The notes under the pieces: model-generated
The model's input: the letters and a program-made list of their open reading frames with translations, nothing else
Databases searched by the model: none
Told to the model about the DNA's origin: nothing
Part shown: positions 1-54,385 of the stretch, piece by piece
Numbering within the stretch: the stretch's first letter is position 1
Layout: each line of letters starts with the position of its first letter
Program-made: the position numbers and the translations under genes
Assembly: GCA_017480385.1 (NCBI GenBank)
Contig: JAFVAT010000004.1
Coordinates: 1-54,385 of the forward strand
Reading direction: 5' to 3'
From: Alphaproteobacteria bacterium
Lineage (GTDB): Bacteria; Pseudomonadota; Alphaproteobacteria; CAAGCB01; CAG-977
Length of the DNA stretch: 54,385 nt

Positions 1-93
1 CCCATAGAATACTTTGCGGCGATATTTCGGCGCGAATACTGTGTGATATTTGCAGTTCCATGCTGTATGTGATAATGTCTTTACATCATTCAT
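1..93 (-). CDS. tnpA: IS200/IS605-family transposase TnpA, N-terminus only (cut by window edge)
   Basis: An open frame runs from an ATG at 93 down to base 1 with no stop, giving 31 residues that begin MNDVKTLSHTAWNCKYHTVF and continue into APKYRRKVFYG. This is the typical start of the small Y1 (HUH) transposases of the IS200 group, where a conserved W-C-KYH-VF-PKYRRK block opens the protein. The enzyme performs single-strand peel-and-paste transposition. The catalytic HUH and Tyr residues lie outside the window. An AAGGAG ribosome-binding site stands just before the ATG. Whether the copy is intact cannot be judged here. Confidence 0.85.
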   Translation of the reverse strand, partial: MNDVKTLSHTAWNCKYHTVFAPKYRRKVFYG

Positions 94-97
94 TGTT

Positions 98-156
98 AAA
101 CTCCTTAGTTGCAGTTGCAGTTGACAGACCGCAGTCTGAGTTTACCTAAGGAGTTT
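98..156 (-). promoter_or_regulatory. tnpA leader stem-loop that hides the ribosome-binding site
   Basis: Bases 98-108 (AAACTCCTTAG) and 146-156 (CTAAGGAGTTT) are perfect 11-bp complements. In the minus-strand transcript the downstream arm contains the AAGGAG of tnpA, so pairing would mask its translation start. An RBS-sequestering stem-loop is described for IS200. In the plus direction the same structure ends in a T run (154-160) and could act as a terminator that shields the IS from outside transcription. Confidence 0.65.
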
Positions 157-178
157 TTTTGTGCATAGCTATAAGCTT

Positions 179-210
179 TCCGGAACCACCTGCCTAGCAC
201 GTGGTTTTCG
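179..210. repeat. Subterminal hairpin of the IS200-type element
   Basis: AACCAC and GTGGTT arms enclose about 11 bases, with outer CCG/CGG bases that can extend the stem with small bulges. IS200/IS605 transposases recognise such imperfect hairpins near the element ends as single-stranded DNA. The assignment rests on position and shape only. Confidence 0.45.
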
Positions 211-216
211 GGTTAC

Positions 217-240
217 AAAAAAACCGCCCTTCCGAGCGGC
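217..240 (-). terminator. Terminator of the phosphate permease gene
   Basis: On the minus strand a CCGC/GCGG stem with a short loop is followed by seven T, just past the permease stop at 256. It fits a rho-independent terminator with a short stem. Confidence 0.6.
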
Positions 241-255
241 TTTTCCTTATTTGCT

Positions 256-1773
256 TCAATCAACAGGACAATTTGTTTTTTTTCTATCCGACCGTACGAC
301 GAAATTATTTTCAATCACAGTCAGCTTTTGCGACAGCATTTTATTGTATTGCTTATTTAAAATCGTTGCCGGGCGATATTGCCAATCGGGGCTGACCTTG
401 ACCAACGCTTTTTGCAATTCCCAACGGTAATTAAAACGCTGGCCGCTTAATTCCTTGATTTGCGCCAATTCATCAGATGAAAACAAATCCGTGTCTAAAT
501 TTTCAATCCTGTCCGGATCAATGACTATTCTGACATTTTCCGCCGTATTCAACAACAGCTGCTGCTGTTCTGAGGTTAATTTTCCGACACGGCTTTCGAC
601 AGCATGGATAAATTCCACTCCCGATCCGAACCGTTCCCCCTTCAATGTGCTTAATTTACCGGCAGAAAAGCCTTCTTCCACAACACGATCAAACACTTTA
701 TCCGACATCAGATAAGTCTTCGGCACATAAACGCGCTGACTGAAAACATTCTGCATAAAAAAGAGCGCAAAGAAACAAATCAAAGCGGCAATAACCGGCG
801 TAATGACCCACCCGCACATAATGCGGACGACTACGCTCCACTTGATGCTTTTGGCCGCGCCTTTGCACAATCCGATTCCAATGACGGCACCGACGACGGC
901 TTGTGTCGCCGATACGGGCACCAAAGGAATAACCGGCAAATTGTGCGATGCCAAGAAATATTCCAGCCCTTCGGAAGCAAAAATAAACAAGACCAAAGAC
1001 TGCGCCAAAACAACGACCCAAGCCGCAAAAGGCGACAGTGGCATCAATCCCTTGCCGACCGTGCCCATGACTTTATAGGAATACGTAAAGACGCCGACCG
1101 CTGTTGCCAAAGAGCCGACAAAGAACAACTGCTGTACGGCTGAAATATGGAACCCGCCTAAAGAAATATCCGAAAACGGCGCGACCGGCACAAATACGCC
1201 GACAACATTTGCCATATTGTTTGCACCCAAAGAATACGCGCCGAATGCTCCTGTCAAAATCATTGCGATGCGGGTACAAGCGTCACGGTACAGCAAATGC
1301 ACTTTAACAAAGCTGAGCAAATACTTGAAAACGACATAAAGTATCGCCGCAAAAGTACCGGATAATAACGGACAGGCTACCCATGTTGATGCAATTCGCA
1401 CAATAGAATTAACGTCAGTTACAGAATCCGTAAACAAATTCCAGCCGATAATCGCGCCGACGACGGCTTGAGAAACGGAAACTGGCAGGCCAAATCTGAT
1501 AATGGAATAAACTGTAAAAGCAGCGGCAAAAGTTGTGACGAAAGCGCCGCCGATTGCATTAATCGCGCCTAAGCTGCCCAATGTATAAGCAGCGCCGACA
1601 CCGCTGATCACAGCGCCAAGCGTAATAAAAATACTGCAAACAATTCCGGCCGTAACAAATTTCACCATACGCGTGCTGACAGCGGTACCAAAAATATTCG
1701 CAGCGTCGTTTGCGCCTAACGACCACCCGAGAAATAAACCGCTGGAAAGAAAAATTACGCCTGATGTTCCCAT
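256..1773 (-). CDS. pit: Inorganic phosphate transporter, PiT family
   Basis: A 505-residue polytopic membrane protein with both PiT signature repeats: GANDAANIFGTAVS near the N-terminus (residues 21-34) and GANNMANVVG after residue 180. PiT proteins import metal-phosphate using proton (or sodium) coupling across the inner membrane. About ten hydrophobic segments fill residues 5-345. The last roughly 150 residues are soluble, charged and presumably cytoplasmic; I do not recognise this tail. The gene follows a DUF47 gene by 22 bp in the same direction, the usual pairing for PiT transporters, and ends at a short terminator (217-240). Confidence 0.9.
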   Translation of the reverse strand: MGTSGVIFLSSGLFLGWSLGANDAANIFGTAVSTRMVKFVTAGIVCSIFITLGAVISGVGAAYTLGSLGAINAIGGAFVTTFAAAFTVYSIIRFGLPVSVSQAVVGAIIGWNLFTDSVTDVNSIVRIASTWVACPLLSGTFAAILYVVFKYLLSFVKVHLLYRDACTRIAMILTGAFGAYSLGANNMANVVGVFVPVAPFSDISLGGFHISAVQQLFFVGSLATAVGVFTYSYKVMGTVGKGLMPLSPFAAWVVVLAQSLVLFIFASEGLEYFLASHNLPVIPLVPVSATQAVVGAVIGIGLCKGAAKSIKWSVVVRIMCGWVITPVIAALICFFALFFMQNVFSQRVYVPKTYLMSDKVFDRVVEEGFSAGKLSTLKGERFGSGVEFIHAVESRVGKLTSEQQQLLLNTAENVRIVIDPDRIENLDTDLFSSDELAQIKELSGQRFNYRWELQKALVKVSPDWQYRPATILNKQYNKMLSQKLTVIENNFVVRSDRKKTNCPVD

Positions 1774-1795
1774 TTAATACACCTTGCTTTTTTGA

Positions 1796-2458
1796 TTAAT
1801 TATCACGTTTAATCACATAAATGGCGAGCTTGTCCGTAATATCTTCCGCCATATCCGCCAGATTATCTATCATTTCAACAAAGCTAGTGATGTGCATTTT
1901 ATTCGCCAAAGGCAAATCCGACGAATAAATTGCCCGTTTGATTTTTGTGCCGATGCGGTCAGCTTCACTTTCATAAAACCGGACCTTATGAATATAATCG
2001 CGGCAGGAATTGAAATCGCGGAAAAAAGTACGGGCGGCAATTGTAATTTGTTCTACAGAATTCGTCACGGATTCGACAATCGCTATAACGTCCGGCTGCA
2101 GAGTCGACGGAAAAACAGGCTGTTCAATGGTAAAGCGATACCCGCTGGCGTCATAGGCATTTAAAATTTCGTCCAGGTCTTCAACCAAGCTCAGCACATC
2201 GGCGCGCAAATCAGGAATCAGGTTTTGTTCATACAATCCTGTTTCAATCTCACGGCGCAATTCGTCCGCGCGGCTTTCAATATGGCCGATTTGTTCGGCA
2301 TGCGTTACAAAATCTTCCGTTACGCCATGTTCAAGAAAAACGTGAATCGCCTTTTTATAAATCAATCCTGCTTCGGAAATACGGTCGAGAAATTCATCAA
2401 TTTTATTTTCCAGAGCCCGACTGCTGGAAAACATGGAAAGGCCTTTGGATAAATTCAT
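1796..2458 (-). CDS. DUF47 (PhoU-like) protein paired with the phosphate permease
   Basis: A 220-residue, almost wholly helical acidic protein of the DUF47/YkaA family, distant relatives of PhoU. Members sit next to PiT genes and are thought to modulate phosphate transport; no catalytic activity is expected. The start at 2458 (MNLSKGLSMF) is chosen because a GAGGAG ribosome-binding site lies 5-6 bases ahead; an ATG four codons upstream overlaps that site. The C-terminal part carries the family-like pattern of E-D-D and YDASGYRF residues. It opens a two-gene operon with the permease. Confidence 0.85.
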   Translation of the reverse strand: MNLSKGLSMFSSSRALENKIDEFLDRISEAGLIYKKAIHVFLEHGVTEDFVTHAEQIGHIESRADELRREIETGLYEQNLIPDLRADVLSLVEDLDEILNAYDASGYRFTIEQPVFPSTLQPDVIAIVESVTNSVEQITIAARTFFRDFNSCRDYIHKVRFYESEADRIGTKIKRAIYSSDLPLANKMHITSFVEMIDNLADMAEDITDKLAIYVIKRDN

Positions 2459-2555
2459 TTTTCTCCTCATTTCATAAAAACAACCGCAATGGCGGCAGTA
2501 TAACTCTTTGATTAATCGATTATCTTAGCAACAGGTAAAAATATTGTAAAGCCCT

Positions 2556-2588
2556 GAGAAAAAACAAGCTAAAACGCTTGTTTTTCTC
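2556..2588 (-). terminator. Strong bidirectional terminator after the LonB-like gene
   Basis: A 13-14 bp stem (GAGAAAAACAAGC type, with A/T outer part) around a six-base loop, with A and T runs on both sides. It lies about 90 bp past the stop of the minus-strand LonB-like gene and just before the DUF47 gene. Confidence 0.75.
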
Positions 2589-2679
2589 CGGGACTCAATG
2601 AGCCTTGACGCGCGAAGACGCTGCAAAGAGTCAGATGCAAGTCTTAAGCGGAATTGGCCACGTAAACATATTTTCAGCA

Positions 2680-5124
2680 TCAAATCTTGTTTTTCGGCGG
2701 CAAATGCGTTTGACGGCGGTATTCTAAATTTTGAGCCAAAAATTGATTTAAACGCTCCTGCACTTTGCCGTTCACGCTGTCTGCCGGATATGAACCGTCC
2801 GCAGACCGTTTTCCCGCCGGCAAACCGGTTAAAATTTCAATGCCCTCATCAATTGTGGAAACGGGATAAATATGGAATTTTCCCTCTTTGCATGCCTCAA
2901 CAACATCTTGACGCAGCATTAAATTTACAACATTTGTTTTAGGAATCAAAACGCCTTGCGTTCCTGTTAAACCGCGCAGACGGCAAATATCGAAAAAGCC
3001 TTCGATTTTTTCGTTAACGCCGCCGATTGCTTGAATTTGACCGAACTGATTGACAGACCCCGTCACGGCCAGATTTTGACGGATAGGCACGTTCGAAAGC
3101 GCAGACAGCATCGCATACAGCTCTGTTGATGAGGCAGAATCCCCGTCTACTTCTCCATAAGACTGTTCAAAGACCAGCGTTGCTTCCATAGACAACGGCG
3201 CGTTCTGCGAAAAACGAGAAGCCAAAAAGCTGGAAAGGATCAGAACCCCTTTTGTATGCAGAGGACCGCCCAAATCAACTTCGCGCTCAATATCAATGAT
3301 CTCTCCCGATCCCATGCGTGCCAGACACGTAATCCGGCTCGGCTTGCCAAAGGACAGCTGACCAAATTCCAAAACGGCCAATCCGTTGATTTGTCCGACA
3401 ACGGCACCGTCCGTATCGATTAAAACGGAACCGCGCATGATCTGCTCTGTCATTCTTTCCTGAATACGGTCAGAACGCTTGATTTTAGCCGTAATCGCCT
3501 GATCCACATGAGCACAGGTGATCACAGGAGACTTGCCGTTTGCCATTGCGCAGTAATTCGCCTCGCGGATCAGGTCACTGATCGAGGCGATATGCGCTGT
3601 TAATTTTTGACTGTCTTCTGCCAGGCGGGAAGCATGCTCCAACAAGCGGGCGACAGCTTCTTTTTTAAGGGGCCGCAGCTGATTGCGCCGCGCCTGTGTC
3701 GCGATCAAACGAGCATATTTAGAGATATTTTCCTGCGTTTTTTCCATATAGGGGAAAAAGTTGGCTTCGACTTTAAACAGTTCGGTAAAGTCCGGATCAT
3801 TTTCCGCCAGCATGTAATAAAGCTCCGGCTCTCCTAACAGGACGATCTTGACATTTAAAGGGATCGCCTCGGGTTCAAGAATCGTTGTCATCATGCCGTC
3901 GGCGGAAGGCGGGTCCATTGTAATCTTTTTCGATCTCAAAGCGCGCTTTAAGGCCTCCCATGACGAAGATTGATTCAACAAATCCTTTGCTTCAATCACC
4001 AAAAAACCGCCGTTGGCTTCGTGCAGCGCTCCGGCCTTGATCATATTAAAGTCGGTGATTAAAGCACCATATTGCTGCTGGCGGTCAATACGGCCAATCA
4101 GATTGGTCAGGATCGGGTGATCCAAAAAAATCAAAGGAGCGCCGGTCCGTTCGGAATGATCGATCAAAACATTGACTTTATAACGGCGGAAAAACCCGTC
4201 GGATTTTTGCTTGGCCAAGAGAGGCATCGCCTGTTCTTCATCTGTCGGCATCTGAGCCGGCGGCTGTTCGCTGTCGTCTTCCAGAAACATATCGACATTT
4301 TCAATGATATCGGCATACATATTGCGCAGAAAAGCTGTAACACTCTTGTTGTGTCGGTATTTTCTCTTCAGTCCGTCGATCAGGTGTTTGATCGCCAAAG
4401 AAGCGAACTGCTCATTAAGTTCCTGAATTTGTTCGCGCTGTTCTTTTTCCCATTTGGGAATATCATGAACGGCATTTTCCAATTCTTCCTGAGCGGCATT
4501 CAGCTCGGCCAAAACCTCTTGCTGTTCTTCTTCGGGCAGCTTTTCAAAAGCTTCCGGACTGAGCACATCGCCGTCCTTTGTCGGAGCGACCACCAGCCCG
4601 ACGGGCATGCGCAGGACAGAAACGTTTTTACCGGTTGTATGCTTTTGGATTTCATCAAAATACTGCGTCTTCTGGTCACGAAAAGCGTCTTCGATCGCTT
4701 TAAGCTGCACTTTGTATTCCTCACCGTCAAAAACAGCCGGCAAAGCGACACGTATTTCTTCAATCAGCTTATCAACCGCTTTTGCAAATATTTTGGCCTT
4801 TCCGGCAGACATACGAACAGCCGACGGTTTATACGGCGTTTTAAAATTGTATACATAGCACCAATCGTCCGGCGTTCTGCGCTTTTTAGCCGCTTTTGTC
4901 AAAATCTGACGGACCAAGGAAGACTTTCCCGTTCCCTCTGACCCGATACAAAACAGGTTATAGCCGTAAGAATCCATGCTGATGCCGAAATTAATCGCAT
5001 TGATCGCCTGTTCCTGCCCCAACGGCTGATTGAGGTCTTCCAAATCTCGTGTCGTTTCAAACGATAAAAAATCCAAATCACATTTACTGTACAATTGATC
5101 ATAAGAAAGTGCGGATACAGTCAT
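2680..5124 (-). CDS. LonB-like ATP-dependent protease (AAA_32 + Lon C-terminal domain)
   Basis: An 814-residue soluble protein of the bacterial LonB-like group, distinct from classical Lon because it lacks the LAN substrate-binding domain. The Walker A motif GSEGTGKSS is at residues 61-69. A long charged helical insertion (about 130-300) follows, then the AAA core. The C-terminal protease domain has the nucleophile in DGDSASSTE (around residue 660) and the partner lysine in GGVNEKIEGFF (around 703), giving a Ser-Lys dyad. It should degrade misfolded or regulatory cytoplasmic proteins. A GAGG site precedes the start. It lies 9 bp downstream of the EamA gene and is probably co-transcribed. Confidence 0.88.
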   Translation of the reverse strand: MTVSALSYDQLYSKCDLDFLSFETTRDLEDLNQPLGQEQAINAINFGISMDSYGYNLFCIGSEGTGKSSLVRQILTKAAKKRRTPDDWCYVYNFKTPYKPSAVRMSAGKAKIFAKAVDKLIEEIRVALPAVFDGEEYKVQLKAIEDAFRDQKTQYFDEIQKHTTGKNVSVLRMPVGLVVAPTKDGDVLSPEAFEKLPEEEQQEVLAELNAAQEELENAVHDIPKWEKEQREQIQELNEQFASLAIKHLIDGLKRKYRHNKSVTAFLRNMYADIIENVDMFLEDDSEQPPAQMPTDEEQAMPLLAKQKSDGFFRRYKVNVLIDHSERTGAPLIFLDHPILTNLIGRIDRQQQYGALITDFNMIKAGALHEANGGFLVIEAKDLLNQSSSWEALKRALRSKKITMDPPSADGMMTTILEPEAIPLNVKIVLLGEPELYYMLAENDPDFTELFKVEANFFPYMEKTQENISKYARLIATQARRNQLRPLKKEAVARLLEHASRLAEDSQKLTAHIASISDLIREANYCAMANGKSPVITCAHVDQAITAKIKRSDRIQERMTEQIMRGSVLIDTDGAVVGQINGLAVLEFGQLSFGKPSRITCLARMGSGEIIDIEREVDLGGPLHTKGVLILSSFLASRFSQNAPLSMEATLVFEQSYGEVDGDSASSTELYAMLSALSNVPIRQNLAVTGSVNQFGQIQAIGGVNEKIEGFFDICRLRGLTGTQGVLIPKTNVVNLMLRQDVVEACKEGKFHIYPVSTIDEGIEILTGLPAGKRSADGSYPADSVNGKVQERLNQFLAQNLEYRRQTHLPPKNKI

Positions 5125-5133
5125 TAAAAAACC

Positions 5134-6048
5134 TCATGAGTTATTATGTGCAGGCGGCAAATCGTTTTCTCCGTCACTGCGTTTTAAAATATAAAGGCTG
5201 GCAGCAATGATAATAATAACCCCGACAGCAAAATGCAAAGACAGAGTTTCATGGAAAAAGCACCAGCCGATAAAGGCCGACAACGGAATCTGCAAATAAT
5301 CGATCGGAGAAATAACCGTGGTCTTTCCCACTTGGTATCCCCGGATTATGCAGTATTGAGCGGCGGTCGCCGTTGCCGCTATGACAAAAATGCAGCCTAA
5401 TGTCTGCAGTCCGAACGGTTCCCACAGGCAATATGCCGGATAGGCGGTTAAAACGCAGCATGCAATGCCGAAGTACATCAACATAGCCAAATGATTTTCC
5501 GTATAGGACAGCCGTTGGATAAAAATATATGTCAGAGCCAAAGAAAAAGAAGCAAGCAGCGCGGCAATTTCCGCCGTGCTCAAGCCCATAGGTCCCGGAT
5601 TCAAAACGATCAGGACTCCGATAAAACCGATCAGCGTGGCAAAACCTCTTTTCCAGCCGACCTGTTCTTTCAGCATCAGAACGGCCAAAGGAATCGTAAA
5701 CAGCGGTCGAGTAAAAACAATCGATGTCGCCGTTGCCAGATTCATATGCTTATAGGCATAAAAAGTCAGCACAATATTGGTCACTCCGAACAGCAGACGG
5801 CAAGTATAATTCTTATACTGCCGCGTTTTCATCACCCGAAAGCCCAACTTGGCAATAAAAGGTAAAATCAGCAGCATTTGAAACAAACTGCGCAGAAACA
5901 CAATTTGAATGGAACTGAGATTTTCGCTTGCCAGTTTAACGATACTGTACGATATCTGGAACAGGACAACGGATCCCAACAACCATAACGCGCCGATTAA
6001 ATTAGGGTGAACAGATAATTTTCTGATTTTTTGAACGACATTCACCAT
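5134..6048 (-). CDS. EamA/RhaT-family (DMT superfamily) permease
   Basis: A 304-residue inner-membrane protein with about ten hydrophobic helices in two EamA repeats, for example LIGALWLLGSVVLFQ near the N-terminus and GVIIIIAASLYIL at the end. Such proteins export or exchange metabolites such as amino acids or nucleotide sugars; the substrate cannot be told. The start at 6048 (MVNVVQKIRK) is preferred: a longer frame would run across the start of the divergent TPR gene and add residues that do not look like membrane protein. It probably forms an operon with the LonB-like gene. Confidence 0.8.
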   Translation of the reverse strand: MVNVVQKIRKLSVHPNLIGALWLLGSVVLFQISYSIVKLASENLSSIQIVFLRSLFQMLLILPFIAKLGFRVMKTRQYKNYTCRLLFGVTNIVLTFYAYKHMNLATATSIVFTRPLFTIPLAVLMLKEQVGWKRGFATLIGFIGVLIVLNPGPMGLSTAEIAALLASFSLALTYIFIQRLSYTENHLAMLMYFGIACCVLTAYPAYCLWEPFGLQTLGCIFVIAATATAAQYCIIRGYQVGKTTVISPIDYLQIPLSAFIGWCFFHETLSLHFAVGVIIIIAASLYILKRSDGENDLPPAHNNS

Positions 6049-6099
6049 TTGATTTGTTACCTTAAAAAAAAGCAAGCATGTTATTATACGGGCCAGAGT

Positions 6100-7380
6100 A
6101 TGAATCAATCGTATATATTGACACAGGAAGTTATTGAAAATTATCGCCTGATCTGCCAACAAGAACCGCAGAACATTGAAAACTGGCTGATTCTGGGGCG
6201 ATGTTTGACCGATATCCAGCGCTATGACGAAGCGCAAGAGGCTTTAACCAAGATTTTTGAAGAAGGCCGTTTCTTCTCTTTTAAGAACGGTATCCCCCGG
6301 CTGCGCTTGACATCTTTGCTGCATTGGCGGCAGAACCGGCTGCTGTTTGCCAAAGCCTATGCCGATTTGGCGATGGTTTCGCTCAATCAAGGGAATCTTG
6401 CCGAATCCGAACGGCTGTTAACAATGGCCCTAGCCGTTTTTGAAAAAGAAGAAAACGATTTTGAATATGCGCGCGCAGCGAATCGGCTGGGCATGGTGTA
6501 CCGATTGGCGGGCGCCTTCGAAAGCGCGGAAGAGGCTCATTATCGAGCCAAGAATTTGGCACAAAAGCACAATTGGTCTGCCGTATTGGCAGAAACGCTC
6601 GGAAATTTAGGCATGGTCTATGAAGGCAAAGACAGATTCGATCTGGCTTTGGAACATCATGCCGACGCATTGAAATTGTTTGAACAAGACAGCAAACATT
6701 GTTTTGAGGCCGCCTGCGTCCAGCGGCAGATCGGTCTGTGCAGCCTGCGCAAGGGAGATATCGTGTGTGCGCTGGAAGCTTTTCGGAACAGCTTTCATTC
6801 TTTTGAACAGCAAAAAGAATTATCCATGCAGAGCCGTATCTTAAACGACATAACTTTGGCTTATCAGGCGCTCGGCGATGATGAAAAAGCGCTGGAAACG
6901 GCTGAGCAGTCCGTGTTTATGGCCAAACAATCGAAGGACGCGTTTGAATTGGCCGCTAATCAACTGCTATACGGCGGGCTGCGGGTCGAACAAAACAACA
7001 CGGATCAGGAAACGGAAGAACTGCTGTCATCGGCCCTGGCCTACTTTAAAGAAAAAAACAAGAAATCCGAAAATGCCAATGCGGCGGCAATGCTCGGGCT
7101 GCTTTATCTGCGGCGCGGCGAATGGGATCGGGCCGAAAGTCTCTTTAAAGATTCCATGCATATTGAAGAAATGCTGCACCGCAGTTTGGGATTGGCCTCC
7201 GACTACAGTAATCTGGGGCTGATCGCGCAGAAAAAAGGCCAAAAACAAAAGGCTGCCGAATATTGGTACAAGGCGTCTCTTTTATTTGAAAGCAGCGGCG
7301 ATCAAAACTCTGCGGAATATTTCAAAAAGCAATCTCTGCTTATGTGGGAGGCTGCAGGAGTTCTTCTTCGTCCAAAATAG
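6100..7380 (+). CDS. Tetratricopeptide-repeat protein
   Basis: A 426-residue protein made almost entirely of TPR helices. Typical repeat cores such as AANRLGMVYRLAGAFESAEE, LAETLGNLGMVYEGKDRFDL and ASDYSNLGLIAQKKGQKQKA recur about every 40 residues, the longer spacing seen in LGN/Rapsyn-type repeats. There is no signal peptide or membrane segment, so a cytoplasmic scaffold role is likely. The ATG at 6100 is preferred; an earlier in-frame ATG at 6031 lies inside the divergent permease gene. Its 3' end overlaps the convergent gene by 41 bp. No enzymatic domain is seen. Confidence 0.75.
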   Translation: MNQSYILTQEVIENYRLICQQEPQNIENWLILGRCLTDIQRYDEAQEALTKIFEEGRFFSFKNGIPRLRLTSLLHWRQNRLLFAKAYADLAMVSLNQGNLAESERLLTMALAVFEKEENDFEYARAANRLGMVYRLAGAFESAEEAHYRAKNLAQKHNWSAVLAETLGNLGMVYEGKDRFDLALEHHADALKLFEQDSKHCFEAACVQRQIGLCSLRKGDIVCALEAFRNSFHSFEQQKELSMQSRILNDITLAYQALGDDEKALETAEQSVFMAKQSKDAFELAANQLLYGGLRVEQNNTDQETEELLSSALAYFKEKNKKSENANAAAMLGLLYLRRGEWDRAESLFKDSMHIEEMLHRSLGLASDYSNLGLIAQKKGQKQKAAEYWYKASLLFESSGDQNSAEYFKKQSLLMWEAAGVLLRPK

Positions 7381-8362
7381 GCTGAAGTTCAAAAAACTCT
7401 ATCTTTTTGCGCAGCGGTGCGATTTTAAAAACAGCCGTGATCGCATCGTGTCCCGTGTTCAGCCAGTTATGAGTCGCAATATCCGCCGTTTCTATGCCGG
7501 GGTGGGTATAAATATGATCTGTCGGTCGACGGGAGTAAAACGGTTTGTCCGTTCCCGAAGCCAGCAGCTTTCCCTGCGGCTTTAATCCGGCATAATTTTC
7601 CAAATCATTCAACAGCCAACTCCATGCGGAAGCCCCCAGATTCCCAATCAAAACAACGGGTTCATCACGCCCGCGGGCAAATTCGGCCAATTCGAACACT
7701 TTTTGTTTTGTCAGGGCATAATTCTTTTCGTTCCATGGGTCGTCAAAAAAGGCCAGTAAAAGCGTCAGCTTGCGCGTTTCAACAACACGGGAAACCCACA
7801 AGCTTTCTTCACCAATCGTTTCACCGCGGTCAACACCGGGCGTTCTGGCAAAGATCAATTTCATTTTTCCGGTTGTATCCAAGGTTTGATTCTGCAGCTG
7901 ATACGACCCGATCACATCTTCCAGTCGACGATAAATTTCAACGGGAACATTCGTCCACATCACCAAATCAGCATGAACATTTTCCATCATGTTGCGCACT
8001 TGATCGGAACTGTGTTCCGACCCTTTCATATTTTGGTACAATACCGTAAAAACATGAGAATCTTCCGGCAAATCAGACTTTTTCTGCGTCAAATGAGAAT
8101 GGGATGCCATTAATGCCAAATTCAACAGCGCGCATGCCAAAAAAACCAGCATTTTGCCCCAGCTTTGCTTGGACAGACATAAGAAAAACAGCAGAAGACT
8201 TAAACAGGCGACCTGCATTTTAAATTCGCCCAAATAATCCAGACGCCAGCTCAAACTGCGGCCCAGCGTACTTAACAATGTCAGAACAGGAATAAAAAAG
8301 ACTAATCCCGTAACCAAATAATGTTCGCGTTCTTCAAATTTACGTTTTGAAAGATATCCCAT
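7340..8362 (-). CDS. Membrane-anchored endonuclease/exonuclease/phosphatase-fold protein, active site degenerate
   Basis: 340 residues. The first 90 hold three hydrophobic helices (for example LVTGLVFFIPVLTLLSTLG), followed by an EEP-type domain. FTVLYQNMKG matches the first EEP strand (N of the N-x-x motif), VVLIGNLGASAWS takes the place of the usual GDFN motif, and PTDHIYTH plus NTGHDAITA the place of the DHI and SDH motifs. The GDFN aspartate and the SDH serine-aspartate are changed, so classical Mg-dependent phosphodiesterase activity is doubtful. The 3' end overlaps the TPR gene by 41 bp. Similar N-terminal-membrane EEP proteins occur across Proteobacteria with unclear roles. Confidence 0.6.
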   Translation of the reverse strand: MGYLSKRKFEEREHYLVTGLVFFIPVLTLLSTLGRSLSWRLDYLGEFKMQVACLSLLLFFLCLSKQSWGKMLVFLACALLNLALMASHSHLTQKKSDLPEDSHVFTVLYQNMKGSEHSSDQVRNMMENVHADLVMWTNVPVEIYRRLEDVIGSYQLQNQTLDTTGKMKLIFARTPGVDRGETIGEESLWVSRVVETRKLTLLLAFFDDPWNEKNYALTKQKVFELAEFARGRDEPVVLIGNLGASAWSWLLNDLENYAGLKPQGKLLASGTDKPFYSRRPTDHIYTHPGIETADIATHNWLNTGHDAITAVFKIAPLRKKIEFFELQPILDEEELLQPPT

Positions 8363-8464
8363 TTCCCGGCTCTAAAAAAATAACACTGGCAAGTTTTATA
8401 AAATAAAGATAACCTACAGTTATATGTAAAATAACGCAACTCTTTATCGGAAAACAAATAAAAA

Positions 8465-9715
8465 ATGCTGTCCTCCCCGTTTGACATTCTTGGTGCCTTA
8501 AACCAATTCACGGAATCGATCAGTGCTTTTTTGCCGAAAAACAGCGGCACTATAGGCGGTGCCATCGTTTTTGCCGTGCTGTTCCGCTTAGGGACGAAGG
8601 CTTTGATCGGCGCTCCGAAAAACGGAGGCGCAAAGAAGGTATCCGCGCCTGATTCAGATTTGCCCTCGGATACGTCCGATGCCGGAAAAACAGCCGACGG
8701 CGACGGTGAAGAAGAACACACTGCGGATCAACAAAAAGAGGCCAAAAAACAAAAGGAAGAGGAACAGCGCCGCGCGCAGGAACAGCTGAAGGAGCTGTTC
8801 GAAATGTTTTATGAAGAAAGTGAAAAAACAGAAGAAAAGGAAGAAAAACAAAAAACGCAGGAGGAAAAAGAATTAGAGGCCTTAGGATTGGAACGCGAAG
8901 ATTTGGAACAGTTAAGAGAACAGTACAAGGCCCTGACAATCGAAATTTCCGCCTTGCTGGAAAAAGGATTGACTGCGGATCAAACAGCAAAATCGCTTAT
9001 TTCCCGTTCGTCAGAACAAATTCCCGTCATGGAGCTACAACCCTTGATTGACGCGATCGGCTGTTTTTTAAAGAAAAATGAAAAAACGGAAAAAAACACG
9101 GCGGTCATTGGCATGGATCCTCAATTTGAACAAAAGGCTGCTTTGAGCGCTTTGAAACGGGGCGATTATGAAACGGCTCTCGGCTTTTTGGACCGTCAGG
9201 CAGTGGAGTCTATACACAAGGCTTCCTCCACGCATCGCAGCGATATTTGCGTTCCGGCATTGGAACAGGCCGCCGTCGTATATCGGGCAATCGGCGTTCT
9301 GACGCGTCCTTTGGATCCTGAAAAAAGCTTTGAAGCCCTGAAAAAATCCAAAGAACTGGCGCCGGAAAACACAGTAACGGAAGCTTTAATCGCGCGCGCT
9401 TATTATGAAAGCGGCAAAACCAAAAAGGCGGTTCAATTATTTGAAAATATTTCTGAAAAAGGAAATGAAAACGATTATGCCGCACACTATGCTGATCAAA
9501 TGATACCGCAAATCAGAACGCAGCGCACCATGCAGCACGCACAGCGGATTCGCGAAGAATATGAACACCGCTTAGGGGATACGGAAGGCCGTCAGAAAAC
9601 AGATCAGCGCGTTTCTTTGCAGCAAAGAAAACGGGAAGAAGTCAGGCGTGCCAACACTCGATTTATGGTCGCGGAAGAAATTCGGGAACGCGATAACGAA
9701 CGCGACTTTTTATAA
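8465..9715 (+). CDS. Hypothetical protein: N-terminal membrane helix, charged coiled coil, TPR-like C-terminal region
   Basis: 416 residues, not recognised as a named family. One hydrophobic stretch (GTIGGAIVFAVLFRLGTKA, about 28-46) may anchor it. Residues about 85-165 are extremely rich in E, K and Q and should form a long coiled coil. Residues about 220-340 look like TPR helices (LSALKRGDYETALGFL and ALIARAYYESGKTKKAVQLF). The C-terminus is again charged, with many R, E and Q. An assembly or scaffold role is possible but unproven. It converges on the LRAT-type gene with only six bases between stops. Confidence 0.65.
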   Translation: MLSSPFDILGALNQFTESISAFLPKNSGTIGGAIVFAVLFRLGTKALIGAPKNGGAKKVSAPDSDLPSDTSDAGKTADGDGEEEHTADQQKEAKKQKEEEQRRAQEQLKELFEMFYEESEKTEEKEEKQKTQEEKELEALGLEREDLEQLREQYKALTIEISALLEKGLTADQTAKSLISRSSEQIPVMELQPLIDAIGCFLKKNEKTEKNTAVIGMDPQFEQKAALSALKRGDYETALGFLDRQAVESIHKASSTHRSDICVPALEQAAVVYRAIGVLTRPLDPEKSFEALKKSKELAPENTVTEALIARAYYESGKTKKAVQLFENISEKGNENDYAAHYADQMIPQIRTQRTMQHAQRIREEYEHRLGDTEGRQKTDQRVSLQQRKREEVRRANTRFMVAEEIRERDNERDFL

Positions 9716-9721
9716 CCTCGG

Positions 9722-10294
9722 CTATTTAAATTTAACGGGCCGCCAGTTAAAAGTATTTGCCGGTTCCGGCGCGGGCTTTCTTAAAATGAAATTTTTTAAC
9801 CAAATCCACCAGGATCGCTTTTTGCACAGTTCCTCCTGATGAGCAAAAATAACGTCTTCCAGCTGGGAAAAGGAAACAACGTCATTTTCAAAATTGCCCG
9901 TAATACAGCCGGCTGTGAAACGGTGACAATTATTGAACAAAACGTTATAGGGTGTTTCATGGTTGACTTTTTTCCTTGCCCGGCGGGCCGCAGCCGAAGA
10001 AAATAAAAGTTCGGTTGTATTCCCGTAACACGCCGCATAAATGCGATGTGAATTTGGGTTTGTCCCCGGCGGAAAAAAGCTTTTTTCATCTTCAATGCGA
10101 ATTTGGCTGTGCCGGTTCAGTCCGACAATTTTCCCCTGGCCGATATACAAGCCGGTATGTTCCAGTAAAACACCCAAATCGCACTTTAAAATACAGCCTT
10201 TGACAGGACGCACTTCGGGAGAAGAATATGTTTTGGCGCGTTTCTTCTTGAAATTCTTTCGCAGCATATGTAAAAAACGCCGGCTTTTATTCAT
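9722..10294 (-). CDS. LRAT-domain (NlpC/P60-like, permuted) protein
   Basis: About 190 residues. The core reads GCILKCDLGVLLEHTGLYIG, then IVGLNRH, and later NVLFNNCHRFT. The histidine in EHTGLYIG and the cysteine in NNCHRF match the His and Cys of LRAT/H-rev107-like papain-fold enzymes, which act as acyltransferases, phospholipases or amidases. The basic N-terminus (MNKSRRFLHMLRKNFKKKRAK) may bind membranes or nucleic acid; no clear signal peptide is seen. Start 10294 has a GGGGG ribosome-binding site; 10321 and 10360 are alternatives. Bacterial LRAT proteins are poorly characterised, so the substrate is unknown. Confidence 0.7.
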   Translation of the reverse strand: MNKSRRFLHMLRKNFKKKRAKTYSSPEVRPVKGCILKCDLGVLLEHTGLYIGQGKIVGLNRHSQIRIEDEKSFFPPGTNPNSHRIYAACYGNTTELLFSSAAARRARKKVNHETPYNVLFNNCHRFTAGCITGNFENDVVSFSQLEDVIFAHQEELCKKRSWWIWLKNFILRKPAPEPANTFNWRPVKFK

Positions 10295-10442
10295 TTCGCG
10301 CCCCCGATAAAATAAGAACATTTTACCTAATTTTGTTTTTTTTAAAAGCGTCATTTGCAAAAAAACTTATTTCTGATAAAAGAATGTATTATATAACTTT
10401 TGCCGGCCTTTGCCGTTTTCTGATTGAAGGACAGGAGAAAAT

Positions 10443-11555
10443 ATGGAAAAACCTTCCGTTCCCTTGCTGGAATTAAAAAGCGTCACTAAATTTTTCGGGG
10501 CAAATAAAGTGCTGGACGACGTTGATTTGACCGTCAATGACGGTGAATTTTTAACTCTTTTGGGACCTTCCGGCTGCGGAAAAACGACCTTGCTACGCTT
10601 GATTGCAGGCTTTGAGAGACCGACCTCCGGCAAAATCATGATGAACGGCAAGGAAATTTCTCACCTGCCGCCCAACCGGCGCATGGTCAACACGGTTTTT
10701 CAGCAATATGCTTTATTCCCGCATATGACCGTATTTGAAAATGTTGCTTTCGGCTTAAAAATGAAGGGACTGGAAAAGGAAGAAATCGAAGCAGAGGTTT
10801 TCCGCGCGCTGGAAAAAGTCAAAATGAACATGTTTTATCTGCGCTATCCGTCCGAACTGTCCAGCGGTCAGCAGCAGCGTGTCGCAATGGCACGCGCTTT
10901 TATCAATAATCCGAAAGTGCTTTTATTGGACGAACCGCTGTCCGCACTGGACTACCGCCTGCGTCAGGAAATGCAGATCGAATTAAAAGAACTGCAGCGC
11001 GACTTGGGCGTAACGTTCGTTCATGTCACGCATGATCAGGAAGAGGCGCTGGCCATGTCCGACCGTGTAGCCGTCTTAAACGAAGGCATGATTGAACAAG
11101 TTGGCACGCCGATTGAAATTTACGAAGAGCCCAAAAACATGTTCGTCGCCAAGTTTGTCGGAGAAATCAATGTCTTTGACGGCATGGTCATCAAAGTCGG
11201 CGACAATGATTTTGAAACGATTGTTGAAGGCATGTTTTACCGTTTGCGCAAGCCGTCCTCTTTCGAAGTGGTCCGCGGATCAAAAATCAAAGTGCTGCTG
11301 CGACCGGAAGATATGGTCGTCAGCAAAGTCAATGATCCGGAGGCCGAAGCGCCGGACAATGCTTTGCGCGGCGTCATCAGCTTTTTGGTTTACAAAGGCC
11401 GCACGATCGATTTATGGATTCAGACTGCCGGCGGCAATATGGTCATGGCGACACAATTTTTTAACGAAGACGATCCTGAAATTATTTATGAGGTCAACGA
11501 CATTGTAAACGTCAGTTGGATTAAGGATTGGGAGGTTATTCTGCCCGATGTTTAA
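10443..11555 (+). CDS. potA: Spermidine/putrescine-type ABC transporter, ATP-binding subunit
   Basis: 370 residues. Walker A GPSGCGKTT (about 40-48), the signature LSSGQQQRVAMARA and Walker B LLLDEPLSALD are all intact, followed by the H-loop in HVTHDQEEALAMSDR. Residues after about 240 form the MOI/TOBE regulatory domain. PotA energises polyamine import by PotB and PotC. A GGACAGGAG ribosome-binding site precedes the start. The stop overlaps the potB start by 8 bases, indicating a tightly coupled operon. The family is shared with other polyamine or organic-solute importers, so the exact substrate is inferred. Confidence 0.9.
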   Translation: MEKPSVPLLELKSVTKFFGANKVLDDVDLTVNDGEFLTLLGPSGCGKTTLLRLIAGFERPTSGKIMMNGKEISHLPPNRRMVNTVFQQYALFPHMTVFENVAFGLKMKGLEKEEIEAEVFRALEKVKMNMFYLRYPSELSSGQQQRVAMARAFINNPKVLLLDEPLSALDYRLRQEMQIELKELQRDLGVTFVHVTHDQEEALAMSDRVAVLNEGMIEQVGTPIEIYEEPKNMFVAKFVGEINVFDGMVIKVGDNDFETIVEGMFYRLRKPSSFEVVRGSKIKVLLRPEDMVVSKVNDPEAEAPDNALRGVISFLVYKGRTIDLWIQTAGGNMVMATQFFNEDDPEIIYEVNDIVNVSWIKDWEVILPDV

Positions 11556-12411
11556 GTCTGCGGACAATTTCTGCCGTCAGGCAGTGCTGTATTTTATTTT
11601 CATCTGGTTCGGCGTAATGGTTTTTGCGCCTAACCTGTTGGTGTTGCTGGCCAGTTTTTTGTCGCGGGATCCTGTGTGGATGCTGCGGCTGCCGCTGAAT
11701 TTCCAGAACTATAAGGCCCTGGCCGATCCCAGACTGCTGACGGTTATTTTAAAATCGCTGAATTTAGCCTTCTGCACAACATTATTCTGTTTGCTGGCCG
11801 CCTATCCCTTCACCTATTTTATCGCCCGTTTTGCCAAAGAATACCGCGGCTTATTTCTCATGCTGATCATCGTTCCGTTTTGGACGAACTCTTTAATCCG
11901 CAATTATGCCCTGATTGCTATATTGAACGACAACGGAATCATCAACGGCTTTTTGATCAAATGCGGTTTGATTTCTCAGCCGATCAAATTGCTTTACACC
12001 AATTTGGCGGTTTTTATCGGCATGACTTACACGCTTCTGCCTTTTATGATTTTGCCGTTATACGCCACACTGGAAAAATTGGACCACAGCTTGTTGGAAG
12101 CCGCGCAGGATTTGGGCGCCGGACCAATGGCCGCTTTTTTCCGCATTGTTGTGCCGATCAGCGCGCCGGGAATCGTTGCCGGCTGCACAATGGTCTTTTT
12201 GCCGGCCCTGACCCTGTTTTATGTATCCGATATTTTGGGAGGAACGGATTCGACCGTCGTCGGCAGCGTAATCCGTGATCAATTCATGATCATTCATGAT
12301 TGGCCTGTCGGATCGGCCATCAATATCGCATTGACAATTTTCATGCTGTTTTTGCTGCATTTGTACTATAAGAGTGGCAACTCTGTGGATCAGGAGCAGC
12401 CGATATGGTAG
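11548..12411 (+). CDS. potB: Spermidine/putrescine-type ABC transporter permease
   Basis: 287 residues with six hydrophobic helices. The cytoplasmic EAA loop reads LLEAAQDLGAGPMAAFFRIV near residue 190, the docking site for PotA. The family-typical NSLIRNYA after the third helix supports PotB. It overlaps potA by 8 bases and potC by 7, so translation is coupled and equal subunit amounts are expected. The permease forms half of the inner-membrane channel. Confidence 0.9.
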   Translation: MFKSADNFCRQAVLYFIFIWFGVMVFAPNLLVLLASFLSRDPVWMLRLPLNFQNYKALADPRLLTVILKSLNLAFCTTLFCLLAAYPFTYFIARFAKEYRGLFLMLIIVPFWTNSLIRNYALIAILNDNGIINGFLIKCGLISQPIKLLYTNLAVFIGMTYTLLPFMILPLYATLEKLDHSLLEAAQDLGAGPMAAFFRIVVPISAPGIVAGCTMVFLPALTLFYVSDILGGTDSTVVGSVIRDQFMIIHDWPVGSAINIALTIFMLFLLHLYYKSGNSVDQEQPIW

Positions 12412-13175
12412 GACGTTTCTTAAAGGCCCTGTACATTACGGCGGTTTATCTGCTTTTATATGTGCCCTTACTGGTCACTATTGTATTTTCATTCAATGAT
12501 TCCGCTTCGGCAGATACATGGAACAGCTTTACGGTTCAATGGTATGAGCGGCTGTTTGCTAATAAAAGCCTGATCAATTCAGCTTTTCGATCCTTGTTTT
12601 TAGCCGCTTCCGCGGCAACGGTTTCAACCATTATCGGAACAATTATCGCCGTAGCGCTGCACCGTTACCGTTTTATCGGACAGAAAGTTGTTTACGGTTC
12701 TTTATCTGTCCTGATGCTGTCTCCGGAAATCATTTTAGGCATTTCTTTGGTCATGATTTTCGTCATATTGGGAATTCCTTTAGGTTTTGGAACGTTATTG
12801 CTGTCCCATACCGTTTTTTGTTTTCCCTTTGTCACGATTACGATTTTAGCCCGACTAAGAGGCGTCAGCCGTGATCTGGCCGAAGCGGCAGCCGATTTGG
12901 GCGCTTCCGACGTGGATACAGTTCGCTTTGTCCTAATTCCTTTGATCATACCGGCTGTTTTTGCCGGCTGGCTGATGAGTTTCACTTTATCAATCGACGA
13001 TGTCATCATCAGCTTTTTTGTCAGCGGAAAAAATTACGAAATTTTGCCGCTGAAAATTTATTCCATGGTTCGAACCGGAATCCAGCCGGACGTAAACGCT
13101 TTATGCGCGGCGATGTTCTTTGTTACTTTTTTAGTTGTAATGGTTTCTTACCGTTTAGTTCGGACAAAAAAATAA
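12405..13175 (+). CDS. potC: Spermidine/putrescine-type ABC transporter permease
   Basis: 256 residues, six hydrophobic helices. FSFNDSASADTW near the N-terminus and the EAA loop LAEAAADLGASDVDTVRFVL are characteristic of PotC, as is LSIDDVIISFFVSG near the C-terminus. It is the last gene of the run and is followed by a terminator (13239-13275). No periplasmic binding protein (PotD) gene follows, so the receptor must be encoded elsewhere. Confidence 0.9.
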   Translation: MVGRFLKALYITAVYLLLYVPLLVTIVFSFNDSASADTWNSFTVQWYERLFANKSLINSAFRSLFLAASAATVSTIIGTIIAVALHRYRFIGQKVVYGSLSVLMLSPEIILGISLVMIFVILGIPLGFGTLLLSHTVFCFPFVTITILARLRGVSRDLAEAAADLGASDVDTVRFVLIPLIIPAVFAGWLMSFTLSIDDVIISFFVSGKNYEILPLKIYSMVRTGIQPDVNALCAAMFFVTFLVVMVSYRLVRTKK

Positions 13176-13238
13176 GGGCTATTCTCCCTGCCCTCCCCTT
13201 TTTTTCTTTTCGAATTATTCATATCCTTTTTATGCTGA

Positions 13239-13275
13239 CAGCCGGCCATATAACAGCCGGCTGCTGCTTTTTCTT
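13239..13275 (+). terminator. Terminator of the potABC operon
   Basis: An 8-bp perfect GC-rich stem (CAGCCGGC/GCCGGCTG) with a nine-base loop is followed by CTGCTTTTTCTTCTTTTC. Position 64 bp past potC and orientation fit a rho-independent terminator. Confidence 0.7.
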
Positions 13276-13319
13276 CTTTTCAAGAGACAACAAAAGCCCG
13301 TATCTTCCGCGCTTTTTTA

Positions 13320-14714
13320 TTACATATCCATCGTCGTACCGCGACCGCGCATGGCGTACGGATTAGCGGATGTCGCCTGCAGCTTCGGATTATACATCAA
13401 ACAGTTTGGCGTACAGTCACACTCTGCCGCAATCTTAATGCCTTTTGCGATTTTTTCTTCTTTCCGCAGTTCAAACAAGCGGTTCACAATTCGGTCGCGC
13501 AACGTCCAAGGATCAATTGTGTTCACAAAAATCTTTGTCACAGCCTCGAACCCCGCCGGATTGCTGATCCGCCACTTGATCAGGATATGCCACGGCACAG
13601 CCACATCAACTGCCGGCGGACGGTAGTACCATTCTTCGTTGCAAGGAATCTCGCTGCCCATTGCCGCATGGCAGGCATGCACTAAATCAGACATGCCTTT
13701 AATCTGTTCCGGCGTCTGGTTCCATGGCTGGTTGCGTTCGGCTTTAGAATAAATGGCCAGCGTCGGATAACGATGCCCGAAATCGGCAAAAGCCACAGCA
13801 AAATCGTTTTCGGCAAAGATCAGGTTCTGATAACCGGCATAATTAACAGCAAAATCGTTATAGACATTTGGATTTTCGCGGGCCAGCTGAAATTCCGCTT
13901 CATTGGAAGCGCTGATGCCGTCAATCGCGACCAGCTGCTTGTGCAAATGGTCAAAAGAGGCACCCGCTTGGTTCAGCCAGTTCTGGAACACCGTCACATA
14001 GCGAACATAACGGTTCGTCAAATAAATATCTTTTAGCGCCTGAATCGTAAAATTGATATACTGATAGTGCAGTTCCGGCGTCATGCTGCCGGAAGAAGCC
14101 TTGGCATTTTCGGAAGTCGCGCCTTCGATAAAATGGCGTTTGCCGACAATCAGTTCATGACCGCCGGCAAAAAAGCTGTTTGCCATTTTCAATTTACGAC
14201 CGGAAGAAATGCTGTCAATTTCCTCACGAGACAGACCGCTCATTTTCAGCTTGGCCTGAACAATATCCAGCACATGTTCTTTGCCTTCCGGTTCGGCAAT
14301 ATAGGCTTCGCGGTGGGCGTTAGCCTTGTCTGAAATCACATAAGCGTAGTTCTTTTCCCAATATTCATAAGAAATAATCTCAAACAGGTTGGGAATACGG
14401 CGAAATTCTGCAGTTGTCTCAAACAGCTGGGACGCCTTCAGGTTTTCCAGCACGCTGAAAGTCCCGTCGGCGTTTTTGACCAGACGCGCCTTTTCCGGCG
14501 GAGTCTTCAAGTAGTTGCATGGGCAGAAGGAGCAGAAATTTTCCTTTTCCGCTGAAACGAAAGCTTTTTCTTCCTCTTCTTTTTTATTGACTGTCGGGCG
14601 CTTGCCGCGACCGGGAACAGTCCAAACCTGCGTTCTGGTAAACGGATTCACCTGTTTGACCGTTCCATCGGGCATCTTTTGCAGAAAATTTTGTTCATAA
14701 ATACTGTTCAGCAT
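13320..14714 (-). CDS. DUF4921-family protein, HIT/GalT-like fold
   Basis: 464 residues. Residues near 258 read GASFDHLHKQ, an H-x-H-x-Q motif as in galactose-1-phosphate uridylyltransferases and other HIT nucleotidyl transferases. VPWHILIKW near 375 matches the second-half histidine strand of GalT. A cysteine cluster (NFCSFCPCNY, about 60-69) could bind zinc. The DUF4921 family has no settled function; a nucleotidyl transfer on a sugar phosphate is a reasonable inference because it is divergent from a glycogen synthase gene. AAGGAAGG precedes the start. Cys residues at the C-terminal end (ECDCTPNC) are also notable. Confidence 0.72.
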   Translation of the reverse strand: MLNSIYEQNFLQKMPDGTVKQVNPFTRTQVWTVPGRGKRPTVNKKEEEEKAFVSAEKENFCSFCPCNYLKTPPEKARLVKNADGTFSVLENLKASQLFETTAEFRRIPNLFEIISYEYWEKNYAYVISDKANAHREAYIAEPEGKEHVLDIVQAKLKMSGLSREEIDSISSGRKLKMANSFFAGGHELIVGKRHFIEGATSENAKASSGSMTPELHYQYINFTIQALKDIYLTNRYVRYVTVFQNWLNQAGASFDHLHKQLVAIDGISASNEAEFQLARENPNVYNDFAVNYAGYQNLIFAENDFAVAFADFGHRYPTLAIYSKAERNQPWNQTPEQIKGMSDLVHACHAAMGSEIPCNEEWYYRPPAVDVAVPWHILIKWRISNPAGFEAVTKIFVNTIDPWTLRDRIVNRLFELRKEEKIAKGIKIAAECDCTPNCLMYNPKLQATSANPYAMRGRGTTMDM

Positions 14715-14891
14715 AATGCCTTCCTTAATCCTTAAAGAAATTTGCAGTCCTTCTGTTGTATAAAAATTTTATCTGAAAATCCAGCCTTTAATCGTTTTTT
14801 TTATCCGGCAGAGAAAACGATAAAAGATTGACGAACGACCGCGAAAAGGTAATTCTAGAAGCAGATATGTTTCGAATTGGAGGTTATTTTA

Positions 14892-16112
14892 ATGAAAGCA
14901 CTGTTTATTACGAACGAATATCCCCCGTATATTTATGGCGGCGCAGGCGTCCATGTGGAGTATTTGTCCAAGGAATTGGCTAAATTAATGGAAATCGAGG
15001 TCCGCAGTTTCCATGATCAAAAACTGGAAGAAGGCAATTTGGTTGTTGACGGAACAACGCCGGACGCGTCTTTGTTCAAAGATTGCCCGAAAGAATTGGC
15101 TTCCCCGTTAAAGGCGTTCTATGAAGGGCTGGTTTTCGCCGGCAAAGGCATGAATGCTGACGTGGCGCACTGTCATACATGGTACGCTCATTTTGCCGGA
15201 TTAATGGCCAAGATGCTGTACGGCATTCCTTTGGTTGTCACCGTTCATTCTTTGGAACCGCTGCGCCCGTGGAAACGCGAACAATTAGGGCGCGGCTATG
15301 ACGTGTCCAGCTGGGTGGAAAAGACGGCTTTGGAAATGGCGGACGCGGTTATTGCCGTATCGACCAGCACGCGCGAAGACGTTCTGCGCCTGTTCCCCAA
15401 GATTGATCCGGACAAAGTTTCCATTATTTATAACGGAATCGATGTCAATCAGTACAAAGAAGTCGAAAACACTGCCGTTTTACAGAAATTCGGGATTCGC
15501 ACGGATAAGCCCTATGTGTTGTTTGTCGGTCGCATGACTCGTCAGAAAGGCCTGCTGTATTTATTAAAAGCCGCCTCCAAACTAGATCCGGAAGCGCAGC
15601 TGGTTCTGTGTGCCGGTGATGCGGATACGCCGGAAATGAAAGCGGAACTGGAAGGCATGGTGGCGTCGTTAAAACAGATCCGGTCCGGAGTCGTTTGGAT
15701 TCCCGAAATGGTTTCCCGTGAAGACGCGATTGCGCTTTATTCTCAGGCGGCTGTTTTCTGCTGTCCGTCCATTTATGAACCGTTCGGCATTATCAATTTG
15801 GAAGCCATGGCCTGTTCGACTCCTGTCGTTGCCAGCGCTGTCGGCGGAATTAAAGAAGTCGTTGTGGACGGCGAAACAGGTTTCCTGGTTGATCCGGAAT
15901 TATCCGATGAACCGCCGCACGACCCGAAAGATGCCGATGCCTTTGCTGCCCGTTTGGCTGAAAAAATCAACGAACTGATCCGAGATCCGTCTTTGGCCAA
16001 AAAAATGGGACAGGCCGGTCGTCTGCGCGTTGAAAAACAGTTCAGCTGGCAAAGCATTGCCCGTCAGACAAAAGACCTGTACGCCAGGTTGATTGAAGCG
16101 AATAAAAAATAA
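14892..16112 (+). CDS. Glycogen synthase of the GT4 (GlgA/GlgM-like) type
   Basis: 406 residues, GT-B fold. The N-terminal donor/acceptor loop reads YIYGGAGVHVEYLSKEL, LFVGRMTRQKG opens the C-terminal domain, and the GT4 E-x7-E motif is in YEPFGIINLEAMACS (around residue 295). This size and the GGAGVHVEYL start match the glycogen synthase/maltose-1-phosphate synthase group common in Actinobacteria rather than the GT5 GlgA of enterobacteria. The product is an alpha-1,4-glucan (or its maltose-1-phosphate precursor) made from ADP-glucose. ATG 14892 is chosen because GGAGG lies 8-9 bases ahead. A strong terminator follows. Confidence 0.82.
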   Translation: MKALFITNEYPPYIYGGAGVHVEYLSKELAKLMEIEVRSFHDQKLEEGNLVVDGTTPDASLFKDCPKELASPLKAFYEGLVFAGKGMNADVAHCHTWYAHFAGLMAKMLYGIPLVVTVHSLEPLRPWKREQLGRGYDVSSWVEKTALEMADAVIAVSTSTREDVLRLFPKIDPDKVSIIYNGIDVNQYKEVENTAVLQKFGIRTDKPYVLFVGRMTRQKGLLYLLKAASKLDPEAQLVLCAGDADTPEMKAELEGMVASLKQIRSGVVWIPEMVSREDAIALYSQAAVFCCPSIYEPFGIINLEAMACSTPVVASAVGGIKEVVVDGETGFLVDPELSDEPPHDPKDADAFAARLAEKINELIRDPSLAKKMGQAGRLRVEKQFSWQSIARQTKDLYARLIEANKK

Positions 16113-16130
16113 ACTTTAGTTGATTCGCGA

Positions 16131-16160
16131 AAAAAGACCGCCTCCCCGCGGTCTTTTTTT
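16131..16160 (+). terminator. Terminator of the glycogen synthase gene
   Basis: A 10-bp perfect stem (AAAAGACCGC/GCGGTCTTTT) with a six-base loop and a run of eight T, 19 bp past the stop codon. Confidence 0.88.
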
Positions 16161-16371
16161 TATCTCTTTTAACGTGACGAAAATCGGGAATCGGCACAAA
16201 TCAAGAGGCTGCGAAATTTTTAATAATATTATTTGACGTCATGCCCTATTTTGATCATTCTGACAAACAGGAGAAGGTTAAAATATCGTTAAAGCTTTTC
16301 CCTTTTCCTCTTTTTAAAATCGGCTGAAACCAGACGTTTTTTATGTCAACAAAAAAAATATTTTTTTTCTG
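16161..16371. other. Gene-free stretch before the anaerobic reductase promoter
   Basis: AT-rich, no convincing gene on either strand. It holds a TGACGTCA palindrome near 16235 and the A/T palindrome at about 16347-16372 that could contribute to NrdR binding. A minus-strand frame spanning 16255-16536 has no family resemblance and crosses the repeat leader, so it is not called. Confidence 0.5.
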
Positions 16372-16401
16372 TTGCCAATGTCGGAAATAACTATATATTG
16401 T
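16372..16401 (+). promoter_or_regulatory. nrdD promoter with overlapping NrdR box
   Basis: A -35-like TTGCCA (16372-16377) is separated by 16 bases from a -10-like TATATT (16394-16399). Overlapping the -10 is ACTATATATTGT (16390-16401), which matches every specified position of the NrdR-box core CwAtATaTwG. NrdR is the ATP-cone/zinc-finger repressor of ribonucleotide reductase genes. Transcription should start near 16406, leaving a leader of about 200 bases. NrdR boxes usually come in pairs about 31 bp apart; the only upstream candidate is a degenerate A/T palindrome. Confidence 0.65.
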
Positions 16402-16460
16402 CGCAAGAGAGGGGCGGAACACACAACCTGTTGTATCGCCGAGGAAGTATGACCGGAACT

Positions 16461-16560
16461 GCCGGAGGAAGCCGAAGCTGCCGAAGAGGGCACGGTTGAA
16501 ACCGCCGGAGGAAGCCGAAGCTGCCGAAGAGGGCACGGTCGAAACCGCCGGAGGAAGCCG
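16461..16560 (+). repeat. 43-bp tandem repeat (2.3 copies) in the nrdD leader
   Basis: Copy 1 is 16461-16503 and copy 2 is 16504-16546, identical but for one base (T/C at 16496/16539). A third partial copy runs 16547-16560. The unit is not a multiple of three, so it is not a coding repeat. Each unit can form three small hairpins: CGG-AGGAAG-CCG, TGCC-GAAGAG-GGCA and CGGT-YGAA-ACCG. The single difference between copies lies in the tetraloop, not in a stem. A GAGGAAG motif also occurs just upstream at 16441-16447. I do not recognise a known riboswitch. Confidence 0.75.
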
Positions 16561-16605
16561 GAGCCGCCGTCCCTTTGATTTATGTTTTTTATAACGGAGA
16601 ATTTT

Positions 16606-18666
16606 ATGTCGGATCAGACGCCGAAATTACAAATAGTCCCTAATGAAGAAGACGCTGCTTCCGAGCTGTCCCGCATTGTCAAACGCGACGGCACGCAGGT
16701 CATTTTCAATTCTGAAAAAATCATGTCGGCAATTAAGCGCGCCGGCGAAGCAACCGGAGAATTTGACGAAGAGGAAGCCTCTTTGCTGACCACACAGGTG
16801 ACAAAGGTTCTGCGTCATCGTTTTTCAAAGGGCGTTCTGCCTACGATTGAACAGATTCAGGACGTTGTCGAACAGGTTCTGATTTCCGCAAACTATTACA
16901 CGACGGCCCGCGCCTATATTGTTTACCGCGAATCCCGCAGCAAGTCCCGTCAGGACAAGAAAACGCTGGTTGATGTCGCTTCTTCGGTCAACGAATATCT
17001 GGAACGGGCGGACTGGCGCGTCAATGCCAATGCCAATCAGGGTTATTCTCTGGGCGGGTTGATTTTGAACGTTTCCGGCAAGATTATCGCGAATTACTGG
17101 CTTTCCCATGTTTATCCGCAGGCTGCCGGAGAAGCGCACCGCAACGGCGATTTTCATATTCACGATCTGGACATGCTGTCCGGTTATTGCGCCGGTTGGT
17201 CCTTGCGCGCCCTGTTGCAGGAAGGTCTGAACGGCGTGCCGGGTAAGGTCGAATCCGGCATTCCCAAGCATTTGGGTTCCGCTTTAGGCCAAATGGTCAA
17301 CTTTTTGGGCACGCTGCAAAATGAATGGGCCGGTGCTCAGGCTTTTTCCTCCTGCGACACGTATCTGGCGCCGTTTATTCGCAAAGATCATCTGAAATAT
17401 GATGAAGTCAAACAGCATTTCCAAGAATTTATTTATAACTTAAACGTGCCGTCCCGCTGGGGAACGCAGACGCCGTTCACGAACCTGACGTTCGACTGGG
17501 TCTGTCCGGAGGATTTGCGCGATCAGACGCCTGTCATCGGCGGCGAGGAAATGGACTTTACTTACGGTGATCTGCAGGAAGAAATGGACATGATCAACCG
17601 CGCCTACATCGAAGTGATGACCGCGGGCGACGCCAAGGGCCGTTTGTTTACTTTCCCGATTCCGACCTACAATATCACGCCGGATTTCCCGTGGGAAAGC
17701 GAAAATGCCGATCTTTTGTTCGAAATGACAGCAAAGTACGGCCTGCCTTATTTTCAGAACTTTATCAATTCCAGCCTGAAACCGGGGCAGGTTCGTTCGA
17801 TGTGCTGCCGTCTGCAGCTGGATCTGCGTGAATTGCTGGCCAGAGGAAACGGCCTGTTCGGTTCGGCGGAACAGACCGGATCGGTCGGTGTCGTCACCTT
17901 AAACTGTGCCCGTTTAGGCTATCTGTTTAAAGGCAACGAAGCCGGCTTAATGGCTCGTCTGGACGAATTAATGGACCTGGCGCGTTCCACGCTGGAAATC
18001 AAGCGCAAGGTCATTCAGCGTCACATTGACGCGGGCTTATTCCCGTTCACCAAGCGTTATCTGGGAACGCTGCGCAATCATTTTTCAACGATTGGTGTCA
18101 ACGGCATCAACGAAATGATTCGTAACTTCACCAATGATGAACACGATATTACCGATTCATTCGGTCAGGCGTTTGCAAATCGCTTTTTGGAATACATTCG
18201 TTCCAAAATGGTTGTCTTCCAACAGGAAACAGGCAGCATGTACAATTTGGAAGCAACGCCTGCCGAAGGAACAACTTATCGCTTGGCCAAAGAAGACCAA
18301 AAACGTTATCCCGACATCATTCAGGCTGGTACGAAAGAAGCGCCGTATTATACGAACTCTTCGCAGCTGCCTGTCGGCTTTACAGATGATCCGTTCACGG
18401 CTTTGAACCTGCAAGAATCTCTGCAGTCCAAGTATACGGGCGGCACGGTAATGCATTTGTATATGGGAGAACGCATCTCCGATTCCAAGACATGCAGAAC
18501 GCTTCTTAAGAGAATCTTAGAGAATTATAGGATACCATATGTAACGGTGACACCTACATTCTCTATTTGTCCCAAGCATGGATATATTTCGGGCGAACAT
18601 AAATATTGCCCGCTGTGTGATGAAGAACTCATCGCCCTTAAACGCCAGCAAGCCTGCGCCTGTTAA
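16606..18666 (+). CDS. nrdD: Anaerobic (class III) ribonucleoside-triphosphate reductase, large part without glycyl-radical tail
   Basis: 686 residues. An N-terminal ATP-cone (RIVKRDGTQVIFNSEKI onward, about 20-105) gives allosteric control. The catalytic barrel has QAFSSCDTYLAPF and RSMCCRLQLDL, the latter carrying the putative thiyl-radical cysteine. The C-terminal zinc site reads SICPKHGYISGEHKYCPLCD. The chain stops soon after this, and the glycyl-radical segment that normally follows is on the next gene. ATG 16606 is used because ACGGAG lies 7 bases ahead; 16582 would be an upstream alternative. It makes dNTPs from NTPs in the absence of oxygen, activated by NrdG. Confidence 0.92.
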   Translation: MSDQTPKLQIVPNEEDAASELSRIVKRDGTQVIFNSEKIMSAIKRAGEATGEFDEEEASLLTTQVTKVLRHRFSKGVLPTIEQIQDVVEQVLISANYYTTARAYIVYRESRSKSRQDKKTLVDVASSVNEYLERADWRVNANANQGYSLGGLILNVSGKIIANYWLSHVYPQAAGEAHRNGDFHIHDLDMLSGYCAGWSLRALLQEGLNGVPGKVESGIPKHLGSALGQMVNFLGTLQNEWAGAQAFSSCDTYLAPFIRKDHLKYDEVKQHFQEFIYNLNVPSRWGTQTPFTNLTFDWVCPEDLRDQTPVIGGEEMDFTYGDLQEEMDMINRAYIEVMTAGDAKGRLFTFPIPTYNITPDFPWESENADLLFEMTAKYGLPYFQNFINSSLKPGQVRSMCCRLQLDLRELLARGNGLFGSAEQTGSVGVVTLNCARLGYLFKGNEAGLMARLDELMDLARSTLEIKRKVIQRHIDAGLFPFTKRYLGTLRNHFSTIGVNGINEMIRNFTNDEHDITDSFGQAFANRFLEYIRSKMVVFQQETGSMYNLEATPAEGTTYRLAKEDQKRYPDIIQAGTKEAPYYTNSSQLPVGFTDDPFTALNLQESLQSKYTGGTVMHLYMGERISDSKTCRTLLKRILENYRIPYVTVTPTFSICPKHGYISGEHKYCPLCDEELIALKRQQACAC

Positions 18667-18676
18667 AACAGGCTTG
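18649..18676 (+). promoter_or_regulatory. Hairpin across the nrdD stop codon
   Basis: GCCTGT (18658-18663) pairs perfectly with ACAGGC (18668-18673) around the tetraloop TAAA, which contains the nrdD stop codon. An alternative 8-bp stem CAAGCCTG/CAGGCTTG (18649-18656/18669-18676) overlaps it. No T run follows, so it is not a standard terminator. It could influence ribosome release or RNA stability between the two parts of the reductase. Confidence 0.5.
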
Positions 18677-18730
18677 TCCGCACCCTTCAAACCAGTTATG
18701 ATTAACGTATAACAACCAGTGAGTAAGAAC

Positions 18731-18919
18731 ATGACAAAAGAAAATGATATTCAGCTTTCCAACGAAGAACGCCAGCCCTGTGAAGTTTGGACACGGGTCA
18801 TGGGATATTTTCGTCCGGTGTCAGAATTCAATATCGGCAAGAAAAGCGAATATGCCGAACGTCAGTGCTTTTCCGAAAAGAAAGCCACTGAAAAGTGCAT
18901 GGACGTAGCGGCGGAATAG
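18731..18919 (+). CDS. Separate glycyl-radical domain of the anaerobic ribonucleotide reductase
   Basis: 62 residues. The core CEVWTRVMGYFRPVSEFN, followed by IGKKSEYAERQCF, matches the C-terminal glycyl-radical segment of class III reductases, with the radical glycine in RVMGYF. In one-piece NrdD this directly follows the CxxC zinc site at which the upstream gene ends. It starts 64 bases after the nrdD stop and is in a different frame, so simple stop readthrough cannot join them. ATG 18731 is preferred; a GTG at 18719 is an alternative. The ribosome-binding site is weak. The product must dock on NrdD for activity. Two extra cysteines lie near its C-terminus. Confidence 0.85.
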   Translation: MTKENDIQLSNEERQPCEVWTRVMGYFRPVSEFNIGKKSEYAERQCFSEKKATEKCMDVAAE

Positions 18920-18926
18920 TTCGTTT

Positions 18927-19622
18927 ATGTCAGTTACGATTGGCGGCGTCGAGCCTTTTACAACGGTAGATTTTCCGGGAAGGCTCGCCGCCGTTTTATT
19001 TTGCCTGGGCTGTCCGCTGCGCTGTCCGTACTGCCATAATCGGGAACTGCAGGATTTCAAGGGAAAACCCTTTATTTCCTGGGACCGGTTTACAGAATTT
19101 TTAGAGTCCAGAAAAAAGTTATTGGACGGCGTTGTGTTTTCCGGCGGTGAACCGTTGGCGCAACCGGATTTATATGAGTCGATTAAAACCGTTAAAGATA
19201 TGGGGTTTGCAATCGGGCTTCATACTTCCGGTATTAATGCGGACAGATTAAAACAAATTCTGCCGCTGCTGACATGGATCGGCTTTGACATCAAAACGGT
19301 TTTTGAAGCCTATGAAGAACGCATACCTCATGCCAACGCGGCGACCATTGAAGCATGTTTAGATATGGCGATTGCCGCCGGCATTGAATTAGAGGTCAGA
19401 ACGACTCTGGACCCGCGGATTATCTCTAAAGAAGAACTTCTTCAGCTTGCCGCCGTTTTGGCTCAAAAGGGAATAGAGACTTACGCCATACAGGAATATC
19501 GTCCTCACCCTGCAGAAAAACAGCCGCCGGCTTTAAATGCCGTGACTTCATTCTTTACGGATAAGGCGTTATTAGACGAATTAAACAGTCTGTTTAAAAA
19601 ATTCATTATCCGCCGAGCCTGA
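18927..19622 (+). CDS. nrdG: Anaerobic ribonucleotide reductase activating protein (radical SAM)
   Basis: 231 residues. The radical SAM cysteines are in CLGCPLRCPYCHNRELQ (CxxxCxxC, about 28-42). FSGGEPL is the SAM-binding GGE motif and HTSGINAD follows. The enzyme uses S-adenosylmethionine and a [4Fe-4S] cluster to place the radical on the glycine of NrdD, here on the separate small protein encoded 7 bases upstream. It starts with TTDFPGRLA-like residues (VDFPGRLAAVLF) typical of the NrdG2/PflA-related group. Order nrdD, tail gene, nrdG indicates one operon. Confidence 0.9.
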   Translation: MSVTIGGVEPFTTVDFPGRLAAVLFCLGCPLRCPYCHNRELQDFKGKPFISWDRFTEFLESRKKLLDGVVFSGGEPLAQPDLYESIKTVKDMGFAIGLHTSGINADRLKQILPLLTWIGFDIKTVFEAYEERIPHANAATIEACLDMAIAAGIELEVRTTLDPRIISKEELLQLAAVLAQKGIETYAIQEYRPHPAEKQPPALNAVTSFFTDKALLDELNSLFKKFIIRRA

Positions 19623-19817
19623 TATTGTTTTTTATTTGTTCTTCTACTTCTTTCTCCCCTTCTCTTCCACTTAAGAAATATATTTTTAAATTATTACTTA
19701 TTTTAATTATAAAAATATGACATTTTACTTATTATATTAATATTTTTCTTGAACAATACTTATTTAACATACATACTATTAAATAGGGAGGGATATTCAT
19801 AACCACAGAGGAACATT

Positions 19818-20150
19818 ATGAAATATCTTACTTTCATATTTCTTGCCTTATTTTGGCCGCAGCAGGGATATTCCAAAGCCATTTGTCCGGTCGACAAAAC
19901 GTTGAAAGAATGCTGTTTGGCTGATCCCGGAGGAGCGCATTATACGATGTCGGAATGTCAAACATTGTGCTCTGGTAAATGTCAAATGGGATATTATGCG
20001 GATTGTTTTTTATGCAATGATACTGCCATTGTTACAAATCCGCCCCTCGATGATCCAGGTACTCCTTCAAAACCGGTATCAGGAACAATTTCGTCTTGTC
20101 CTCCCGGCACAAAATTATCAACGGATCAGTGTTGCTGCAACAATAACTAA
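19818..20150 (+). CDS. Small secreted cysteine-rich protein, unknown function
   Basis: 110 residues. The first 18 (MKYLTFIFLALFWPQQGYSK) form a short signal peptide, with cleavage likely after GYS. The mature part of about 91 residues has 12 cysteines, including an ECC pair and a CCC triplet near the end (DQCCCNNN). Two Cys-rich halves are joined by a Pro/Asp/Gly linker (PPLDDPGTPSKPVSG), and SSCPPGTKLSTDQCC resembles the first half's CPVDKTLKECC, suggesting a duplicated module. A good GAGG ribosome-binding site (CAGAGGAAC) precedes the ATG. I do not recognise the family; a disulfide-rich surface or secreted protein is inferred. Confidence 0.75.
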   Translation: MKYLTFIFLALFWPQQGYSKAICPVDKTLKECCLADPGGAHYTMSECQTLCSGKCQMGYYADCFLCNDTAIVTNPPLDDPGTPSKPVSGTISSCPPGTKLSTDQCCCNNN

Positions 20151-20167
20151 CCCGGCTGTTTTTATCA

Positions 20168-20214
20168 CCTGATTAAACGCTCTTCCCCTTTCTGCCCGAT
20201 GCGCGTTTATCAGG
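20168..20214. repeat. 12-bp inverted repeat between convergent genes
   Basis: CCTGAT(T)AAACGC and GCGTTTATCAGG are perfect complements apart from one bulged T, with a 22-base loop. It lies between the Cys-rich protein gene and the PQ-loop gene, which converge. It has no direct T run, although GGGCGTTTTTT follows at 20222. It may end transcription in both directions. Confidence 0.5.
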
Positions 20215-20234
20215 ATACAAAGGGCGTTTTTTGC

Positions 20235-20501
20235 TTATGCTTTAGGCGGACGTTTTTTATATCTGAAGTACAAAACAAAATCGCAGAACACCAGCGCAAA
20301 GTTCAGAACGTACAGCCAGAAAACGAAATCATAGCCGAAATTCAGCACTTTGTTGATCATACCGCAGATATAGCCGATTAAAATCAAGAACAAAAACAAT
20401 ACGCTTTTGCCTTCGACGTTTTTCGTCCGATACGTTTTTAACACCGCCGCCGGCCAGCTGGCTCCGAAACACAGCAGCATGCCGGCTTCAAAAATATTCA
20501 T
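20235..20501 (-). CDS. PQ-loop / SemiSWEET-like membrane protein
   Basis: 88 residues with three hydrophobic helices, the size of one three-helix bundle of the SWEET/PQ-loop family. The stretch GASWPAAVLKTYRTKNVEGK is the PQ-loop equivalent, with SWP at the kink and the K-N-x-x-GKS turn typical of these proteins. SemiSWEETs act as dimers that move sugars by facilitated diffusion; the substrate of this branch is unknown. It is 15 bp downstream of the gltB stop on the same strand direction of reading (it lies 3' of gltB), so co-transcription with gltB is possible. Confidence 0.75.
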   Translation of the reverse strand: MNIFEAGMLLCFGASWPAAVLKTYRTKNVEGKSVLFLFLILIGYICGMINKVLNFGYDFVFWLYVLNFALVFCDFVLYFRYKKRPPKA

Positions 20502-20516
20502 CTGTCTTCTCCGTTT

Positions 20517-23500
20517 TTATACATACACTTCTTCGGTCGCCGAAATCGCTTCGGCGTTGCGGCCTTCGGAACGCTTCATACGATCCAGCACTTTGCGGTA
20601 TTCAATCGGCACCACTTTGACAAACAAAGGAAAACGGTTTTCCCAGTTGTCCAGAATTTCCTTTGCGCGCGCCGATCCCGTATAAAGATAGTGCTTTTCC
20701 AACAAAGCGTGCAAAGCTTCTTTATCGTCCTTTGACCACACGTTTTCCAGATCGACGCTGTCCAGATTGCACCGCGTCTGGAAAATTTCCGTTTCATCAT
20801 AAACGTAAGCGATTCCGCCACTCATGCCCGCCGCAAAATTATACCCCGTTGATCCCAGGATAACAACCGTACCGCCCGTCATATATTCGCAGCAGTGATC
20901 GCCTACGCCTTCGACAACGGCATTCGCGCCACTGTTTCTGACGGCGAAACGTTCGCCTGCAATTCCGCAGAAGTACGCCTCCCCGCCGGTCGCGCCGTAT
21001 AAAGCAACGTTGCCGATAATCACGTTTTCCTGCGGCCTGTAATCAACGCCGGGCGGATGTCGGATAATGATGCGTCCGCCGGACAAGCCTTTGCCGACAT
21101 AGTCGTTCGCGTCCCCGTTAATGCGGATTGTCACCCCCGGCGCCAGAAAAGCGCCCAAGCTCTGTCCCGCCGATCCTGTCAGTTCCAACGTGATCGAGTC
21201 CTCCGGCAGACCGGCAGCGCCAAAACGCTTGACGATTTCGCCGGAAAGCCTCGCGCCGACCGTGCGGTTCGTGTTGCGCACCGGCAAGGAAAAAGTCGCC
21301 CGTAATCCCGTCTTCAGCGTATTTTCGATCATCGGCAACAGCGCTTCGTCAAAGACATCTTTTTCCTTTTCCTGTTCGACAATATGATGACGCACAGCGT
21401 TTTCTGGCGGCGGAACCAACAGTTTATCAAAAGCGATTCCCTCGATTTTCCCGGCCTTGATCGTGCCGTCTGGTTCCAGCATTTCCACGCGTCCGACCAT
21501 TTCATCTACGGTTTTAAAGCCCATTTGAGCCATATATTCCCGCATTTCCTGCGCAACAAAGCGCAAAAAGCTGATGATATATTCCGGCTTTCCTTCAAAG
21601 CGGGCGCGCAGTTCGGGATTCTGAGTCGCTAACCCCATCGGACACGTATCCAAGTGGCACTTGCGGTCCATACAGCACCCCAAAGTGATCAACAGAGCCG
21701 TGCCGAACCCGAATTCTTCCGCGCCGAGCAAAGCGGCCACCGTCAAATCGCGTCCCGTTTTCAGCTGACCGTCCGTCTGGATAATAATCCTGTCGCGCAG
21801 ACCGTTCGCGATCAACGCCTGCTGTGTTTCCGCCAACCCCAATTCCCACGGCAGTCCCGCATGCCGGATCGCCGTCATCGGAGAAGCGCCCGTTCCGCCG
21901 TCATAACCGGCAATAATCACCACGTCCGCTTTTGCTTTGGCAACACCGGCGGCAATCGTGCCAACACCCGCTTTAGCCACCAGCTTGGCAGAAACTTTGG
22001 CAGTCGGATTGACCATTTTCAAATCGAAAATCAGCTGAGCCAAATCCTCAATCGAATAAATGTCATGATGCGGCGGCGGAGAAATCAACGATACGCCGCT
22101 GACCGTATGACGGATACGCGCCACCTCTTCAGTCACTTTATGTGCCGGCAACTGGCCGCCTTCGCCGGGTTTTGCCCCCTGCGCCAGCTTGATTTGCAAT
22201 TCTTCGGCATTGACCAGATATTCCGTTGTCACGCCGAACCGGCCGGAAGCAATCTGTTTGATTTTGGAACACAGGCTGTCCCCGTTCGGCTTTTCATGAT
22301 AGCGGTAGGGATCTTCTCCGCCTTCGCCCGAATTGCTGCGCCCGCCAATCCGGTTCATCGCGATTGCGATCGTTTCATGCGTTTCACGGTTGATCGATCC
22401 CATGGACATTGCCGCGGATACAAACCGCTTCATAATGTTTTCAACCGGCTCGACCTCGTTGATATCGACCAGCGATCCCTGCCTGAATTTCAGCAGATGA
22501 CGCAATGTCAGCGGATCATTTTGCCGGTTTTCGATCATCGCGCTGTATTCTTTATAAATCGCATAATCGTTTTCACGCACCGCCTTTTTCAGCTTAGCCA
22601 CCGCCTGAGGCGTCCAGAGATGTTCTTCCCCGCCCTTTTGCAAACGGTAATAGCCGCCGATGTCCAAAGCTTTTTCTTCGCCGAACGCCCGCGCGTGACG
22701 CGCCGCGCTTTCCGCCGCGATTTCGTCCAGTCCCACGCCGCCGATCGCGGACGCCGTTCCCGTAAAGTAGGTTTCGATTAAATCAAAGCCCAGCCCGACC
22801 GCTTCAAACACCTGCGATCCCCAGAAACTGCGCACGGTTGAAATCCCGACGCGGCTGAAGCATTTCAGCAAACCCTTTTTCAGCGCCGTCATATAGGCGG
22901 AAACGGCCTCTTCCGGCGTTTTGGATTTTTCCAGTAAGTCGTTTTCCGCCATTTGCCGCACGGTTTTCAACGCGACCGCCGGACAAACCGCATTGGCGCC
23001 GAACGCGATCAGCTGCGCGATGTGAATGACTTCGCGCGCTTCGCCTGTTTCAATCACGATGCCCGCTTTATAGCGCAGCCCCTTGCGGATTAAAGCGTGA
23101 TGCAGGCCGGACACCGCCAGCAAAGATGGCACCGGCGCGAATTCTTTCGTAAAGTTCAAATCGCTTAAAATCAAAATATCCGCGCCGCCCGCAATCGCCT
23201 GTTCCGCTTGTTCCGTCAAACGGTCCAGCGCCGCTTTCAATCCTTTGCCGCCCTCCGCTACGGAAAACAGAGCGGACAGGCGCACCGATTTGACATCATC
23301 ATTGGCAATCTTTTCCAAATGCGCCAGAGAATCCGTATCCAACAGCGGACTGCTGAGTTTCAGCCGCCGGAAATGCCCCGCCGTTTCCGTTAAAAAGTTG
23401 CGTTCGCGGCCCAAAAAGCTCATCAGCGACATCACCAGTTCTTCGCGCAAAGGATCGATCGGCGGGTTGGTGACCTGCGCAAATTGCTGTTTAAAGTAAT

Positions 23501-25073
23501 TGAACAGCAGCTGAGGTCTTTTCGATAAAACGGCCAGAGGCGCGTCAAATCCCATAGATCCGATCGGTTCCTGCGCATTGGACGCCATCGGGTTGACGAT
23601 CAGTTTCAATTCTTCGTCCGTATAGCCGAACGCGTTCTGCTGTTTTAACAGTTCCGGCGCATTGATTGTCCCCGCGTCCTGCGGTGCGTACAGGTTATGC
23701 AGCTGCATTCTGTTGTCGCGCACCCAGTGGCGATAAGGACTTTGGCGGGAAATTTTGCCCTTGATTTCGCTGTCGGATACCACGCGGTGCTGACGCAGAT
23801 CAACCAGGAACATCTTGCCCGGCGTCAATTTGCCCTGCATGCGCACGTTATTCGGCGCCACATCGATGACGCCCGCTTCGGAAGCCATAATCACGCACCC
23901 GTCTTTTGTAATCGTATAGCGGCAGGGGCGCAGTCCGTTGCGGTCAAGCAAGCCGCCGATATATGTCTTGCCGTCCGTAAAGACCATGGCCGCAGGGCCG
24001 TCCCACGGTTCCAGCAAAGCAGCATGATATTCGTAAAAAGCGCGTTTATCCTCGCTCATCACGAACTTGTCGCCGAAAGCTTCCGGCACCATCATCATCA
24101 TGGCATGCGGTACGGAACGTCCCGCGGACACCAACAGTTCCAGCACATTGTCAAAGATCATCGTATCCGATCCGGTTTCGTCCGCCACCGGCTTGATTTT
24201 TTCAATATCAGAACCGAACAAATCGCACGCCAGTCCCGGCTCCATAGCGCGAATATGGTTGACGTTGCCGCGCAAAGTGTTGATTTCCCCGTTATGCGCG
24301 ACATAGCGGAACGGCTGAGCCATACGCCATGTCGGCAGCGTATTCGTGCTGTAGCGGGAATGAGCGATGCAAAACGCCACGGCAAAATCGGGGTCCTGCA
24401 AATCCTTATAAAAAGCCGACAAGTGCGATCCGGTCACCAGCCCTTTATACACAATTGTCCGGGCGGACAGACTGCACACATAGAACTGGGACAAATCGTG
24501 TCCGTCAACCGATTTGACCGCTTTTTCAACCTGACGGCGGATCACGTAAAGCTTCTTGACAAACTCGGCTTCGTTCGCCGTATGCTGAGCGATAAAGACC
24601 TGTTTAAAAACGGGAACGTTCCTGACGGCCAGTTCGCCTAAATAAGAATCATCGGTCGGCACATCGCGTCCCCCTAAAAAGCGGCACCCTTCCCGTTCCG
24701 CCGTTTCGCGGAAAATTCGCAGACACAGTTCGGCGTCTTCTTTATTCTGAGGCAAAAATAGCTGGCCGGCAGCGTATTCGCCCGCACGCGGCAGACTGAA
24801 CGGCACTGTTTTTCTGAAAAAAGCGTCCGGCAGCTGCAGCATCAGTCCCGCGCCGTCACTGGTTTTATGATCTGCGCCGATCGCACATCTGTGTTCCAGA
24901 TTGCCTAAAATCGTCACGCCCTTTTCCACCAGAGAATGCGCCGGTTTCGCGTCCAGATTGACAATAAAGCCGATTCCGCAGCTGTCATGATCATTTTTCG
25001 GATCGTACAGCCCGAACGCGACTGGATCGCCCGCCGCATTATGTTGAAAGCCGTTGATGTTAAAGCCGGTCAT
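20517..25073 (-). CDS. gltB: Glutamate synthase, large subunit
   Basis: 1518 residues, full family length. After a 31-residue propeptide the class II glutamine amidotransferase domain begins at the catalytic Cys in DHDSCGIGFIVN. The central and FMN-binding synthase domains follow, with SSGEGGEDPYRY-type residues (NSGEGGEDPYRYHEK) and GYDGGTGASPMTAIRHAG. The 3Fe-4S cysteines are in CCMDRKCHLDTCPMGLATQN, and the C-terminal GXGXG beta-helix ends the chain. It makes two glutamates from glutamine and 2-oxoglutarate. Start 25073 is chosen because GGTGGAGG sits just ahead; a longer frame to 25169 overlaps the ferritin terminator. No gltD is adjacent. Confidence 0.95.
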   Translation of the reverse strand: MTGFNINGFQHNAAGDPVAFGLYDPKNDHDSCGIGFIVNLDAKPAHSLVEKGVTILGNLEHRCAIGADHKTSDGAGLMLQLPDAFFRKTVPFSLPRAGEYAAGQLFLPQNKEDAELCLRIFRETAEREGCRFLGGRDVPTDDSYLGELAVRNVPVFKQVFIAQHTANEAEFVKKLYVIRRQVEKAVKSVDGHDLSQFYVCSLSARTIVYKGLVTGSHLSAFYKDLQDPDFAVAFCIAHSRYSTNTLPTWRMAQPFRYVAHNGEINTLRGNVNHIRAMEPGLACDLFGSDIEKIKPVADETGSDTMIFDNVLELLVSAGRSVPHAMMMMVPEAFGDKFVMSEDKRAFYEYHAALLEPWDGPAAMVFTDGKTYIGGLLDRNGLRPCRYTITKDGCVIMASEAGVIDVAPNNVRMQGKLTPGKMFLVDLRQHRVVSDSEIKGKISRQSPYRHWVRDNRMQLHNLYAPQDAGTINAPELLKQQNAFGYTDEELKLIVNPMASNAQEPIGSMGFDAPLAVLSKRPQLLFNYFKQQFAQVTNPPIDPLREELVMSLMSFLGRERNFLTETAGHFRRLKLSSPLLDTDSLAHLEKIANDDVKSVRLSALFSVAEGGKGLKAALDRLTEQAEQAIAGGADILILSDLNFTKEFAPVPSLLAVSGLHHALIRKGLRYKAGIVIETGEAREVIHIAQLIAFGANAVCPAVALKTVRQMAENDLLEKSKTPEEAVSAYMTALKKGLLKCFSRVGISTVRSFWGSQVFEAVGLGFDLIETYFTGTASAIGGVGLDEIAAESAARHARAFGEEKALDIGGYYRLQKGGEEHLWTPQAVAKLKKAVRENDYAIYKEYSAMIENRQNDPLTLRHLLKFRQGSLVDINEVEPVENIMKRFVSAAMSMGSINRETHETIAIAMNRIGGRSNSGEGGEDPYRYHEKPNGDSLCSKIKQIASGRFGVTTEYLVNAEELQIKLAQGAKPGEGGQLPAHKVTEEVARIRHTVSGVSLISPPPHHDIYSIEDLAQLIFDLKMVNPTAKVSAKLVAKAGVGTIAAGVAKAKADVVIIAGYDGGTGASPMTAIRHAGLPWELGLAETQQALIANGLRDRIIIQTDGQLKTGRDLTVAALLGAEEFGFGTALLITLGCCMDRKCHLDTCPMGLATQNPELRARFEGKPEYIISFLRFVAQEMREYMAQMGFKTVDEMVGRVEMLEPDGTIKAGKIEGIAFDKLLVPPPENAVRHHIVEQEKEKDVFDEALLPMIENTLKTGLRATFSLPVRNTNRTVGARLSGEIVKRFGAAGLPEDSITLELTGSAGQSLGAFLAPGVTIRINGDANDYVGKGLSGGRIIIRHPPGVDYRPQENVIIGNVALYGATGGEAYFCGIAGERFAVRNSGANAVVEGVGDHCCEYMTGGTVVILGSTGYNFAAGMSGGIAYVYDETEIFQTRCNLDSVDLENVWSKDDKEALHALLEKHYLYTGSARAKEILDNWENRFPLFVKVVPIEYRKVLDRMKRSEGRNAEAISATEEVYV

Positions 25074-25154
25074 TTTTTTCCTCCACCCGTAAAACCCGCG
25101 GGCATCATAGAACTTTTTATGAAAAACGCCTATAAAAAAACGGCCTTTCCCCAT

Positions 25155-25186
25155 AAAAAAAGCGGACATTTTCTTTCATGCCCGCC
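25155..25186 (-). terminator. Terminator of the ferritin gene
   Basis: On the minus strand GCGGGCAT and ATGTCCGC form an 8-bp stem with one G-U pair and an eight-base loop, followed by seven T. It lies 25 bp after the ferritin stop and before the gltB start. Confidence 0.82.
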
Positions 25187-25210
25187 TTTCTTATTTCCAA
25201 AACAGCGCTA

Positions 25211-25708
25211 TCAGTCCGTTCTAGCGCCCATTTGCTGATCCAAAACCATTAATCCCGAAGCGACATCGTCAATCATTCGGGCTTTTTCCAACAAAGCCAA
25301 AGACTGTTCTTCTTCCTCAACCTGTTCATCGACAAACCATTGCAGCATGGACAACGAAGCGTAATCCTTGTCTTCCATGGCCTGCGCGACCAGATCGTAA
25401 ATCATTGAACTGACTAGACATTCATGCTGATAGGCTTCGTCAAACACGTTCATCACGCCCGTCCATTGCGTGTTCGGCGCTTTGATTTCGCCTAAAACAG
25501 GCGTGAGATGACGCTCAATCAGAAAATCGTGAATTTTCATCGCGTGCGTTTTTTCTTCATCGGCCTGTTTTCTGAACCAATACGCCATGCCGTCAAAATT
25601 CCGCCCCTGCAGAAAATCCGCCATGGCCAAATACAGATAGGCCGATTCAAATTCCGCCGTAATTTGCTTGTTTAATCCGTCCGACAACTTTTCAGAAACC
25701 GGTTTCAT
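25211..25708 (-). CDS. ftn: Non-heme ferritin
   Basis: 165 residues, the four-helix ferritin fold. Ferroxidase ligands are visible: E in NKQITAEFESAYLYLAM, the E-x-x-H pair in ADEEKTHAMKIHDFL, and E/Q positions in FVDEQVEEEEQSLALL. It lacks a haem-binding methionine site typical of bacterioferritin. It oxidises Fe(II) and stores it as a mineral core in a 24-mer in the cytoplasm. A GGAGAAAAAG site precedes the start and a clear terminator follows, so it is a single-gene unit. Confidence 0.93.
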   Translation of the reverse strand: MKPVSEKLSDGLNKQITAEFESAYLYLAMADFLQGRNFDGMAYWFRKQADEEKTHAMKIHDFLIERHLTPVLGEIKAPNTQWTGVMNVFDEAYQHECLVSSMIYDLVAQAMEDKDYASLSMLQWFVDEQVEEEEQSLALLEKARMIDDVASGLMVLDQQMGARTD

Positions 25709-25761
25709 CGCTTTTTCTCCTTTTCTTATCCGAAAAAAAGCGTACCCGTCCGCAGTCGATG

Positions 25762-26346
25762 TTAAAAGCTGGCTTTTATGTTAAGCGCCGGTTTTAATAG
25801 TTTCAGATATTCTTTTTGAGAAATTTCAATGCCGCCGAAGCTTGCCAGATGAGCGGTTAAAAACTGCGTGTCAAGCAGAACAAACCCGCCCGCGTTCAGC
25901 CGTTCGACCAAAGCGCACAAAGCGACTTTGGACGCGTTTGTTTCTTTGGAAAACATACTTTCGCCAAAAAATGCGCCGCCTAAGGAAACTCCGTACAATC
26001 CGCCGGCCAGCTTGTCTTCTTTCCAGCATTCGACGCTGTGCGCCAGCCCTAAATCAAACAGGCGGCAATACGCGTCCAAAATCTGATCGTTAATCCACGT
26101 TTCAGCCCGATCGGCGCAATTCAACATCACGTCCCGAAAGGCCGTATCCGATGTCACCCGAAAAATCCCTTTGCGAATCACGCGGCGCAGAGAATGAGAA
26201 ACATGAAACGACTGCAACGGAATAATCCCCCGTTTTCCGGGCTCTATCCACAGAACGCGGGCGTCCTCCCTGTGTTCCGCCATGGGAAAGACGCCCGTTG
26301 AATACGCGTAAACCAGCGTTTCCACAGAAAGCGATCCTGTTGTCAT
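25762..26346 (-). CDS. aat: Leucyl/phenylalanyl-tRNA-protein transferase
   Basis: 194 residues. Family landmarks [24 protein letters not shown] and [20 protein letters not shown] are present, followed by [15 protein letters not shown] and [16 protein letters not shown]. The enzyme attaches Leu or Phe from aminoacyl-tRNA to N-terminal Arg/Lys of proteins, marking them for ClpAP. The start overlaps the accC stop by four bases (ATGA), so it is translationally coupled. The accBC-aat order is seen in several Alphaproteobacteria. Confidence 0.95.
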
Positions 26347-27698
26347 TGATCGTTTTCTTCGTGGTTTTTCAAAAACTTTTCAAGCCAGTGAATGTTGTAG
26401 CTGCCGTCCACGAAATCAGACGTTGAAATGATTTCATTGTGCAAAGGCAAAGTGGTCTTCACCCCTTCAATCACAAATTCATCAATCGCACGGTGCAGAC
26501 GCATTAAACAGCCGTTTCTGGTCTTGCCGAACACGATCAGTTTCGCAATCATACTGTCGTAATAGGGCGGCACCGTATAACCGGTGTACATGCCCGAATC
26601 AACACGCGTCCACAATCCGCCCGGCGCATGCCACTGCTGAATTTTGCCGGGACAAGGCACAAATGTGAACGGATCTTCCGCGTTAATGCGGCACTCGATC
26701 GCGTGACCGTCAAAATGAACATCGTCCTGCGTATAATTCAGGTGCGCGCCGCTGGCAACGCGGATTTGTTCGCGTACCAGATCAATGCCCGTCACCATTT
26801 CCGTAATCGGGTGTTCCACTTGTAAACGCGTATTCATTTCAATAAAGTAAAATTCACCGTTTTCATACAGAAACTCGATTGTGCCAACGTTGCTGTAGCC
26901 CAGCTTTTTCATTGCGTCCGTCACAATCTTGCCGATTTTTTTACGCTGTTCGGCGTTCAAAGCGGGACACGGCGTTTCCTCCAGAACTTTTTGGTTTTTG
27001 CGCTGCATCGAACAGTCGCGTTCGCCCAAGTGAACGACATTGCCGTACTTATCCGCCAAAATCTGCATTTCAACGTGACGCGGATTTTCCAGATACTTTT
27101 CGATATAGACTTCATCGCTGGTAAAGGACGCCTTCGCCTCGGCTCTGGCCTGCGTGTAAGCGTCCGGCAGATCTTCGGCATTGCGGGCAATGCGCATGCC
27201 CTTGCCGCCGCCGCCCGCCGTTGCCTTGATCAAAACGGGATAGCCCATTTTTTCTGAAACGTCCAAAGCGTCTTCCACCGTGTCAACAGCGCCGTCGGAC
27301 CCCGGCACAACCGGCAATCCCGATTCGATCGCCGCCCGTTTTGCAGTAATCTTGTCGCCCATTTTGCGGATCATTTCTGGCGTAGGACCGATCCATGTCA
27401 GGCCGTGTTCCTCGACCATTTCCGCAAAGTCGGCATTTTCGGACAAAAAGCCGTATCCGGGGTGAATCGCGTCCGCCCCCGAAATCAAGGCCGCTGTGAT
27501 AATCGCCGCTTTGTTCAGATAAGAGTCTTTGCCTGCGGCGGGCCCGATACAAATCGCTTCGTCCGCCATGCGCACATGCATCGCATCGGCGTCCGCCGTT
27601 GAGTGAACAGCCACCGTTTTAATGCCCATTTCGCGGCAGGCTCTGTGAATGCGCAGCGCTATTTCCCCGCGGTTTGCAATTAAGATTTTTTCAAACAT
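26343..27698 (-). CDS. accC: Acetyl-CoA carboxylase, biotin carboxylase subunit
   Basis: 451 residues. It opens with [20 protein letters not shown], has the ATP-grasp glycine loop in [29 protein letters not shown] and the active-site [14 protein letters not shown]. It carboxylates biotin on AccB with bicarbonate and ATP, the first step of fatty-acid synthesis. It lies 2 bases after the accB stop and overlaps aat, all on one transcript. Confidence 0.97.
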
Positions 27699-27700
27699 AC

Positions 27701-28177
27701 TTATTCCAAAATCAGCAAGGGTTGATCATATTCGACTGGAGAACGGTCAGACACCAAAATCTGAACGACTTTGCCCGATCTGGGCGCTTTAACCGGATTA
27801 AAGGTCTTCATCGCTTCGACCAAGAACAACGTCTGATCCGCCGAAACTGTATCGCCGACGGACACGTACGGCGCGGCATTCGGTTCCGGAGCCGTGTAAA
27901 CCACCCCGACCATCGGCGATTTCACCGCTTCGCCTTTGACTTCGGCCTCAGGTTTTTCCGCTGCCGGAGCGGCGGGAACAGCCGCGCTGACCGTTGTCTG
28001 AGCCGGAACCTGCGCCGCAAACACAGGGGGCGGAGGCGGCATAAAGCCTTGGGACGGAACGCGAGTCACGCGCAAACGCAATCCTTCCGTGTCGTATTCG
28101 ATTTCGGCCAATTCATGTTCATTCAGCAGCTTTGCTAAATCTTCGACCAAAGTTGTGTCATACATGGATTTTGACAT
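27701..28177 (-). CDS. accB: Acetyl-CoA carboxylase, biotin carboxyl carrier protein
   Basis: 158 residues. A helical N-terminus ([20 protein letters not shown]) is followed by a Pro/Ala-rich linker (about 47-85) and the biotinyl domain. The biotinylated lysine is in [14 protein letters not shown] near residue 122, with the usual [24 protein letters not shown] gives the thumb-bearing half. It carries carboxybiotin between AccC and the AccA/AccD transferase. It lies 12 bp after aroQ and 2 bp before accC. Confidence 0.96.
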
Positions 28178-28189
28178 AGATATTATTCC

Positions 28190-28624
28190 TTACCTGAAAA
28201 AAGAGGCCGCTGCCTCAAGAGCCAACAGATATCCCTGTTTTCCAAAGCCGCAGATCACACCCGACGCCGCTTTGGAAACATAAGACAAATGACGGAATTC
28301 GTCCCGTCTGTGGATATTGGACAAGTGAACTTCAATCACCGGCAGATCGACCGCCAGCAGCGCGTCCATAATCGCTACGGAAGTATGGGAATAGGCCGCC
28401 GGATTGATCACAATCGCGTCAAAATTGCCGCGCGCTTGCTGAATCCACGTGACGATTTCACCCTCATAATTGCTTTGGCAAAATTCGATTTCCGCATTCA
28501 GACCAACCGCTTTTTCACGGCAGGCCGCTTCGATGTCCGCCAGCGTGTCAGCGCCGTAAATTTCCGGCTGTCTGGTTCCCAGCATATTCAAATTCGGACC
28601 GTTGATAACAAGAATACGGTGCAT
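28190..28624 (-). CDS. aroQ: 3-dehydroquinate dehydratase, type II
   Basis: 144 residues. [17 protein letters not shown] carries the catalytic Arg/Tyr region, [17 protein letters not shown] the substrate-binding Asn, and [15 protein letters not shown] the conserved His and Arg. It converts 3-dehydroquinate to 3-dehydroshikimate in the shikimate pathway. It heads the aroQ-accB-accC-aat operon; this order is frequent in Proteobacteria. AGGAAGG precedes the start. Confidence 0.96.
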
Positions 28625-28724
28625 TTTCCTTCTTCCGCAATAAAAAAGTATTTTTGTCTTATACCATTAAATTCTTGTCATTGCATTAAAATGATGTGAT
28701 TGAATTTATTTTTTTAAGTTTTTT

Positions 28725-28740
28725 TGGCATAAAAATTGCA
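28725..28740 (+). promoter_or_regulatory. Sigma-54-type promoter of the hook gene
   Basis: TGGCAT (28725-28730), five bases, then TTGCA (28736-28740) place GG and GC 12 bases apart, the -24/-12 pattern of RpoN promoters. Only the last base of the -24 element (T for C) departs from TGGCAC-N5-TTGCA. The expected start is near 28752, 30 bases before the ATG. Sigma-54 control of mid-class flagellar genes is well known in Alphaproteobacteria such as Caulobacter. An activator such as FlbD would be needed; its sites were not identified. Confidence 0.72.
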
Positions 28741-28781
28741 TTCAAAAAGGTGAATTTTTATCTTTATACGGGAGGACCGTC

Positions 28782-30047
28782 ATGACGATAGGCACTTTTG
28801 TCACCAGCACCATGGGCATGCATTCCCAATCGCACGCATTGGAACAGATCAGCGCAAATATCGCAAATGTCAATACGGTAGGATATAAAAAAGTCGATAC
28901 GCGCTTTGAAACGTTTATCAAAGAGTACAATCTGATCGGCACGGATACGCATTATCTGACTTCCAATGTGGTTGACCGGCGCATGGTAGATGTGAACGGA
29001 CAGTTGAAAACAACGGACAGCATTTACGATCTGGCGATCAGCGGGCTAGGATTTTTCGTTGTTGAAGGCCAACACAACACGCTTTATTCCCGTGCCGGAG
29101 ATTTTCAGGCCACCGCCGTTACGCCGAATGGATACCCGGCCAGGGCCGTTACTTACTACCGCCCCTCCGAAGCCGGGGTTGTTACACAATCCGTACCGGC
29201 AACGTACTTTACAAATGCGTCTGGCTATTACGTCATGGGGTGGAACTATAATAACGATGCGGAGGCATTTTCTTCCTCTCTGGAGCCGGTAATTATTTCC
29301 CCTATGGAATATTATCCGGGACATCAAACGACTCACATGAGCTTTAAAGGCAACATCAATGCCGCCGCCGCGGATACACAGCTGCTGAAATTCGCCGTTT
29401 ATGACAACAGCTATGCCCGGCATAACCTGTCAATGAAGTGGGAACCGCAAAATGACGCGGATACATGGCTGGTCACGATCGACATTGACGGCGCAGCAGT
29501 ATCTTCCGAACCGATCAAAGTTACTTTTAACGAACACGGCAAGCTGACCTCGCCCGTTCCGTCCACAATGCTGAACGTGACTTGGGATAACGGGACGACC
29601 AGCGCAATCAAGCTGGATATGCAGCATTTCACGCAATATGCCAACACTCTGACCGGAGAAGTCCTTTCTCAGGACGGCAAAGGTTTCGGCACACTAACTT
29701 CCACGGCGTGGGACGAAAACGGCGTCCTGAACGCGACTTACAGCAACGGAACCAGCATTCCCGTCTGCAAGGTCGCCGTCGCCCATATCCAGGTCCCCAA
29801 TATGATGGAAGCTGTTTCGGGTAATATGTTCGCCTATAACCAGAATGCCGGCAATTTAGAAATTGTGGATTTGCAGAATACACGTACGGAAACGACCGTT
29901 CAGGGTGGCAAAACCGAAGAATCGAACGTTTCTTTGGAAGAGGAATTTACAAATATGATCATTACGCAGCGCGCCTATTCCAGCAATGTACAGACGTTTA
30001 CAACCGTCAACGAAATGACGCAGGAAGCGATTAACATCTTGAGCTGA
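28782..30047 (+). CDS. flgE: Flagellar hook protein (FlgE/FlgF/FlgG family)
   Basis: 421 residues. The N-terminal rod motif GMHSQSHALEQISANIANVN-TVGYKK and the C-terminal EEFTNMIITQRAYSSNVQTF with NEMTQEAINIL are the two conserved ends that form the coiled D0/D1 domains of axial proteins. The middle (about 90-340) is variable beta-rich, the right length for a short hook protein, so FlgE is favoured over FlgF/FlgG. GGGAGG precedes the start. No other flagellar gene lies in the window. The stop is 2 bases before glycerate kinase, implying co-transcription. Confidence 0.85.
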   Translation: MTIGTFVTSTMGMHSQSHALEQISANIANVNTVGYKKVDTRFETFIKEYNLIGTDTHYLTSNVVDRRMVDVNGQLKTTDSIYDLAISGLGFFVVEGQHNTLYSRAGDFQATAVTPNGYPARAVTYYRPSEAGVVTQSVPATYFTNASGYYVMGWNYNNDAEAFSSSLEPVIISPMEYYPGHQTTHMSFKGNINAAAADTQLLKFAVYDNSYARHNLSMKWEPQNDADTWLVTIDIDGAAVSSEPIKVTFNEHGKLTSPVPSTMLNVTWDNGTTSAIKLDMQHFTQYANTLTGEVLSQDGKGFGTLTSTAWDENGVLNATYSNGTSIPVCKVAVAHIQVPNMMEAVSGNMFAYNQNAGNLEIVDLQNTRTETTVQGGKTEESNVSLEEEFTNMIITQRAYSSNVQTFTTVNEMTQEAINILS

Positions 30048-30049
30048 CA

Positions 30050-31153
30050 ATGAAAATCCTGATCGTGCCGGATTCGTTCAAGGAATGCCTGACCGCCGCG
30101 GAAATCGCGGATATCATCGGCAGTACGACTGAAGATTGCGGACATACGGCAGTATGCCTTCCCATGGCGGACGGCGGAGAAGGTTTCGCGTCCGTTTTGG
30201 CGGTCTATACAAACGCACAGGAAAGAACCGTTCCGGCGCACGATGCTTTAATGCGTCCGATTATGGCCCCTTATTTTGTCACCGGCACAGGAACCGTCAT
30301 TTTGGAAGCCGCCGATACGTTCGGTCTGGCTCATATTGAACCGGAAAAAAGGAATCCTTTATTGACAACAACCTTCGGCATGGGAGAGCAGATTGCTCAT
30401 GCGTTAAAGGCTGGATACCGCCGCTTTATCATCGGATTGGGCGGCAGTGCGACCAACGACTGCGGCATAGGACTGATGCAGGCCTTGGGGTTTATTTTGC
30501 TTAACGCCGAAGGAAAACCTCTGCCCTGCGGCGCGGCAGGCAAAGATTTGGCCTCCGTCGCCAAAGTCATCGCGCCCGACATCAAAGCGGATATAACATT
30601 GGCTGTTGACGTATCTAATCCCCTTCTGGGTCCAAACGGAGCCGCCACCGTTTATGCGCCGCAAAAAGGAGCGGATTTTGCCGCCGTCGCTTTGTTGGAA
30701 AAAGGAGCGCGCTCTTTCTTTGGCGCGGTTGAAAATTCTTTAAATAAACAGCTGTCCCTTCGTACCGGTTTAGGAGCCGCCGGCGGCGCAGGCTTGCCCT
30801 TTTACGCATACTTTCAGGCCAAATTTCAATCGGGAATCGATTTAATTCTAAGCCATAGCCCGTTTGAAACGGAGCTTCAAACGGCTGATCTGATCATTAC
30901 AGGCGAAGGCCGGATTGATGCGCAGACCGTTTTCGGAAAAGTCCCCGTTGGCGTTGCCAAACGAAGCGGAAAAATTCCCGTTATCGCCGTCTGCGGCTGT
31001 ACGGGACAGGGCTTTGAAGCCGTTTGTCAAGCGGGAATCAAGGCCGTTTACCCAATTACGCCGGAAAACACCCCCTTTGCACAAGCTAAACGGAATGCGC
31101 CGGTATACCTGAAAGAAACAGTTGTTAAAATCTTACGGGAATACGCCGTTTAG
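30050..31153 (+). CDS. glxK: Glycerate kinase (GarK/GlxK type I)
   Basis: 367 residues. It opens with MKILIVPDSFKECLTAAEIA, then PMADGGEGFASVL, GLGGSATNDCGIGLMQALGF and GEGRIDAQTVFGKVPVGVAK, all signatures of the class I glycerate kinase fold. It phosphorylates D-glycerate to 2- or 3-phosphoglycerate. It begins 2 bases after the hook gene stop with no ribosome-binding site of its own, so translation is probably coupled to the hook gene. Its stop overlaps that of the convergent pyruvate kinase gene. Confidence 0.93.
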   Translation: MKILIVPDSFKECLTAAEIADIIGSTTEDCGHTAVCLPMADGGEGFASVLAVYTNAQERTVPAHDALMRPIMAPYFVTGTGTVILEAADTFGLAHIEPEKRNPLLTTTFGMGEQIAHALKAGYRRFIIGLGGSATNDCGIGLMQALGFILLNAEGKPLPCGAAGKDLASVAKVIAPDIKADITLAVDVSNPLLGPNGAATVYAPQKGADFAAVALLEKGARSFFGAVENSLNKQLSLRTGLGAAGGAGLPFYAYFQAKFQSGIDLILSHSPFETELQTADLIITGEGRIDAQTVFGKVPVGVAKRSGKIPVIAVCGCTGQGFEAVCQAGIKAVYPITPENTPFAQAKRNAPVYLKETVVKILREYAV

Positions 31154-32577
31154 CCCTCTTCCAAAACCGGCACGATATGCAACAGATTCGTACTGCCGGA
31201 AACATTAAACGGCAGTCCCGCCGTCACAATGATCTTTTCACCGGTTTTTGCATCATACAGCTTCTGGCAATAGACAGAGGCCTGTTTCGCGACCTCTGTC
31301 AACAGATCAAAATGGCCGCAAACCACGCTTTCCACGCCCCAGAACAAACTCATTTTCCGCGCCACGTCTATGCCGGGCGTCATACAGACAATCGGCATAT
31401 ATGGCCGTTCACGCGATACTCTGCCCGCCGTTGACCCGCTGAGCGTATAAGACACAATCGCAACGGCATCGCTCAACGCCTCCGCCGTCACGCGTGCCGC
31501 TACCGTAATCGCGCTTTCGGGCGTCGGTTCCGGCGGCAAACGCGCCGCGTCCAAATAGGCGCGGTACAGATCATGAGACTCTGTTTCCGTAATAATCTTG
31601 TTCATCAGCGCAACGGCCTCAACCGGATAAGACCCCGCCGCCGTTTCCGCCGACAGCATCACGGCGTCTGCCGCATCAAACACCGCCGTTGCAACATCAG
31701 AAGCTTCTGCCCGTGTCGGCATCGGATTGGATACCATTGATTCCAGCATCTGCGTTGCGACAATCACCGGCTTGCCCCCTTTGCGGCAGGCGCGAATGAT
31801 CTTCTTTTGCAAAACAGGGACCTTTTCGGGCGGAACTTCCACGCCCAAATCGCCTCTGGCCACCATAATGCCGTCGGACAAACGAATAATCTCGTCCAAG
31901 CGTTCCAAAGCCGCCGGTTTTTCTATTTTGGAAATAATCGCCGCCCGTCCGTTAATCAATGAACGCGCCAACAGAACGTCTTCCGGCCGCTGCACAAAAG
32001 ACAGACCGATAAAATCCGTTCCCATATCCAGCGCCGCCTGCAAATCCATGCGGTCTTTTTCTGTCAGCGCATCAATCGGCAGCGGTACTCCCGGCACATT
32101 GACGCCTTTTTTATTGGACAGCCGCCCGCCGGTAATCACAACCGTATCGGCATAATCTGATCCGAACGCCTCTACCCTTAAACGCACCAGACCGTCGTTC
32201 AGCAATAAATCCATACCCGCCGTCATCGCCTGAAAAATTTCAGGGTGCGGCAGACAAACACGGCGTTCATTTCCAAGATCGGGCAACATATCCAATCTGA
32301 ACTGATCGCCGGTATGCAGTTCAATCGCACCGTTTTCAAAGTTTCCGATACGCAGCTTCGGCCCCTGCATATCGCTCAGGATCGCCAAAGGACGTCCGAT
32401 TTCCTTTTCCGCAGCACGGATATAAGCTACATTTTGGCGGTGGTCTTCATGACTGCCATGGGAAAAATTCAGCCGGAATACGTTCACGCCGGCCAATGCC
32501 AATGCCTTGATTTTTTCCGGTGTATTCGAGGCAGGGCCAAGCGTTGAAACGATTTTTGTTAAATGGGAACGTTTCAT
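31150..32577 (-). CDS. pyk: Pyruvate kinase
   Basis: 475 residues. TKIVSTLGPASNTPEKI, then VFRLNFSHGSHEDH, the active-site ISKIEKPAALERLDEI and GIMVARGDLGVEVP, and ATQMLESMVSNPMPTRAE are all intact. It converts phosphoenolpyruvate and ADP to pyruvate and ATP. The C-terminal allosteric domain is present. The glycerate kinase product 2-phosphoglycerate would feed this enzyme through enolase, so the pair is metabolically linked though convergent. Confidence 0.97.
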   Translation of the reverse strand: MKRSHLTKIVSTLGPASNTPEKIKALALAGVNVFRLNFSHGSHEDHRQNVAYIRAAEKEIGRPLAILSDMQGPKLRIGNFENGAIELHTGDQFRLDMLPDLGNERRVCLPHPEIFQAMTAGMDLLLNDGLVRLRVEAFGSDYADTVVITGGRLSNKKGVNVPGVPLPIDALTEKDRMDLQAALDMGTDFIGLSFVQRPEDVLLARSLINGRAAIISKIEKPAALERLDEIIRLSDGIMVARGDLGVEVPPEKVPVLQKKIIRACRKGGKPVIVATQMLESMVSNPMPTRAEASDVATAVFDAADAVMLSAETAAGSYPVEAVALMNKIITETESHDLYRAYLDAARLPPEPTPESAITVAARVTAEALSDAVAIVSYTLSGSTAGRVSRERPYMPIVCMTPGIDVARKMSLFWGVESVVCGHFDLLTEVAKQASVYCQKLYDAKTGEKIIVTAGLPFNVSGSTNLLHIVPVLEEG

Positions 32578-32609
32578 TTTAAAATCCTTAAATCTGAAAA
32601 AAGCAACGC

Positions 32610-33503
32610 TTAAATTTCTGAAACCGCCAAAGTCATTGTTTCGGTCAGCGATTCTTCGGGATCAAGCGTTTTAATCCCTGTCCCGGCCACACCGCGCGAA
32701 GCCAGATTAAAAGCGTCCGTTGCGTTCGTCACCGGTTCGACACAAAAGAAATTCTCGCCTGCCGGAGACCAAACGACAACATGGCCAAAATCACTATAGG
32801 CCGTCATATTGATTTTTCTGCCGCGGGACGGCCAGATCAATTCAGCCTTGCCGTCAAATCCGCCGAAACACGTATCCAGTTCCAGCTCCGAAATTTTCAG
32901 CCCTTTGTCAAACTGCCATTCGGGCGGCGTTTTCATCGGACGTTCCCGCGGCGGAGCGCTTTCATGCGCCCAGACATTTTTTGTTTTAAACCGGACAACC
33001 GTATCATCGTCCTTCGGAAAGAAAGGATGCCAGCCCAATCCGCACGGCATCGGAATGCCGCCCTTGTTCGTCAGGGTCAGGGAAACAATCAGCTGATTGT
33101 CCTTTAACATAAAGTCCTGTTCCGCTTCGTACGCAAACGGAAAACCGCTTTTCCCGTTATGTTCAAACGCCAAATGAACCGAATCCGATGCGCAATGAAC
33201 GACCTCCCACTGTTTCTGCCATCCTTCGCCATGCAGGGGATCAGCCACAACGGGGTGATTCTTCGGCACGCTGCGCCGAATCCCCCAATAAATAAAATAC
33301 CCGCCTCTGATCCGGTTGGAATACGGCACAAGCGGGAACATTGACGTTTCATCAGCAGCTTTGCGGGCAACGGCATCCTCAAGCGCAGGACGGGTCAAAT
33401 CATCATTTCCATGACGCCAATACAGTAAAGAACCGCCGGCAGCAGGGCTGAGCGCTGCGGAAAAATCGCCTGAAGAAAGAGAGAGAATATCCGGATCTGT
33501 CAT
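32610..33503 (-). CDS. Aldose 1-epimerase (mutarotase family)
   Basis: 297 residues. FPLVPYSNRIRGG carries the conserved Asn-Arg, HPVVADPLHGEGWQKQWEV the first catalytic His, and PMPCGLGWHPFFPKDD the second His. GVAGTGIKTLDPEESLTETM closes the domain. It interconverts alpha and beta anomers of hexoses; the YeaD/GalM-like branch cannot be separated here. It lies 32 bp upstream of pyruvate kinase on the same strand and may share a transcript. Confidence 0.88.
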   Translation of the reverse strand: MTDPDILSLSSGDFSAALSPAAGGSLLYWRHGNDDLTRPALEDAVARKAADETSMFPLVPYSNRIRGGYFIYWGIRRSVPKNHPVVADPLHGEGWQKQWEVVHCASDSVHLAFEHNGKSGFPFAYEAEQDFMLKDNQLIVSLTLTNKGGIPMPCGLGWHPFFPKDDDTVVRFKTKNVWAHESAPPRERPMKTPPEWQFDKGLKISELELDTCFGGFDGKAELIWPSRGRKINMTAYSDFGHVVVWSPAGENFFCVEPVTNATDAFNLASRGVAGTGIKTLDPEESLTETMTLAVSEI

Positions 33504-33582
33504 GCTTCATATCCCATTATTGGTTTCCCTTGTTTTAAACTGTAACGCTTCCGTCTGCAAGAATTTTTCTTTTGTTTTAATA

Positions 33583-34377
33583 TTATTGCCGTTTCATTGC
33601 CTTTAAAAGATCCTGACGGTTATCGTACTGTTTACCATCAAGCTCCGCTGATGAAAATGTTAAATTGGCCACTTTTCTCTGCGGAAAAGAAATCTTTTTG
33701 ACCTCAATTGAATTGGCCGCATACTTTTCTGTCGGATTCGAAAGCGTGACCAGAATCTTCTGTGCCAGAATATCTCCGGAAGTCCAATCGGAATTGCTAT
33801 TCTTTCCCCAAAAAGCAAAAAGAAAATCCTTCAGCATTATTTCCTGAGCGGAAATTTTCAGCCGACGCCGGCTTTCTTCTGTTTTTTCCGTCTGCGTTTG
33901 TGTTTCCGAAACAGCCTTATTTTTGATCAGTTGCAGATCACCGGATATATCTTTAAAAGTAATCTTAGAAATTTCAGCCTTGCTGGACTTTACGGTTTCC
34001 ATAAATTCGGAAAAATCGACTAAAACATTGGAAACAACAACCGTTCCCTGAACGTCGGCAAGAGCGATCTTTGCCTTAAAGTTCTTGAAATTCAAATTGT
34101 TTTGCGAATCTATTTCAAAAAAATCATATGAGATTCCCACTCCCGGATACCGGTTGAAAAATCTAATAAACAGAAAATCAAGGGCTGCATCCAAAATATT
34201 GCCTTTTGTCCGCTCCGAATGGGGGATTTTGATCTGTACCAATGAAGCCGGCGCCGGAGTATTCGGATCAACAGCCTGAGTGTTTCCGGTCTGTGATGAA
34301 CCGTTTCCGCCTTCAGTCTGAGCCAATGCGTTCCCCGACAAAAGAAACGCCAAAAACATAATAAAAATTTTTTTCAT
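33583..34377 (-). CDS. Exported protein of unknown function
   Basis: 264 residues with a clear signal peptide (MKKIFIMFLAFLLSGNALA, cleavage after ALA). A Gly/Ser/Asn/Thr-rich linker is followed by a domain with alternating hydrophobic pattern (LNFKNFKAKIALADVQGTVV and VSNVLVDFSEFM), and later KISFPQRKVANLTFSSAEL. The pattern recalls AsmA-type or other periplasmic beta-rich proteins, but no motif is decisive. It is probably periplasmic. Confidence 0.6.
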   Translation of the reverse strand: MKKIFIMFLAFLLSGNALAQTEGGNGSSQTGNTQAVDPNTPAPASLVQIKIPHSERTKGNILDAALDFLFIRFFNRYPGVGISYDFFEIDSQNNLNFKNFKAKIALADVQGTVVVSNVLVDFSEFMETVKSSKAEISKITFKDISGDLQLIKNKAVSETQTQTEKTEESRRRLKISAQEIMLKDFLFAFWGKNSNSDWTSGDILAQKILVTLSNPTEKYAANSIEVKKISFPQRKVANLTFSSAELDGKQYDNRQDLLKAMKRQ

Positions 34378-34476
34378 TCGCTTTGACCTTTAAAAAACAG
34401 TATTTTAAAATTCAGTACAGCATAACATGTTTTTGAATGAAAAAAACCTGTTAAAAAACGATGGATTCGAAATATT

Positions 34477-35175
34477 ATGGATTTTCAGGCCCCTTTGTAC
34501 AAAGCCTCTTTGATCCGGCGATATGCCAAAGTTTTGGCCGATGTTCGCATGGAAACGGGAGAAAAAGCAACGGCTTTTTGTTCAAACACGACACGCCTGA
34601 AAACTTTGTCCGATCCCGGTACGGAAATATATTTATCTTTTTGCCCCAGACCTAATCGCAGACTGCAGCTGATCTGGGAACTGGCCTGTGCAAACGGAAC
34701 GCTTGTCGGCGTAAACATGGGACGCCAAACTGACTTAGCCGCCGAAGCAATTATAGACAATACGCTCTACGAATTAAGCGGATATGAAAAAATAGAGGCG
34801 GACCCCTCCCCCTTTTTTGACCTGCTTTTAATTCCGCCGTCCAACAGCGGTTATCCCCTTTGTCATGTCGCCGTCGCCTCCGTTTATGAAAAAAAAGGAG
34901 CCGATCTACTTTTCCCCGATACGATCGCCGTAGCCAATCATCATATTTTAAGCCACCTCGAAAAAGCTCTCGAAAACAAGGAACGCGCTGTTTTAATTTT
35001 GCTGGCGCAAAGAATTGACTGCATGGGTGTCCGCGCACAATGGACGGCAGACGCGTCTTATTTAGTCCGTTTAAAAGAATTATATGACAATAAAGGCTTG
35101 GAAATTCTTTGCTGCGGCTGTAGTGTATCACAGCAGGGCATTTGGGTGACCGCCCGTCTGCCTTTTATATTTTAA
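34477..35175 (+). CDS. sfsA: SfsA family protein
   Basis: 232 residues. The order APLYKASLIRRYAKVLADV, NTTRLKTLSDPGTEIYLSF, ANGTLVGVNMGRQTDLAAEA and PDTIAVANHHILSHLEKAL matches SfsA (sugar fermentation stimulation protein), whose domain resembles nucleases and binds DNA. RRYAKVLADV is the usual N-terminal OB-like part. The physiological role is debated (maltose regulation, nuclease). It is 17 bp upstream of map, in the same direction. Confidence 0.85.
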   Translation: MDFQAPLYKASLIRRYAKVLADVRMETGEKATAFCSNTTRLKTLSDPGTEIYLSFCPRPNRRLQLIWELACANGTLVGVNMGRQTDLAAEAIIDNTLYELSGYEKIEADPSPFFDLLLIPPSNSGYPLCHVAVASVYEKKGADLLFPDTIAVANHHILSHLEKALENKERAVLILLAQRIDCMGVRAQWTADASYLVRLKELYDNKGLEILCCGCSVSQQGIWVTARLPFIF

Positions 35176-35192
35176 TTTAAGAGAACAACCCG

Positions 35193-36005
35193 ATGAGTAA
35201 AGAAAATATTATCATTCATGGCGCAGAGGATTATGAAGGCATGCGCCGTGCCGGAAAACTGGCGGCCCAAACTCTGGATATGATCACACCCTACGTTCAG
35301 CCGGGAATCACGACGGAAGAGCTGGATAAATTGTGCAATGATTTCATTTTGGCCAACGGCGCCGTTTCCGCCTGCTTGGGATATAAAGGTTATCCAAAAT
35401 CTGTCTGCATTTCTTTAAATCATGTGATCTGTCACGGGATTCCCGGTCCACGCAAGCTGGTTTCCGGCGATATTTTAAACATTGACGTTACCGTGATTTT
35501 AGACGGTTGGTACGGCGATACCAGCCGTATGTACACGGTCGGCAAAATTCCTCTGAAGGCCAAGAGATTAATCGACATTACTTTTGAAACAATGTGGCGC
35601 GGCATTGAAAAAGTCAAACCGGGCGCGACTCTGGGCGATATCGGGCATGCCATGCAAAGTTATGCCGAATCGCAAAGATGTTCGGTTGTTAAAGATTTCT
35701 GCGGCCATGGCTTGGGGCGCGTTTTTCACTGCGCGCCGAACGTTTTAAACTTTGGCCGTCCTAAAGAGGGGTTGGTTTTAGAGGAAGGTATGTTCTTTAC
35801 AATAGAACCCATGGTTAACTTGGGCGGCGATGATTTAAAAATACTGTCTGACGGCTGGACGGCTGTGACACGCGACATGTCCTTATCGGCTCAATTTGAA
35901 CATTCTTTGGCAGTCACAGCCACGGGATACGAGATATTTACCGCTTCCCCGAAAGGATTGGACCGCCCGCCTTATCAGGAAAAAGAACATGCCGCACAGT
36001 TCTGA
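35193..36005 (+). CDS. map: Methionine aminopeptidase, type I
   Basis: 270 residues. Metal ligands are visible in order: D in ILNIDVTVILDGWYGDTSR (two Asp), H in CGHGLGRVFH, E in FFTIEPMVN and E in QFEHSLAVT; the substrate histidine is in HVICHGIPG. It removes N-terminal methionine from nascent proteins. It lies after sfsA and overlaps the radC start by 17 bases, giving the common sfsA-map-radC order of Alphaproteobacteria. Confidence 0.97.
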   Translation: MSKENIIIHGAEDYEGMRRAGKLAAQTLDMITPYVQPGITTEELDKLCNDFILANGAVSACLGYKGYPKSVCISLNHVICHGIPGPRKLVSGDILNIDVTVILDGWYGDTSRMYTVGKIPLKAKRLIDITFETMWRGIEKVKPGATLGDIGHAMQSYAESQRCSVVKDFCGHGLGRVFHCAPNVLNFGRPKEGLVLEEGMFFTIEPMVNLGGDDLKILSDGWTAVTRDMSLSAQFEHSLAVTATGYEIFTASPKGLDRPPYQEKEHAAQF

Positions 36006-36732
36006 TGCGGAACCGCTTCTGGACATTATTACAGAACAGCCGAAAAACAAACTTGCCGCTGCTCATTATTTAGGACACCGCGACAGACTGCGCTGTAAGG
36101 TGCTGACATTTGGCTCCGATGTTTTACAGGATTATGAATTGCTGGAAATGCTGCTGACCTACGCTATTCCCAGAAAAGATGTAAAACCTCTGGCCAAAGA
36201 ACTCATTCATTCTTTCGGTTCGTTTGCCGCTGTTTTGAATGCCTCGCCTGAAGAACTTAGGCGCATAAACGGAATTAAAGATAATACTGCCGCCTTAATT
36301 GTCACCATACGCGGCTGTGCTCTGCGAATGGTCAAAAATCAATTTTCTTCAGGCCCTGTCATCAAAGATTGGAAAGCACTGATCGAATACTGCAAAATAG
36401 ACATGGGACAGAAAAAAAGCGAATGTCTGCGTGTTATCTTTTTGGATTCCCGCAGTCAGCTGATTAAAGATGAAATCCTGCAAAAAGGAACAATCAGTCA
36501 AACGCCCGTTTACCCGCGGGAAATTGCAAAAAGAGCGCTGGAGCTGGGAGCTGCTTCCATTGTTATGGTTCATAACCACCCAGCCTGTGATATGCGTCCG
36601 TCTAAAAATGATATTCAAATGACCAAAGCTGTTCAAAACGCTTTAACGGCTTTGGATATAACGCTGATTGATCATATTATCATATCAAAAACGGGACATA
36701 TCTCTTTCAAGGCCTGCGGATTTTTAAAATAG
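35989..36732 (+). CDS. radC: RadC-like JAB-domain protein
   Basis: 247 residues. HRDRLRCKVLTFGSDVLQDY and the helix-hairpin-helix segment INGIKDNTAALIVTI lead to the JAB1/MPN domain with MVHNHPACDMRPSKNDIQMT: the two His and the Asp of the JAMM zinc site are conserved, but the usual HNHPSGD has A-C in place of S-G. Start 35989 overlaps map and removes an N-terminal stretch that is only map sequence in another frame. Its function in DNA repair is doubtful; the family is of uncertain role. Confidence 0.92.
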   Translation: MPHSSDAEPLLDIITEQPKNKLAAAHYLGHRDRLRCKVLTFGSDVLQDYELLEMLLTYAIPRKDVKPLAKELIHSFGSFAAVLNASPEELRRINGIKDNTAALIVTIRGCALRMVKNQFSSGPVIKDWKALIEYCKIDMGQKKSECLRVIFLDSRSQLIKDEILQKGTISQTPVYPREIAKRALELGAASIVMVHNHPACDMRPSKNDIQMTKAVQNALTALDITLIDHIIISKTGHISFKACGFLK

Positions 36733-36887
36733 AAACGTCAGCATGCCCTAACTTTGAAAAATTTACTGAGGCTTTTGATTGAAGAATTTGAACCAGTCAT
36801 GATAAAATATCAAATCAAGATTAAATTTTAATCTCATCTTAAACCTCAGTCATATATAAAAGAAAATACTGAATTTAGGACGGGCCA
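36733..36887. promoter_or_regulatory. Intergenic region with AT palindrome upstream of the VirB8-like gene
   Basis: It contains GATTAAA-T-TTTAATC (near 36820), a 15-base palindrome, flanked by CTGAGG and CCTCAG, and a TATATAA sequence near 36855 that could be a -10 element. The palindrome could be an operator; no known regulator motif is assigned. Confidence 0.35.
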
Positions 36888-37631
36888 ATGAGTATCTTTA
36901 AATTTCTTTTTTCCGAAGTCGATGACAGCTCAAATGATAAGTTAGGGGCTTATCCGGAAAAAGTGCACGTGGGTGCTATGCCGGAGCGCCGATATTTAAA
37001 GACATCTCGTATTATGACATTTTTGGCTGCGGGACTGCTGTGTGGCACGATTATACTGACCCTTGTCATTTATATGCTTTCACCTCAAATTCGTTCAGAA
37101 CCGCTTCTTTTAATGATAGACAAACGGTTTTACAAGCTTGAACCGGTGGAAAATCAGGTCGTCATAACCCCTTCCTCCGCATTGATTATAGAAGAGCACT
37201 TAAAACAATATATTTTACTGCGTTATACTATCGTCCCGGATATTGATGAAATGCAAGTCCGTTGGAGTGAAGACAATAGTCTGCTAAAATGGTTTTCAGG
37301 AAAGGATGTTTTTTTTCAATTTTCTAAGGAAAAAGAAATCAATATGGTGCGTATGGCTGAAGGCCTGACAACAGAAGTAAACATTCGTTTTATTCAGCAC
37401 ATTTCCGGATCGACTTGGCTTATCGAATTTGAAACGATTGAGCATATGCCGGAAGAAGAAATCCCGACCGTCAAACGTTGGCGTGCCTTGGTTGTTGCCG
37501 GCTTTTTCAGACGGGGTTATCCAAATAGAGACGAACGTATGAAAAACCCGTTTAATTTTTATGTAGACCAATTCTCTCTTGTTTCCCGTGCGGTTACTCA
37601 AGACAATAAAGATGCTAAATTTATTGATTAG
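36888..37631 (+). CDS. VirB8-like type IV secretion component (orphan)
   Basis: 247 residues: a cytoplasmic N-terminus, one transmembrane helix (MTFLAAGLLCGTIILTLVIYML, about 44-65) and a periplasmic NTF2-like domain. HLKQYILLRYTIVPD occupies the place of the VirB8 YxxxRExY helix, and KNPFNFYVDQFSLVSRA matches the NPLGFxVxxYxxxxE end of VirB8. VirB8 nucleates assembly of the T4SS channel. No other vir or trb genes are in the window, so it is either a duplicated orphan (as in Rickettsiales) or a divergent relative. A GACGGGCC site precedes the start. Confidence 0.6.
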   Translation: MSIFKFLFSEVDDSSNDKLGAYPEKVHVGAMPERRYLKTSRIMTFLAAGLLCGTIILTLVIYMLSPQIRSEPLLLMIDKRFYKLEPVENQVVITPSSALIIEEHLKQYILLRYTIVPDIDEMQVRWSEDNSLLKWFSGKDVFFQFSKEKEINMVRMAEGLTTEVNIRFIQHISGSTWLIEFETIEHMPEEEIPTVKRWRALVVAGFFRRGYPNRDERMKNPFNFYVDQFSLVSRAVTQDNKDAKFID

Positions 37632-37634
37632 ATT

Positions 37635-37990
37635 TTATTTTTGAAAAAAACATCTAATTGTAATTCCTTCTTTTTTTACAGAAAATCCGAGGGTCTCATA
37701 AGAAATAATGCCTTTGAATTTTCCGTATAAACAAATAAATCTATCTTATAAATGCTCTTTTGAAGAAATCCCTTTTTCAGTTTCTGCATTAACAATTGCT
37801 CTATTCTCTGACGGCGATGATTTCCATCAATATACAGCGTATCTGCTCGGCAAGCAGAGAATTGACGCAAATACGGTAGCGTTTTAAGAAAAGCAGAAAT
37901 CATGCCAACCGCTTTATTTTCCTTTTGCGCTATAAGAAAAAACTTATCTTTGGCCTGAATTTCCTTCTTCGGAAAGCTTTTTCCTTTCTA
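37635..37990 (-). pseudogene. GNAT acetyltransferase, frameshifted and lacking a start
   Basis: Reading minus strand from about 37985, one frame gives KDKFFLIAQKENKAVGMISA, continuing to YIDGNHRRQRIEQLLMQKLK and VYTENSKALF. After residue ALF (near 37701) the acetyltransferase sequence continues in another frame as SYETLGFSVKKEG, the usual A-x-x-FYExLGF end of GNAT proteins. One missing base at a run of T explains the shift. No good start codon precedes the conserved part. Either a pseudogene or a sequencing error in the T run. Confidence 0.65.
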
Positions 37991-38015
37991 AAACACAATT
38001 TAATATAAACAACGC

Positions 38016-38044
38016 TTGACGAAAAAACAACAATCCCTTATAAA
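38016..38044 (+). promoter_or_regulatory. tRNA-Val promoter
   Basis: TTGACG (38016-38021) and TATAAA (38039-38044) are exactly 17 bases apart, each matching the sigma-70 consensus at five positions. The -10 ends 18 bases before the tRNA. Confidence 0.75.
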
Positions 38045-38062
38045 GACAGCGATCCTTTTATC

Positions 38063-38137
38063 GGGCACTTAGCTCAGCGGTAGAGCATTACCTTCACACG
38101 GTAGGGGTCACAGGTTCGATCCCTGTAGTGCCCACCA
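38063..38137 (+). tRNA. tRNA-Val (anticodon CAC)
   Basis: Acceptor arms GGGCACT and AGTGCCC pair perfectly; the D-arm has AGCTCAGCGGTAGAGC; the anticodon loop is TTCACAC (CAC, reading GTG); the T-arm is ACAGGTTCGATCCCTGT, and CCA is encoded. A strong terminator follows within a few bases. Confidence 0.97.
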
Positions 38138-38140
38138 TTA

Positions 38141-38172
38141 AAAAAACTCCTCTCTTACGGGGAGTTTTTTTA
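38141..38172 (+). terminator. Terminator of the tRNA-Val transcript
   Basis: AAAAAACTCC and GGAGTTTTTT arms around a 10-base spacer that can pair further, followed by T and A bases, right after the CCA end. Confidence 0.85.
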
Positions 38173-38182
38173 ATGAGGCGGT

Positions 38183-38193
38183 GGGATCGAACC
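38183..38193 (-). repeat. Inverted 11-bp copy of the tRNA T-arm
   Basis: GGGATCGAACC at 38183-38193 is the exact reverse complement of GGTTCGATCCC at 38113-38123 in the tRNA. The flanks (GCGGT before, GTGAGG after) also look like the 3' part of a tRNA read on the minus strand, but no complete tRNA can be built there. Confidence 0.45.
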
Positions 38194-38214
38194 GTGAGGT
38201 GAGGACCGCTAAGC

Positions 38215-38244
38215 AAAAACGGGCCAAAATGCCCGTTTTTTTTT
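38215..38244 (+). terminator. Second terminator after the tRNA
   Basis: A 10-bp perfect stem (AAAAACGGGC/GCCCGTTTTT) with a six-base loop and a T run (38236-38243). It isolates the tRNA unit from the DUF2339 gene. Confidence 0.85.
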
Positions 38245-38321
38245 CTGATTTTTAGGCTTTCTTTTCAACAAAGGGTATGCAAAACTAAGATATTCCTATC
38301 ATTTTTTATATAGATGCTCTG

Positions 38322-40760
38322 ATGTTTGGCCTGTTTTTTCTTTTACTGATTTTTCTTTTGTTTTATATGCGCTCTTTATCAAAAAGAATCAAAAAATTAG
38401 AGGCGTCTGTCGGCCTGTTATGCGCTGAACGTAAAGGAAACAACGTTCCGTCGGTTCCCGTTTCTCCGTGGGAAACGTCTGCACCATTTGAAAAAGAAGA
38501 AGGACCGAATGACGAAAAGACCGTTTCAGAGCTGTCGCACAGCGAAATTAAATCGGTCGAAATTCAAAAAAACAGCCTTTTCAGCTTTCTGGGGCAAAAT
38601 CTGAATATCTGGTTTGCAGCGACAGCCGGACTGCTTGGCATCTTTTTCTTTGTAAAATATTCGGTTGAAAACAGCTTGCTCAGTCCTGCTGCACGGCTGT
38701 TTGTATCGGCTTTAATGGGAGCAGCAGCAATTATCAGCGGGAATGCTCTTTTTAAACGGAAAAATTTTGCCAATAATGAACGGATTGCCCAAGTATTAAC
38801 TGGCATCGGACTATCGGCTCTGTATTTTACCTCGTATGCATTATCCCGTGTTTATGATCTGACATCACCCCTTGTATCGTTCGGTCTGATGTGTTTCGTT
38901 ACCGCTCTGGCGGTCTCTTTGTGCTTTGCCTATCGCAAAACGCCATTAGCCGTATTAACCGTTATCGGCGGCTTTTTAACGCCCGCATTAGTCCGTGAAG
39001 CCACCGGAGATATATACTTTTTTACCGGCTACAGCATTTTATGCTCGGTAATGTTTCTGATTATCGCTAAAAAGTTAACAAGCCCGTTGTTAGGCATTTT
39101 TGATCTTACCCTTTTATTTTTCTGGGTATTCTGGCAAATGGATACTTCCTATGCGCCCTTTGATTCCGTTCTGTTTTTCTGTGTCGGCGGCTCGGTGTTT
39201 TTCGCGGCTAACTTTTTGTTTACAGGCGAAGACAAAAGAACGCTTCTACTGCAAAAGCTGGCGGGCGGCACCGTTATTTTGATGATGTTGACTTTGGTCG
39301 TCAGAGCGCATTACGGTCTGCTTGAATGGGGGTTGACGGGGTTAGTCTGCCTGTTTCTGCTGATTAAGGCTGTGAAAGTTCCCGAAAAGAATCTGCCTCT
39401 GTTTGCCGGAATGATGCTGATCGTCTTTTTGCTGATGAGCCTGTGGACATCCGCCTCAACCATCCAAAAGTATTATATTTTCGGCGGTTTTACGGTACTA
39501 GCCCTGCTGATGCCGTATCGGTTGCTGTGGAAACGTCCTATTTTTGTTAATTATATTGCAGCATTGCTGCCCGTTTTGGCAGCCGTGCATTACCTGAACT
39601 TTGAAAATCAAAGTCAGATCGTTTATCTGGCCATTATCGGAGCGGGATTGGCTCTGGCGCCTTTAAGTAAAATGAATTTTGCCGTTGAAAGCGACAGAAA
39701 CAACGCTTCAAAGTTAGTTCTGTCCGCCGCCGTTTTAGCCGCTGCCGGCGCGTTCTGCACGGGCTTTTACGATTATATGCCGCTGTTCTTTACTGCCGAA
39801 GCCGCCGTTTTAGCTGCTGTTTATACCAAAATGCCCGTGCCGCGCTTATTGTCCTCTGTTTACGGCGCTTTGCTGTTTTTTGCGTTGTGCGAATTCAAGC
39901 TTATCTTTATATCGGGAGCAGAAATCGTCGCCGGTCGTTTTTTCGATAACACGATGTTTCACGAAGAGGGAATGCTGCAGCAGGACTTTTTGTTGTTTCG
40001 GCTGTTCCTGCCGCTTTGCGCCATTGCGGCGCTGTATCATTTGGCTGCAAAAGGAACACTGAAAAACATTGCGGCAGCGACATTCGGATTTTTAGCGTTT
40101 AATCTGGTTTATATTCTGCTGATCGCCCAAAACAAAACGCTTGTCCCTAATTTTTCAGACAGGGCGCTGATTACGAACCTGGCGTTCGTTCTGTACCTGT
40201 TTTTCAGAAAGCGGCAAAAAGAAATACCGGCAAAAATCTTTCTGGCGCTGACGGTTTTCAGATTCGTCTTGACGGATTTAATTTTATTTAACCCGCTGTT
40301 ATGGGTAGGAAAGCTGACTTTTGCCGAACTGTTGTGGGGATACGGATTCCCGATTATTCTTTTATGCGCTGCCGTTTTAAAACAGAAAGCCCCCTCCGCT
40401 TTCCAAATCAATCTGGCGGCGTTTTTGTTCCTGGTGCTGATTTCGTTTATTACAACATACCTGCTGTTCGGCACTTTGCATCTGAACGATATTAAGGCTA
40501 CACAAGCCGCTGTCTTTGTTTATTCCGCCGTGTGGCTGATAACGGGCGTAGCGGAACTGTTGCTGTCATTAAGAATCAAGCTGCTGACAAAGCCGGCATT
40601 TGTTTTGATCTATGTCGTCGTAACGAAAGTGTTCCTGTACGATGTTTCGTTCCTGCAGGACCTGTGGCGAGTGGCGTGCTTGTTGGGTTTAGCAGCGTCT
40701 TTGCTGGGCATCGGGCACTGCCACGCCAAGTATTTCAAAGGGGAAAAAAGCGCAAGTTAA
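38322..40760 (+). CDS. DUF2339 large polytopic membrane protein
   Basis: 812 residues with more than 20 hydrophobic helices, after a short coiled-coil (LSKRIKKLEASVGLL) and an acidic linker. NIWFAATAGLLGIFFFVKYS and SPAARLFVSALMGAAAIISG, then ERIAQVLTGIGLSALYFTSY and VIGGFLTPALV are hallmarks of DUF2339 (YeeA-like) proteins. Function is unknown; the form suggests a membrane transport or envelope role. No ribosome-binding site is obvious before ATG 38322. It stands alone between the tRNA terminators and a convergent gap. Confidence 0.85.
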   Translation: MFGLFFLLLIFLLFYMRSLSKRIKKLEASVGLLCAERKGNNVPSVPVSPWETSAPFEKEEGPNDEKTVSELSHSEIKSVEIQKNSLFSFLGQNLNIWFAATAGLLGIFFFVKYSVENSLLSPAARLFVSALMGAAAIISGNALFKRKNFANNERIAQVLTGIGLSALYFTSYALSRVYDLTSPLVSFGLMCFVTALAVSLCFAYRKTPLAVLTVIGGFLTPALVREATGDIYFFTGYSILCSVMFLIIAKKLTSPLLGIFDLTLLFFWVFWQMDTSYAPFDSVLFFCVGGSVFFAANFLFTGEDKRTLLLQKLAGGTVILMMLTLVVRAHYGLLEWGLTGLVCLFLLIKAVKVPEKNLPLFAGMMLIVFLLMSLWTSASTIQKYYIFGGFTVLALLMPYRLLWKRPIFVNYIAALLPVLAAVHYLNFENQSQIVYLAIIGAGLALAPLSKMNFAVESDRNNASKLVLSAAVLAAAGAFCTGFYDYMPLFFTAEAAVLAAVYTKMPVPRLLSSVYGALLFFALCEFKLIFISGAEIVAGRFFDNTMFHEEGMLQQDFLLFRLFLPLCAIAALYHLAAKGTLKNIAAATFGFLAFNLVYILLIAQNKTLVPNFSDRALITNLAFVLYLFFRKRQKEIPAKIFLALTVFRFVLTDLILFNPLLWVGKLTFAELLWGYGFPIILLCAAVLKQKAPSAFQINLAAFLFLVLISFITTYLLFGTLHLNDIKATQAAVFVYSAVWLITGVAELLLSLRIKLLTKPAFVLIYVVVTKVFLYDVSFLQDLWRVACLLGLAASLLGIGHCHAKYFKGEKSAS

Positions 40761-40992
40761 CCCGTTTTGTCCTTATCTGATAAGAAAGACCGAGAAAAAA
40801 GCATTTTCATAAAGCATTTTCATTTTGCCGCGAAAATAAAGAATCTATTCGCCCATCACAGCCTTATGTGAAGCATCTTTTGGCTGCCGATTCAAAATAA
40901 AGTGCGGCTCTCTTTGATCCGAAGACGTATTTCCCCCCTCCCTTTCCCCTTTTAGACTTTAATTGCGGAAGAAAGATCCTCTTTAATCATAT

Positions 40993-41020
40993 AAAAAACC
41001 CCCCGTTGCCGGAGGATTTT
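40993..41020 (-). terminator. Possible terminator downstream of the phosphohexomutase operon
   Basis: On the minus strand ATCCTCC can pair with GGGGGGT (with G-U pairs) around GGCAAC, followed by a T run. It is about 200 bp past the stop at 41219, so it is a weak candidate. Confidence 0.4.
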
Positions 41021-41154
41021 TCATCGGATATAAGAACATTTAAGCTAGTCGCTTCTGATGGATTCAGCTCCATTCTTTTTATTTATTACGGCCAGTGCTT
41101 AAAAAAAACTCATCTGAAAAGAAATTCTTTAAGCTATTTTTAGGATAGTGACAG

Positions 41155-41194
41155 ATTGTGGCAAAATTATGATCTGAATTGTGGCGAATTATGG
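41155..41194. repeat. Pair of imperfect direct repeats
   Basis: ATTGTGGCAAAATTATG (41155-41171) and ATTGTGGCGAATTATGG (41178-41194), offset 23 bases, differ by a base change and one deletion. A shorter third TTATGGCAAAGC follows. They lie 25-64 bases after the phosphohexomutase stop, not in front of any gene. Confidence 0.55.
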
Positions 41195-41218
41195 CAAAGC
41201 TTCTAAAAATAAAAAACA

Positions 41219-44234
<3,016 letters not shown>

Positions 44235-44353
44235 TCAGTCCCCCTAAAATTAAGAATCAATTTTAAAAACAAAGATTTTCTAACAGAATTACGGATCAAA
44301 AGCCTTCTGTCAAGACCAGCTTAATTTCATGTTGTTTTATGCGGTGTTGCCGA

Positions 44354-45166
44354 TCAGCCGTCTGCAAGAGATTCTTCGCCGATCGCCTGTAAAATCGAAC
44401 GCAGCTCCTGTCTGGCGGCAACATGCGTCATAGACATTGCCACGCCTGTTTTTGACTGGCCGATATCCAACAATGTCAGGCCTTTCAAAAATAATTCCCG
44501 AAAAATAATGCGTTCGCCCAGCCCCCGCAGCGGCATAAAGTTGATGCGCTGTCCCAAAGCTTCCAATAATTTCCAAATCAGCTTTTCATTATGAGTCGAT
44601 ACATGCATCACGCGATTGCGCAGCACAAACCACCGTACAGGCCGTTTGCGGGCCGCCGCCCGTTTCTGTCTGGCCTGCCATACTGTCTGAGCATAATGCC
44701 CCGGCGCCTTAACAGTCAGCGTCTCCGGTTCCACTTTTGCCAGCACGTCAAGATCTATCAGACTGTCATTAATCGGAGTAATCAAAATGTCTGCCGCCGC
44801 ATGCGCCAACCGGAACAAATAACTGTCCGCCCCCGCCGTATCAATCACAATCAAGTCGTTTTCTTTTTGCAGCCGGGTCAGCTGTTCGTGAAAAGCCTTT
44901 TTATCCGCTTCACACTCTTGTTCGGTCGGATTTTCACGCACAGTAACCGTTAAATGTTCAGGCAATCCCAATTCAATATGGTGCAATACGCCATAAGCGG
45001 CTCTGTTCTGAATATAATGAGTCAACGTTCCCTGCCGACCGTCCAGATCAACGGAAGCCACACGCTTTTTCTGACGCAGGAACCAGACAATCAAATGCAT
45101 GGCAAGCGTTGATTTGCCCGTGCCGCCTTTTTCATTTCCGATAACGATAATCTTGCCTTCGGCCAT
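44354..45166 (-). CDS. mipZ: Division plane positioning ATPase MipZ
   Basis: 270 residues of the ParA/MinD superfamily. The deviant Walker A is GNEKGGTGKSTLAMH, followed by ASVDLDGRQGTLTHYIQNR and LIVIDTAGADS (Walker B-like), then TPINDSLIDLDVLAKVEPET. This set matches MipZ, which binds ParB at the poles and blocks FtsZ assembly away from midcell, in place of MinCD. Start MAEGKIIV at 45166 is preferred over an ATG four codons upstream. It is divergent from the hydrogenase operon. Confidence 0.93.
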   Translation of the reverse strand: MAEGKIIVIGNEKGGTGKSTLAMHLIVWFLRQKKRVASVDLDGRQGTLTHYIQNRAAYGVLHHIELGLPEHLTVTVRENPTEQECEADKKAFHEQLTRLQKENDLIVIDTAGADSYLFRLAHAAADILITPINDSLIDLDVLAKVEPETLTVKAPGHYAQTVWQARQKRAAARKRPVRWFVLRNRVMHVSTHNEKLIWKLLEALGQRINFMPLRGLGERIIFRELFLKGLTLLDIGQSKTGVAMSMTHVAARQELRSILQAIGEESLADG

Positions 45167-45278
45167 TTTATTCCTCAAAATTTTCCAAAAATCCTAACCG
45201 CCGGAAATATAAAATTCAAGATTTTTAAATTCGGAATAAAAATCACGATTTATTTGTTATTTTTTTCACGATTTCCCC

Positions 45279-45307
45279 TTGCTTTTAGATAATCAAACGA
45301 TTAAAAC
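45279..45307 (+). promoter_or_regulatory. Possible promoter of the hydrogenase operon
   Basis: TTGCTT (45279-45284), 17 bases, TAAAAC (45302-45307): each agrees with the sigma-70 consensus at four positions. A GGGAA/TTCCC hairpin in the leader (about 45328-45348) follows. An ATCAA half-site at 45292-45296 recalls FNR, but the other half does not match. Confidence 0.35.
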
Positions 45308-45382
45308 TAAAATACTTATGGTCGGAGGGGGAAGTTTGAGTTTTCCCGCTGACTTTCCGTCATACATTCTTGGAGAAAGTAT

Positions 45383-45889
45383 ATGAGTGAAACGACAGGG
45401 CAGGAAGCATCTGCCTTTGATAAAATCGAAAAGGTGAAGGAAATTCTGGACCGCAACGGCCGCCAGAGCTCCCGCCTGATTCCCATTTTGCAGGAAGTAC
45501 AGGAAGTTTACCGCTACCTGCCTAAGGAAATTATGAACTATGTCGCGCAGGCGTTAGGTATTCCTGCCGGTCGTGTTTACGGCGTCGCGACATTCTACGC
45601 CCACTTTGCTTTGGAACCGAAAGGCAAATACCTGATCCGTCTGTGCGACGGAACGGCCTGCCACGTTCGCGGTTCCGAACCGATTCTGCATGCTTTGCGC
45701 AAAAAGCTTGGCCTGACGGCACAGCGTCCGACATCAGACGATTTGATGTTCACGATTGAAACCGTGTCTTGTTTGGGGGCGTGCGGTCTGGCGCCGGTTG
45801 TCGTCATCAATGATGAAGTGCATGGTCAGATGACACCGGACAAGGCCCTGAAAGCAGTTGATGATCTTTTGCAGGCGGAGAATGCTTAA
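45383..45889 (+). CDS. hydC: NAD-linked [FeFe]-hydrogenase subunit HydC (NuoE-like)
   Basis: 168 residues, thioredoxin-like [2Fe-2S] protein. IPILQEVQEVYRYLPKEIMN and GVATFYAHFALEPKGKY are NuoE landmarks. Four cluster cysteines are in CDGTACHVRG and CLGACGLAPVVVIND. In the trimeric hydrogenase it relays electrons near the flavin subunit. GGAG lies ahead of the ATG. The next gene starts right after its stop codon. Confidence 0.92.
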   Translation: MSETTGQEASAFDKIEKVKEILDRNGRQSSRLIPILQEVQEVYRYLPKEIMNYVAQALGIPAGRVYGVATFYAHFALEPKGKYLIRLCDGTACHVRGSEPILHALRKKLGLTAQRPTSDDLMFTIETVSCLGACGLAPVVVINDEVHGQMTPDKALKAVDDLLQAENA

Positions 45890-47791
45890 ATGACTGAAAT
45901 TTTAGAAAAAATTGCTTCCGATTATCAAGTGATGCATGACACTGTGACCCGCCGCATGACGATTTGCGCTGGAACAGGCTGTATTGCAAACGGATCTTTG
46001 AAATTATATGACGCTCTGCTGGAAGAAATCAAAAAAGCCGGCATTGATGTCGTCGTTGAATTAAAGGCTGAAGAAAATCATAAAAAATCCCTGCTGTCCA
46101 AAAGCGGTTGTCAGGGCTTCTGCCAAATGGGACCGTTATTGACGATTGAACCTGACGGTATTCTGTACTGTCACGCTCATGCGGCAGATGCGGCTGAAAT
46201 CGTTGAAAAGACATTGAAAAACAATGAACTGATTGAACGCCTGCTGTACAAAAAGCCCTCTGACGGCTCACATTGCCGCGGCACGGCGGACATTCCGTTC
46301 TACACCCGTCAGAGCCGTACGGTTCTGAAATCCTGCGGTCACGTTGATCCGGAAGATATTCGCGAATATATCTATCATGACGGATACAAGGCAGCGCGCC
46401 GCGCTTATACGGAAATGACAGATGTTGAAGTCTGCAAAGAAGTATTAGACGCCGGTCTGCGCGGACGCGGCGGCGGCGGTTTCCCGACGGGACGCAAGTG
46501 GGAACTGACCCGCGTTGTTCCGGGCGAAAAGAAATACGTGATCTGCAATGCTGACGAAGGCGATCCGGGTGCATTCATGGATCGTTCCGTAATGGAAGGC
46601 AATCCGCACTCCGTTATTGAAGGTATGATGATTGCCGCTAAAGGAATCGGCGCCGATGAAGGATACATTTACGTTCGCGCGGAATATCCTCTGGCGGTCA
46701 AACGTATGCGCAAGGCGATTGCGGATGCTGAAAAAATCGGCGTTTTAGGTGAAAATATTTTCGGTTCGGGCAAAAACTTCGCGCTGCACATTATGGAAGG
46801 CGCCGGCGCGTTCGTCTGCGGTGAAGAAACGGCGTTAATGGCCTCCATTGAAGGCAAGCGCGGCATGCCGCGACCGAAACCGCCCTTCCCGGCTCAATCC
46901 GGTTTGTGGGGCAAGCCGACCGTGATCAACAACGTGGAAACATTGGCCAGCGTTCCGATGATCATTTTGAAAGGCGCCGCGAACTACCGTTCCGTCGGTC
47001 CGCAGAATTCTCCGGGAACGAAGACATTCGCCGTGACCGGTCACGTTGCGAACACCGGCTTGATCGAAGTGCCATTCGGAACGACTCTGCGCGAAATCAT
47101 TTTTGATATTGGCGGCGGTGTTTTGAACTCTAAGGGCGAAGTCGATAACGACAGCTTTAAGGCCGTTCAGATCGGCGGTCCGTCCGGCGGCTGCCTGACG
47201 GCGGAACATTTGGATATGCCGCTGGATTTCGATTCTTTGAAACCGACCGGCGCAATCGTCGGTTCCGGTGGTCTGGTTGTCATGAACAAAGATACCTGTA
47301 TGGTCAGCGTCGCCCGATTCTTTATGCAATTCACGCAAAACGAATCCTGCGGCAAATGCACGCCGTGCCGCGAAGGCACCAAGCAGATGCTGGCTTTGCT
47401 GGACGATATTATTGAAGGCCGCGGAACGGAAGAAACTTTGGAACTGCTGGAAGAAACAGCCAAAACTGTTCAGAAAGCGTCCCTGTGCGGTTTGGGCAAG
47501 ACGGCGCCGAATCCGGTTCTGTCCACCCTGCGTTATTTCCGTGACGAATATTTAGCCCATGTCCGTAACAAAACTTGTCCGGCAGGACAGTGCAAGGCAT
47601 TGGCGAAACCGACAATCGATCCGGCAAAATGCCGCGGCTGCACGGCCTGCGCCCGCAAGTGCCCTGTCGGCGCCATTTCGGGAACGGTTAAACAGCCGCA
47701 CTCGATTGATCCGAATAAGTGTATCAAATGCGGTGCCTGTGCCGCCGCGTGCAAGTTCGGTGCCGTTTCGGGCATCGCTCCCCGCGCTTAA
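45890..47791 (+). CDS. hydB: NAD-linked [FeFe]-hydrogenase flavin subunit HydB (NuoF-like)
   Basis: 633 residues. An N-terminal thioredoxin-like [2Fe-2S] domain (CAGTGCIANG and KSGCQGFCQMGP, about 25-85) precedes the NuoF core with the NADH/FMN loop LRGRGGGGFPTGRKW and CNADEGDPGAFMDRS. The [4Fe-4S] motif ESCGKCTPCREGTKQM follows near residue 486. The C-terminus has two further [4Fe-4S] sites (CRGCTACARKCPVG and CIKCGACAAACKFG), as in HydB of bifurcating hydrogenases. It exchanges electrons with NAD(H) and possibly ferredoxin. Confidence 0.95.
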   Translation: MTEILEKIASDYQVMHDTVTRRMTICAGTGCIANGSLKLYDALLEEIKKAGIDVVVELKAEENHKKSLLSKSGCQGFCQMGPLLTIEPDGILYCHAHAADAAEIVEKTLKNNELIERLLYKKPSDGSHCRGTADIPFYTRQSRTVLKSCGHVDPEDIREYIYHDGYKAARRAYTEMTDVEVCKEVLDAGLRGRGGGGFPTGRKWELTRVVPGEKKYVICNADEGDPGAFMDRSVMEGNPHSVIEGMMIAAKGIGADEGYIYVRAEYPLAVKRMRKAIADAEKIGVLGENIFGSGKNFALHIMEGAGAFVCGEETALMASIEGKRGMPRPKPPFPAQSGLWGKPTVINNVETLASVPMIILKGAANYRSVGPQNSPGTKTFAVTGHVANTGLIEVPFGTTLREIIFDIGGGVLNSKGEVDNDSFKAVQIGGPSGGCLTAEHLDMPLDFDSLKPTGAIVGSGGLVVMNKDTCMVSVARFFMQFTQNESCGKCTPCREGTKQMLALLDDIIEGRGTEETLELLEETAKTVQKASLCGLGKTAPNPVLSTLRYFRDEYLAHVRNKTCPAGQCKALAKPTIDPAKCRGCTACARKCPVGAISGTVKQPHSIDPNKCIKCGACAAACKFGAVSGIAPRA

Positions 47792-47808
47792 TTGAAAGGT
47801 GAAGCTTT

Positions 47809-49794
47809 ATGACTGATAAGAAAGTTTTGTTCATTGACGGCAAAGAAGTCGAAATCGAAAATGAACGCAATATTTTAGAGCTGTGCCGTAAAGCGGGGAT
47901 TGATATCCCGACGTTTTGCTACCAGCCCGAACTGAGCATTTACGGCGCCTGCCGCTTGTGTCTGGTCGAAATCGAAGGCAGAGGCATTCAGTCCTCCTGT
48001 TCGACTCCGCCGGAAGCCGGCTTGAAAATCAAGACGAACACGGACGAAATCCGCCGTCTGCGCCGTATGACCATGGAATTGCTGTTGGCTTCTCACCCGC
48101 AGGATTGCTTGAAATGCGGCAAGAGCACGCATTGCAAACTGCAGGCGATCGCCCGCAAAGTCGGCGTGAAAGACATTCGTTATAAAATGTCCGTCAAAGA
48201 TTTGCCGGTTGATGCCAGCTCGTATTCTTTGATCCGCGATCCGGCAAAGTGCATTCTGTGCGGCAACTGTGTACGCATGTGCGCTGAAATTCAGGGAATC
48301 GGCGCGGTGAACTTCACCAACCGCGGTTCCAACAGCACGGTCACAACCGCATTCGGCAAAGATATGGCCAGAACGGAATGCGTGAACTGCGGCCAATGTG
48401 CGGCGGTCTGCCCGACCGGCGCTTTGCAGATTCACTCCGAAATCGACGAAACGATGAAGGATATCAACAATCCCGAAAAGATTACGGTTGTCCAAATGGC
48501 TCCGGCCGTTCGTGTCGCGATCGCCGAGGAATTCGGATTGCCCGCCGGTATCGATTCGACAAAGAAAATCGTTTCGGCCCTGAAGAAGATCGGCGTGGAT
48601 TATGTCTACGACACGAACTTCTCCGCTGACATGACGATTGTCGAAGAAGCGACGGAATTTGTTCACCGTTTGCAAAACAACGGCACGTTCCCGATGTTCA
48701 CGTCCTGCTGTCCGGCATGGATCAAGTATGCTGAAACATACTTCCCGTCTTTGCTGAACAATGTCAGCTCCTGCCGTTCTCCGCAGGGAATGTTCGGCGC
48801 GGTCGTTCGCAAAGCTATGCCCGACTACACCGGCAAAGACAACAAAGACATCGTTTCCATTTCTATCATGCCCTGTACGGCGAAGAAGTTCGAAGCCCGC
48901 CGCGATCAGTTCAAACATGACGGAAAGCCTGAAATCGATCACGTTCTGACGACGCAGGAATTGGCTGAAATGCTGAAATCCTCCGGTATCAATCTGGCGG
49001 AAATTGAAGATCAGGAACTTGACATGCCGTTGGGCATGTACACCGGCGGCGGCGTCATTTTCGGCGTGACCGGCGGTGTTATGGAAGCAGTCTTGCGTTT
49101 CGCGGCTGAAAAAGTAGGAGGCATCAAAGACGCTGTTGAATTCAAGAATGTCCGCGGCTTTGAAGGTATCCGTGAGGCCGAAATCGAACTGAACGGCAGA
49201 ACATTCAAGCTGGCTGTTGTTCACGGCTTGGCAAACGCTGGCAAAGTGGCGCAGACGGTTGTTGACGGCACATGCAAATACGATCTGATCGAAGTTATGG
49301 CATGCCCGATGGGCTGCGTCGGCGGCGCCGGTCAACCGGTCAGCGAAGGCTATGTCAAGAAAAAACTGCGCGCCCAAGGTCTGTATAACGCCGATGAGAA
49401 ATGCGCTTTGCGTAAGCCGCAGGAAAACACAGCCGTGTATGACATTTACGGCAAATACTTCGAAGGCGGCCCCGGCACGCATGAAGCGCATGAAAATCTG
49501 CACACGACATACGTTGCCAGACCGAAAGCCGAAATGGAAATGGATCTGAACCGCGTTGACGATAACGCTGTGGCGGTCGAACTGAACCTGTCTGGCGAAA
49601 ACATGCGCAACGGCGTGGAAGACCTGATGGGCAAAGTGTTGGGAAAGATTCGTGAAAACGGCTTGCAGAACACGGCAAAGGTCAGCGTCACGTTCGGTCA
49701 TACCGGAGAAGACCCGATGGTTACGGTCGCCGGCAAAGCGGTCGAAGCCGATGCGGAAAAGGTTATCGAAGCCGTTAAAGCGGTCGCAAAGTAA
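47809..49794 (+). CDS. hydA: NAD-linked [FeFe]-hydrogenase catalytic subunit HydA with an extra C-terminal domain
   Basis: 661 residues. N-terminal plant-type [2Fe-2S] (CYQPELSIYGACRLCLVE), a His/Cys site (HPQDCLKCGKSTHC) and two [4Fe-4S] motifs (CILCGNCVRMC, CVNCGQCAAVCP) feed the H-cluster. H-cluster motifs are TSCCPAW (about 298), MPCTAKKFE (about 354) and MACPMGCVGGAGQP (about 496), all intact. The small-subunit part ends near residue 570. A further 90 residues follow with no cysteine and a beta-alpha-beta-beta-alpha look, unlike the Cys-bearing tail of Thermotoga HydA. H2 production from NADH (with or without ferredoxin) is expected. Maturases HydEFG are not in the window. Confidence 0.95.
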   Translation: MTDKKVLFIDGKEVEIENERNILELCRKAGIDIPTFCYQPELSIYGACRLCLVEIEGRGIQSSCSTPPEAGLKIKTNTDEIRRLRRMTMELLLASHPQDCLKCGKSTHCKLQAIARKVGVKDIRYKMSVKDLPVDASSYSLIRDPAKCILCGNCVRMCAEIQGIGAVNFTNRGSNSTVTTAFGKDMARTECVNCGQCAAVCPTGALQIHSEIDETMKDINNPEKITVVQMAPAVRVAIAEEFGLPAGIDSTKKIVSALKKIGVDYVYDTNFSADMTIVEEATEFVHRLQNNGTFPMFTSCCPAWIKYAETYFPSLLNNVSSCRSPQGMFGAVVRKAMPDYTGKDNKDIVSISIMPCTAKKFEARRDQFKHDGKPEIDHVLTTQELAEMLKSSGINLAEIEDQELDMPLGMYTGGGVIFGVTGGVMEAVLRFAAEKVGGIKDAVEFKNVRGFEGIREAEIELNGRTFKLAVVHGLANAGKVAQTVVDGTCKYDLIEVMACPMGCVGGAGQPVSEGYVKKKLRAQGLYNADEKCALRKPQENTAVYDIYGKYFEGGPGTHEAHENLHTTYVARPKAEMEMDLNRVDDNAVAVELNLSGENMRNGVEDLMGKVLGKIRENGLQNTAKVSVTFGHTGEDPMVTVAGKAVEADAEKVIEAVKAVAK

Positions 49795-49810
49795 TCAAAA
49801 CTATAATTTC

Positions 49811-49842
49811 AAAAGCAGCCCCTTTCTGAGGGGCTGCTTTTT
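49811..49842 (+). terminator. Terminator of the hydCBA operon
   Basis: A perfect 12-bp stem (AAAAGCAGCCCC/GGGGCTGCTTTT) with a seven-base loop and a T run, 16 bp past the hydA stop. Confidence 0.93.
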
Positions 49843-49849
49843 TATCCCC

Positions 49850-50231
49850 CGAAAACCGTGCAGCAGGCGCATAGCATACAGAAAAATCATTGTTATGCCC
49901 GAAAAAATTATTTACTCCGATCAATCCGTGAAGAAGGGCACAATTTAACCGGCACCGGACATTCCAAAGCGGTTTACAGGCAAACCGCAACAATTTTGCC
50001 GGCACAGGGGAAAACATCGTTCAGATATCGCCGACAATATAAGAGAAGCGGTTAAAAGCCCCCTCTTCCCTTTCATTTCACACATAGTTTTTATTATTTA
50101 AAATCACTGCGAAACATTATTTCCGCAGATGCATTAATGCTTTTTCATTCTATCATATTTTTATACTTGCTTTACTTTATACAAAATATTTTTTATACTT
50201 TCCTTTCAGTCTATACTAAAGAGAATATCTT
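49850..50231. other. Gene-free stretch between the hydrogenase and the zincin-like gene
   Basis: No supported gene. The left half (to about 50050) is GC-rich and could be an eroded gene; a minus-strand frame there has no family resemblance. The right half is AT-rich with several TATACT-like -10 elements (for example 50212-50217), one of which probably serves the next gene. Confidence 0.45.
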
Positions 50232-51185
50232 ATGTCAGAAAACGAACAGAAAATAAATCCTCCGATGAATATCGATTCCTGTGAACGCGCGATGTTAACG
50301 GATTTAATCAACGACGTGGCGGCCAGCCCGACCGGAAAGGCTTTGCTGGAAAAGGCGGCCGCTCTGGGGTACACGCTGAGTACGGACAGCATCGACGGCA
50401 TGGGACATTGCCATGCCAAAGATAAACGGATTGTTTTGTCAAACCGGTGTTCTTATGACAAACTTGTTTCGTCTTTAGCTCATGAGGCCCGTCATGCCGA
50501 ACAGATATCCAAAGGAGCCGAACCGTATTACACGCCGAATGTATCGTTAAAAGATCAGCTGGTCGAAAAACGCTTAATGGAAGCCGACGCAGTGGCAACG
50601 TCCTTAATGGTTTGCCAAGAATTAAAGGAACAGGGCAATAAGGCCCCTATGGAGGCTGCGCAGCTTCATTATGAAAAGGAAATTGCCGCGTTTGAAAAAG
50701 GGCTGGAAACCTCACCGAAAGAAGCGCTGACACAGGCCGCACTGGCTTGGTATGAAAACAAAAACCGTCTGTTCAAACATGAATGCCGCGTTGTTGCCGC
50801 TCCGGTCAGCATCGGGGCAAACTTTGAAAATACGACGGGACAATATAAAAAGCTGACAGCAGAAGACTGCCTCGATCGTTTTTGTTCTTTTAAGGACGAG
50901 CCGTATTTCACAAAAAGCGCGGACGAATTGAAAACACCTGAAAGAGCCGGCATTTCGGAACGGCTGAAATATTGGCTGGACGTAAATGCGAATTTATGCA
51001 AAAACGAAGGTGTTTCTCAGGAATCCTCTATCGCATCAATCCCTGTTTACAAGGATTCTCCGTCTTTATACGGGCAAGTCAATATGCCCCCGATGTACCC
51101 GAATGCTTTTGAAAAAATAGAAGCCTACAAAAAGGCCCGAACTGTTCAGGCCTGCGCTGCAGCAAGAACAAACAGCGGTCGATAA
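50232..51185 (+). CDS. DUF6782-type putative zinc metallopeptidase
   Basis: 317 residues. SLAHEARHAEQISKG contains HEARH, a match to the HExxH zincin motif, and a downstream MEADAVATSLMVCQEL could supply the third ligand (E in LMEADA). GYTLSTDSIDGMGHCHAKDK before it also fits this family. No signal peptide, so cytoplasmic or delivered by another route. The rest is helical and charged. I recognise the family only as a putative metallopeptidase; the target is unknown. A terminator follows. Confidence 0.65.
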   Translation: MSENEQKINPPMNIDSCERAMLTDLINDVAASPTGKALLEKAAALGYTLSTDSIDGMGHCHAKDKRIVLSNRCSYDKLVSSLAHEARHAEQISKGAEPYYTPNVSLKDQLVEKRLMEADAVATSLMVCQELKEQGNKAPMEAAQLHYEKEIAAFEKGLETSPKEALTQAALAWYENKNRLFKHECRVVAAPVSIGANFENTTGQYKKLTAEDCLDRFCSFKDEPYFTKSADELKTPERAGISERLKYWLDVNANLCKNEGVSQESSIASIPVYKDSPSLYGQVNMPPMYPNAFEKIEAYKKARTVQACAAARTNSGR

Positions 51186-51205
51186 ACTGGATTAAAAGCT
51201 TCTGC

Positions 51206-51230
51206 AAAGGGCCTTTTTGGCCCTTTTTTT
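51206..51230 (+). terminator. Terminator of the zincin-like gene
   Basis: An 8-bp stem AAAGGGCC/GGCCCTTT with a five-T loop and a long T run, 20 bp past the stop. Confidence 0.9.
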
Positions 51231-51309
51231 CTTTTTATTCCCACTCCTTGATTTTTGCAAAGAACGAAATCTTTTTGTACCCTTATAAGCAAATGCGGAG
51301 GACGAGGGC

Positions 51310-51384
51310 ATGCAACATCATTCTCCTCAGCCTATTTCAATTATTGATTGTTTTACACGAAAGCTTCTTTTTACGATTTACTGA
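51310..51384 (+). CDS. Possible 24-residue small ORF
   Basis: ATG at 51310 is preceded by GGAGGACGAGGGC and opens a frame of 24 codons (MQHHSPQPISIIDCFTRKLL onward) ending at TGA 51382-51384. It overlaps the 3' end of the convergent tail-fibre relic. Only the ribosome-binding site supports it. Confidence 0.25.
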   Translation: MQHHSPQPISIIDCFTRKLLFTIY

Positions 51385-51769
51385 AAAAACCTGAGCACCG
51401 GAATATTAAACCTGCCAAAATCACAGATAAAAAAGGTTCTTTTAACTGCTGCACCTGCATCGTCAGCTTGTCAAAATTGCGCTCCAGCGTTTCAGCCGGC
51501 AACACTTCATTTTCCCGATAGTCCGTTTCCTGCGTCAAAGGCACTTCACGCATAATCACAATTTGTGCTTCATTCGCCGGCGCCGTCGCAAAAACCATAT
51601 TTCCGCCCGAAATCGTCCAATCCCTCCGTTCCGTTTGTACGTCGTTCAACAACTGATGAACTTTTAAATGCTCCTTTTCCAAAAAAGGAAACGGGATTGC
51701 AAAGCTTGCCGCAACCCCGTTCCCGATATAGGCCACTTTGTTTGTTGTCGTATTTACCGTCATTTTCAC
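51371..51769 (-). CDS. Orphan phage tail-fibre N-terminal domain (remnant)
   Basis: 132 residues. KVAYIGNGVAASFAIPFPFL, then RRDWTISGGNMVFATAPANE and IVIMREVPLTQETDYRENEV, and PAETLERNFDKLTMQVQQLK make up the N-terminal attachment domain common to many podovirus-like tail fibres. Fibres normally continue for hundreds of residues; here the frame turns into a short hydrophobic end (PFLSVILAGLIFRCSG) and stops. It looks like the cut-off left-over of a prophage. No other phage gene is adjacent. Confidence 0.7.
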   Translation of the reverse strand: MKMTVNTTTNKVAYIGNGVAASFAIPFPFLEKEHLKVHQLLNDVQTERRDWTISGGNMVFATAPANEAQIVIMREVPLTQETDYRENEVLPAETLERNFDKLTMQVQQLKEPFLSVILAGLIFRCSGFFSKS

Positions 51770-52007
51770 CTCAAAATAAAAAAGCAGGGATATTCCTCTG
51801 CCCGACCAATAAATACATTTTCTGATATATCACAATTTGTTATCACCTTTTAATCCTAAAGTCAAGTTTTTTACTGTTCCATCTTCTTTTCATATTTTGC
51901 ACAGCCGTTTTTCTTTATTCATGAAACTATAGAAAATCCATTTGCCCTCTTGTCTGAAAAAACAAAACAGATTACAAAAGAAAGACAGGAAGAATAAGGA
52001 GCATACA

Positions 52008-52952
52008 ATGACAACAACTCATACGCCTTTACTGATTCTGGGATCAGGTCCTGCCGGCTATACGGCGGCGATTTATGCGGCCAGAGCTATGCAAAATCCC
52101 GTTTTGATCTCGGGCATGCAGCCGGGGGGGCAGCTGACGCAAACCGGCGATATTGAAAACTTTCCCGGATTTCCCGAAAAGATCAGCGGCACAGAGCTGA
52201 TGGATCGTATGCGGTGTCAGGCAGAGAATCTTGGTGCAAAAATTATTGACGAAACCGCCGTTAAAGCTGATTTATCCAAACGTCCTTTTGTTGTCACACT
52301 GGATTCCGAAGACATCTGGACCTGTGACGCGCTGATTATCGCGACGGGAGCTTCCGCCAAATGGCTGAACCTGCCCAACGAAGAGGAACTGCGCGGATTT
52401 GGCGTTTCCGCCTGCGCCACTTGTGACGGATTCTTTTACAGAAACAAGCGTGTAGCCGTCATCGGAGGCGGTAATACCGCTGTAGAAGAAGCGCTTTATC
52501 TGGCTAATCTGGCTTCGGAAGTTTACATCATTCACCGCCGTGACGAATTGCGGGCGGAAAAAGTGCTGCAGGAACGCCTGCTTTCCAATTCGAAAATCAA
52601 GCCCGTATGGAACACTGTTGCAGAAGGCTATATTGGCCAAAAAGATAAGGGCGGCCTGACCGGTCTGCGTTTGAAAAACGTACAGACGGGGGAAGAATCC
52701 GAACTGAGCGTTGACGGCGTGTTTATCGCGGTCGGATATGCGCCGAACACCGAATTATTCAAAGGCCAGTTAGACCTTGATCCGGCGGGATTTATCATCA
52801 CACAAAACGGACGGCCGCAGACCTCTGTTGAAGGTGTCTTTGCCGCCGGCGATGTTCAGGAGCTTTATTTCCGTCAGGCTGTTACGGCGGCCTCTGGCGG
52901 CTGTCGTGCGGCTTTAGAGGCCGAAAAATACCTTTCCGCATTAAAAAAATAA
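52008..52952 (+). CDS. trxB: Thioredoxin-disulfide reductase
   Basis: 314 residues. FAD-binding GSGPAGYTAAIYAARA, the GQLTQTGDIENFPGFP loop, the redox-active CATC in SACATCDGFFYRNK, NADPH-binding GGGNTAVEEALYLANLA and HRRDELRAEK, and the C-terminal GVFAAGDVQELYFRQAVTAA are all present. It reduces thioredoxin with NADPH. ATG 52008 is preferred because AAGGAG lies 8 bases ahead; an upstream frame adds only basic, low-complexity residues. The ankyrin gene follows by 16 bp. Confidence 0.96.
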   Translation: MTTTHTPLLILGSGPAGYTAAIYAARAMQNPVLISGMQPGGQLTQTGDIENFPGFPEKISGTELMDRMRCQAENLGAKIIDETAVKADLSKRPFVVTLDSEDIWTCDALIIATGASAKWLNLPNEEELRGFGVSACATCDGFFYRNKRVAVIGGGNTAVEEALYLANLASEVYIIHRRDELRAEKVLQERLLSNSKIKPVWNTVAEGYIGQKDKGGLTGLRLKNVQTGEESELSVDGVFIAVGYAPNTELFKGQLDLDPAGFIITQNGRPQTSVEGVFAAGDVQELYFRQAVTAASGGCRAALEAEKYLSALKK

Positions 52953-52968
52953 ATTAAAGGAATACTGA

Positions 52969-54075
52969 ATGAATCCGATTTTTGAATATATTTACGCCGG
53001 AGATCTGGAACAATTAAAAGCGATCGGTTTAAACGAAACAACGGTTAATCAGGCTGATGACAACGGCATGCTTCCTTTGTCTTTTGCCTCGGCAAAAAGC
53101 TCTGATCCCAATGTTTTGTCTTTCCTGATCAATCTGGGCGCAAAAATCAACAAGGCGGATCAATACGGCATGACTCCTTTGATGTACGCGGCAATGAATC
53201 CTAATCCGGACATTGCCGATCTGCTTTTAGAAAACGGAGCCCTCCTGTCCGATAAGGACGAAAACGGCATGACGGCCCTGCTGCGGGCGGCAAAAGAAAA
53301 TGACAATCCGGCTGTCTGCGCCTTATTAATTGACTGCGGCGCAAATATTTCCGAACGGGACAGCAAATTTAATGTTAACGCTCTTATGATTGCGGCAAAA
53401 GAAAACAATAATCCGGCCGTAATTTCCTTACTGATCGCTTTGGGGGCAAACGTTAATGACACGGCGCCGAACGGTATGACAGCCTTGATGCTGGCTGCCG
53501 GCAAAAATATCAATCCCGCTGTCACGGAAGCCTTGATAACAGGCGGCGCAAACATCAATGCACGGGACAAAGACGGCTATACCGCTTTGCTGTACGCGGC
53601 TGAAACCAATATTAATCCGGTCGTAACCGAATTGCTGCTGACACACGGTGCCCGAATCACCGATCGAAACGCCAAAGGAGCCCCCGCTCTGTTGTTGGCC
53701 GCGATCAGAAATCCCGCCCCTGCCGTTATTCACGTTTTAATAAAATACGGGGCAGATATCAGAGAAAAAGATCCTGATTTAGCTGCGCCGCCATTGTTAT
53801 GGGCCGCGGCATTAAATCCGAATCCCCGCATTGCGGAAGCTCTGCTTGCTGAAGGCGCGGATTTAAATGAAACGGCAAACGGCAGAACAGCGTTAATGGC
53901 AGCCGCCGGCAGCAATCCAAATCCCACCGTTGTCGGCTTTTTATTGGAACAGGGCATGGACCCGACAGTTACGGACAAAGTCGGTGCAACCGCATTTGAT
54001 TATGCGAAAAACAATCCGGCCCTGCATAACACGGAAGCCCTTTTACAGCTTATGCCGAAAAACACACGGATATAA
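52969..54075 (+). CDS. Ankyrin-repeat protein
   Basis: 368 residues made of about ten ankyrin repeats (for example GMTPLMYAAMNPNPDIADLL and GYTALLYAAETNINPVVTEL). Each repeat carries an extra NPxxNP-like or N-x-NPAV insertion between the two helices, giving a period of about 35 residues instead of 33. No signal peptide, membrane helix or extra domain. Ankyrin repeats bind partner proteins. Its placement 16 bp after trxB suggests co-transcription. A good AAGGA ribosome-binding site precedes the ATG. Confidence 0.9.
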   Translation: MNPIFEYIYAGDLEQLKAIGLNETTVNQADDNGMLPLSFASAKSSDPNVLSFLINLGAKINKADQYGMTPLMYAAMNPNPDIADLLLENGALLSDKDENGMTALLRAAKENDNPAVCALLIDCGANISERDSKFNVNALMIAAKENNNPAVISLLIALGANVNDTAPNGMTALMLAAGKNINPAVTEALITGGANINARDKDGYTALLYAAETNINPVVTELLLTHGARITDRNAKGAPALLLAAIRNPAPAVIHVLIKYGADIREKDPDLAAPPLLWAAALNPNPRIAEALLAEGADLNETANGRTALMAAAGSNPNPTVVGFLLEQGMDPTVTDKVGATAFDYAKNNPALHNTEALLQLMPKNTRI

Positions 54076-54321
54076 GAAGCGCCTCAAATACGATTATAAC
54101 GCTATTTGTATCCAATAACAAATAGACTAAGGTTTACGGATATATTTCCAGCGTATAGTCAAATCTCCGCAGCTATTAAAAATAGTTTTCATTTTTCAAA
54201 TATGTAAAACAGATTCTTGTTTCAGTCGAGCGCAACCTTCCTTTCCGTTTTAGACCAGGCCAAAGCCATGGCGGAAAAACAAAACGAATTATAAAGAGGC
54301 GTTACTTCTTCATTCAAAAGG
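54076..54321. other. Gene-free tail of the window
   Basis: AT-rich; no supported gene. A short frame ending MAEKQNEL at about 54269-54295 is too small to call. It ends in a strong terminator, so an unrecognised small transcript or a long 3' untranslated region is possible. Confidence 0.4.
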
Positions 54322-54354
54322 AAACTCTGCCAATAAAACATGGCAGAGTTTTTT
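54322..54354 (+). terminator. Strong terminator near the window end
   Basis: An 11-bp perfect stem (AAACTCTGCCA/TGGCAGAGTTT) with an eight-base loop and a T run. It is about 250 bp past the ankyrin stop. Confidence 0.9.
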
Positions 54355-54385
54355 GTTTATCCGTCCTTATATTTATTTTAATTAA

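Follow-up and report, generated by a model that had tools for sequence, protein, structure and literature searches.

A probable two-box NrdR operator and a lineage-specific 43-bp tandem array upstream of nrdD in an uncultured alphaproteobacterium

The nrdD locus and its promoter

The window, meaning the whole stretch of 54,385 nucleotides that was analysed, is contig C37 of a 2.03-Mb genome that is 95% complete. The nearest named relatives of the organism belong to the Alphaproteobacteria and were assembled from metagenomes of sheep rumen, horse faeces and similar sources. The genes and features that concern the present analysis are an nrdD gene, the adjoining nrdG-like gene, and the promoter, NrdR boxes and repeat-containing leader upstream of nrdD (Table 1). 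A reductase of the PF02867 family was found in none of the seven genomes of the genus, which leaves the class III enzyme as the only ribonucleotide reductase found there.

A promoter scan gave 10 of 12 matches for the arrangement TTGCCA-16-TATATT. The promoter is kept in six of the seven genus genomes, and the remaining one (G004) has a degenerate -10. Judging from the promoter position, transcription is expected to start near 16406, and the leader is probably transcribed because the promoter is conserved. At the other end of the leader, ACGGAG of the Shine-Dalgarno segment is kept in most relatives, while the spacer upstream of it is not kept.

Table 1. Features in and around the nrdD leader (positions in the window)
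Feature	Position	Strand	Description
Sigma-70-type promoter	16372–16399	+	-35 TTGCCA at 16372–16377; 16-bp spacer; -10 TATATT at 16394–16399
NrdR box 1	16388–16403	+	TAACTATATATTGTCG; overlaps the -10; 12/16 to consensus ACACWATATATWGTGT; present in 7/7 genus genomes
NrdR box 2	16421–16436	+	ACACAACCTGTTGTAT; early transcribed region; 12/16 to consensus
43-bp tandem array	16461–16560	+	2.33 copies: copy 1 16461–16503, copy 2 16504–16546, partial copy 16547–16560
Shine-Dalgarno segment	16594–16605	+	ACGGAGAATTTT; before the nrdD start
nrdD	16606–18666	+	Anaerobic (class III) ribonucleoside-triphosphate reductase with N-terminal ATP-cone; Pfam NRDD 583 bits, ATP-cone 84 bits
nrdG-like gene	18927–19622	+	Radical-SAM activating protein; Pfam Radical_SAM 73 bits; adjoins nrdD

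The paired NrdR boxes

The mechanism of repression by NrdR is known from E. coli, Streptomyces and Listeria. An earlier note on this DNA had placed an NrdR-box core over the -10. This core, CTATATATTG at 16391–16400, indeed overlaps TATATT and lies within the 16-bp match of box 1. The note recognized this first box and missed the second one, which follows after a 17-bp spacer, 33 bp from centre to centre. The offset is 33 bp throughout the seven genus genomes and in G007, and 32 bp in G008 and G009, these three being further members of the family. In the other genus genomes, each box matches the consensus at 11–14 of the 16 positions.

When the genome was searched for single boxes with 3 mismatches allowed, the matches were no more numerous than those of a reversed-pattern control. 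Single boxes are thus uninformative, and therefore only the pair was used as evidence. No further pair of such spacing was found in 594 kb of the organism's own genome, and none was found in 2.2 Mb of first-order random sequence. An nrdR gene was found in six of the seven genus genomes; in G000 it is located at C20:43990-44427 and matches TIGR00244 with an E value of 1.5e-52. The genome of G003 keeps both boxes, and the NrdR protein was not found in its 98% complete assembly, which reflects either an assembly gap or a loss.

It was reported that both NrdR binding and repression in vivo are optimal with box spacers of 15–17 bp (PMC12051234). Spacers of this length put an integer number of helical turns between the box centres. 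The nrdDG operator of E. coli consists of two 16-bp NrdR boxes with a 15-bp spacer (PMC12176259). In both organisms, a class III nrdDG operon has two boxes in its promoter region, and the second box ends with GTTGTAT. The two operators differ in that the spacer is 17 bp here and 15 bp there, and in that no reductase other than the class III enzyme was found in the genus studied here.

Two palindromic 16-bp boxes, a spacer in the range of 15–17 bp, an overlap with a reductase promoter and an nrdR gene in the genome are found together, and the NrdR operator for nrdD is of the standard type. The earlier suggestion that NrdR controls the anaerobic reductase is strengthened by these findings, namely two boxes at the right spacing, their conservation in the family and the presence of nrdR. 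By analogy with the known systems, NrdR probably represses the nrdD promoter in this organism. With ATP and dATP, NrdR would form a tetramer that binds both boxes, and the bound protein would cover the -10 and the start site, so that nrdD would be turned off when dNTPs are plentiful. The operon under NrdR control would comprise nrdD and the nrdG-like gene. The locus is of value because it shows a clean NrdR operator with two boxes on the sole reductase that was found in an alphaproteobacterial lineage of gut and rumen, which is uncultured.

The tandem array in the leader

The two full copies of the array differ at one position only, a T/C difference in GGT(T/C)GAAACC; this position would be a loop base if a CGGT-YGAA-ACCG hairpin forms. 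The partial copy of 14 bases reads GCCGGAGGAAGCCG. Both the 2.3 near-identical units and the sole base difference in a loop had been described before and were found again. With mismatches tolerated, TRF extended the array to 16457–16569 (period 43, 2.6 copies, 94% match, score 198), and it is by far the strongest tandem repeat that TRF detected in the window. The array is not a chance product, and its origin appears to be recent, because the copies are near-identical. No other copy of the leader was found in the organism's own genome, and no exact copy of the repeat segment was found in viral contigs.

The comparison covered one genome per species, and array frequency was measured on 594 kb of the organism's own genome, taken in stretches. 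The 43-bp unit is absent from every relative examined. The distance from box 2 to the ATG ranges from 27 to 169 nt across nine genomes, and the leader is not conserved. At the corresponding place, the nrdD leader of G002, another species of the genus, contains a different, 25-bp tandem array of 2.2 copies (96%; L174:9049-9102, or G002:C10:49049-49102), which indicates that tandem duplication is either tolerated in this spacer or especially liable to occur there. Within the 594 kb, few arrays with a period of 20 or more lay outside long ORFs: a simple rule based on ORFs gave three places, and one of these is at the end of a contig. Coding arrays occur as well, and tandem duplication is therefore ordinary in the lineage. 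A single Glu/Ala/Pro-rich protein of this genome (L153:18785-19634) contains coding tandem repeats of 66 bp x 7.0 and 42 bp x 8.8.

The locus is, in all likelihood, a conventional NrdR operator-promoter of the sole reductase operon, and the array is most likely a minisatellite of neutral or nearly neutral effect in an unconstrained 5' UTR. The segment from box 2 to the Shine-Dalgarno would be a fast-evolving 5' UTR spacer under no constraint, and a 43-bp stretch of it would have been tandemly duplicated in this species, presumably by replication slippage or unequal recombination, to give the 2.33 near-identical copies. The length or the GC content of the array would at most slightly tune mRNA stability or translation, and a mild effect of array length on expression is possible. 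Against this explanation, the array is located in the mRNA of an essential gene, and each box matches only 12 of the 16 consensus positions in this species.

In two of the seven species the nrdD leader carries an array, and the two arrays are separate; this hints mildly at a hot spot or at relaxed constraint. Two different arrays at one spot are above casual expectation, which also counts against the above explanation, and selection acting on the length of the spacer, or a mutational cause at this site, has to be kept in mind. A more far-reaching proposal is that tandem duplications recur and are selected in the spacer that separates box 2 from the start codon, which would make it a hot spot, and that leader length serves as an evolutionary rheostat for dNTP supply. 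This is quite unlikely; if true, the rheostat would tune the expression of the sole reductase in anaerobic gut Alphaproteobacteria.

The near-identical copies and the different array of G002 suggest recurring tandem duplication, and switching of copy number in promoter tandem repeats has been documented elsewhere (PMC12817950). The array could accordingly be a contingency (phase-variable) locus, of which the copy number tunes nrdD expression between cells, as has been proposed for promoter tandem repeats of M. tuberculosis. The promoter repeats of dop, lpdA and cysG in that species (PMC12817950) are alike in that tandem copies of tens of bp stand beside the gene start; however, those repeats are part of promoters and their copy number varies, whereas the present array lies in the mRNA leader and is seen in one genome. 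With one assembly of the species, no copy-number variation was seen. Moreover, the array is downstream of the promoter and the operator and leaves their spacing unaltered, and because no reductase besides nrdD was found, cells in an off state would be expected to die. Phase variation is an unlikely role for the array.

It was also considered that the array derives from a coding repeat which has decayed or been captured, similar to the Glu/Ala/Pro-rich repeats that other parts of the genome encode. The 43-bp unit of the two full copies (16461–16546) reads EEAEAAEEGTVETA when one base is skipped, and coding tandem repeats with periods of 66 and 42 bp are present in the organism's own genome. However, the period of 43 (3 x 14 + 1) shifts the frame by one base per copy, the genome contains no match above background at the DNA or the protein level, and the leaders of the relatives contain no homologous ORF. 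When the genome was searched for the Glu/Ala-rich peptide, the sole match was the array itself. Such a coding origin is very unlikely. The repeat unit does resemble a former coding repeat whose frame was lost; its source was not found in the genome. An upstream ORF beginning at ATG 16449 (16 codons) was rejected, as the relatives have no counterpart.

Folding of the leader

The earlier note had proposed that the leader is a regulatory RNA, in which each unit folds into three mini-hairpins and the exposed GGA loops recall CsrA-type binding sites. The three hairpins can be drawn, and the GAAGAG hairpin is well predicted, with pair probabilities of about 0.55 and 0.98. In copies 1 and 2 the stem of the AGGAAG hairpin is just 3 bp long. 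The pair probabilities of this hairpin are 0.04, 0.01 and 0.47, and those of the YGAA hairpin are 0.01 and about 0.4; the AGGAAG and YGAA hairpins of copy 1 thus reach 0.04 at most. Folding of the whole leader was no better than that of shuffles (z = 0.12), and an array built from shuffled units matched the real array in folding (z = 0.46). A search of the leader against Rfam gave no match above gathering, and none in the array even at E 10. No intrinsic terminator or attenuator was found in the nrdD leader; the sole terminator found belongs to the upstream gene (16129–16160).

For the repeats to act as a cis-regulatory RNA, the purine-rich GGA loops would have to bind a CsrA-like or other RNA-binding protein that controls nrdD translation. 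Besides the well-predicted GAAGAG hairpin, three GGAGGAAG segments are present in the leader, and the GGA triplets can be drawn in hairpin loops as in leaders bound by CsrA/RsmA. Unlike in those leaders, the sites are not conserved here and a CsrA gene was not found in the family: CsrA (PF02599) was detected in none of the 12 family genomes, while the E. coli, B. subtilis and T. maritima controls were found. Conserved GGA in stable hairpin loops, by which CsrA leaders are recognized, was not seen in this leader. The earlier note had named loss of the repeats in relatives, or their variation without structure, as evidence against its proposal, and this is what the scan showed. It found the array in no relative examined, so there was nothing to covary, and the spacers of the relatives vary without a shared structure. 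Together with the folding and Rfam results, these findings make a role of the repeats as regulatory RNA highly improbable. The repeats, although striking, are lineage-specific and should therefore not be catalogued as a new RNA motif.

A possible 5' hairpin at 16406–16450 encloses NrdR box 2; it would comprise the first transcribed bases, box 2 and the bases that immediately follow. It can be argued that this hairpin is a conserved RNA element and that the repeats are passive. Its outer stem pairs in several relatives despite differing sequence, five of nine leaders beat shuffled 3' flanks (p<0.04), and swaps of the flanks between species gave p=0.034. However, this test was chosen after the folds had been seen, four further leaders from outside the close relatives lent no support (combined p 0.56), and box 2 is palindromic for DNA-binding reasons. 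A conserved hairpin is improbable on this evidence and represents an unproven lead.

An AT-rich dyad (TGTCAAC-A8TAT8-CT-GTTGCCA) extends across the -35 at 16344–16377 and is kept in all seven genus genomes. Changes in its arms are partly compensating (CAACA/TGTTG, and CAATAG/CTATTG in G004). It is the sole A/T-rich site of its kind in 594 kb of the genome and is possibly a second operator.
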